Shown here: positions 1 to 35,370 of the stretch, piece by piece
Layout: every line of letters begins with the position of its first letter
How positions within the stretch are numbered: position 1 is the first letter of the stretch
From: a bacterium
GTDB lineage: Bacteria > Patescibacteriota > Minisyncoccia > Phycocordibacterales > UBA12079
Assembly: GCA_018401295.1 (NCBI GenBank)
Contig: JAGYLJ010000008.1
Location: forward strand, 1-35,370
Direction of reading: 5' to 3'
Length of the DNA: 35,370 nt
Notes under the pieces: generated by a model
Database searches by the model: none
What the model saw: only the letters and a program-made list of their open reading frames with translations
Told to the model about the DNA's origin: nothing
Position numbers and translations under genes: made by a program

Positions 1-132
1 GTGCTTTTGACACCATTTGCAAAACTTCTTGAATTCCAATTTTCTTTCGACTAACTTCTTATTTTTACTTGTCCAGTAATTGATTCTTTTACAATCCTGA
101 CAAGCCATTTTAATTAATCTTTCTTGTGACAT
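1..132 (-). CDS. rpmG: 50S ribosomal protein L33, 3' end cut by window edge
   Basis: Partial gene read toward the left edge; 44 codons are visible with no stop. The protein shows two CxxC pairs (ACQDC and FCKWC) and the L33-type segment RINYWTSKNKK, which identify the zinc-ribbon form of L33, a small protein of the large ribosomal subunit near the E site. The ATG at 132 gives an 8-residue extension; an in-frame ATG at 108 (MACQDC...) fits the usual family start better. However, a TATAAT box on the minus strand (139-144) lies 6 nt before the ATG at 132, which suggests a leaderless message starting there. Family call is firm; the start is uncertain. Confidence 0.85.
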   Translation of the reverse strand, partial: MSQERLIKMACQDCKRINYWTSKNKKLVERKLEFKKFCKWCQKH

Positions 133-138
133 GGGGGC

Positions 139-144
139 ATTATA
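139..144 (-). promoter_or_regulatory. -10 box (TATAAT) directly before rpmG
   Basis: A perfect TATAAT on the minus strand, with only 6 nt (GCCCCC) before the ATG at 132. Transcription would start at or within a few bases of the start codon, as in leaderless mRNAs. No -35 box or SD was seen. Confidence 0.5.
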
Positions 145-210
145 TAGGAGATTATGATTATAATCAAGAGCAAAAAACGAATTTTTATTTTTTTATAATA
201 TTATATATAG

Positions 211-283
211 TCCGCCCGACAGGGATCGAACCTGTGACCGTCAACTTAAGAGGCTGCTGCTCTACCATCTGAGCTACGGGCGG
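211..283 (-). tRNA. tRNA-Lys (CTT anticodon)
   Basis: Cloverleaf on the minus strand: acceptor CCGCCCG/CGGGCGG, D-stem GCTC/GAGC, anticodon loop CTCTTAA (anticodon CTT, reads AAG), T-arm ACAGG-TTCGATC-CCTGT, discriminator A. CCA is not encoded. The top pair of the anticodon stem (27-43) is a G-A mismatch; the other four pair. It lies between murI and rpmG in the same direction. Confidence 0.95.
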
Positions 284-338
284 ATGTTTTTATTTACAAT
301 CAACATCTATATTATCTTTATTTGTTCTTGATTTCAAG

Positions 339-1169
339 TTATTTAAGGATTATTTTTTTTGCTTTTATTTCACTGCCAAAAAATTTACTCCCTAATCTTG
401 TAAATTTATCAGTGAGGTCAGTTGAATAAAAAACTCTTTTTTTATTTTTACCAAGTTTTTCCTCTATATCAGAATGCTTTTTTAGATAGATTTCTAATTT
501 TTTTGGTATGATTTTTGCTTCAGATAAGACGACGATTCGTTTTCCAACAATTTTTTTTATTTTTCTTTCTAAAATCCCGTAATGTGTACAACCTAAAATT
601 AAAGTATCGATATTTTGTTCTATTAGAGGTTCCAAATATTTAAGTAAGATTGTTTCAGTAAAATTTGAGTTTTGTTCTCCGGCTTCTACTATTGGGACTA
701 ATAGTGGACATGATTTTTGAAGAGCTTTTATTTTTGGGTTAAGCTTTAGTAGTTCTTTTTTGAAGGATTCTGATCTTATAGTCCCTTCTGTGGCAATAAC
801 GCCGATTTTATTGTTGTTTGTTTTTGTGATTGCTTCTTCCACTGTTGGGATTAAAACACCCAAAACTCTTTTATCTGGATAATACTTAGGTAGATATTCT
901 TGTTGAATTTTTTTAAGGGCATCACTTGAAGCAGTATTGCAAGCTAAAATTATTATTTCACAATTACTTTCAAATAAAAAATTTATTGCTTGTTTAGTAA
1001 ATTCATAAACAACTTCGCTTGATCTTGTTCCGTAAGGAGTACGAGCGGTGTCACCTAAATAAATGTAATTATAATCGGGGAGCTTTTTTGTTATGGTTTT
1101 TAATATATCTAAACCACCAAAGCCGGAATCAAATATTCCAATAGATTTATTTTTATCAGCTCCTTTCAT
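339..1169 (-). CDS. murI: Glutamate racemase MurI
   Basis: 276 residues, normal length for the family. It interconverts L- and D-glutamate in the cytoplasm, supplying D-Glu for peptidoglycan. The N-terminal FDSGFGG motif (13-19), the first catalytic cysteine in ACNTAS (Cys77) and the second in LGCTHYG (Cys194) are all present, so the enzyme should be active. ATG start at 1169 opens MKGADKNKSIGIFDSG, consistent with the family. No clear SD; the gene sits 19 nt after tRNA-Leu on the same strand and may be carried on transcripts that also contain the tRNAs. Its presence suggests the cell makes its own murein precursor, though no other mur gene is in view. Confidence 0.96.
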   Translation of the reverse strand: MKGADKNKSIGIFDSGFGGLDILKTITKKLPDYNYIYLGDTARTPYGTRSSEVVYEFTKQAINFLFESNCEIIILACNTASSDALKKIQQEYLPKYYPDKRVLGVLIPTVEEAITKTNNNKIGVIATEGTIRSESFKKELLKLNPKIKALQKSCPLLVPIVEAGEQNSNFTETILLKYLEPLIEQNIDTLILGCTHYGILERKIKKIVGKRIVVLSEAKIIPKKLEIYLKKHSDIEEKLGKNKKRVFYSTDLTDKFTRLGSKFFGSEIKAKKIILK

Positions 1170-1188
1170 AGATTTTTAAAAAAATGTG

Positions 1189-1270
1189 TGCCCGGGGCGG
1201 GGGTCGAACCCGCATCCCGTGAGAGACACGATTTTAAGTCGTGCGCGTATACCAATTCCGCCACCCGGGC
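1189..1270 (-). tRNA. tRNA-Leu (TAA anticodon)
   Basis: Minus-strand type II tRNA with a long variable arm. Acceptor GCCCGGG/CCCGGGC, anticodon stem CACGA/TCGTG, loop CTTAAAA giving anticodon TAA (reads TTA), T-arm with GGTTCGACCC, discriminator A. The genomic CA after the discriminator is not a full CCA. Confidence 0.95.
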
Positions 1271-1297
1271 ATTTTTATTTCAATGTTCTTAAACCTG

Positions 1298-1369
1298 AGG
1301 CCTAGGTCGGAATCGAACCGACTCATGGAGGTTTTGCAGACCCCAGCGTTCCCACTTCGCCACTAGACC
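1298..1369 (-). tRNA. tRNA-Cys (GCA anticodon)
   Basis: Minus strand. Acceptor GGTCTAG/CTAGGCC with one G-U pair, anticodon loop CTGCAAA (GCA), T-loop GGTTCGATTCC, and discriminator U73, the known identity base for tRNA-Cys. No CCA encoded. It lies between rbfA and tRNA-Leu. Confidence 0.95.
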
Positions 1370-1390
1370 TTTCTTAGCGTCTCCTACAGT

Positions 1391-1714
1391 TTACAAATTT
1401 GAAGACAACTCGTCAATTCTTTGACGGTTTTTTTCTCCATAATCTATTTCGAAATCAAGAAAAGGGGTATTCTTCATACTTAATTTTGACTGAACAAAAC
1501 TTCTAATATCGCTTCTTTGTCGCTTAACAAAATCCAATGCTGACTTCTCACTTGAGTCTGGTAAGACGGTTATGAAGATTGTCGATCTTTTGAAGTCCTT
1601 TGATAAGTCAGCATTTGTAACTGTGATTAGAGAAGTCCGATTCGATTCTCTCCCCAAAAACTGAGCGACTAGATTTTTGATATTTTCTTTTACTTTTTCT
1701 TGTCTGAGAGTCAT
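1391..1714 (-). CDS. rbfA: Ribosome-binding factor A
   Basis: About 107 residues from MTLRQEKVKENIKNL. RbfA binds the 30S subunit and helps mature the 5' end of 16S rRNA. The KH-like core is visible: the helix KVKENIKNLVAQFL, then SLITVTNADLSKDFKRSTIFITVLP, and FVQSKLSMKNTPFLDFEID. A longer reading frame opens at 1753, but it would overlap the end of infB by 35 nt. The ATG at 1714 lies 4 nt after the infB stop and matches the family's N-terminus, so I prefer it. The order infB-rbfA is the classical one. No SD site was seen. Confidence 0.93.
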   Translation of the reverse strand: MTLRQEKVKENIKNLVAQFLGRESNRTSLITVTNADLSKDFKRSTIFITVLPDSSEKSALDFVKRQRSDIRSFVQSKLSMKNTPFLDFEIDYGEKNRQRIDELSSNL

Positions 1715-1718
1715 TTTA

Positions 1719-3221
1719 TTATTTTTCGACAATTTTATAAGCTTCCAAAACATCTCCGGGAGTGATATCGATTTTTGATTTTAAGTCCATCCCGAACTCA
1801 TCTCCTTCATTTACTTCTTTAGTTTGAATTTTTTGACTTTGCATACCAACAATAACACCTCTACCGATCTCAAAATCTCTTCTTAAAATTTTAACATCAG
1901 CAGATAAAACTAATTTTCCTTCTTTTACTTTTCCACCAATGATTTGGTTAGTTTTTGTTTTACTGAAAACTCTAATAATTTTTGCTAAACCAATTTTTTC
2001 CTCAACTTTTATTTTTGGAACAAGATCCTTTATATTTTCTTCCAACCATTCGGTTAGTTTATAGATAACGTCAACTACAACGATTTTGATTCCCTGTCGT
2101 TCAGCCAAGTCTTTTATATGTTGACTAACCTTAACATTGAAGCCAACAATCAAGGTGTTTTCTTTACTACCGGTTGTCTTTATATCATTTTCATTAATAT
2201 CTCCAACCCCTGCGGAAATAATTTGAATAGAAGCTCTTTCCTGTTCTATTTTTTCTATTTCCTGTTGAATAGCGTCTATAGAACCAAAAACATCAGCTTT
2301 CACAATTATGGAAATTTTTGTATCATCGTCATTAGAAGATGATCTATTAATAATTGTTTTATCTGGTATTATGTCTTCTTTTTCCAAACTATTTGCTGCC
2401 ATTTCAGCTTCTTTTTTCGAAGTAAAAGTTTTAAAAAAAGTTCCAGCTTCCGGAACTCCATTGATTCCAATTAATTTAATAGGACTAGAAAAAGTAGCTT
2501 CATTAATAAGGTTTCCAGAGAAATCTTCTAATCTCCTGATGGGACTAACTTTGCCGTCTATCAAAATAAAGTTTCCTTTTTTCAATGTTCCGTTTTTTAT
2601 TATAGCAACTATCTCTGTCCCTTTTTGAGTGTCTATTTTTGACTCCAAAACAAAACCACTGGCTAAATTATTTTCACCACCTTTTAATTCTTCCATTTCT
2701 GAGGCCAAAAAAATAGTCTCTAAAAGTTCAGGAACACCTTCTCCTGTTTTTGCTGAAATTGCATTAAAGGGTACATCTCCTCCGAGGCCTTCAAGAAAAA
2801 TTTCATTTTCCATCAGTTCTTGTTTTACTCTTTCGACGTTTGCATTAGGTTTATCAATTTTATTTATGGCAACTATAAAAGGTATCTCAGCTTCTTTAAT
2901 ACTTTTATAAGCTTCAATCGTTTGAGGTTTTACACCATCTTCAGCCGAAACAATTAAGATAGCAATATCAGCTATACAAGCACCTGTAGAACGAACATTA
3001 CAAAAGGCAGCATGTCCAGGGGTATCTATAAAAGTAATTCTTCTTTTTTCATAAACAACTTCATAGGCAGAGATATGTTGAGTAATACTTCCAGCTTCAC
3101 TTTCAACAATGTTGGTTTTACGAATAAAATCTAAGAGTGTAGATTTCCCATGATCAATATGACCCATGACAACAACTACAGGAGGTCTTTCTATTAAGTT
3201 TTCTTCTTTTTTTTTAATCAT
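1719..3221 (-). CDS. infB: Translation initiation factor IF-2 (short form)
   Basis: 500 residues. The GTPase delivers fMet-tRNA to the 30S subunit and promotes subunit joining. The G domain starts almost at once: G1 GHIDHGKS (20-27), G3 DTPGH, G4 NKID, G5 SAKTGEG. It is followed by domain II, the IF2-specific domain (around DVFGSIDAIQQEIEKI) and the C-terminal fMet-tRNA-binding barrel ending near ITPGDVLEAYKIVEK. The long N-terminal extension of E. coli IF-2 (several hundred residues) is absent, as is usual in reduced genomes. Start ATG at 3221 lies 3 nt after the DUF4446 stop, and rbfA starts 4 nt beyond its stop, so the three genes form an operon. Confidence 0.97.
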   Translation of the reverse strand: MIKKKEENLIERPPVVVVMGHIDHGKSTLLDFIRKTNIVESEAGSITQHISAYEVVYEKRRITFIDTPGHAAFCNVRSTGACIADIAILIVSAEDGVKPQTIEAYKSIKEAEIPFIVAINKIDKPNANVERVKQELMENEIFLEGLGGDVPFNAISAKTGEGVPELLETIFLASEMEELKGGENNLASGFVLESKIDTQKGTEIVAIIKNGTLKKGNFILIDGKVSPIRRLEDFSGNLINEATFSSPIKLIGINGVPEAGTFFKTFTSKKEAEMAANSLEKEDIIPDKTIINRSSSNDDDTKISIIVKADVFGSIDAIQQEIEKIEQERASIQIISAGVGDINENDIKTTGSKENTLIVGFNVKVSQHIKDLAERQGIKIVVVDVIYKLTEWLEENIKDLVPKIKVEEKIGLAKIIRVFSKTKTNQIIGGKVKEGKLVLSADVKILRRDFEIGRGVIVGMQSQKIQTKEVNEGDEFGMDLKSKIDITPGDVLEAYKIVEK

Positions 3222-3224
3222 GAT

Positions 3225-3692
3225 TTAAACAGATGCTTTCGTTTTATTTAAAGCTGAAGTTTCTTCTTCGGATAATTCGTATTTTGATTGCCAATCTTTT
3301 ATTGGTTTAGCAAAGACGCGAACGTTGTCTCTAGCATATAAACTGGAGATTACTAGCCCGTTACCCTTTTTGTTCACAAGGGTAGCAGCAAAACTTTGAT
3401 CCCCTCCAACACCATTGTCTTTGAAAGGGTTGAATCGAATGACTTCTAAATTTTGAATACTATCTCCCAGCCTTTCTTCTATGACTTTAAACTTATTTAT
3501 CGTTTTATTTTCGAATTGATGTAAATCTTCAATTTTATCATCAATAGAAATAATTTTGTTTCTTAAACTCCCTTTGTCTTTTAGAATTTTAATGTCTTTA
3601 CTTTTTAATTCTAGACGGATAAGCCATAAAATAAGCAAGACATTTATTCCAACTAGTATATACAAGGTTATTTCTTCTATAGTAAAAGTCAT
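3225..3692 (-). CDS. DUF4446 family membrane protein
   Basis: 155 residues with one N-terminal membrane span (about 8-25, LYILVGINVLLILWLIRL), a charged coiled-coil-like stretch (about 30-75), then the DUF4446 core: RFNPFKDNGVGGDQSFAATL, a GLVISSLYAR segment and the ending KSxYxLSEEE. Function is unknown in all members I know of; the family is common in Firmicutes and CPR bacteria. It is the first gene of the infB-rbfA operon. A TATAAT box on the minus strand at 3703-3708 lies 10 nt before the ATG. I infer a small inner-membrane protein with its conserved domain in the cytoplasm. Confidence 0.85.
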   Translation of the reverse strand: MTFTIEEITLYILVGINVLLILWLIRLELKSKDIKILKDKGSLRNKIISIDDKIEDLHQFENKTINKFKVIEERLGDSIQNLEVIRFNPFKDNGVGGDQSFAATLVNKKGNGLVISSLYARDNVRVFAKPIKDWQSKYELSEEETSALNKTKASV

Positions 3693-3702
3693 TATGCCTG
3701 AA

Positions 3703-3708
3703 ATTATA
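3703..3708 (-). promoter_or_regulatory. -10 box (TATAAT) before DUF4446-infB-rbfA
   Basis: TGTATAAT on the minus strand (extended -10 type) ends 10 nt before the ATG at 3692. No -35 box stands out and no SD lies in the short gap, which suggests a near-leaderless operon mRNA. Confidence 0.5.
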
Positions 3709-3749
3709 CACTACAAGGGCTTTTTTGCAATTTAACCTATAAAAAATAA

Positions 3750-3826
3750 GACGGGCAAGGCGGCTAAAACATCTTCGATGTTCGCCCGATCAAAACAAAG
3801 TTTTGATTTAGGGAGCCTTGCCCGTC
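3750..3826. repeat. Long inverted repeat with nested hairpins
   Basis: GACGGGCAAGGC (3750-3761) pairs perfectly with GCCTTGCCCGTC (3815-3826). Inside are AACATC-TTC-GATGTT followed by CGCCCGA, and CAAAA-CAAAG-TTTTG. It sits between the divergent DUF4446 operon and the cysteine desulfurase gene, so it is not between convergent genes as a terminator would be. The word GTTCGCCCGA after a UUC-loop hairpin recurs near 31855-31880. It could be a small dispersed intergenic repeat. Confidence 0.55.
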
Positions 3827-3872
3827 CTCGCCCTTCATTTTCATCAACCTCAAAAAATGTTAACATATAGAA

Positions 3873-5072
3873 ATGTTAAATAGGAAGATAAACCATAAAA
3901 CATTGTTTGGGCGAGGAAGAATTTACTTGGATCACGCAGCTGCCACACCTTTACGATCCGAAGCTAAAAAGGTCATGGATCGTTTTTGGGACGTTGATTT
4001 TGGTAATGCAGGAGCAATTCACACCGAAGGAGTCATTGCCAAAAAGGCTGTGGCCGATTCCAGGAAAACAATTGCCGATATACTTAATGCTCAACCAAAC
4101 GAAATAACTTTTACTTCCGGAGGAACAGAAGCCAACAGTTTGGCTATCCTTGGTTTTATTAATAAATTAAATGAAACAGGTAAAAGATTTGAAGAAATGC
4201 ACTTAATCACCAGCACTTTTGAACACCCTTCAGTCTTGCAATGTTTTAAATATTTTGAAGGCGAAGGTGCGCAAGTTGATTATTTAAATATTGATCAAGA
4301 GGGGATAGTGAGTTTAGAACAACTAAAAAAAATAATAAATACAAAAACAGTTCTAATTTCAATTATGTTCGTCAATAATGAAATCGGTACTATTCAACCA
4401 ATTTCAGAAATAGCTAAAATCATCCATAACTTTAAAAAAAGACAACCACAACAGACCAACTTTCCCGTTTTCCATAGCGACGCTGCCCAAGCACTTCTTT
4501 TCTTACCTATCAATACACAAAAACTAAATGTTGATATGATGAGTTTTGATGCACAAAAAATTTATGGTCCCAAAGGTGTGGGAGCGCTCTTCATTAGAAA
4601 AGGAATTGAAATCAACCCTCTCATCATTGGAGGTGGCCAAGAAAGAGGTTTGCGCCCGGGAACAGAAAACACTCCACTGATTGTCGGTTTCGCTAAAGCT
4701 TTGGAACTAGCCGAATACGAAAAAGAAAAAGAATCCCAAAGGCTAACAGAACTAAGAGATTATTTTATTACAGAAATTCTTAAAAAAATTCCATGCGCGA
4801 AATTAAACGGCAGTCCAGAAAAACGCCTTTGCAATAGTGCCAACATCTTTTTCCCAAAAATTAACAATGAATTTCTTGTCATCCAGTTAGATCAAAAGGG
4901 AATTGCTTGTTCTACTAAATCAGCTTGTTTAACAAACAAGGCTTCCTATGTAGTTAACTCTCTCGGAGCAGGAGAAAATAGAGGAGACGGTTCAGTTAGA
5001 TTTACTTTGGGTAAATCCACTACTAAACAAAATATTGATTATCTAATTAGGTGTCTTGTAGAAATTTGTTGA
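3873..5072 (+). CDS. Cysteine desulfurase (NifS/IscS class V aminotransferase)
   Basis: 399 residues. The PLP enzyme takes sulfur from L-cysteine as a persulfide, for Fe-S clusters or tRNA thiolation. Visible parts are RIYLDHAAATPLR near the start, TSGGTEANSLAI (PLP phosphate region), the HSDAAQ segment, the PLP lysine in FDAQKIYGPKGVGAL, and GGGQERGLRPGTEN. The catalytic cysteine loop reads ACSTKSACLTNKASYV, where the SAC cysteine matches the active-site position. No iscU or mnmA is nearby, so the acceptor is unknown. The ATG at 3873 has no SD; a CATATA-like box lies just upstream. I cannot tell IscS from NifS or SufS by eye. Confidence 0.94.
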   Translation: MLNRKINHKTLFGRGRIYLDHAAATPLRSEAKKVMDRFWDVDFGNAGAIHTEGVIAKKAVADSRKTIADILNAQPNEITFTSGGTEANSLAILGFINKLNETGKRFEEMHLITSTFEHPSVLQCFKYFEGEGAQVDYLNIDQEGIVSLEQLKKIINTKTVLISIMFVNNEIGTIQPISEIAKIIHNFKKRQPQQTNFPVFHSDAAQALLFLPINTQKLNVDMMSFDAQKIYGPKGVGALFIRKGIEINPLIIGGGQERGLRPGTENTPLIVGFAKALELAEYEKEKESQRLTELRDYFITEILKKIPCAKLNGSPEKRLCNSANIFFPKINNEFLVIQLDQKGIACSTKSACLTNKASYVVNSLGAGENRGDGSVRFTLGKSTTKQNIDYLIRCLVEIC

Positions 5073-5096
5073 ATTTGATTTAAATTTTTTTTTCTA

Positions 5097-5102
5097 TATA
5101 AT
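5097..5102 (+). promoter_or_regulatory. -10 box (TATAAT) before the HtrA-like gene
   Basis: TATAAT at 5097-5102 is followed by 7 nt (TTGACTT) and then the ATG at 5110. This spacing would put the transcription start at or very near the start codon. Confidence 0.55.
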
Positions 5103-5109
5103 TTGACTT

Positions 5110-6015
5110 ATGGATATAGAAGAATTAAACAAAACACAAATAATTCTTTTGACTCTCTTAATAAGTTTCGTTACTTCTATTGCTACTGGGATAGTGACCG
5201 TTTCCTTAGTTAATCAGGCTCCTCCTGTTGTCACTGATACCATTCACCGAGTTATTGAAAAAACAGTTGAAAGAGTTGTTCCTGGTGAACAAAAAGCTAC
5301 CATCATTGAGAACACAAAAACGATAATAATTAGTGATCAAGATTTTATCATCGATGCCATTGAAGATAATTCAGAATCTCTAGTGAGAGTTTTCACCACT
5401 GTTGAAATTAAAGATGCAGAAGGAATAATTACACAGACAGATAAATTTGTTGGTTTGGGAATTATTATTTCCGCTGAAGGTAAAATTATAATGAATAGTC
5501 TTGACCTACCAAAGGATCCAGAAACGACAGAATTTTTTATTACGATTAAAGATAAGAAAATAAAATTAAATATTATTGAAAAACTACCCAGTAACGAAAT
5601 CACTTTGCTAACTATTCAGCCAGAAGAAGCTGAAAATAAATACGTCTTTAAACCAGTTAAATTAGGCAACTCAGATGCTCTTAAATTGGGTCAGTCAATT
5701 GTTTCCATAGGTGGGAAAGAATCAAATGTTGTTTTAACAGGAATTATTTCAAACTTGAAGATAGGGGAATTACCAACCCTAACGGCTACTTCAACTAATC
5801 CAATTGCTGAGGATAAACCAAAAAACATTATTTTAGAAATTGAAACTAATTTAGATTCTCAATTACCTATGGGGTTACTTATTGATTTGGACGGAGAGAT
5901 TATTGGATTCAAATCTACCACTAACTTTTATATACCTGTTGATCTAATCAAACAGGACTTAGATAAAATAAATAAGGTGGCCACAGAGAATTCTCAGCCA
6001 ACTACTGGAATATAG
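5110..6015 (+). CDS. Membrane-anchored HtrA-like protein lacking the catalytic triad
   Basis: 301 residues: one membrane span (about 11-33), a linker with TIHRVIEKTVERVVPGEQ, then a trypsin-like fold. Landmarks of HtrA/DegP are recognisable: VGLGIIISAEGKIIMNSLDL matches the His-loop region, SNEITLLTIQ the Asp region, VKLGNSDALKLGQSIVSIG the conserved beta strands, and LPMGLLIDLDGEIIGF the Ser loop. The expected His, Asp and Ser appear as Leu131, Glu163 and Pro254, and the GNSGGP motif is gone. No PDZ domain follows. It therefore looks like a non-proteolytic protease homologue, perhaps a binding or scaffold protein facing outward. It stands directly before clpB on the same strand, but clpB has its own promoter-like sequence. 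Fold call by eye only. Confidence 0.75.
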   Translation: MDIEELNKTQIILLTLLISFVTSIATGIVTVSLVNQAPPVVTDTIHRVIEKTVERVVPGEQKATIIENTKTIIISDQDFIIDAIEDNSESLVRVFTTVEIKDAEGIITQTDKFVGLGIIISAEGKIIMNSLDLPKDPETTEFFITIKDKKIKLNIIEKLPSNEITLLTIQPEEAENKYVFKPVKLGNSDALKLGQSIVSIGGKESNVVLTGIISNLKIGELPTLTATSTNPIAEDKPKNIILEIETNLDSQLPMGLLIDLDGEIIGFKSTTNFYIPVDLIKQDLDKINKVATENSQPTTGI

Positions 6016-6021
6016 ATACGA

Positions 6022-6050
6022 TTGACCAAACCACAAAAATCCAGTATATT
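6022..6050 (+). promoter_or_regulatory. Sigma70-like promoter for clpB
   Basis: TTGACC (6022-6027), a 17-nt spacer, then TATATT (6045-6050). The predicted start near 6057 gives a leader of about 75 nt before the ATG at 6133, unlike the leaderless pattern of many neighbours. Confidence 0.5.
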
Positions 6051-6075
6051 ATTGGTAAGTTGTTTTGTGTGGATA

Positions 6076-6104
6076 GTGAGGTTTTTGCTTCGCAAAAACC
6101 TCAC
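6076..6104 (+). other. Strong hairpin in the clpB leader
   Basis: A perfect 13-bp stem, GTGAGGTTTTTGC (6076-6088) with GCAAAAACCTCAC (6092-6104), closed by a UUC loop. It lies 28 nt before the clpB ATG and lacks a following T-run, so it is not a typical terminator. It is probably in the clpB 5' UTR and may affect mRNA stability or translation. Confidence 0.5.
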
Positions 6105-6132
6105 TCACCACCAAACCGAAAAAACTAAAATC

Positions 6133-8820
6133 ATGCCACCATTTCAAAATTTCACAACAAAAGCAAAAGAAGTCATTCGTCATTCTCACGAATTGGCTAT
6201 TGAACGAGGACAAAACCACGTTAGCCACCTCCACCTTTTTGCTGCTATTTTAATACAAGAAGAAAATACTGTAATTTCTATTCTAGAAAAATTGAATGTT
6301 GATATCATACTTTTAGCCGACACTTTGCTTGAGTTGATTGAATCTCCAGAAAAAGCCACTACTTTAACACCTTCCTACCAAATATTTTTGACTCCAGAAT
6401 TAGCAGAAGTTCTACAGAAAACAACCCTCATAGCTCAGAACCTTGGTGATGATTTTGTTTCGGTTGAGCATCTCTTCATAGCCCTTTTTGATGTTCCAGG
6501 AGATATTCATGAGATAATGAATAGATTTAACATCAAGAAAGAAGAGGTCCTTTCAATTCTACAAGAGATAAAAGAAGGTAAAATTACAGATGTAAAAAAA
6601 CCAAAAAAATATAAAGCCCTTTCAAAATTCACCAGGGATTTAACTAAATTAGCCAACGAAAATAAATTAGATCCTGTTATTGGACGAGACAATGAAATTC
6701 GCCGAATTGTTCAGATTCTTTCTCGCCGAACCAAAAATAATCCAATACTAATAGGGGATGCTGGTGTAGGAAAAACCGCTATCGCCGAAGGTTTAGCTTT
6801 ACGAATTGCTCAAGGTGATATCCCAGGATCACTAAAAGATAAAAAAATAGTTTCTCTAGACATTGGTCTTTTGGTAGCCGGTACAAAATATAGAGGAGAA
6901 TTTGAAGATCGTCTTAAAGCTATCATCAAAGAAATTCAACAATCAGATGGGAAAATAATTCTTTTCATTGATGAAGTTCATACCATCGTCGGTGCCGGGG
7001 CATCAGAAGGATCCATGGATGCTTCTAATATGCTTAAACCTGCTTTAGCTAGAGGAGAGTTACAAGCTATCGGGGCAACTACTTTAAGAGAATATCAAAG
7101 ATATATTGAAAAAGATCCAGCTTTAACTAGGCGATTTCAACCTGTTCACGTTAGTGAACCATCCATTGAAGACACTATCGCCATTCTCAGAGGTCTTAAG
7201 GAGAGATATGAAATGTATCATGGGGTCAAAATCATAGATGATGCCATTGTAGCAGCGGTTAATTTATCAAGTCGTTATATCACAGATAGATTTTTACCAG
7301 ATAAGGCCATTGATCTAATTGATGAATCAGCTTCATCTTTAAAAATTTCATTGGAAAACAAACCACCCGTCTTAGAAGAGACTGACAGAAATGTAAGAAG
7401 GTTAGAAATTGAAAAACAAGCACTCAAAAAAGATTCTAAGCCGAAAAATAATGCTCGTATAAAAAAAATAGAAGAAGAGATAGCTAATCTAAAAGAAAAG
7501 ACTTCCGAACTATCTGTTAAATGGAACAACGAAAAAACAATTCTATCTGAAATAAAAGATATTAAAGAAAGACTGGAACAATTTAGATTGGAATCAGACC
7601 AAAGTGAAATTATGGCTGATTTAGCGAGAACTGCTGAAATAAGATATTCTGAAATTCCAAAAGCTGAAAAAGAATTAAAAGAAAATATAGATAGATTAAA
7701 GAAGTTGAAAAAAAGTGGGCGTATTCTTAATGAAGAAATTACAGCTGAAGATATTGCTGATATTGTTAGCCGTTGGACAGGAATTCCAATTACTAGGATG
7801 CTGGAGGAAGAGGCATCTAAATTAGGGAGAATTGAAGATGATCTTAAAAAAGTTGTTATCGGACAAGATGATGCTATTCGTAAAATAGCCGATGCGATTA
7901 AAAGATCCCGTGTAGGTATTTCTGATCCGAATCGACCTATTGGTTCTTTTATGTTTTTGGGTCCCACAGGAGTAGGGAAGACTGAATTAACGAAAAAGTT
8001 AGCAGAAACTATGTTTAATGATAGTAAGGCTTTAATTAGAGTTGATATGTCTGAATACATGGAAAAGCATAGTATTTCAAAATTAATTGGTGCCCCTCCA
8101 GGTTATGTTGGCCATGAAGAAGGTGGTTCTCTAACTGAAACAGTTCGTCACAGGCCTTACTCTGTTATTTTGTTTGATGAGATAGAAAAAGCTCATCCAG
8201 AAGTCTTTAACTTATTGTTGCAGGTTTTAGATGACGGTGTTTTGACCGACGCTAAGGGTAAAGTCGCTAATTTCAAAAATACTATTATAATTTTAACCTC
8301 AAACATTGGTTCTAAATTCATCGGTAGAATGGAAACTATTGGTTTCAATAATGATACAAGTGAAGAACAATATGAGGAAACTAAGAAGAAAGTTTTGGAC
8401 TCCCTTAAAGATTATTTTAGACCAGAATTTTTGAATCGTTTGGACGATATTATTGTTTTTGATATTTTAAAGATGGATACCACTCAAAAAATTGTTGATA
8501 TTCAAATTGATTTAATAAAAAAGAGACTAAAAGATAAAAATATTACCCTAAGTATTTCAAAGGGGGCTCTTTTATATTTAGTTAAAAAAGGCTATAATCC
8601 ACAGTACGGAGCGAGACCTTTGAAACGATTAATTCAAAATGAAATTTTAACACCTGTAGCTACAGAAATGATTTCCAACGGAATGATGCAAGGAGGTTCA
8701 GTTTCAATTGATGTTAAAAATGAAAAATTAACTTTTGTTGTAAAAAAGAAAGGTGGTGTTTCAGTTACAAAGAAAGTAAAAAGTAGTAAAAAAACAGTTA
8801 AAGAAAAAGTTTCTGTCTAA
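6133..8820 (+). CDS. clpB: ClpB-type AAA+ disaggregase
   Basis: 895 residues from [15 protein letters not shown]. It threads aggregated proteins through a hexameric ring, normally with DnaK. Order of parts: two Clp_N repeats (about 1-150), AAA+ domain 1 with Walker A GDAGVGKT (208-215) and [10 protein letters not shown], a coiled-coil middle domain (about 416-529) with the ClpB-like [10 protein letters not shown]...[10 protein letters not shown]...[16 protein letters not shown], and AAA+ domain 2 with GPTGVGKTE (610-618) and YRPEFLNR-like [11 protein letters not shown]. The length of the middle domain argues for ClpB over ClpC or ClpA, and no ClpP-binding IGF loop was noticed. The frame stays open upstream to 6022, but the ATG at 6133 gives the correct N-terminus. 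The Lys-rich C-terminal tail ([13 protein letters not shown]) is unusual. Confidence 0.92.
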
Positions 8821-8883
8821 AATTATAAGTTCTTATCGTCGACTTTTGACTTTAAGGACTTTATAAACTTTAGACTAAATTAT

Positions 8884-8969
8884 GCGTCGGTGGTAGAGCG
8901 GTCAAATACACGAGTCTGTAAAACTCGCGCCTTCGGGCTACGCAGGTTCGAATCCTGCCCGGCGCACCA
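8884..8969 (+). tRNA. tRNA-Tyr (GTA anticodon) with encoded CCA
   Basis: Acceptor GCGTCGG/CCGGCGC with one G-U pair, anticodon stem CGAGT/ACTCG, loop CTGTAAA (GTA), a long variable arm CGCCTTCGGGCTACG typical of bacterial tRNA-Tyr, T-arm GCAGG-TTCGAAT-CCTGC, discriminator A. CCA is encoded here, unlike the three minus-strand tRNAs of this window. Confidence 0.96.
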
Positions 8970-8970
8970 G

Positions 8971-9007
8971 AATATTAAAACAGCCCTCAATGGGCTGTTT
9001 TAATATT
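8971..9007 (+). terminator. Terminator after tRNA-Tyr
   Basis: A 16-bp perfect stem, AATATTAAAACAGCCC / GGGCTGTTTTAATATT, with loop TCAAT and a T-run within the 3' arm, starting 2 nt after the tRNA CCA. Its inner 30 nt are repeated exactly at 9147-9176. Confidence 0.85.
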
Positions 9008-9013
9008 CTAATC

Positions 9014-9176
9014 GGTGCGCCGGGCAGGATTCGAAAAACGGACTGAGCGAAGCGAGGGAGTTGGGGTCGAGAGTACTTAATAATTTTGGAGTACGAAGTA
9101 CGAACAAAATTATTTAGTAACTCGTGACCGAATCCTGCCCGGCTTTAAACAGCCCTCAATGGGCTGTTTTAATATT
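9014..9176 (+). repeat. Inverted and direct copies of the tRNA-Tyr 3' end plus terminator
   Basis: 22 nt at 9014-9035 are the exact reverse complement of tRNA-Tyr 8947-8968. At 9129-9143 the 15-nt direct word CGAATCCTGCCCGGC (tRNA 8949-8963) returns, followed 3 nt later by a 30-nt exact copy of the terminator core (9147-9176 = 8978-9007). The roughly 95 nt between contain a partly self-complementary stretch (GAGTACTTAATAATTTT against AAAATTATTTAGTAACTC). No gene is visible in it. Confidence 0.8.
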
Positions 9177-9204
9177 GTATTAACATTAAGAACTATTTCA
9201 AAAA

Positions 9205-9229
9205 GGCGGAAAATCAAAGATTTTCCGCC
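9205..9229 (-). terminator. Hairpin with T-run on the minus strand
   Basis: An 11-bp stem GGCGGAAAATC (9205-9215) / GATTTTCCGCC (9219-9229). On the minus strand the stem is followed by TTTTTG. No minus-strand gene is visible to its right, so its role is unclear. Confidence 0.4.
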
Positions 9230-9230
9230 C

Positions 9231-9248
9231 CCTATCCCAGTAAAACCC
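9231..9248 (+). repeat. Left copy of an 18-nt direct repeat flanking creD
   Basis: CCTATCCCAGTAAAACCC here recurs exactly at 10760-10777, just after the creD stop. Similarity continues for about 12 nt with mismatches (TTAATTCTTC against CGAATTCTTC). Confidence 0.7.
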
Positions 9249-9333
9249 CCTTAATTCTTCCATATCAATGACATCCGCAGACAAAAATTTCAAATCCTTG
9301 CTGTATTTACCAATAAGTTTTATTATATATTAT

Positions 9334-10752
9334 ATGGATACGTTACAAAAAACATTACAAAGTACCACTATCAGGGTTGTCTTTGTTGCTATTTTAGCTC
9401 TATTATTACTGATTCCTACGGGGATGATTAAATCTGTCATTCGTGAGAGGGAAATGAATCGTGACACAGCCATAGCCAGCGTGATTTCAGATTGGGGAGG
9501 AAAGCAAGTTGTGGTAGGTCCCATTTTGACTGTTCCTTATGACGTTTATAGAACCGTTGACGGCAAACAAATCAAAGAGCTTGCCTATGTTCATTTTCTA
9601 CCAGAAGAACTTACAATAGAATCTACTATTAAACCCGAACTAAGATCTCGAGGAATTTATGACGCAGTTGTCTATAACTCCGATCTTCATTTTTCAGGAA
9701 ACTTTCCTCAACTGGATTTTAAAGCTTTAGGTATAGAGTCTTATCAATTACACAGGACAGAAGCCTTTGTTAGTATTGGAATTCCTGATATGCGTGGGTT
9801 AGAGGAAAGAACAATTTTTAAATTAGGAAACAAAGATTTACAATTTATTTCGGGTATTATTACCGATGATGTGATTAGAAACTTTACTGATCCTCAAGCG
9901 TTTTATTTCCCAGAAGAACAAACCAAGAGAATAATGGTGGAGGGGTCAGTAGGGAATAGCGCTTCGGGTTTGAATGCTGATGTTCCGGAAGCTTTTCTTT
10001 ATTCGGCTTCTAACTTTGAATTTAATTTAAAATTAAAGGGAAGTGAGAGATTAGCTTTCATACCTTTAGGAGAAACTACTGATGTTCAGATAAATTCTAA
10101 TTGGACATCTCCCAGCTTTGATGGATCATTCCTACCGGATGAAAGAGAACTTTCTGAAGAAGGTTTTACCAGCTCTTGGCATGTTTTAGATTTAAATAGA
10201 AATTATCCGCAAGCTTGGGTAGGTGACAGTTACAATGTCTACGACTCTGTTTTTGGAGTAAGTTTAATTAACCCAGTCGACGGTTACCAGAAATCAAATC
10301 GTTCTATTAACTATGCTCTATTAATTATAGCTTTAACATTCTTAATCTTTTTATCATTTGAAATCTTCAATAGAAAAAGAGTTCATCCTGTTCAATATAT
10401 CTTGGTGGGGTTGGCTTTGGTTTTGTTTTATACTTTGTTGGTTTCCATTTCAGAAATCCTTGGATTCGATAAGGCCTATGGAATTGCCAGTGTGGCTACC
10501 ATCGGATTGATTATTTTGTATTCTAATACAGTTCTACAGTCAAAAAGATTTGTGGCTATTCAAGGAGGAGTCCTAGTCTTTTTGTATACTTTTGTTTTTA
10601 TTCTTCTCCAATTAGAAGATTACGCTTTGCTGATTGGCAGTACCGGGCTTTTCCTTATTTTAGCCAGCATTATGTATCTGTCTCGAAAAGTGGATTGGTA
10701 TACTCTTGATAAAAAGGAAATGGAAACACTTGATGATTTTTATAATCAATAA
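9334..10752 (+). CDS. creD: CreD-like inner membrane protein
   Basis: 472 residues from MDTLQKTLQSTTIRVVF. One N-terminal span (about 12-30) is followed by the conserved RExxRDxAxxxVxxxWGxxQxVxGPxLxVPY region, here RERE...TAIASVISDWGGKQVVVGPILTVPYDVY. A large outward domain follows and then about five membrane spans from roughly residue 325 to 455, the CreD (colicin E2 tolerance, Cet) layout. In E. coli creD belongs to the CreBC regulon; no creBC genes are here, and biochemical function is unknown. An upstream in-frame ATG (9268) adds 22 poor-fitting residues, so I use 9334. The gene is bounded by 18-nt direct repeats and so may be an acquired unit. Confidence 0.87.
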   Translation: MDTLQKTLQSTTIRVVFVAILALLLLIPTGMIKSVIREREMNRDTAIASVISDWGGKQVVVGPILTVPYDVYRTVDGKQIKELAYVHFLPEELTIESTIKPELRSRGIYDAVVYNSDLHFSGNFPQLDFKALGIESYQLHRTEAFVSIGIPDMRGLEERTIFKLGNKDLQFISGIITDDVIRNFTDPQAFYFPEEQTKRIMVEGSVGNSASGLNADVPEAFLYSASNFEFNLKLKGSERLAFIPLGETTDVQINSNWTSPSFDGSFLPDERELSEEGFTSSWHVLDLNRNYPQAWVGDSYNVYDSVFGVSLINPVDGYQKSNRSINYALLIIALTFLIFLSFEIFNRKRVHPVQYILVGLALVLFYTLLVSISEILGFDKAYGIASVATIGLIILYSNTVLQSKRFVAIQGGVLVFLYTFVFILLQLEDYALLIGSTGLFLILASIMYLSRKVDWYTLDKKEMETLDDFYNQ

Positions 10753-10759
10753 AAAGTCT

Positions 10760-10777
10760 CCTATCCCAGTAAAACCC
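10760..10777 (+). repeat. Right copy of the creD-flanking direct repeat
   Basis: Exact 18-nt match to 9231-9248, starting 8 nt after the creD stop. Confidence 0.7.
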
Positions 10778-10808
10778 GCCGAATTCTTCTGGATTAAACA
10801 ATAAAAAC

Positions 10809-10841
10809 AGCGGGCTAATCATTGTTGACGATTAGTCCGCT
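10809..10841. terminator. Hairpin between creD and the convergent gene
   Basis: A 12-bp stem AGCGGGCTAATC / GATTAGTCCGCT with one G-U pair and a 9-nt loop, placed between two convergent genes. It probably serves both directions. Confidence 0.65.
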
Positions 10842-10859
10842 TATCTATGATTTAAAAAC

Positions 10860-11201
10860 TTATTTAAGGTTTATGATTCTTTCAGCGCATTCTCTGGCGA
10901 CTCTTGCGTCTGAGTTTTCACTCCCAGGCATCGTTGCCCAGCCTTGTTTTTGGATGTATTCATACCGAGTCCAAGAGTTCATCCCTTTTAATTCCTTTAG
11001 GGAAGCTTCCTTGTTTGGATCTCTCCGAAACTGCTCAACGCAAATTGGGGCCAGGTACTCAACCATTGCCTTCTCAACTGCTTGTTGAGCTTCTTTCTGA
11101 GCAGAGCTGCTTGTTACTGCCCATCCCGTTGCGAAAACAAGGATCAACATTAAGATACCGCCAATTACTACTCCCCAAATCAATGGTTTCATCGTTTTCA
11201 T
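10860..11201 (-). CDS. Small membrane-anchored protein, unknown function
   Basis: 113 residues: an N-terminal span (about 7-29, IWGVVIGGILMLILVFATGWAV) then a soluble, mostly helical part with two Cys (ICVEQF and ARECAERI). I do not recognise a family. The gene has a strong SD (AGGAGGTG on the minus strand, about 11207-11214) close to its ATG, and its base composition is visibly more GC-rich than its neighbours, with codons such as CTG, GCG and CAG. Both traits differ from nearby genes and suggest a horizontally acquired gene. The soluble domain would face outward. The call as a real gene is supported by the SD and the terminator-like hairpin at its end. Confidence 0.7.
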   Translation of the reverse strand: MKTMKPLIWGVVIGGILMLILVFATGWAVTSSSAQKEAQQAVEKAMVEYLAPICVEQFRRDPNKEASLKELKGMNSWTRYEYIQKQGWATMPGSENSDARVARECAERIINLK

Positions 11202-11386
11202 CCTGCACCTCCTCTAGGCTTTTTCGAGGTTAATAAAATGCTAAACACCAATAAGTTTTCAAAATTTACAATCTATTATAGATACTACAACAATAATCAG
11301 TTATTAACAATCTTTTCTTTGTTTGGCTTAAAAAGTTCGGATTTGCTAGATAGGGGATAGAACACCCGAATTTTATCATATTAATC

Positions 11387-11848
11387 CTATATTCCACAAA
11401 CAGTCTCCAAGACCTTTCCATCTTGGCTTACCACAAGAAATTTTTGATCTCCATTAATATCTGTAGCAATGACGTTAAAGAAAAATTCATTAGGCTTCGT
11501 TGCTGTAGCTTGTTGATTATACCCTGAGTCCTCTATAGAAATTAAGTAATTTCCCACTATTTGTTTGGCTGCTTCCTCGCTTTGGATTAGGTGATTTTCT
11601 TGATAAACGACTCCTCCTGATGGTCCTTCTTTACACCAACAGCCAGGGTTTATACAACTAAATAACCCACAAACATCATCTTCATAAGATTGACACTCCT
11701 CAGGTAAGGAAGATTCGGCTGGCGTGTTTGAATTCGCTGCTTCTCTATTTTCTCTAACTTTCGGCATCACCAAAAAGAAAATGACAAATAATGCCAAAAT
11801 AGCAGGGAAGACCGAAACAAAAAAACTTTTTATTGTAAAATTTTGCAT
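11387..11848 (-). CDS. Membrane-anchored Cys-containing surface protein, unknown
   Basis: 153 residues with one N-terminal span (about 8-29, FFVSVFPAILALFVIFFLVMP), then an outward domain containing a cysteine cluster C-x8-C-x4-C-x4-C-x-C (ECQSYEDDVCGLFSCINPGCWC) and a C-terminal sheet-like part with FFFNVIATDINGDQKFLVVSQDGKVL. I know no family name; the design matches small CPR exported proteins with disulfides. The segment before its ATG (TATATTAGTTAATTTAAAA on the minus strand) resembles those before the pilin-like gene at 12436 and the ybjQ leader. Confidence 0.65.
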   Translation of the reverse strand: MQNFTIKSFFVSVFPAILALFVIFFLVMPKVRENREAANSNTPAESSLPEECQSYEDDVCGLFSCINPGCWCKEGPSGGVVYQENHLIQSEEAAKQIVGNYLISIEDSGYNQQATATKPNEFFFNVIATDINGDQKFLVVSQDGKVLETVCGI

Positions 11849-11881
11849 AGGTTTTTTAAATTAACTAATATATTCAAATTA

Positions 11882-12436
11882 TTAAAAAGTTTTAAAACTT
11901 TCAAATATTTTTGTTAAATCTTTCAGTGCTAATGATCCTTCATTGGAAGAGTCGTTGACTATCACATTACTTAAGAATATATATTTATCACTTCTTCCAA
12001 TCTCATTATTACATTTACGACCTACCGCGTTCAGGTTCTCTTGTTCTTTTTCACAAAGAGTTATTTTTTCTTGTAATTTATCACTTTTCTCTATACTAAT
12101 TCCAGAAATTTTAAATAAACATTCATATCCTGGTATTTTAGTTATCATTGAACTATCAGATGACAAAGGAAGACAAAAATCAATTCCAAAAACGTCGTCT
12201 TCTCCACTTAAACTTTTATAAATATGGGGAAGTGTTTTATAGTTTAACCACGCATTTGTTAAAGCTAATTGGAAATCATATTCTTCATTAATATATGTTA
12301 TCCCTTCAGAAATTTCTTCTATATTGTTATCAATGGCTTCTTTTTGATTTTCTGTATAATAATAACTAACAACCACAAGAACAATAATTCCCACAATTAT
12401 TAAAACACCCCCCAACCCAAATCCTTTTTTCATCAT
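11882..12436 (-). CDS. Type IV pilin-like protein A
   Basis: About 184 residues. The N-terminus MMKKGFGLGGVLIIVGIIVL has the form of a short prepilin leader: basic residues, Gly, then Phe, then a hydrophobic helix, with likely cleavage between Gly and Phe. The consensus Glu at mature position 5 is absent. The soluble part (about 38-184) contains four Cys and has no relative I recognise. Its first 30 codons are almost the same in DNA as those of the gene at 13613, while the remainder is unrelated. It may be a minor pilin or pseudopilin exported by a type IV pilus-like system; no pilus motor genes lie in the window. Confidence 0.65.
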   Translation of the reverse strand: MMKKGFGLGGVLIIVGIIVLVVVSYYYTENQKEAIDNNIEEISEGITYINEEYDFQLALTNAWLNYKTLPHIYKSLSGEDDVFGIDFCLPLSSDSSMITKIPGYECLFKISGISIEKSDKLQEKITLCEKEQENLNAVGRKCNNEIGRSDKYIFLSNVIVNDSSNEGSLALKDLTKIFESFKTF

Positions 12437-12576
12437 TTTTTTAAATTAATTAATATACCCTTTCTCATTAACCCTAAGTTTGTAATACTCAAATTATATT
12501 AGATACTTCCACTTAATTATAAAATAAATATGGGATAAATCACATATCCATCTCAACTCCTCGGAATTTTTCTAAA

Positions 12577-12900
12577 TTAACCAAGTTTAACTGCTGTGCC
12601 AAAAGCTAACATTTCAGAAGCTCCCTGCATTATCATGGAAGTTGTAAATCTCATATTAACAATCGCATCAGCTCCTAAATCAATGGCTTCATTAACCATT
12701 CTATTATAGGCTTCATCTCGAGCGCTTGTTGTCATATCAGTATAGGTTTTAACTTCTCCACCTACAATACTTTTTAATCCAGCTCCAATATCTCTCCCGA
12801 TGTTCCTTGCTCTCACTGTATTACCCTTAGCAACTCCAAGTATTTCTATAATCTTCTTTCCAGGGATTTCACCTCCTGTAGTAACAATTATATTTGTCAT
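12577..12900 (-). CDS. YbjQ/UPF0145 family protein
   Basis: 107 residues, full length for the YbjQ (DUF74) family, often called a putative heavy-metal-binding domain. Diagnostic stretches are TTGGEIPGKKI, GVAKGNTVRARNIGRDIGAGLKSIVGGE, Y(T)DMTTSARDEAYNRMV and GADAIVNMRFTTS. The protein likely forms a pentamer in the cytoplasm; its biochemical role is not settled. It is preceded by a structured leader (12901-12990) that also occurs twice before pspC (29829), so the two genes are probably co-regulated. Confidence 0.93.
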   Translation of the reverse strand: MTNIIVTTGGEIPGKKIIEILGVAKGNTVRARNIGRDIGAGLKSIVGGEVKTYTDMTTSARDEAYNRMVNEAIDLGADAIVNMRFTTSMIMQGASEMLAFGTAVKLG

Positions 12901-12990
12901 AATTTCAAGTGAGGATTAGTAAAAATGATTATGTTAATGATTATTTTTACTATATCCGAATGATGGAATTATATGCTTTGCATATAATAT
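12901..12990 (-). promoter_or_regulatory. Structured leader, copy A (before ybjQ)
   Basis: On the minus strand: a palindrome around a TATAAT box (minus strand at 12968-12973), then CCATCATTCGGAT, a 14-bp stem with one bulged A (left arm 12943-12957, right arm 12913-12926), a 16-nt loop ending ATTAACATAATC, and 12 nt to the ATG. Against the copy directly before pspC, 54 of 67 positions from the -10 end to the ATG agree. Three stem pairs differ by compensatory changes. It could act as an RNA leader or as a DNA operator. Confidence 0.75.
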
Positions 12991-13016
12991 TTTTTTAATT
13001 AACTAATATATTAAAT

Positions 13017-13613
13017 TTAAAATATAGGTCCAGACTCCACAGTTTCTATTAATGTATCTCCTTCCATCTTATAAGAATGAAGTACCCCTCCTGGATTCAT
13101 TTTATCTCTTCTTGTTCCTAAACATTCACCAGGTTTAGTAGTCTGACAAGAATATGTTGCTGTAAAAAATTCTTCACCCCCGAATTGATTTTTATCGCCA
13201 GTTAAGTTCTTTTCTATTAAGGCGCATTTGTTTGATGTAATTGCACTTTCTAAATCACAAACGCTAGATAAACAATCACTTTCAGAAGCACACTCTTTCC
13301 CGACATCTGGAGCTTTTTGAAAACAACCTTTTAAGGTGGTAAATGCTGGATGCAAGTCACTTAATCTAACTAAACCATTTTTCTTTAAACATTCACTCTC
13401 AAAATCACTAGTACAACATTCTTTATTATTCCATGTTTCTCCTTCTATACAGTCTACACATTCCATTAAAGGTTCTGTATAATTTTTTCGACCTTCTACA
13501 ATATCATGCTCACCACCAATTTTTTGATTTTCCGTATAGTAATAACCAACGCCCGCAAGAACAATAATACCTACAACTATTAAAACACCCCCTAACCCAA
13601 ATCCTTTTTTCAT
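13017..13613 (-). CDS. Type IV pilin-like protein B, Cys-rich
   Basis: 198 residues with the prepilin-type start MKKGFGLGGVLIVVGIIVLAG, nearly identical in DNA and protein to the gene at 12436, then a different outward domain rich in cysteine (CVDC, ECC, CLSSVCD, SCQTTKPGECLG). The C-terminal half (about 105-198) with GKECASESDCLSSVCD looks like a small disulfide-knit module common in secreted bacterial proteins. It is likely a surface protein. Shared leaders with unlike bodies suggest domain exchange after duplication. Confidence 0.65.
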   Translation of the reverse strand: MKKGFGLGGVLIVVGIIVLAGVGYYYTENQKIGGEHDIVEGRKNYTEPLMECVDCIEGETWNNKECCTSDFESECLKKNGLVRLSDLHPAFTTLKGCFQKAPDVGKECASESDCLSSVCDLESAITSNKCALIEKNLTGDKNQFGGEEFFTATYSCQTTKPGECLGTRRDKMNPGGVLHSYKMEGDTLIETVESGPIF

Positions 13614-13625
13614 TATTTTTTTTAA

Positions 13626-13823
13626 TTATTTTTTAATTTTTTCAATATCATCTTCTTTTTTATTAATAAAGATGAAAATTCCTATAACGACAAGAAAGAT
13701 CCCCGGAACTAAACTCCACAACCAATCATCAGGTTTATCTAAAATAACAGCAAACATTATATATAGACCAAAAACAATTGAGACTATTCCTGATATTGTT
13801 CGGCTTATAAAGTTCATACTCAT
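13626..13823 (-). CDS. Small two-span membrane protein
   Basis: 65 residues with two hydrophobic spans (about 9-28 and 35-53) and a charged C-terminal tail (NKKEDDIEKIKK). It ends 12 nt before the start of the pilin-like gene at 13613 on the same strand and may be co-transcribed. No family recognised. Confidence 0.55.
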   Translation of the reverse strand: MSMNFISRTISGIVSIVFGLYIMFAVILDKPDDWLWSLVPGIFLVVIGIFIFINKKEDDIEKIKK

Positions 13824-13979
13824 ACTAAAATTATATCAATAATTTACTAAAAAATCTCTAATAAACTTATTATCATCAAATTAACCTTAATTCTTGGATG
13901 TTTAGATAAAAAACAAATTATTTACTTAAATTACTTTTTTTTGCTACAATTCAGTTATTACAAACTAATTTAAAAATTC

Positions 13980-14705
13980 ATGAAAAAATTTATTTTTACT
14001 TTGATTATTATTTTAATTGCTGCAGGTGTTTGGTATTTCCAAAAGGGATTGGATAAAAGCGATCCACCATTGAGCTTAATTAATCAGGTCATCTACAATT
14101 GTGACGACAACAAAACCATCGACGCTTCTTTTTATCAAGGAGAAATTGTTGCCACAGAACCTAATGAACCCCCTACTCTCACAGGGATTGTTAAATTAAT
14201 TTTAGATGATGGAAGAAATTTCGATTTACCCCAAACTATTTCTGCTGACGGTGGGCGTTACGCTAATAGTGATGAATCGTTCGTTTTTTGGAGCAAAGGC
14301 GATGGGGCTTTAATACTAGAAAGTGGTATTGAAAATAATTACACCAATTGTGTTGTGATAACTCCAGCCACCGATGAATCGAATATTAAAGTTATTTCAC
14401 CAAACGGTGGGGAAGTTTGGACAAAAGGACAACCAGTTAAGATAACTTGGACTAGCTCAGAAGGAGTAAAAACAGTTGACATAAGATTATCAATTTCAGA
14501 TGGTAACGAAGGTCAAAATTTTAATGCTGCTATTGCTTCCAATATTCCAAATACAGGTATTTATGATTGGACAGTTCAGGATCTATACGCAGAGGTATTA
14601 GGAATAACGGCCCTACCATATTCAGCAAAATACTTTGTAACTATTGAAGATAGTGAACATAACAATATTTACGATACTAATGATATCCCTTTTAGTATTG
14701 AATAA
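13980..14705 (+). CDS. Exported MliC-domain protein fused to a Kre9/KNH-like domain
   Basis: 241 residues. An N-terminal span (about 3-20) anchors or exports it. Residues about 35-122 fit the MliC (lysozyme inhibitor, C-type) fold: VIYNCDDNKTIDASF, then LDDGRNFDLPQTISADGGRYANSDESFVFWSKGDGALILE. Residues about 135-241 start with ISPNGGEVWTKGQPVKITWTSS, the signature of the Ser/Thr-rich Kre9/KNH-type beta domain found in cell-surface proteins. MliC normally blocks host lysozyme outside the cell; whether this one does is inference. The gene stands alone, with a TACAAT box about 30 nt before its ATG. Confidence 0.8.
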   Translation: MKKFIFTLIIILIAAGVWYFQKGLDKSDPPLSLINQVIYNCDDNKTIDASFYQGEIVATEPNEPPTLTGIVKLILDDGRNFDLPQTISADGGRYANSDESFVFWSKGDGALILESGIENNYTNCVVITPATDESNIKVISPNGGEVWTKGQPVKITWTSSEGVKTVDIRLSISDGNEGQNFNAAIASNIPNTGIYDWTVQDLYAEVLGITALPYSAKYFVTIEDSEHNNIYDTNDIPFSIE

Positions 14706-14846
14706 AAATTAAACAAGTCAGGTAAATCACGTTACATTCATGGTTCGGGTTGTTCTCTCAGTTTAAATAATTAAATGATACCGGTAAAAAAGCCCTAAAT
14801 CTTATGGGTTTGGCTCTTTTTTCTTGATTTAACCCTAAAGATAGTG

Positions 14847-14852
14847 TAGAAT
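14847..14852 (+). promoter_or_regulatory. Extended -10 box (TGTAGAAT) before rplU
   Basis: TAGAAT preceded by TG, 7 nt before the rplU ATG at 14860. This is the same geometry as the other close -10 boxes of this window, and no SD is present. Confidence 0.5.
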
Positions 14853-14859
14853 ACAGACC

Positions 14860-15171
14860 ATGAAATTTGCAGTATTAGAGATAGGAGGGAAACAATATAA
14901 AGTCTCAGAAGGAGATTTAATTAAGGTTGAAAAAATTCCCGGAGAACATAAAGAAGGTGATAAAATTGTTTTTGACAAGGTTCTTTTGCTAAGTGATGAC
15001 AATAACACTAAAATTGGCACACCCTATCTAACTAGTAAAGCTACAGGAGAGTTCATAAAAGAAGGCAGAGGAATAAAAATTAGAATTCGCCAATTTAAAT
15101 CTAAAAGTAATTATTTAAAGAGAGTTGGCCATAGACAACCCTTTTCCCAAATAAAAATCACTCAAATCTAA
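14860..15171 (+). CDS. rplU: 50S ribosomal protein L21
   Basis: 103 residues, full length. The L21 pattern is clear: MKFAVLEIGGKQYKVSEGDLIKVEKI, FDKVLLLSDDNNTKIGTPYL, and the C-terminal KSKSNYLKRVGHRQPFSQIKI. It binds 23S rRNA in the large subunit. In most bacteria rplU stands beside rpmA; here rpmA is about 13.5 kb away in the opposite direction. A perfect terminator follows directly. Confidence 0.97.
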   Translation: MKFAVLEIGGKQYKVSEGDLIKVEKIPGEHKEGDKIVFDKVLLLSDDNNTKIGTPYLTSKATGEFIKEGRGIKIRIRQFKSKSNYLKRVGHRQPFSQIKITQI

Positions 15172-15206
15172 AATGAAAAAACACCCGAGAGGGTGTTTTT
15201 TCATTT
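15171..15206 (+). terminator. Terminator after rplU
   Basis: A 16-bp perfect stem AAATGAAAAAACACCC / GGGTGTTTTTTCATTT with GAGA loop, starting at the stop codon. Confidence 0.9.
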
Positions 15207-15309
15207 AGAGAATATTGTTAACAAATCTATTTGTATTTAATTTAGGTAAATGGGATAATTTTAATAATTATCAACATATAATTATTAATTAGCTAAAACT
15301 AAAAATACT

Positions 15310-16065
15310 ATGGAAAATAACATGGGTATTCCTTCTGAAGAAGTTGACACAATCATCTCAAGTAAACCAGAAGAAATTCTAAGTGAAGAACCAGAGGAAA
15401 AAGGACCGGGTAAAATAATTACTATTGTAACCATTCTCGTGGTTATTGCTTTAGGAATATACTTTTGGAAAAGTGGTTGTTTTACTACACCAGTTGAAAC
15501 CATAACTAATGTCGATACTATATTAGTTATTGAACCAAGAGAGTTAACCATCGATATGAACAACTCCGCTCAAATCAGAGTATATATTCAAGGTGCTGAT
15601 ATAGAGAGCAGGGAAGAGATAACTGATCAGGCTGAATGGTATAGTAGTAACCTAAGTATTGTTACAGTGGGTAATACTTCTGTAAAAGGCCAAGTTGTTT
15701 CAAGAGATGAGGAAGGGGAGACTTTTATTACGATGATCTATGGGGATCAAATAGAGACTATTCCTGTGGTAGTAAAAAGGGCAGGACTAAAAGTAGAATG
15801 TTATCCAGTCTTAGCTGAGAAATGGACAGAAGAGGGGATTAAAACAGCTCAGACTGGAGAAGCCATTGACTGGATGGGATCTTATATTGAAATAGGGTCG
15901 CCTCATTATGATTACAAATGGACAGGGACAAATGGTTTGAATGATGATAGTGCTATAGCAGAAAAAACTTATATGACTCCGGGATTAAAACAAGTTCATT
16001 TTTGGACAAAAGATACTGCTGGAACAATCGCTGAAGCTGATTGCTCAATTACTATTATTAAATAA
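15310..16065 (+). CDS. Membrane-anchored protein with Ig-like and PKD-like domains
   Basis: 251 residues. An acidic cytoplasmic tail of about 33 residues precedes one span (about 35-51, KIITIVTILVVIALGIYFW). Residues about 67-160 read as a BIG2-like Ig fold (LVIEPRELTIDMNNSAQIRVY...AEWYSSNLSIVTV...GQVVSRDEEGETFITMIYG). Residues about 165-251 look PKD-like (YDYKWTGTNGLNDDS... YMTPGLKQVHFWTKDTAG). It would display adhesion-type domains on the cell surface. It is followed after 12 nt by the gene at 16078, probably in one operon. An alternative start at 15322 is possible. Confidence 0.75.
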   Translation: MENNMGIPSEEVDTIISSKPEEILSEEPEEKGPGKIITIVTILVVIALGIYFWKSGCFTTPVETITNVDTILVIEPRELTIDMNNSAQIRVYIQGADIESREEITDQAEWYSSNLSIVTVGNTSVKGQVVSRDEEGETFITMIYGDQIETIPVVVKRAGLKVECYPVLAEKWTEEGIKTAQTGEAIDWMGSYIEIGSPHYDYKWTGTNGLNDDSAIAEKTYMTPGLKQVHFWTKDTAGTIAEADCSITIIK

Positions 16066-16077
16066 TTCAAACTAAAA

Positions 16078-17844
16078 ATGAAAATTAAAAAACAATTATT
16101 TTATTATACTTTTGTAGCCATCTTTGGATTTCTTTCTTTATTTCAATATGCCAACGCAGATATAATAGATGGTACTCGTTCAGGGATGTTAAATGAATCA
16201 AGATGTCGAAACGTGCAGTTTTATCATATTGATCATAACCAAGTTTTCCATCCTGGAGATCCAATAGATTTTGGTTTTACTGCTGAATGTAAGAATCCAG
16301 CTATAACCTGTGGTACTGTTTCTGTGAGCGCTAGATTATCTAATGTTCAAACTGACCCATACTCCGGAGTAGATACGCTTGTTGGGCCATCATTGAACCT
16401 GATAGGAGCTGGCCACCTTGGAGGGACCAAGGTTTCCTGTACAAATTTAACACAACCTTGGGTAAGGATTAGTATGCCAAATATGCCGGCACAAATACCG
16501 TCAGATCTAGCTGAAAATTATGAAGCTGCCGCAACTTGCGAAGATACAATAGTTATCCAGACAAGTAATTGTGGAACCCAAAGATCTGCTCATGGTACAA
16601 AAGATTGTTCAATTGATGGTGTTTGTGGAACTTCAAATGGAAAAACTCTTACAATTGCACCAGCCACAGGCTTATGTACCCAAGTAACAGCTTCTGCTGT
16701 TTCAGGAGATGGTCCTTGGACTTGGTCTTGTTATGGTTCCGGTGGAGGAACCACCGCTTCTTGTAGTGCAAATAAAACAGTTGAACCTCAATGTACTGGT
16801 TCTTTCACCAATTCTACACTCTGTGTAGATGATGACAGCGAGTTAACCATTGATACAGCTAAAACCTTAGTTGACACTTGTTCCACACCAGCTGGTTCTA
16901 CACCAAAATGCGAAACAACTTGTAATTCTGGTTACCAAAGGGTTTATTATGTTGGTACCGATAGTCACCAATGTGACCTGATACCACCTTATTCTTGTAC
17001 TGGTTCAATTCCTAATTCAACTCTCTGTGCTGGTGATAATACTGGTCTAACTTCTGATGTAGCTAAAACCGCAGTTACCGCGTGTTCTTCACCTGCTGGC
17101 TCTGATCCTAAATGTGAGATGGTATGTAATACCGGCTATGTGAAAAGTGAAAATAGTTGTGCTGTTTTACCACCGGAAATTTCAGGTATTTTCAATGTTA
17201 GTGATGTCCCTACAGGAGAAAAACCGACTGCATCTTGGGAGGCCTCTAATTCTGTAAGATGTAATCTATTAAGTGACACCGGATATAGTGATATGGACGT
17301 TTGCGATTCTGTGTCTGATTGTGCTTCTGTAAGTGTTCTTGTTGATAAACCAGTTATGACTGAAACCAACTATACTTTGAACTGTTATAGTATCGATGGT
17401 ACGATTGCAACAGCCCAAGCTAAACCACTTGCTCGTACAGTATTAACAGCCACCCCCGCAGCGGTAACCACTAATTTTTATGGCGGTGGGGCATTCGCAG
17501 AACCAAAGGTTGCATTAAAAATAGTTTCTTGGAATGGTTTTAACGATACAATTTCTTTTAGTTCTGATATTTCTACAAGCTTACCAGAATCACCGGGGAG
17601 TGACACCACTAATAGTGTTGCTTTTGTCCCTTCTGTCTTAACTTTCGCCAACTATTATCCTGTTGCTACAGCAACACCTTCCATGGCCGAAATATTTGCT
17701 TCCTACCGGTTTGATAGTTCTGTTGATGGATCTAAAACAGTTAAGATTTGCAGAGAGAGTTCAGTTGATTGTGCTTCTATTGAAGTTACCGGAGTTGATG
17801 TTATAGGTGAAGACCCTACCAATCCAGCGTTTCAACAATACTAA
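16078..17844 (+). CDS. Secreted Cys-rich repeat surface protein
   Basis: 588 residues with a Sec signal peptide (about 1-27, ending QYANA). A segment near 195-230 (VCGTSNGK...GPWTWSCYGSGGGTTASCSAN) is a module I associate with CPR exported proteins. Two tandem repeats of about 65 residues follow, beginning near 238 and 306: CTGSFTNSTLC...GSTPKCETTCNSGY and CTGSIPNSTLC...GSDPKCEMVCNTGY. Beta-rich segments (about 360-560) complete it; no anchor is obvious. Likely role is adhesion or cell surface structure. It is the second gene of the 15310-17844 unit and ends just before a strong terminator. Confidence 0.75.
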   Translation: MKIKKQLFYYTFVAIFGFLSLFQYANADIIDGTRSGMLNESRCRNVQFYHIDHNQVFHPGDPIDFGFTAECKNPAITCGTVSVSARLSNVQTDPYSGVDTLVGPSLNLIGAGHLGGTKVSCTNLTQPWVRISMPNMPAQIPSDLAENYEAAATCEDTIVIQTSNCGTQRSAHGTKDCSIDGVCGTSNGKTLTIAPATGLCTQVTASAVSGDGPWTWSCYGSGGGTTASCSANKTVEPQCTGSFTNSTLCVDDDSELTIDTAKTLVDTCSTPAGSTPKCETTCNSGYQRVYYVGTDSHQCDLIPPYSCTGSIPNSTLCAGDNTGLTSDVAKTAVTACSSPAGSDPKCEMVCNTGYVKSENSCAVLPPEISGIFNVSDVPTGEKPTASWEASNSVRCNLLSDTGYSDMDVCDSVSDCASVSVLVDKPVMTETNYTLNCYSIDGTIATAQAKPLARTVLTATPAAVTTNFYGGGAFAEPKVALKIVSWNGFNDTISFSSDISTSLPESPGSDTTNSVAFVPSVLTFANYYPVATATPSMAEIFASYRFDSSVDGSKTVKICRESSVDCASIEVTGVDVIGEDPTNPAFQQY

Positions 17845-17864
17845 ACTGAGTAAAAAACAGAATT

Positions 17865-17894
17865 TAAAAAAACACCCTCTCGGGTGTTTTTTTA
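17865..17894 (+). terminator. Terminator after the Cys-rich surface gene
   Basis: A 13-bp stem TAAAAAAACACCC / GGGTGTTTTTTTA with TCTC loop and T-run. Its core resembles the rplU terminator. Confidence 0.85.
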
Positions 17895-17959
17895 ATTTTA
17901 TTCTTGTTATAATACTTTCATATTTATATATAATATTAATCAATAAAAACAATCAAATT

Positions 17960-18625
17960 ATGAATAATTCAGAACAAGGCTTTATCTCAACTAAAATAAT
18001 TCTAATAATTATCGTAATTTTATTTGCTGGTATAGGCAGTTTGTATCTTTTAGGAGCAAAAAATACAGCACCAACTGAAAAAATTAAAACAACAGAAGAA
18101 ACCCCCGAAAATCCAGAAACCGCCAGTTGGAAAACATATCGAAACGAAGAATACGGTTTTGAGTTTAAGTATCCGGAGGATTTAATTACTGAAGAAAATG
18201 AACTACTTTATTATTTAGAATCTGGTATACATATTGATCTAAAAATGAAAGGTGAAAAAGCTGATAAATTTATAGAAGCAGGATGGAATTGTGGTATTTA
18301 CGGGCTCTCTGAAGCCCCAGACTCTTTTAATTTTTCTAAGGATATTATTCAAGATACTACTTTAAAAGTAGCAGATAAAGAAATATTGGTTAGTGAACTA
18401 CAAGAGCCCGCTCCAGGTCTGCGGGGGCCTTTTCCAGGGGGAAATACTGGTTATCGTATATCATATAAAGGCGATGCGGTGAAAAGTATGAAACCATATA
18501 TAATTTTGAACGGTTGGAGTAATTCTTTATCTGATAAGGACATAAAAATTTTAGAAAGTCTGAATTTGTTTAAAAACATAAATGATTGGCCACGTGATGT
18601 AGAAGCTTGTCCAGCAAAAGGATAA
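17960..18625 (+). CDS. Membrane-anchored protein with WKTYxNEEYGFEFKYP domain
   Basis: 221 residues from MNNSEQGFISTKIILIIIVILF. The N-terminus could be a pilin-like leader (Gln-Gly-Phe before the span) or a plain anchor. The outward part begins WKTYRNEEYGFEFKYPEDL, a PsbP-like motif I associate with lipoproteins and anchored proteins of CPR and other bacteria. The end (WPRDVEACPAKG) is short and charged. The reading frame is open upstream to 17807, but that part overlaps the terminator, so the ATG at 17960 is preferred. Function unknown. Confidence 0.7.
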   Translation: MNNSEQGFISTKIILIIIVILFAGIGSLYLLGAKNTAPTEKIKTTEETPENPETASWKTYRNEEYGFEFKYPEDLITEENELLYYLESGIHIDLKMKGEKADKFIEAGWNCGIYGLSEAPDSFNFSKDIIQDTTLKVADKEILVSELQEPAPGLRGPFPGGNTGYRISYKGDAVKSMKPYIILNGWSNSLSDKDIKILESLNLFKNINDWPRDVEACPAKG

Positions 18626-18664
18626 AAAATAAATCCTTTCCATATTCAAATTTATAGACTAACT

Positions 18665-18697
18665 AAAAAAATTCAGCACTCGGTGTTGAATTTTTTT
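18665..18697 (+). terminator. Terminator after the gene at 17960
   Basis: A 15-bp A/T-flanked stem AAAAAAATTCAGCAC / GTGTTGAATTTTTTT with one G-U pair, TCG loop and T-run. Confidence 0.8.
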
Positions 18698-18730
18698 TAA
18701 TCTATAATTTATCATTTAAAATTTATAATT

Positions 18731-18784
18731 CCAAAATGCTTTTAAAAACAGGAATTTTAATTCCTGTTTTTAAAAGCATTTTGG
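18731..18784. terminator. 25-bp perfect hairpin overlapping the end of recR
   Basis: A perfect 25-bp stem with TTTA loop (arms 18731-18755 and 18760-18784). The right arm and loop overlap the last codons and stop codon of recR (ends at 18757). It probably acts as a terminator for recR, yet its length is far beyond the usual and there is no strong T-run on the minus strand. Confidence 0.6.
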
Positions 18785-19368
18785 AAGGTGTTATCATCCA
18801 AATACTCAAGTTCTGTTCCTGTAGACAAACCTCTTCCTAAAGTGGTTATTTTAATAGGGGATTTGGTTTTAACTAATTTTATCTGTTGAGTTAAATATTC
18901 TAATGTATTTTCTCCTTCAGGATTAAGGCTCAAACCTAAAATTATTTCTTTCAGACTCCCATTCTTTTTTTTAATAAGCTCCAATAATTTTTTAATCCTT
19001 ATTCTTTGATTTGGTTCTTTTTCTAAAATAGGTAGTAAACCACCCAACACAAAATAAAGTCCGTTATAATTTCCAACTCTCTCTATATTTTCTAAGTCAG
19101 CATCTTTAGCGACTACCATTAAAACAGATTCATCTCTATTAGGGTTTTCACAAATACGACAGAAGTTAGAATCACTTTCAATAGAATAAAATCTGGAACA
19201 ACTTTCACAAATCTTCACATCTTTTTTTAGTTGTTTAATTAAATCAGCAAATTCATGTAAGAAACCAGGATTTCTAGTCAATAAAAAATGGACAAAACGT
19301 TTAGCTTGTCTTGGTCCGATTCCAGGGAATTTAATAAAATATTCAGCTAATTTATCAATACTGTTCAT
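18757..19368 (-). CDS. recR: Recombination mediator RecR
   Basis: 203 residues, normal length. RecR forms a ring that with RecO (and RecF) loads RecA on gapped DNA. Visible: HhH motif (FPGIGPRQAKRF, about 14-25), a four-Cys zinc finger (Cys54, Cys57, Cys70, Cys73), then the Toprim domain (SVLMVVAKDADLENIERVGNYNGLYFVLGG). The start ATG at 19368 is preceded by TATAAT, 9 nt away. The final codons fall in a 25-bp hairpin. Confidence 0.96.
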   Translation of the reverse strand: MNSIDKLAEYFIKFPGIGPRQAKRFVHFLLTRNPGFLHEFADLIKQLKKDVKICESCSRFYSIESDSNFCRICENPNRDESVLMVVAKDADLENIERVGNYNGLYFVLGGLLPILEKEPNQRIRIKKLLELIKKKNGSLKEIILGLSLNPEGENTLEYLTQQIKLVKTKSPIKITTLGRGLSTGTELEYLDDNTFQNAFKNRN

Positions 19369-19377
19369 AGTTTGGCT

Positions 19378-19383
19378 ATTATA
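19378..19383 (-). promoter_or_regulatory. -10 box (TATAAT) before recR
   Basis: Minus-strand TATAAT with 9 nt (AGCCAAACT) to the ATG at 19368; no SD in the gap. Confidence 0.5.
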
Positions 19384-19418
19384 TCATACTTTAAAAACAG
19401 ATTCTTATTTTTAAACTA

Positions 19419-19447
19419 TTGACATATATATAATTATATAATATAGT
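19419..19447 (+). promoter_or_regulatory. Promoter for the 19502-20006 cassette
   Basis: TTGACA (19419-19424), 17-nt spacer, TATAGT (19442-19447). Predicted start near 19454, giving a leader of about 48 nt with a strong purine-rich SD. Confidence 0.6.
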
Positions 19448-19501
19448 TTGAGCAGGTTGAAAGTATAAGAGTTCATTAAAATAGAAGGGAGGGGAAGGAA
19501 G

Positions 19502-19693
19502 ATGAAAGCCAAAGCTTTAAGTTTAGTTTTAATAATATCTTTGTTAATCGTTATCATAGAGCCGTTTAGTCTTCTACGGGGGAACATTAACCCAGTAGTC
19601 GAAAAAATTCTTATGATTGGATTTAGCCTTATAACTCTGGTTATAATCGGAGTAAAGGTTAAAAAAGAATATAACCATTTTGGTAACAATTAA
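19502..19693 (+). CDS. Small two-span membrane protein with strong SD
   Basis: 63 residues, two hydrophobic spans (about 4-22 and 35-52) and a charged tail KVKKEYNHFGNN. The SD GGGAGGGGAAGGA lies just before the ATG. It starts a two-gene unit with its own promoter and a terminator at 20025. No family recognised. It differs from the housekeeping genes around it, which lack SD sites. Confidence 0.65.
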   Translation: MKAKALSLVLIISLLIVIIEPFSLLRGNINPVVEKILMIGFSLITLVIIGVKVKKEYNHFGNN

Positions 19694-19712
19694 ATTAAAG
19701 GAGGAGAAGGAA

Positions 19713-20006
19713 ATGAACGAAGAAATTTTAGAGAGAACAGAGGAAGAGTTGACCGAATTATTAGGTAGAAGCTTGGCGTGTGTTGAGGTGAAAATTTCCG
19801 GAAAGGTTATCAGCAAGGATCCAAATGGATTCATTATCACTTTTGAAACCAAAAACGGAAATGTGCAGGTAGACATCAACGACGGCATCACAAATACAGA
19901 TATCTTCAAAATAGGTGATACCATCGTCAATCTTCCACTTCAAGGTGCGTATCTTGACGCCAAAGAGAAAAATCTGGTCTTCATTTTCGAGGGTCCAGAC
20001 AGTTAG
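19713..20006 (+). CDS. Small soluble protein, unknown, second gene of SD cassette
   Basis: 97 residues from MNEEILERTEEELTELLG. An N-terminal acidic helix is followed by a beta-rich part (CVEVKISGKVISKDPNGFIITFETKNGNVQVDINDG...IGDTIVNLPLQGAYLDAKEKNLVFIFEG) that reads like a small OB or barrel fold. SD AAAGGAGGAG precedes the ATG at 19713; the longer frame from 19680 would overlap the previous gene. Codons such as GGC, ATC and GAC are more frequent here than in neighbours. Function unknown. Confidence 0.65.
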   Translation: MNEEILERTEEELTELLGRSLACVEVKISGKVISKDPNGFIITFETKNGNVQVDINDGITNTDIFKIGDTIVNLPLQGAYLDAKEKNLVFIFEGPDS

Positions 20007-20024
20007 CTCTTATTCCAAGACGCA

Positions 20025-20052
20025 AAAGCCGAGTCTTCCCAGACTCGGCTTT
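20025..20052. terminator. Terminator between the cassette and dnaB
   Basis: A 12-bp perfect stem AAAGCCGAGTCT / AGACTCGGCTTT with TCCC loop and T-run; the A-run at the left side lets it also serve dnaB on the minus strand. Confidence 0.9.
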
Positions 20053-20066
20053 TTTTATTTAAAAAC

Positions 20067-21458
20067 TTAGAATTCATCTGCTTGTTCTGTTTCTTCTATA
20101 GCAAAGTCACCAAAATCATTTTTGTCTACACTTTGAAAGGTAGCTTTTTTGTCGTTAAAGTTCAGTTCTACTTTTCCAGTTGGTCCATTCCTATGTTTTT
20201 CTATAAGAATTTCTGCCAAGTTAGATTTACCAGAACCATCTTCTAAATTTTCACGGTGTATAAACATAACCACATCGGCATCTTGCTCAATAGAACCGGA
20301 ATCTCGCAAATCTGATAGACGAGGACGCCCCCCACGGCTTTCTACGGCTCGACTCAACTGGGATAGAGCAATCACAGGTACATCTAATTCACGAGCTAAA
20401 TGTTTAAGAGAACGGGAAATTTCAGTAACCTGCTGGACCATTGAATCGGAACCTCTTGATTGAGTTGGCGCCATCAATTGCAGATAATCGACAATAATTA
20501 AACTCAAACCATGTTGTCTTTTCAATTTTCGAGCCACTGATCGCATCCCCAAGATGTTGTTAGAAGCTTGATCATCAATAAAAATAGGAGCTTTTGAAAG
20601 GTGATCTAAAGATTCTCTTATCAAATTAAATTCTTCGTCTGTTGTTAATTTACCAGTTCTTAACTTCCAAGCATCAACATTAGAATCAGCTGCTAACATT
20701 CTATCCACCAACTGTTGAGAACTCATTTCCAGTGAGAAAATGGCCACAGGGTAATTATCATTTACTGCTATTTTTCTGGCGATATCTAAAGCTAAAGAAG
20801 TTTTACCCATAGAGGGTCTGGCTGCTAAAATAATCAAATCAGAATTTTGAAAACCAGATAATTTAGCATCTAATTCTTTAAAACCAGTTGGCACCCCTCT
20901 CAATTTACCATCTGATTTATGTAATCGGTCTAATCTTTCCCAAGCTTCACCCAAAGCATCTTTGATTTTAATGAAAGAACGAGAAACCAGAGAACTAGTA
21001 ACTGCATAAATATTTTTTTCTGCTTTATCCAAAACATCTTCCAAATTTTCTGATTCGTTGTAACCTAAATTAGAAATATCTTCTCCAGCACCAATTAATC
21101 GGCGCATCATATATTTTTTATGAACTATTTTGGCATAGTGTTCTGCATTAGCTGAAGAGGGAACTGTTTCTACTAATTCCGTTAAAAATATATTGCCACC
21201 AATAGAATCTAATTGATTTTGTTCTTTTAAGATGGAAGACAAAGTTAATAAATCCATAGGCTCTTTTTTAGCAAACAGTTCAGTCATAGCTTTAAAAACT
21301 ATACGGTGTTTTTCAGAATAAAAACAATCTTCAGAAATAATATCTAAGATATCATAAATAACCTCAGGCCTTAACATAATAGAACCCAGCAAAGCTTTCT
21401 CAGAATCACTGTTTTGAGGGGGAACTCTTAAACCAGGTTTACTTTTTAATATTTCCAT
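20067..21458 (-). CDS. dnaB: Replicative DNA helicase DnaB
   Basis: 463 residues, full length. The N-terminal DnaB domain (PPQNSDSEKALLGSIMLRPEVI, about 13-110) is followed by the RecA-like helicase core: Walker A AARPSMGKTS (212-221), Walker B LSLIIVDYLQLM, the SRSLKHLARELDVPVIALSQLSR segment with the sensor Gln, and RDSGSIEQDADVVMFIHR with the arginine finger region. It unwinds DNA at the replication fork. ATG at 21458 follows a TAATATAAA-like box by a few bases. No intein is present. The C-terminal tail is short and acidic (EETEQADEF). Confidence 0.97.
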   Translation of the reverse strand: MEILKSKPGLRVPPQNSDSEKALLGSIMLRPEVIYDILDIISEDCFYSEKHRIVFKAMTELFAKKEPMDLLTLSSILKEQNQLDSIGGNIFLTELVETVPSSANAEHYAKIVHKKYMMRRLIGAGEDISNLGYNESENLEDVLDKAEKNIYAVTSSLVSRSFIKIKDALGEAWERLDRLHKSDGKLRGVPTGFKELDAKLSGFQNSDLIILAARPSMGKTSLALDIARKIAVNDNYPVAIFSLEMSSQQLVDRMLAADSNVDAWKLRTGKLTTDEEFNLIRESLDHLSKAPIFIDDQASNNILGMRSVARKLKRQHGLSLIIVDYLQLMAPTQSRGSDSMVQQVTEISRSLKHLARELDVPVIALSQLSRAVESRGGRPRLSDLRDSGSIEQDADVVMFIHRENLEDGSGKSNLAEILIEKHRNGPTGKVELNFNDKKATFQSVDKNDFGDFAIEETEQADEF

Positions 21459-21562
21459 ATCTTTATATTACCACATTTGAAATATCTCCAAATCGCTCAA
21501 ATAGAATAAGATAGGGGATAGAGAGTGGATAGTTATAGAAAATAAGACTATTTTCTATGGTA

Positions 21563-21590
21563 TTGACAGATTTTATTTTTTAAGTATTAT
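21563..21590 (+). promoter_or_regulatory. Promoter for the structured RNA
   Basis: Perfect -35 TTGACA (21563-21568), 16-nt spacer, TATTAT (21585-21590). The RNA is predicted to begin near GGG at 21598. Confidence 0.65.
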
Positions 21591-21597
21591 ATTCAAT

Positions 21598-21925
21598 GGG
21601 TCTGGAGAAGAATGTCTTTTGCCCCAAGATCGAGCCAAATTGAAGTTGCCCCGTATTCGGATGAATAAGCAGGGACTGTAACCATAACGGTCTAATTACC
21701 CCCCGTACACGGGCGAACCACAACAAGGCGTAACCATACGACCTTGAGGTAGCGATCAATTTGGGTCAAAAGAGACAGCTCAGGCGCATGGGAGTTATCG
21801 GAATACGAACCGAAACGACCTATCTTAGATGATATATTTCCTCCTTCATCGGATAAGCCAGAGAGAGGAAGATTCTTCTCCGGAATCCCTTTTTACCGTC
21901 AAGTTTAACTTGACGGTTTTTTATT
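21598..21925 (+). ncRNA. Candidate structured noncoding RNA, family not identified
   Basis: The 5' and 3' parts form a closing helix: GGG (21598-21600) with CCC (21887-21889), and CTGGAGAAGAAT (21602-21613) with ATTCTTCTCCGG (21872-21883), one G-U. Inside are a long-range 9-bp pairing CCAAATTGA/TCAATTTGG (21635-21643 with 21756-21764) and hairpins at 21674-21692, 21702-21713 and about 21725-21745. Two of these hairpins show the same loop core AACCAT. A strong terminator ACCGTCAAGTT / AACTTGACGGT (21895-21917) with a T-run ends it. There is no open frame of note, and it is visibly more GC-rich than its flanks. It does not show the RNase P, tmRNA, SRP or 6S hallmarks I know. Confidence 0.75.
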
Positions 21926-23530
21926 TTATTTATTTTCCAAGACTTCAATACGGGCTTTTAATTCTGCAATTTCGGTATCTTTCTCTAATTTTATAGCATC
22001 AATTTGCCTCTGTTGTTCTTGAATAGCTTTAATAGTAAGTGGGATAAGCTCAGTATAACGAATGCCTAGATAGCCATCTTGGTCAGTTCCCACTACTTCT
22101 GGAAAAACTGTTTGAACATCTTGTGCTATCAAACCAACCCGACGAATATCGTCATCTTCAGTTTTAAATTTATAATAAACTGGACGTAAAAACGCCAATT
22201 TCTCATTAGCATTTTCAATATTACCTAAGATATCTTTTAAACGTAAATCAGAAGACGTTGACCAAGTATTTTGACCAGATGTAAGATAAATACCAGTCCC
22301 AGCTGTGTTTCTAAAATAAACAACATTTCCTGCATTGGCTATTATTTCTAACTTAGCATTTGGTGAAGCTGTACCGATTCCTACATTACCTGTAGGGAAA
22401 ACAACTTTCGTAACTGTATAGCCAGAACGTCCAATATGGAAAGCCATGTTTCCTAATGACCCAGCATCATTTATGGATTGAATGTCAAAACTGCCTGCTT
22501 CGAGACCAGACGTTCTAATTCTCCATAAACGATTATCAACAGCTTCCGAATCATTTTTATAATCTAGATATGCACCAGTACCTGTCACTCTAGCAGAACC
22601 ATAAACATCAAGTTTATAAACTGGCGCCGTCGTCCCGATGCCGACGTTGCCGCCTGAAGATACTCTCATTCTCTCTGATGCAGTTGAACCATCATATGTA
22701 AATACCTTAAAGCCATCTCCGCCACCAACCACTATAGCTCCCTTATTTTGATATGCTAAATAAGCGGTAGCGGCACCATAAGCATCAGAAACTGCATCAG
22801 TCCTACTAAGAATTTGACCAACGTAAGTAGCACCTGTAAATGTACCATCTGCATAAGATATCTCTTGTTTAGCCCTTGGCCCCGTCGTCCCGATTCCGGC
22901 GTTGCCTGTACTTGTTATACGCATCCTTTCCCCATAAGCACCGGAAGTATATGTCCAAAATTCTATTGGTTTATCTGCTCCTGCTGATGCAATAACAGCA
23001 CCTGAAGAGTCATACCCAAGATGTAATCCGAGAGACGTTCCGTCCCAGAAAAGGGCGGTCGAGGTGCCAGTCCCCAAACTTGTACCTGTCGTTTGAACTA
23101 CGAATTTATACGATGGCCCCGTCGTCCCGATGCCGACGTTGCCGTCATATTGGACACGTAACCTTTCACCCCAAGATGACCCGTTGTGAGTTACGAATGT
23201 CAAGCCACTTGACGCTCCTACACTTCCTATGGTTCCTAAATTTGCCGATGTGTCATATCCAAGCCACAAACCCTCTGACTGATCTCCGTCACGGAAAAAG
23301 GTGTTGTAGTAAATTGTCCCCGTTAAATTTGTGCCTACACCCTTGACATCTAATGGAGTTGCAGGCGCCGTCGTCCCGATACCGACTAATCCGCTTTCTA
23401 ATACCGTTACCTTTTCTGCTCCAGTGCTATCTTGCAAGTTCAAAATGTCGGCACCTAAACCTTGAACGGATAATCTTGCTAATGGCCCCGTCGTCCCCAC
23501 CCCCACATTCCCACTTGTATCAATAGTCAT
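21926..23530 (-). CDS. S74-type surface repeat protein (main part of a frameshifted gene)
   Basis: 534 residues in this frame, a beta-helical or fibre-like protein. Repeats containing GNVGIGTTGP-type motifs occur about every 50-90 residues, with 'GERMRI' and 'LGYDSS'-type segments between. The C-terminus is an S74 intramolecular chaperone domain: SSDLRLKDILGNIENANEKL, FLRPVYYKF, RRVGLIAQDVQTVFPEVV, then a coiled coil (TIKAIQEQQRQIDAIKLEKD...). In phage tail spikes this domain drives trimerisation and cuts itself off; here it is likely a cell surface fibre. The true N-terminus lies upstream at 24002, joined through two frame changes near 23670-23720. The repeat motifs are coded by GC-rich near-identical DNA. 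Confidence 0.88.
   Translation of the reverse strand: MTIDTSGNVGVGTTGPLARLSVQGLGADILNLQDSTGAEKVTVLESGLVGIGTTAPATPLDVKGVGTNLTGTIYYNTFFRDGDQSEGLWLGYDTSANLGTIGSVGASSGLTFVTHNGSSWGERLRVQYDGNVGIGTTGPSYKFVVQTTGTSLGTGTSTALFWDGTSLGLHLGYDSSGAVIASAGADKPIEFWTYTSGAYGERMRITSTGNAGIGTTGPRAKQEISYADGTFTGATYVGQILSRTDAVSDAYGAATAYLAYQNKGAIVVGGGDGFKVFTYDGSTASERMRVSSGGNVGIGTTAPVYKLDVYGSARVTGTGAYLDYKNDSEAVDNRLWRIRTSGLEAGSFDIQSINDAGSLGNMAFHIGRSGYTVTKVVFPTGNVGIGTASPNAKLEIIANAGNVVYFRNTAGTGIYLTSGQNTWSTSSDLRLKDILGNIENANEKLAFLRPVYYKFKTEDDDIRRVGLIAQDVQTVFPEVVGTDQDGYLGIRYTELIPLTIKAIQEQQRQIDAIKLEKDTEIAELKARIEVLENK
22626..22651 (-). repeat. GC-rich module repeated in and between the two surface genes
   Basis: On the minus strand the module reads GGCAACGTCGGCATCGGGAC followed by GACGGC and encodes GNVGIGTT. 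Near-exact copies lie at about 22881-22906, 23119-23143, 23364-23385 (left part) and, in the second gene, at 34264-34292 and 34510-34538. The flanking coding DNA is AT-rich and divergent. Confidence 0.75.
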
Positions 23531-23717
23531 CTTAGAAGTTCCATTAGTTAAGAAACGAAGGTCTGTATTAGTTAGAGTTCCTATGGAGCCTTGAGTAGTA
23601 CCTGACCAGATACCTGTGGTAATAGAGTTAGTGACATCTGTGACTTTGAGAGCTGATTGTCCATCTCCTGAGACTTCGAGGAGACAGAAGGTGTGGAGGT
23701 ACCTATACCTACATTAC

Positions 23718-24002
23718 CTAGTTGTAATAGAGTAAGTTACCTACTTTTGTCCAGAGGGAGGAGAGAGATGTAATGATGTATTCTAGTCTTTCTATGAGAC
23801 TACCATCGTTATTAGCTGTGACATTGGTAGAATCAAAGTCATTGTTGTTATTGTTAGCTCCTAGGATGTTTTGGGGAAAGTCTTGATCTGAAGAGGATGG
23901 GGCTGTTGTGGGTTCGGTGAAGGCTGCTTGAGTAACATTACTAATTAAAATGATTAATATCACTGATATTAGGAGAATTGTTTTTTTGGGAAAGATTTTC
24001 AT
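23718..24002 (-). CDS. N-terminal part of the frameshifted S74 surface gene (signal peptide)
   Basis: 94 residues: a Sec signal peptide (about 1-27, MKIFPKKTILLISVILIILI...VTQA), an Asn-rich linker (GANNNNNDFDSTNVTANNDGS) and LIERLEYIITSLSSLWTKVGNLLYYN, then a stop. In another frame the DNA goes on as LGNVGIGTSTPSVSS, and after a second change as GDGQSALKVTDVTNSITTGIW...TNGTSKMTIDTSGNVGVG, which joins the S74 frame at 23530. Two single-base deletions would account for both breaks. So this is the secretion signal of the same gene, not a separate one. Confidence 0.8.
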   Translation of the reverse strand: MKIFPKKTILLISVILIILISNVTQAAFTEPTTAPSSSDQDFPQNILGANNNNNDFDSTNVTANNDGSLIERLEYIITSLSSLWTKVGNLLYYN

Positions 24003-24113
24003 TAAAAACGTTTTTTATACTTAAAACACTTGGTATTTTAAACATACCTAACTATAACAGTATAACTTAATTTGAGGTTAAATATATGGAGGGGATGGGG
24101 AAAACTTTTTATA

Positions 24114-24250
24114 TTTCTATAATATTATAGAAAGTTTCCTGGGGAAAAACCTAGTGGCGGCGAGCGAATTGGCCCTAGGAACTAATAACCAATTTATCTT
24201 GTCTTTTGTAAATACCCTCATGCGACCGGTCGCATGAGGGTATTCTTTTT
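24114..24250 (+). ncRNA. Candidate small RNA with a 23S-rRNA-like loop
   Basis: A 9-bp stem TTCCTGGGG (24136-24144) / CCCTAGGAA (24173-24181), one G-U, holds a 28-nt loop containing AGTGGCGGCGAGCGAA, which matches the conserved domain I segment of 23S rRNA (AGTAGCGGCGAGCGAA in E. coli) with one difference. It is preceded by a 20-nt palindrome TTTCTATAATATTATAGAAA that contains TATAAT, and ends at the palindromic terminator 24211-24244. No reading frame of note. Functional status is inferred. Confidence 0.5.
24211..24250 (+). terminator. Palindromic terminator
   Basis: A perfect 34-nt palindrome, 17-bp arms AATACCCTCATGCGACC / GGTCGCATGAGGGTATT, followed by CTTTTTT on the plus strand. It lies after the 23S-like small RNA candidate and close to the cysS stop on the minus strand; it may serve both. 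Confidence 0.75.
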
Positions 24251-24301
24251 TCCTTTCGACTTTACAGACTTTTGATTTTATAGGCTTTATGACTAATCTT
24301 C

Positions 24302-25705
24302 TTATTTTCTAAAAACTTTAGTTCCATCTTGGGTATCTTTAATTATATAACCTTGCTCTTGAATTTGATCCCTTAATTCATCAGAACGGTACCAGTTTTC
24401 TTCAGAACGAGCCAACTCTCTTTTCTTAATTAATTCTTGAAATTCTTCTGGTAATTCACTAACAACCAACTCCGAATTAGATTGGTCATTTTTTCCTAAA
24501 TCTAAACCAAGCACTTTATCAAAATCTAAAATAGTCGCTAATTTGTCTTCGTTTGATAAATCTGATTTCAATACTTCAAAAACTAAAGCCAAAGCTTGCG
24601 GAAGACCAAAATCATCATTCAATTTTTCCTTAAACTTATTCTTAAAATCTTCAGAAACTTGTCCTAATTCTTTTCCTAAATGTGATAAGGAATTAAGTAA
24701 TCCTTCATAACCTCTTTGGGAATCTTTCAAGGCCTCCCAAGTAAAATTTTGTTTAGAACGGTAATGAGCTTGCGAAAATAAAAAACGCAAAGCTAAAGGA
24801 TTAAAACCTTTCTTTACCACGTCATCGACATAAACAACATTTCCCAAAGATTTAGACATTTTTTCTCCGGCTAAACTTAAGTGTTCATTATGTAACCAAT
24901 ATTTTACATATTTTTTTCCGTTGGCGGATTCACTTTGAGCAATTTCATTAGTATGATGAGTGGGAATATGTTCAATACCACCCATATGAATATCAATGGT
25001 CTCTCCTAAATGTTTCTTTGCCATAGCTGAACACTCAATATGCCAACCGGGGAAACCGAATCCCCAAGGGGAATCCCATGTTTGTAGAGCATTTTCATGA
25101 ACACCTTTTTTAAAAAACCACAATACAAAATCACTTGAATTTTTCTTTCCTTTGTCAGAAACTTCTCCAGCTCCAGCCCCGATTCTTAAATCTTCCAAAT
25201 TTTGTCCAGATAATTCTGTATAGTTTTTGGCTTTTGTAATATCAAAATAAATGGCTAAATCAGTTGTATAGGCAAATCCTTTTTCTAATAAAGTTCCAAC
25301 CATTTCTTTCATCGGCTCGATATAGTCAGTCGCCAAACAACGAGTGGTTGGAGGTAAAATATTTAATTTTAAAGTATCTTGTTCATATAATTTTATGTAT
25401 TTAGAAGTAATTTCAGCAGGGGAGAGTCCTTCTTTCTTTACTCCCTTTTCCATCTTATCTTCTCCCTCATCACCATCTGAAGTAAGATGTCCCACATCGG
25501 TATAATTAGAAACAAAATTTACAGCAAAACCTAAGTACTCCAAAGAACGACGAATCGAATCGGCACAGAAAGCCCCTCTTAAATTTCCAATGTGTTGTTG
25601 CGAATAAACAGTTGGCCCACAGTAATAGAAAGATACAACCCCAGATTTAATTGGTTTAAATTCTTGCTTTTCTCTCCCTAAAGTATTATTAATTTTTAGA
25701 ACCAT
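24302..25705 (-). CDS. cysS: Cysteinyl-tRNA synthetase
   Basis: 467 residues, normal length. It charges tRNA-Cys with cysteine. Class I signatures: YYCGPTVYSQQHIGNLRG (HIGH region as HIGN, zinc Cys29), the zinc-site segment GWHIECSAMAKKHLGE, HHTNEIAQSE, and KMSKS in AGEKMSKSLGN. The C-terminal helical domain ends with KRELARSEENWYRSDELRDQIQEQGYIIKDTQDGTKVF, the usual DALR-type end. The ATG at 25705 overlaps the end of corA by 10 nt, so the two are translationally linked. Confidence 0.97.
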   Translation of the reverse strand: MVLKINNTLGREKQEFKPIKSGVVSFYYCGPTVYSQQHIGNLRGAFCADSIRRSLEYLGFAVNFVSNYTDVGHLTSDGDEGEDKMEKGVKKEGLSPAEITSKYIKLYEQDTLKLNILPPTTRCLATDYIEPMKEMVGTLLEKGFAYTTDLAIYFDITKAKNYTELSGQNLEDLRIGAGAGEVSDKGKKNSSDFVLWFFKKGVHENALQTWDSPWGFGFPGWHIECSAMAKKHLGETIDIHMGGIEHIPTHHTNEIAQSESANGKKYVKYWLHNEHLSLAGEKMSKSLGNVVYVDDVVKKGFNPLALRFLFSQAHYRSKQNFTWEALKDSQRGYEGLLNSLSHLGKELGQVSEDFKNKFKEKLNDDFGLPQALALVFEVLKSDLSNEDKLATILDFDKVLGLDLGKNDQSNSELVVSELPEEFQELIKKRELARSEENWYRSDELRDQIQEQGYIIKDTQDGTKVFRK

Positions 25706-26616
25706 TTTTTGTATTTAAAAAATAAGAACATTAAACTTGTTAATGAAACCATAATCCCAATTATTATCCAAAAATCACCTTTTAAACCAATAAAAGGGAT
25801 GAAAGTAGTGTTCATTCCAAAAATAGAAGCAAATAAAGACATTGGGAAAGTGACAAAAGCCAAAATAGTAAAAATCTTCATAGTTTCGTTCTGTTTGGTT
25901 GTCAAAAGGGAATCGTTTGTTCTTCTCAACTCCTTAAGATTTTCTATATTTGTGTCAAGAATATGGGAAACTTTTCTGTATTTATTGTTTATATCTTTTA
26001 AATAATAAGAAAAATCTTTGCCAAAAAATTTATTACCTATTTCTTGCAGGGAATCTAAAACATCTTTGTGATGAATTGTAGCCTGTCTAAAATCAAGTAA
26101 GTTATGACTTACTCTTGATATTTCTTTTACCATCTCTTTTTCATTACCACCAAAGATACCTTTCTCCATCTCTTCTTGAAGATTTTCAATATAATCCAAC
26201 TCATTAACTAAATTTTTATATAATTGCTGAACCACATAGTAAAATAAGAAACCACCATGTTCCAAAGAATTTTCTTCGCTAAGAAGATTTTCTATTTCAA
26301 ATAATTTAGAAGTTTTCTGTAGAGGATTAATACCACTATAACGGGTTGTGATAAAAAAATCTTTACCCACTATGAAATCAATCTCTGTATTGTAATTACC
26401 TACGTTATTGTTGGAATGATTAAAAGAAGGAAAATGTAAAATAAGATAAATAAAATTTTCATACAATTCTACAGTTGGTCTAAAAGTAGGAACCATAAGC
26501 TCTTCAGCTACCAAAGGGTGGATCTTATATTCAGCCATCAGGGACTTTATTTCCTTGCGGTTGGGTTCTTCCATATCTATCCAGGTAATATTTTGTGAAG
26601 TATATTTTTTTATCAT
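25696..26616 (-). CDS. corA: CorA-family magnesium transporter
   Basis: 306 residues. The cytoplasmic alpha/beta domain and long helix (about 1-245) lead to two C-terminal spans: the first ends in the signature GMN (267-269, FASIFGMNTTF) and the second is IIIGIMVSLTSLMFLFF, followed by the basic KYKKWF end. CorA forms a pentameric Mg2+ (also Co2+/Ni2+) channel. A TATAAT box on the minus strand (26621-26626) lies only 4 nt before the ATG. Its last codons overlap the cysS start. Confidence 0.95.
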   Translation of the reverse strand: MIKKYTSQNITWIDMEEPNRKEIKSLMAEYKIHPLVAEELMVPTFRPTVELYENFIYLILHFPSFNHSNNNVGNYNTEIDFIVGKDFFITTRYSGINPLQKTSKLFEIENLLSEENSLEHGGFLFYYVVQQLYKNLVNELDYIENLQEEMEKGIFGGNEKEMVKEISRVSHNLLDFRQATIHHKDVLDSLQEIGNKFFGKDFSYYLKDINNKYRKVSHILDTNIENLKELRRTNDSLLTTKQNETMKIFTILAFVTFPMSLFASIFGMNTTFIPFIGLKGDFWIIIGIMVSLTSLMFLFFKYKKWF

Positions 26617-26620
26617 AGAG

Positions 26621-26626
26621 ATTATA
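26621..26626 (-). promoter_or_regulatory. -10 box (TATAAT) before corA-cysS
   Basis: Minus-strand TATAAT then CTCT and the ATG at 26616. A normal start distance would put transcription on or beside the start codon itself. Confidence 0.55.
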
Positions 26627-26741
26627 CTTAATGTTAATAACTATATTTTACTATATTTAATTTGTATTACAAACAAGCTAAAAGATAATTTACTAAATAC
26701 AAAAAACTGTGTTAAAATATCGATAGAAAAGATAAAAAAGG

Positions 26742-28007
26742 ATGATGAAAACAAAAATTAAGATAGAAACTATAAAAAAAATAATCCCCTTAGCTATTGT
26801 ACTATTACTCATTTTGGGTAGTTTTATTTTAGGAGCTAAATCTAATTTTTATAAAGACACTCCAATAAAAATAATAAATGGGACCGATGAAGAGTTAAAT
26901 ACAGTTGACCTTGAACCTCTTTGGAAAACTTGGAAAATTTTAGACAAAAAATTTGTCAAAGAAAAAATTGAAGGGGAAGAGGAGATAACAATACAAGATA
27001 AAGTTTGGGGTATTATCCAAGGTTTGACCAATGCATTCGGAGATCCATACACTATATTTTTACCACCAACTGAGTCAGAGATGTTCGAAAGTGATATTGA
27101 AGGAAATTTTGAGGGAGTTGGTATGGAAATCGGAACTAAAGACAATTCTTTGATTGTGATTGCTCCTCTTAAAGATACCCCAGCCGAAAGAGCAGGTATG
27201 CAACCTAAAGATAAAATTCTAGAAATTGATGGTAAATCAACTAAGAATATGGATACATCAAATGCGGTCAAGCTTATACGTGGAGAAAAAGGAACGGAAG
27301 TAGTTTTACTTATAGAAAGAGAAGGGGAATCTGAACCACTTGAAATCTCTATTATTAGAGACGTTATTGATATTCCAACCATAGAAACAGAAGTTAAAGA
27401 AGGGTCTGAGTTAAAAAATGGGGTTTTTATTATTCGTCTTTATAGTTTTACCTCAGTTTCACCTAATTTGTTTAGAGAGGCCTTAAGGAAATTTATTCAA
27501 AATGGGACTACTGACAAATTAATTATTGATCTGAGAGGTAACCCCGGGGGTTATCTAGAAGCTGCTACTGATATGGCCAGTTGGTTTTTACCAATTGGAG
27601 AGATTGTCGTTACTGAAGATTATGGAGGAAGAGAACCAAACAAAATTCATCGAAGTAAGGGCTATGACATTTTCAATGATAATCTTAAAATGGCCATTTT
27701 AGTTAATGGTGGTTCAGCTTCGGCCTCAGAGATTTTAGCTGGTGCTTTAAGTGAATATGGTAAGGCTATTTTAATTGGAACCAAAACATTCGGTAAAGGA
27801 TCAGTTCAGGAATTAATAAAAATTACTCCGGAGACATCTTTAAAAGTAACTGTAGCGAGATGGTTAACTCCCAAGGGGAATTCTTTTTCACATGACGGAA
27901 TTGACCCCGATGTTGAAGTTGAAATCACTGAAGATGATTTTGAATACATCAAAGATGGTGGTGATCCACAATTAGATAAAGCTATTGAAACTTTGAACGC
28001 AATGTAG
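26742..28007 (+). CDS. C-terminal processing peptidase (S41, CtpA/Prc type)
   Basis: 421 residues. An N-terminal span (about 12-29, IIPLAIVLLLILGSFILGA) anchors it outside the cytoplasm. A PDZ domain (about 120-200, FEGVGMEIGTKDNSLIVIAPLKDTPAERAGMQPKDKILEIDG) is followed by the S41 catalytic domain: LRGNPGGYL, then NGGSASASEILAGAL with the catalytic serine, and FGKGSVQ with the catalytic lysine. The Ser-Lys dyad is intact, in contrast to the HtrA-like protein at 5110. It trims C-termini of exported or wall-associated proteins. A TTAAAAT-like box lies some 25 nt before the ATG, and AAAAAGG is directly upstream of the start. Confidence 0.95.
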   Translation: MMKTKIKIETIKKIIPLAIVLLLILGSFILGAKSNFYKDTPIKIINGTDEELNTVDLEPLWKTWKILDKKFVKEKIEGEEEITIQDKVWGIIQGLTNAFGDPYTIFLPPTESEMFESDIEGNFEGVGMEIGTKDNSLIVIAPLKDTPAERAGMQPKDKILEIDGKSTKNMDTSNAVKLIRGEKGTEVVLLIEREGESEPLEISIIRDVIDIPTIETEVKEGSELKNGVFIIRLYSFTSVSPNLFREALRKFIQNGTTDKLIIDLRGNPGGYLEAATDMASWFLPIGEIVVTEDYGGREPNKIHRSKGYDIFNDNLKMAILVNGGSASASEILAGALSEYGKAILIGTKTFGKGSVQELIKITPETSLKVTVARWLTPKGNSFSHDGIDPDVEVEITEDDFEYIKDGGDPQLDKAIETLNAM

Positions 28008-28108
28008 GAATCATTTAGAGGTTGGGTATCTCAATAATGAATTATGTTGTTTTTTCTTTAAAAAAAGATAGAATATAGGAAGTTATTAATTAAAGTTAAT
28101 CTTACAAT

Positions 28109-28549
28109 ATGAAAGTTATTTTACTACAGGATGTACAAAAAGTAGGCAAGAAATTTGAAGTTAAGAACGTTTCTGACGGGTTTGCCCTTAATTTTTTATT
28201 ACCTAAAAAATTAGCTGAATTAGCTACTGACAAAGCTGTTGAAAGAGTTTCTTTACAAAAGGAAAAATTTGAAAAAGAAAAAGAATTAGAAATAGGGGAT
28301 ATTAAGAAAATTATTGGTCAATTAGACAAGACTATTGAAATAGAAGTAAAAGCTAACAAAGAAGGTAAATTGTTTGCTGGACTAGATAAGAAAGAAATTG
28401 CAGAGATAATTGAAGAGAAGCTAAACATAAAAATTGATCCTAATATTTTGCAATTAGAAAAACCTATTAAAGAAGTAGGGGAGTACAGCATTGATATTGA
28501 GATGGGTGATGAAAAAGGAGAGATTGTTTTAGTTGTTAAAGGAGAATAA
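28109..28549 (+). CDS. rplI: 50S ribosomal protein L9
   Basis: 146 residues. MKVILLQDVQKVGKKFEVKNVSDGFALNFLLPKKLAELAT is the classic L9 N-terminal domain; a long helix (about 42-75) and the C-terminal domain with VKANKEGKLFAGLDKKEIAEII follow. L9 binds 23S rRNA near the L1 stalk. Many CPR lineages lack L9, so its presence is a useful lineage marker. A terminator follows at 28616. Confidence 0.96.
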   Translation: MKVILLQDVQKVGKKFEVKNVSDGFALNFLLPKKLAELATDKAVERVSLQKEKFEKEKELEIGDIKKIIGQLDKTIEIEVKANKEGKLFAGLDKKEIAEIIEEKLNIKIDPNILQLEKPIKEVGEYSIDIEMGDEKGEIVLVVKGE

Positions 28550-28615
28550 TAAAGAGATAAAATTTTTAATTTTTACAATTTTGTAATTCTTATTTATAAA
28601 ATTAAAAATTTAATA

Positions 28616-28645
28616 AAAAGTCGGAAGCAGAGCTTCCGACTTTTA
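28616..28645. terminator. Terminator between rplI and rpmA
   Basis: GTCGGAAGC (28620-28628) / GCTTCCGAC (28632-28640), AGA loop, with an A-run on the left and T-run on the right, so it works in both directions between convergent genes. Confidence 0.85.
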
Positions 28646-28679
28646 CTTTATAAACTTTATGGACTTTCGACTTTACAGA

Positions 28680-28952
28680 CTAAATAATGTTAGCTACCTT
28701 CCTTCTTCTAGTTGCTCCAGTGAAACTCATTTTTCTTTTCTCTGTAAATTTAACTTTTCCTTCCTTCATAGCAAACAGAGTGTGATCTTTTCCAACAGCA
28801 ATATTTTTACCTGCCATAATTTTCGTTCCTCTTTGGCGTACTACAATAGGAACCAACCTTAGCATCTTGGCCATCATACAATTTAGTCCCCAAATATTGA
28901 GGTCCAGAATCTCTTAAATTTTTGCTGATCCACCAGCTTTTTTATGTGACAT
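28680..28952 (-). pseudogene. rpmA: 50S ribosomal protein L27 gene with two compensating frameshifts
   Basis: From the ATG at 28952 the frame reads MSHKKAGGSAKI and stops. One base after GGATCAGC-AAAAA, the next frame gives [24 protein letters not shown], and a second single-base change returns to [34 protein letters not shown]...RKVANII. Together this is a complete L27 of about 90 residues (273 nt with stop, net shift zero). The first break is in a run of A's (one A short), the second near GGTTCCTATTG (one extra base). L27 contacts the peptidyl-transferase centre and is normally needed for fitness, so a sequence or assembly error is the first explanation. Only the C-terminal 65 residues form an open frame. 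Confidence 0.85.
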
Positions 28953-29003
28953 ATTTTTAAGGAGCGCAGTGACTATATCTTTGATATAAACTTCCTCAGC
29001 TCG

Positions 29004-29034
29004 GAAATATAAAAATATTTTATTTTTATATTTC
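29004..29034. repeat. AT-rich hairpin upstream of rpmA
   Basis: A 14-bp stem GAAATATAAAAATA / TATTTTTATATTTC with TTT loop in the gap between the divergent rpmA and the gene at 29161. Role unclear. The rest of 28953-29160 shows no gene. Confidence 0.45.
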
Positions 29035-29160
29035 TCTCGCCCTACGTAGTTTATAAAAATAGTCATCCGTCTCAGGCGGGTGACAATTCGAGGCCACTAA
29101 CAGCTCAACCTTTCATTACTTCTATGTTAAAATAGCTCTAATATCTAATATCAAAACTAA

Positions 29161-29588
29161 TGCAAAGTATAAAGGAAATATCAGATAAAATCAAGACAAA
29201 AGTTAAATTAGCCATAGAAAATAAGACGATTTTTGTATTACTAATTATTTTAACGGTGGCTTTAGTTCTTTTGGATTAGGAAGACTGTCTAAAATAACTA
29301 CAGGAAATAACTCAATTTCAATTCAGGATAGCAATAATTTGGCCACCATTTCAAATTCAGTAGGGGATTTGGCCACAATTTCAGTAGAATCTATGGATGT
29401 TGAGTCTCCACAAATTTTGTCTTTACAAATTGGAGGGAAATATGTTGGTTCAAAAAATAGCGACAAATACCATGCTCCTTGGTGTTCTGGGGCTCAAATA
29501 ATAAAAGAAGAGAATCAAATCTGGTTTAATAGTAAAGAAGTAAGCGTCAGCAGGGTATACTCCAGCTAGTAATTGTAAAGGAATATGA
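29161..29588 (+). pseudogene. Membrane-anchored protein with C-terminal Cys module, two frameshifts
   Basis: Frame 1 from the ATG at 29161 reads MQSIKEISDKIKTKVKLAIENKTIFVLLIILTVALV and then stops; another frame takes over as SSFGLGRLSKITTGNNSIS...ESPQILSLQIGGKYVGSKNSDKYHAPWCSGAQIIKEENQIWFNSKE, and a second change gives ASAGYTPASNCKGI and the stop at 29586-29588. The whole would be a one-span protein of about 140 residues. The YHAPWC...IWFxSKEEAxxAGYxPxxxC module resembles the end of the nuclease at 32947. Both breaks are single-base in kind, like those in rpmA close by. Confidence 0.7.
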
Positions 29589-29590
29589 CC

Positions 29591-29612
29591 AAAAATGGTC
29601 AAAACCATTTTT
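29591..29612 (+). terminator. Terminator after the gene at 29161
   Basis: AAAAATGGT / ACCATTTTT with CAAA loop, 9 bp, with a T-run in the 3' arm. Confidence 0.7.
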
Positions 29613-29654
29613 TGGAATTATAAATGCTAAATTATAAATTAAATTAAAAATTAT

Positions 29655-29741
29655 ATATGAAGCAAGCATATAATTCCATCGTTCGGATTATACAAAAATA
29701 AGTATTAACATAATCATTTTTGTAAATCCTCACTCGAAATT
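29655..29741 (+). promoter_or_regulatory. Structured leader, copy B (tandem)
   Basis: First of two tandem 87-nt units before pspC. It is identical to copy C over the shared core apart from one base (TTCC against TTTC after TATAAT). It has the same stem-loop and ends CTCACTCGAAATT, but is followed by ATATGAAG of copy C, not by a gene start. Confidence 0.75.
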
Positions 29742-29828
29742 ATATGAAGCAAGCATATAATTTCATCGTTCGGATTATACAAAAATAAGTATTAACATAA
29801 TCATTTTTGTAAATCCTCACTCGAAATT
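29742..29828 (+). promoter_or_regulatory. Structured leader, copy C (directly before pspC)
   Basis: A TATAAT box (29756-29761) precedes a stem with left arm 29772-29786 and right arm 29803-29816: 14 bp with one bulged A at the same place as in copy A. The 16-nt loop ends ATTAACATAATC. Then 12 nt lead to the pspC ATG at 29829. No SD is seen. The flanking TTC...GAA may extend the stem. Confidence 0.75.
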
Positions 29829-30017
29829 ATGAAAAAAATATACTTATCAAAAGAAAATAAAAAAATTGCTGGAATTTGTGGAGGAATAGGAGAGTTCTTT
29901 GGTGTTGATCCTGTTCTTATTAGAGTCGCTACTATTCTTTTAGCCATCTTTACTGCTATCTTTCCAGCCGTTCTAGCTTATATAATTCTTTGGTTGGTAA
30001 TCCCTGCTAAAAAATAA
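29829..30017 (+). CDS. pspC: PspC-domain protein
   Basis: 62 residues, a bare PspC domain: MKKIYLSKENKKIAGICGGIGEFFGVDPVLIRVATILLAIF, then one span (about 36-58, ILLAIFTAIFPAVLAYIILWLVI) and the end PAKK. In enterobacteria PspC is the membrane sensor of the phage-shock (envelope stress) system; the single-domain form is widespread and its role less clear. It has a tandem structured leader shared with ybjQ (12900), which implies common control. No pspA or pspB is in view. Confidence 0.93.
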   Translation: MKKIYLSKENKKIAGICGGIGEFFGVDPVLIRVATILLAIFTAIFPAVLAYIILWLVIPAKK

Positions 30018-30133
30018 CCTCAAAAACAAATCAGAGATAGACATAAGCCAAAAATGGTGGTAGCTTGTCTTTAGGTGTGTTCATTTTAAATGTTAATATT
30101 TAAACCCTTAACTATGTAAAAAGGAGGGGTAAG

Positions 30134-30319
30134 ATGATTATTATAAAAAAAGAGCCGATAATTCTATTGGTGAGGAAACATTTCCCCGAATTTGACTTTT
30201 CAGAGCGTCTGACTAATTCAGAATGGGCAAAAATGAAAACCGTTCTGAGAAGGAAAGAAAGACTTCGCATCAAAAAAATCAAAGAGGGGACAGATAAAGG
30301 AAGAAAATTCAAACATTGA
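30134..30319 (+). CDS. Small protein with HFPEFDFS-type N-terminal domain
   Basis: 61 residues: LVRKHFPEFDFSERLTNSEWAKMKTVLRRKERLRIKKI, then a basic tail. It aligns plainly with the N-terminal half of the gene at 31065 (IKQYFPDFDFSQPVSETEWVTLKEKLREEDKRITKFL). Strong SD AAAAAGGAGGGG 4 nt before the ATG. The high Lys/Arg content hints at nucleic-acid binding, but this is inference. First gene of an SD-led cassette. Confidence 0.65.
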   Translation: MIIIKKEPIILLVRKHFPEFDFSERLTNSEWAKMKTVLRRKERLRIKKIKEGTDKGRKFKH

Positions 30320-30339
30320 TTAGAAAGGGGTTATTTATA

Positions 30340-30585
30340 ATGGAAAAAAAAATGGCAAAAGATTTTTTTTTAAGAAGCACTCCTATCAAACTTTCATCAG
30401 GGGCGGTTATTGTCCCGATTCTTTCCTTGATTAAAAAAAGGGTTCGGCAAAGCCTCCTTGAAGAACAATTGGAAAAATTGAGGCAGGTAGACTGTCTGGA
30501 AGAGGAATATTGTCTTGATTATTGCGCTAGAGAAGATTTCTTCGCATTTTCTTGCGAAAGTTGTCCTTTTCGATTTCAAGAGTAA
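30340..30585 (+). CDS. Small Cys-rich protein, possible zinc-binding, unknown
   Basis: 81 residues from MEKKMAKDFFLRSTPIKLSSGAVIVPILSLIKKRVRQSLLEEQLEKL; the C-terminus has clustered Cys (DCLEEEYCLDYC...SCESCPFRF), a likely metal-binding set. SD GAAAGGGG lies upstream; the frame opens at 30316 but the ATG at 30340 fits the SD. After its stop the same frame continues into KFYPNHWERELP, a relic resembling the C-terminal domain of the genes at 30816 and 31065. No family recognised. Confidence 0.6.
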   Translation: MEKKMAKDFFLRSTPIKLSSGAVIVPILSLIKKRVRQSLLEEQLEKLRQVDCLEEEYCLDYCAREDFFAFSCESCPFRFQE

Positions 30586-30675
30586 CAGAGAAAGGAGGTC
30601 AAGTTCTATCCCAACCACTGGGAAAGAGAATTACCTGTGGAGGTTCAACCCCCACACATTGAGAGGGGAGAAAAC

Positions 30676-30712
30676 AGCCACCGACATTCATTTTCGGTGG
30701 CTTTAATTTTTT
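30676..30712 (+). terminator. Terminator after the gene at 30340
   Basis: AGCCACCG (30676-30683) / CGGTGGCT (30695-30702) followed by a T-rich run. Confidence 0.8.
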
Positions 30713-30730
30713 ATTTAAACTAATTTTTAT

Positions 30731-30759
30731 TAGACAAATCTTATAATTAATGTTATAGT
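30731..30759 (+). promoter_or_regulatory. Promoter before the gene at 30816
   Basis: TAGACA (30731-30736), 17-nt spacer, TATAGT (30754-30759). The -10 and spacer are the same as at the 19419-19447 promoter, which also drives an SD-led cassette. Confidence 0.5.
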
Positions 30760-30815
30760 GAAAACAGTATTTGTTCTTATAAATCAATAATAATAAAGAA
30801 GGGAGGTGACAAAAA

Positions 30816-31001
30816 ATGGGAACTGTCAGAAGAGCTTTTCTCTTACAACAATTTAAGGTGGGAGAGCGGGTTGTAAACAAAAGCGATGCTATGAAAGGAA
30901 GGAGAGTGATAAGAATCATTCGTAAGATCTGTCACAACGGCAGAATCCAATTTCAAAGGGATGAGAGGGAATATCATCCCAACGATTTCGAAAGAGCTTA
31001 A
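30816..31001 (+). CDS. Small basic protein with barrel-like C-terminal domain
   Basis: 61 residues: FKVGERVVNKSDAMKGRRVIRIIRKICHNGRIQFQRDEREYHPNDFERA. The pattern VGxxV...GxxVxxIxxIxxxGxIxxxxxxxxxxPxxFxxx matches the C-terminal half of the gene at 31065 (VGDVVESLTGEEVKIIKISKTGHLILEGKRGAFSPVGWNKVEP). It resembles a small SH3/KOW-like barrel. SD GGGAGGTG precedes the ATG. Function unknown; nucleic-acid binding is a guess from charge. Confidence 0.65.
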   Translation: MGTVRRAFLLQQFKVGERVVNKSDAMKGRRVIRIIRKICHNGRIQFQRDEREYHPNDFERA

Positions 31002-31064
31002 CTTTTTCCGGTATGTGTAATTTTTTTTGTAATAACTATTTTTGAATTTTTGGAAAGGAGAAAA

Positions 31065-31397
31065 ATGGTAACTATCACTAAGGCTTCAACTCAACTCTGG
31101 ATCAAACAATATTTCCCGGACTTTGATTTCTCTCAACCTGTTTCAGAAACTGAATGGGTCACTCTGAAAGAAAAACTCAGAGAAGAGGATAAAAGGATTA
31201 CTAAATTTCTCTGGGAGAAGGAAAGAGAGAAGAGGGAAACCCTCTACAAGGAAAAAGGGTTGGCAGTGGGCGATGTAGTTGAAAGCCTAACCGGAGAAGA
31301 AGTAAAAATTATCAAAATTTCAAAAACAGGACATCTAATTCTAGAAGGAAAACGAGGAGCTTTTAGTCCAGTTGGTTGGAACAAAGTTGAGCCCTGA
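31065..31397 (+). CDS. Two-domain protein combining the domains of its small neighbours
   Basis: 110 residues from MVTITKASTQLWIKQYFPDFDFS. Residues about 5-50 match the gene at 30134 and residues about 67-110 match the gene at 30816, with a charged helix (LWEKEREKRETLYKEKG) between. SD AAAGGAG lies 5 nt before the ATG; an upstream TTG start at 31050 is less likely. This is either a fusion of the neighbours' domains or the parent from which they split. A terminator at 31432 ends the cassette. Confidence 0.7.
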   Translation: MVTITKASTQLWIKQYFPDFDFSQPVSETEWVTLKEKLREEDKRITKFLWEKEREKRETLYKEKGLAVGDVVESLTGEEVKIIKISKTGHLILEGKRGAFSPVGWNKVEP

Positions 31398-31431
31398 CCT
31401 CCAACAACAGCAGGGGAGAAACCTCCCGCAG

Positions 31432-31463
31432 CCGCCAACAACAGAAACGTTGGCGGTTTTTTT
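31432..31463 (+). terminator. Terminator after the SD-led cassette
   Basis: CCGCCAAC (31432-31439) / GTTGGCGG (31449-31456) followed by TTTTTTT. Confidence 0.88.
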
Positions 31464-31557
31464 ATTAAAGGGGGAAAATAATACAATGTCGCACAATATA
31501 TCTTTTGCGACATAGCCTCCAAAAATACTCCTCCCCCTTCATCATTTTAATATTTTC

Positions 31558-31652
31558 AGTAGCGATGCACCAACTCTTCTCATCTGAGGTTCGACCTATT
31601 AATTAAGACGGCCGTGACCTTTAGTCGTCGAGTGTGTTACTCTCCCGCTACT
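31558..31652. ncRNA. Possible structured RNA in a 420-nt gene-free stretch
   Basis: AGTAGCG (31558-31564) pairs with CGCTACT (31646-31652) and encloses short hairpins: AGGTTCGACCT (31587-31597), GACG/CGTC (31607-31610 with 31626-31629) and GAGT-GTGTT-ACTC (31630-31642). The stretch is more GC-rich than its surroundings and has no open frame. The strand is not decided. The rest of 31464-31884 holds a hairpin TGTCGCA...TGCGACA near 31490-31512 and no gene. Confidence 0.35.
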
Positions 31653-31830
31653 TAGTTGTACCTCTTTAATGATTTATTTATTCAAATAATTAATTTTTTA
31701 GTATTTTTAAGTCTATTCCATGGTCTATATTTTAAGCCCTAAAACAAGCCTCAAAATTGTGTTTTAAGCGGTTTTCTCCTCTTAGATGGACCATCTATCA
31801 TGTATAAAACAGACTTTATACTTTATCCTA

Positions 31831-31884
31831 AAACATTTCTTATTAGAAATGTTCGGGCGAACACTTTTGCGAAGCAAGGGTGTT
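31831..31884 (-). terminator. Paired hairpins after dut
   Basis: On the minus strand: AACACCCTTGC-TTC-GCAAAAGTGTT, then CGCCCG, then AACATTTCT-AATA-AGAAATGTT and TTTAGG. This may terminate dut. The GTGTTCGCCCGA junction resembles that at 3770-3790. Confidence 0.5.
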
Positions 31885-32307
31885 TTAGTCACTACTCCCG
31901 AAGCTTTTTTCATTTCTTTCGCTTTCGGAAAGACTTTCAACTTCTTCAATTATAATTTTTTCTTTCTTTTGAATTATCATCTGAGCAATTTTTTGACCTC
32001 TAACGATCTGAAAATCTTTTTTCGATAAGTTGATCATTCCAACTTTTATTTCTCCGCGATAACCGCTATCAATTACTCCGCCTAAAATTTTTAAAGTTTC
32101 TTTTATCCCTAAACTACTTTTGTCCCAAATTAATCCGACGTAGCCATCAGGGATTTCCATAGCTATTCCAGTCGAAATAATCTCTCTTTCCGAGGCCTTA
32201 ATTAAAATATCTATATTAGAGTATAAGTCTAGGCCAGCATCTCCAAAATAAGCGTAATCGGGGAGTCTGACTCCCCTATCTAATTTTTTTATTTTTAATT
32301 TTTCCAT
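31885..32307 (-). CDS. dut: dUTP diphosphatase
   Basis: 140 residues, trimeric dUTPase family; it hydrolyses dUTP to dUMP, keeping uracil out of DNA and feeding dTMP synthesis. The motifs are in order: DAGLDLYS (1), DKSSLG (2), GGVIDSGYRGEIKVGMIN (3), RGQKIAQMII (4), and an ERNEKSFGSSD C-terminal arm (5), which lacks the usual GGFGSTG glycines but keeps Phe-Gly-Ser. It follows the small membrane gene at 32440 after 7 nt on the same strand, so co-transcription is likely. Confidence 0.95.
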   Translation of the reverse strand: MEKLKIKKLDRGVRLPDYAYFGDAGLDLYSNIDILIKASEREIISTGIAMEIPDGYVGLIWDKSSLGIKETLKILGGVIDSGYRGEIKVGMINLSKKDFQIVRGQKIAQMIIQKKEKIIIEEVESLSESERNEKSFGSSD

Positions 32308-32314
32308 TCCGATT

Positions 32315-32440
32315 TTAATAAGTAAATTCTACATTATCATTGATAATCGGATCTTTTAAAGCTTTATCTAAATGCACAGTAAAGGCATAAAGAACAAAAG
32401 CTATGAAAACTAAAAATACAACTAAAAATTTTTCCCACAT
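32315..32440 (-). CDS. Tiny one-span membrane protein
   Basis: 41 residues: MWEKFLVVFLVFIAFVLYAFTVHLDKALKDPIINDNVEFTY. One membrane span (about 5-24) then a short charged tail. TATATT lies immediately before the ATG on the minus strand. It ends 7 nt before dut. The single clean span and operon position support it, but it is short and has no recognised family. Confidence 0.5.
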   Translation of the reverse strand: MWEKFLVVFLVFIAFVLYAFTVHLDKALKDPIINDNVEFTY

Positions 32441-32484
32441 AATATAAATTAGTCAAAAATCTATAAAGTCGAAGGTCGAAAGTG

Positions 32485-32507
32485 AAAAATTTGCTCTGCA
32501 AATTTTT
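32485..32507. terminator. Hairpin after the gene at 32865
   Basis: AAAAATTTGC / GCAAATTTTT, 10 bp, TCT loop, with A- and T-runs on either side, between the minus-strand gene ending at 32545 and the small gene at 32440. Confidence 0.6.
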
Positions 32508-32544
32508 CCTCTAATTTATAATCTATAATTTATAATTCTTCTAG

Positions 32545-32865
32545 TCACTCAGTGACTGGAAGTCCAGGTGCCATCTCGGTTATAGTAGTTGGTTGCCCCG
32601 CCTTTATCCGTTCCATATTATCTATAAAACTATTCCACAGCAAATCAATAAAAATATTATTCCAAAAATACAAAATAGGTTGAGATAAATAACTATCCCA
32701 AACTAGTACTATTCCACCCCAGACATAACCTAAATTATTTTGGGTTTGTTCTGACTCAACAATTCCCCTCAAATCAAAACCAAAGTAACTCAAAACGATG
32801 ATAGCTATTATAATAATAACAATCCATTTAATCAGTCCCCTATTGTCATTTTTAAACTTCATCAT
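32545..32865 (-). CDS. Small membrane protein, unknown
   Basis: 106 residues with one clear N-terminal span (about 12-28, LIKWIVIIIIAIIVLSYFG), then GFDLRGIVESEQTQNNLGYVWGGIVLVWDSYL...PILYFWNNIFIDLLW, which may contain a re-entrant or second span. I have seen this FDLRxIVES...VWxxYLxxPxxYxWN style in CPR proteins without assigned function. TATAAT on the minus strand (32876-32881) is 10 nt before the ATG. A second ATG follows directly. Confidence 0.65.
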   Translation of the reverse strand: MMKFKNDNRGLIKWIVIIIIAIIVLSYFGFDLRGIVESEQTQNNLGYVWGGIVLVWDSYLSQPILYFWNNIFIDLLWNSFIDNMERIKAGQPTTITEMAPGLPVTE

Positions 32866-32875
32866 AATTATTTAA

Positions 32876-32881
32876 ATTATA
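32876..32881 (-). promoter_or_regulatory. -10 box (TATAAT) before the gene at 32865
   Basis: Minus-strand TATAAT, 10 nt from the ATG, with no SD in between. Confidence 0.45.
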
Positions 32882-32933
32882 TAACATAAAAAGAAAAAAT
32901 TAAACAACCCCCTGTGGTTTAAATAAAATGTGG

Positions 32934-32939
32934 TATAAT
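32934..32939 (+). promoter_or_regulatory. Extended -10 box (TGTGGTATAAT) before the nuclease gene
   Basis: TATAAT, then 7 nt (TTACCCA), then ATG at 32947. Same geometry as at 5097 and 14847. Confidence 0.55.
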
Positions 32940-32946
32940 TTACCCA

Positions 32947-33690
32947 ATGAAAACAAAAGTCATTCTCTCAGCCATCACTGCCCTACTAGCCAGTTCTGGA
33001 TTAATTGGTTATCAAGTTATTAAAACTAAAGATTTTAGTGGTACACCCGACAATCTCCATAAAGTCCTAAGAGTCTTGGATGGTGATACTTTTGAAATAG
33101 CTGGGGCCAAAGCAGAAGATAAAATTGTAACCGTTAGAATTCTTAACATATCAGCCCCAGAAAAAAGTGAATGCTATTTTGAAGAAGCTCAAAAAGCTCT
33201 AAGTGATTTAATTCTAGATAAAGAAGTTCGTCTAGAACGAGACTCATCAGGAGCTGATAGGTTTGGACGATTACTTCGCCATGTTTTCTTACCTTCAGAG
33301 ATAGAAAAAGAAGATGACATGATGATTAGTAAATATATGATAGACAACGGTTTTGCCACGGCCCTCCCTACCCCACCTGATTTTAAATACAAAGAGTATT
33401 TATCCAATGCTGAAGGAAAAGCTAAACAATACAACAAAGGGGCTTGGGATGAATGCGAGGTGTTACCTAAAGGATTTGTTAGTAAAGATGAGGGTCCAGA
33501 CGATCCCGAATGTATTATTAAAGGAAATATTTCTATCACAGGAGCTGGAAAAATATACTTCTTACCTAATTGTCCATCCTATTCTCAAACTAAAATAAAT
33601 ACTAAAATTGGTGAAGCCTATTTCTGCACGGAAGAAGAAGCTCAATCAGCTGGCTTCACCAAATCCCCTTCTTGCGACAACACCTTCTAA
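32947..33690 (+). CDS. Exported SNase-like nuclease with C-terminal Cys module
   Basis: 247 residues. An N-terminal signal or anchor (about 4-22) is followed by a staphylococcal-nuclease fold (about 38-155): LRVLDGDTFEI with Asp45, TVRILNISAPE with Arg64 and Glu72, and ADRFGRLLRHVF with Arg108, matching the catalytic Asp, Arg, Glu, Arg set. The C-terminal module (about 192-247, IKGNIS...GKIYFLPNCPSYSQTKIN...GEAYFCTEEEAQSAGFTKSPSC) has the Cys pattern of modules fused to SNase in many bacteria. It probably degrades external DNA or RNA, and could supply nucleotides to a cell with limited biosynthesis; that use is inference. Confidence 0.93.
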   Translation: MKTKVILSAITALLASSGLIGYQVIKTKDFSGTPDNLHKVLRVLDGDTFEIAGAKAEDKIVTVRILNISAPEKSECYFEEAQKALSDLILDKEVRLERDSSGADRFGRLLRHVFLPSEIEKEDDMMISKYMIDNGFATALPTPPDFKYKEYLSNAEGKAKQYNKGAWDECEVLPKGFVSKDEGPDDPECIIKGNISITGAGKIYFLPNCPSYSQTKINTKIGEAYFCTEEEAQSAGFTKSPSCDNTF

Positions 33691-33806
33691 AAACCTAAAA
33701 GATTTTTAAAATTATTGTTTGTATCATTTAAGGGCTTCATTTGTTTAGTTGGTTCTAAAATTTAAGCGTCTTTTTTTTTAAATTCTTATTTTTTTGTTTT
33801 GTCCGA

Positions 33807-35370
33807 TTATATATCTGTAACACTTACTAAAGTTGGGTTTGAAAAACTATATCCATTTGAATAAAATGTAAAAGTAGCTCCAAAGTTAGTAAAATCCGAA
33901 GAACCATGAGTATTGTTAAGAGTCATTTTATATTGGGAACCAGATCCTACAGCAGTCCACCCTATGGTTAAATTAGATGGAGCAAACCCAAGAGCATAGA
34001 CATCAGATTGGGCAACAGAATACATACCGTCACTCCAAGGTGAAAATTGCACCGCAATTTTTTTGGAAGTAACCCCAGAGGAAGCGCCACCAAAAGAACC
34101 TGTGATTATCAATTCTAACACCAATCTTCCGCCGTTTGGGAGCCCTGTAAAAATATATTCTCTTGAATGACCATAGGCTAAAGATCCATTCGCAGTACTT
34201 GTAAAAGTCCACACTTTTTTATTATTAGACAACATACCTCCAGTAATCTCTAATTTTTCTTGTGGCGCCGCCGTCCCGATGCCGACGTTGCCGCTAGTTG
34301 GGTCAACTGCCATCCATGTTCTAGCACTTCCAGTTTCTGTTCCCTCTCCAGTTCTAAAATATACCGTACCACCTGAATATGTTTTAAAATCAGCGTATAG
34401 ATTCCCATCAGAATAAGGAATCAATCCAAAACCTCTCATTGTATTATCTGCTGTTTCAGGATTATCTCCAAAATAAGAATATCCTCCAGAAACGTGCAAC
34501 TTCGCCCCCGGACCCGTCGTTCCAATGCCGACGTTGCCGCCATCTGGATTAAGTAAAAGTGTATATTGACCTGTTACACCATTATTGCGACTTTGAAGCC
34601 AAGAACCTCCTGAACCAGAATTAAAAACACCAACATTAAGAACAACATTAGTAGAATCACTACCTACCAATAATCCACCATTTGGGGACCCACTAGAACC
34701 TGACGTCGGTAAAGCATTAGTTCCCATAACATGTAACTTTGTTGCTGGCCCTATTGTTCCAATTCCAACATTGCCGGTTGATGTAATTTTAAATAAAGCA
34801 TTAGGGTTGTCAGCAACACCAGTATCATGAGTGGCAACATCGGTTTTTCTGGCGATAATTAGACTATCTGAATCATTATATGGAGAACCAATAAACCATT
34901 CTTTTTGACCAACCTGTTGATACAAATACAGACCTCCCCCCCGAATATCAGCAGAATCGTCACCAGATTGTAAGACAATCCCAGCATTAATGTAATCGTT
35001 GCCAGTTCCAAGAATCCTTAACTGTGTAGTCCCCGTAGCTCCTGTCATGGCCCCTGTGCCTTGAATATCCAATTTTACCCCTGGCGTCGTTGTACCAATG
35101 CCAATATTGCTTCCATTTATCACCATTCTAGCGCCTGAACTTCCCCCTTCACGTGCTTCAAAATACATCATTCCGCTTTCACTCCCATTAGTACTACTTA
35201 CAATTGTATTAGATATGGCTGTATAATTTTGGTCATTAGAATCAGAATCTAATGCATTAAAACTAATTTTTGCGAATTCTTGTCCTTCTACATTGTCATT
35301 ATTAGAGAATGCAAATTGACCTCTATTTAAGGTAGGCTCATGAACTCTCATCCTATATGACTCCGTGCTA
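33807..35370 (-). CDS. Surface repeat protein with GNVGIGTT modules, 5' end outside window
   Basis: The frame is open through the window edge (codons before the ATG at 35351 read STESYRMRV), so the N-terminus is missing; about 520 residues are visible. GNVGIGTT/NIGIGTTTP motifs recur, as in the S74 gene at 21926, with AT-rich divergent segments between. The C-terminal 140 residues (from KVWTFTSTANGSLAYGHSREYIF to FSNPTLVSVTDI) are a different beta-rich domain, not S74. Some modules share GC-rich DNA with the other gene. Likely a secreted fibre or surface protein. Confidence 0.85.
   Translation of the reverse strand, partial: STESYRMRVHEPTLNRGQFAFSNNDNVEGQEFAKISFNALDSDSNDQNYTAISNTIVSSTNGSESGMMYFEAREGGSSGARMVINGSNIGIGTTTPGVKLDIQGTGAMTGATGTTQLRILGTGNDYINAGIVLQSGDDSADIRGGGLYLYQQVGQKEWFIGSPYNDSDSLIIARKTDVATHDTGVADNPNALFKITSTGNVGIGTIGPATKLHVMGTNALPTSGSSGSPNGGLLVGSDSTNVVLNVGVFNSGSGGSWLQSRNNGVTGQYTLLLNPDGGNVGIGTTGPGAKLHVSGGYSYFGDNPETADNTMRGFGLIPYSDGNLYADFKTYSGGTVYFRTGEGTETGSARTWMAVDPTSGNVGIGTAAPQEKLEITGGMLSNNKKVWTFTSTANGSLAYGHSREYIFTGLPNGGRLVLELIITGSFGGASSGVTSKKIAVQFSPWSDGMYSVAQSDVYALGFAPSNLTIGWTAVGSGSQYKMTLNNTHGSSDFTNFGATFTFYSNGYSFSNPTLVSVTDI

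Follow-up and report, generated by a model that had tools for sequence, protein, structure and literature searches.

Hairpin-forming repeats of Paceibacteria as a probable family of non-autonomous mobile DNA elements, with a branch that docks at start codons

Related systems and the copies in the window

Folded integron attC sites are characterized by unpaired regions and extrahelical bases (PMC2727003). The repeat described here resembles them in forming a single-strand hairpin whose outer box extends into the flanking DNA where exchange occurs, in having an unpaired spacer on both strands, an inner box with an extrahelical base (in the home family) and a variable terminal loop, and in keeping its structure more than its sequence. 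It differs in the outer box itself: attC sites carry GTTRRRY / RYYYAAC with exchange after the first G, whereas here R' takes the form N5|TAT, in which N5 is free and the boundary follows it. It also differs in that the sequence of its unpaired spacer is conserved, and in that it is accompanied by neither an integron integrase nor gene arrays between copies, a single tRNA-carrying case apart. REP/BIME repeats with their RAYT (TnpAREP) proteins are likewise short structured intergenic repeats with a bulged stem, often in tandem and several per genome; the element, unlike these, lacks the GTAG/CGTC tag at the hairpin foot, has an outer box (the R box) that pairs with the target, docks at start codons, and has many carriers from which the mobilizer gene is absent. 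With the ends of IS200/IS605 and their derived palindromic elements it shares guide-like pairing between element and putative cleavage site and oriented insertion by a short target, with no duplication. Unlike them, it contains no transposase gene and only a single inner hairpin, and its ends match no Y1 element found here (the surroundings of the IS200-like genes that were found differ in sequence from the hairpin element). BOX, ERIC and Correia are small structured mobile repeats too, with a mobilizer that is unknown or borrowed and a capacity to affect the expression of neighboring genes, which is a likeness of kind only (PMC3049150). Tandem modules are a further feature shared with BOX, but the class-wide spread in Paceibacteria and the exact start-codon junction set the element apart from all three. 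To our knowledge, BOX, ERIC and Correia have no sequence relation to the hairpin element.

The window, by which we mean the whole 35,370-nt stretch of DNA that was analyzed, contains three copies, two in tandem upstream of a pspC-like gene and one upstream of a ybjQ-like gene (Table 1). A sequence-only reading had described three copies of about 87 nt ending at start codons. The copies and their junctions are real, the last copy at each locus being followed by TATG with the ATG of pspC (29829) or ybjQ (12900), but three is an undercount: 13 copies, 8 of them adjoining an ATG, are spread over 9 loci of the genome of origin (619 kb in 27 contigs). The unit is laid out as TATATG-N7-CATATAATTYC-ATCGTTC-GGATT(a)TA..AAAAT-loop-ATTTTT..TAAATCC-TCACTC-GAAAT|TAT. 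Within the R box of copy B, the final TAT (29828-29830) is target DNA and part of the start codon context. The 14-bp stem with a bulged A, as originally described, does fold, but the bulge follows five pairs in copies A and B and four in copy C, one pair lower; copy C also has a left loop of only 3 nt. Likewise, the hairpin is present but belongs to a larger structure, which adds an outer stem (CATATAATTTC/GAAATTAT(ATG)) and a left hairpin (HP-A, TATATG/CATATA). The −10-like TATAAT box that had been noted is also found in the element.

Elsewhere in the window, two neighboring minus-strand ORFs (11882-12436 and 13017-13613), with ybjQ and its element between them, have a common N-terminus, MKKGFGLGGVLI(I/V)VGIIVL, and two long proteins (21926-23530 and 33807-35351, minus strand) with repeated GNVGIGTT motifs are of adhesin or tail-fiber type by appearance.

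Table 1. Positions of the element copies, their parts and the adjoining genes in the window.
Feature	Positions	Strand	Description
Element copy A	29654-29740	+	87 nt, first copy of the tandem; begins with TATATG, ends with ...TCACTCGAAAT; boundaries from empty site
Element copy B	29741-29827	+	87 nt, then target TATG (pspC start codon)
Element copy C	12902-12986	-	85 nt, then TATG (ybjQ start codon)
pspC-like gene	29829-30017	+	PF04024, E 2.9e-22
ybjQ-like gene	12577-12900	-	PF01906, E 4.7e-36
Left hairpin (HP-A), copy B	29741-29759	+	TATATG (29741-29746) / CATATA (29754-29759), 7-nt loop
Outer stem (R box), copy B	29757-29830	+	ATAATTTC 29757-29764 pairs with GAAATTAT 29823-29830
Inner bulged stem (L stem), copy B	29772-29816	+	29772-29786 with 29803-29816; bulged A 29777; loop 29787-29802
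Conserved 5' strand, copy B	29765-29773	+	ATCGTTCGG; consensus NNCRYTCGG, unpaired up to first G of GG
Conserved 3' strand, copy B	29815-29822	+	CCTCACTC; consensus CCTCRCTN, unpaired after CC
Sigma70-like candidate promoter at tandem junction	29734-29761	+	TCGAAA-16-TATAAT, 10/12 matches; putative function

Folded structure and covariation

Folded as single-stranded DNA, copy B has minimum free energies of −11.5 and −13.8 kcal/mol on the two strands (z = −3.3 and −4.8). Pairing in the inner stem reaches 96.7% over 52 copies, and both sides have changed in 9 of its 14 pairs. The structure as a whole contains 72 cells changed on both sides, where shuffled sets give 21 and slid controls no more than 17; HP-A is paired in 95% of cells. 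The pair-preserving changes first noticed between copies in the window are thus a property of the larger set, and the proposed search for further copies and for covariation in a larger alignment bore out the structure, but not the association with pspC and ybjQ. Covariation of the R box was examined in 34 cores from many families, in which 93.8% of its cells are paired (at most 48% in slid controls), seven of its eight pairs show both-side changes and all four Watson-Crick types are found at its variable positions. These cores share an invariant C, TCGG, CCT and another two T. Between families, the outer stem is fully replaced with compensation, the flanking target TAT included, while C.RYTCGG-stem-CCTCRCT is kept. 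The left hairpin is compensated in other families (for example TATCCTTCCGT/ACGGAAGGATA in L206), and the form of the bulge varies, with none present in L206; the conserved property of the element is its pairing, not its sequence. The loop sequence TTATGTTAAT might be taken for a dif-like site, but the loop differs from copy to copy, which led us to abandon this reading.

The last three R box pairs are made with the flanking TAT, that is, with target DNA, and the guide strand of the element tracks its target. In L218 (genome G143) and L249 the flank is GTA instead of TAT, and the guide reads TAC in the first L218 copy and in L249, and TGC in the second L218 copy. The guide ATA is complementary to TAT on both flanks; as the left hairpin and the R box both use the ATA strand, this strand can pair with either end, namely the left TATA of the element or the adjoining target TAT. 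G-U pairs account for about 1% of cells both in the 52 copies and in the 34 cores. RNA helices usually contain many more G-U pairs and, because such pairs are nearly absent here, the covariation pattern suggests that the folded molecule under selection is DNA.

Spread and insertion sites

All ten relatives in the family carry the element, nine being detected by DNA search and the tenth, G005, through one copy added by covariance model R1. Iterated profile searching of the fetched loci gave 81 copies or fragments at 64 insertion loci, many of them as tandems with two or three members; several lie at the end of a contig. Model R1 has matches in 54 of 297 genomes of the order, and the core model R2 in 105 of 384 genomes of the class Paceibacteria (92 of 294 genera, with up to at least 12 matches per genome); in the phylum sample, R2 matched only four genomes outside the class. 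A structural pattern search of 242 kb of loci returned 29 matches in the real sequences and none in shuffled versions. The original remark that the element was not known to its reader as a named motif agrees with an Rfam search of the region, whose best match (E 0.85) was far below threshold; no Rfam family exceeded its gathering threshold, with only whalefall-1 matching, at 14.3 bits against 37. The titles and abstracts listed by searches of the open-licence literature on integrons or palindromic repeats in Patescibacteria/Parcubacteria do not describe the element family. An exact-pattern scan of viral contigs gave no match and so, for the pattern used, revealed no phage carrier. The family is new and previously unnamed, widespread and structured, with a start-codon-docking branch in the home family.

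Insertion is seen most directly at one locus, where a clean empty site with close flanks was available. The filled site in G006 (L044) and the empty site in G004 (L070) share 85-89% identity in their flanks. The sequence of the empty site is AAATAAT|TATCAA; the insert, TATATG...CGAAAT, is exactly 87 nt, equal to the tandem period. The insertion point is N|TAT, with no duplication beyond TAT. The remaining empty sites are from more distant relatives, and concern rnhA, smpB, rpsQ, rsmI, a 205-aa gene and others. Within the ribosomal operon of G008, single copies stand between the stop codon of the preceding gene and the ATG of rpsQ, and likewise of rplF, for which the site is empty in G000, G004, G005, G006 and G007. 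The rplU site is filled in G003 and G004 and empty in G000 and G002, and the gene for a small putative periplasmic protein has a filled site in both G000 and G008; in view of these shared filled sites, some copies may be old or gained twice. G008 also has a near-identical pair of response-regulator genes (2 differences in ~190 nt; L040:53-512 and L046:7848-8125) with different element types in front, representing either strain variants or a duplication. At one orthologous gene start (L064:7008-7100 compared with L035:8008-8175), G002 has two copies in the orientation of the gene and G004 one in the opposite orientation.

At two loci, elements are inserted in the anticodon loop of tRNA-Ile(TAT). 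In G043 (L073:8490-8790), the insertion is at GAGG|TATAAG, and the arms of the left hairpin enclose an intact copy of tRNA-Ile, after which come two cores in tandem. In G003 (L079:6685-6850), a tRNA-Ile remnant contains a copy with the left hairpin TATATC/GATATA. The tRNA gene in G043 is the only cargo seen, and none of the loci read contained an autonomous version, in which HP-A would enclose a gene of the element. The behavior of the element is that of a mobile repeat, not of a regulon element, and an attC/REP-like, hairpin-forming, non-autonomous architecture is the best reading of it. We consider it probable that the family consists of small (~75-95 nt), non-autonomous, single-strand-folding mobile DNA elements, to be understood through the recombination and start-codon docking proposed below.

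Start codons are prominent among the insertion sites of the home family, in which TATG follows 33 copies, nearly all at true ORF starts, and TATA, TATT or TATC follows 20; in other families the flanks are TATA, with no start codons. Here, TATG accounts for 55% of ATG gene starts, A is dominant at −3, and an SD-like motif is present in only 10%. Campbellbacteria are listed as SD-scarce and without CCUCC (PMC10783764). The left flanks of insertions favor AAAT, resembling the GAAAT of the element itself and, together with the TATG starts, this means that the target resembles the start-codon context. Such resemblance does not account for the full number of start-codon insertions, which make up 22 of the 32 scored sites against 24% expected by a site-weight model from target sequence alone (p = 1.3e-7). 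The excess may reflect retention of copies, or could have another cause.

Candidate mobilizers and proposed mechanism

Neither a mobilizer nor an autonomous relative was found among the genomes and loci examined. Of 31 carriers, 8 lack serine recombinases and 19 lack reverse transcriptases, which rules both out as a common mobilizer. Tyrosine recombinases, present in 23 of 25 near-complete carriers, are the only candidate in nearly all of them, and the succession of R box, unpaired spacer, L stem with extrahelical base and variable loop is the plan of a folded attC site. The element may thus be attC-like, its folded single strand serving as the recombination site of a chromosomal XerC/D-like enzyme or of a lost integron integrase, a reading to which the L073 insertion also lends itself: its tRNA-Ile gene, between HP-A arms in the split anticodon loop, is cassette-like in an integrase-type target. 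However, the R box is not GTTRRRY/RYYYAAC, the exchange point lies five pairs from the spacer, gene-cassette arrays are absent and no integron integrase was seen. The recombinases read are mostly ordinary XerC/D-like proteins, mostly one per genome; they occur just as often where no copies were detected (13 of 15 genomes) and are missing in two carriers, the complete G005 and G551. We regard this explanation as doubtful, and Xer acting on the folded strand as the likeliest single mobilizer candidate, not more.

A REP-like element spread by a RAYT or IS200-type (Y1 HUH) transposase would also have a bulged hairpin, a short target without duplication, a guide that pairs with both ends, and tandems, and RAYT-like genes are present in 11 of 11 family genomes. 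Nevertheless, no Y1 gene is found in 9 of the 25 near-complete carriers, the RAYT genes inspected are flanked by different palindromes of their own and none by the hairpin element, the GTAG foot is absent, and each unit has one bulged hairpin. RAYT was rejected as the general mobilizer on account of the carriers without Y1 and of these other palindromes, and we judge spread by such a transposase to be unlikely. At L094, L096, L097, L160, L162 and L163, each RAYT-like gene is flanked by near-perfect, gene-specific palindromes of ~20 nt (e.g. TTGGTAATCGGATTACCAA); judged from sequence, these are apparent REPtrons in Paceibacteria.

The sequence-only reading had proposed an RNA structure or a symmetric operator that controls envelope-related genes together. 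Such a structured 5' leader RNA (riboswitch-like) or operator is favored by features that are genuine: exact placement at start codons, a −10-like box and pair-preserving changes. Joint control does not fit the genes concerned. Those behind the family copies are a functional mix (S17, L6, L21, HisRS, SmpB, TIM, deformylase, RNase H, CsoR-type, PilB-like), including ribosomal protein genes within the ribosomal operon as well as hisS, tpiA, def, smpB and rplU, and most of the orthologues examined in relatives have no copy. About 20 copies in the family have no start codon, there are copies without genes and copies in tRNA-Ile remnants, the core in other families is away from start codons, and G-U pairs are nearly absent. 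We therefore consider a leader or operator for a gene set very unlikely. An effect of individual copies on the gene downstream is a separate matter. TATAAT is part of the R box, and at a tandem junction it is preceded, with a spacing of 16 nt, by TCGAAA or, in many other copies, by TTGAAA; given this −35-like box and the TATAAT, some copies probably act as portable promoters or leaders, although a consensus promoter scan gave no more matches than in shuffles. In G000 (C22:37100-37903; L031:7101-7904), a copy adjoins a 71-aa ORF, and the gene immediately after this ORF encodes a large serine recombinase. A classical MITE of a DDE transposon, which the short, AT-rich, dispersed and non-coding character of the element might suggest, is the least credible alternative and can be set aside, as its two ends, TATATGAAGC / ATTTCGAGTG, do not form terminal inverted repeats and there is no duplication longer than TAT.

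At its boldest, our own proposal, which we put forward tentatively, is that Paceibacteria possess a single-strand recombination system not described before, integron-like but without an integron integrase, and that the element is its substrate; such a system would combine recognition of unpaired strands, target pairing by the outer stem, tRNA-type cargo and, in one family, a portable promoter or leader that docks at start codons. On the reading that we consider probable, the unit, consisting of HP-A followed by an R box that encloses the two unpaired strands (C.RYTCGG and CCTCRCT) and the inner bulged stem with its variable loop, would fold as a single strand, on which a recombinase or transposase would recognize the conserved unpaired strands. 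Strand exchange would take place at GAAAT|TAT, with targets chosen via the R box, and head-to-tail arrays would follow from the fact that the left end of every copy, TATATG, offers a further target. In the home family (Campbellbacteria-like Paceibacterota, with no reliance on Shine-Dalgarno sequences), the R box GAAAT|TATG would mimic the usual AAAT|TATG start context, and through this imitation insertions would land exactly at start codons and leave initiation unharmed. The TATAAT of the R box, with TTGAAA or TCGAAA at tandem junctions, would then supply a portable promoter and a hairpin 5' leader to the downstream gene, an effect that would favor retention of such copies.

Paceibacteria genomes are small and compact, and a hairpin element in about one quarter of those sampled represents a notable unannotated mobile family. 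It is also a rare natural case of covariation for what appears to be DNA, not RNA, pairing, target included, and it raises the directly testable question of which enzyme moves the element. Start-codon docking, in a lineage that initiates without Shine-Dalgarno sequences, would explain both harmless entry into ribosomal operons and the rewiring of promoters.
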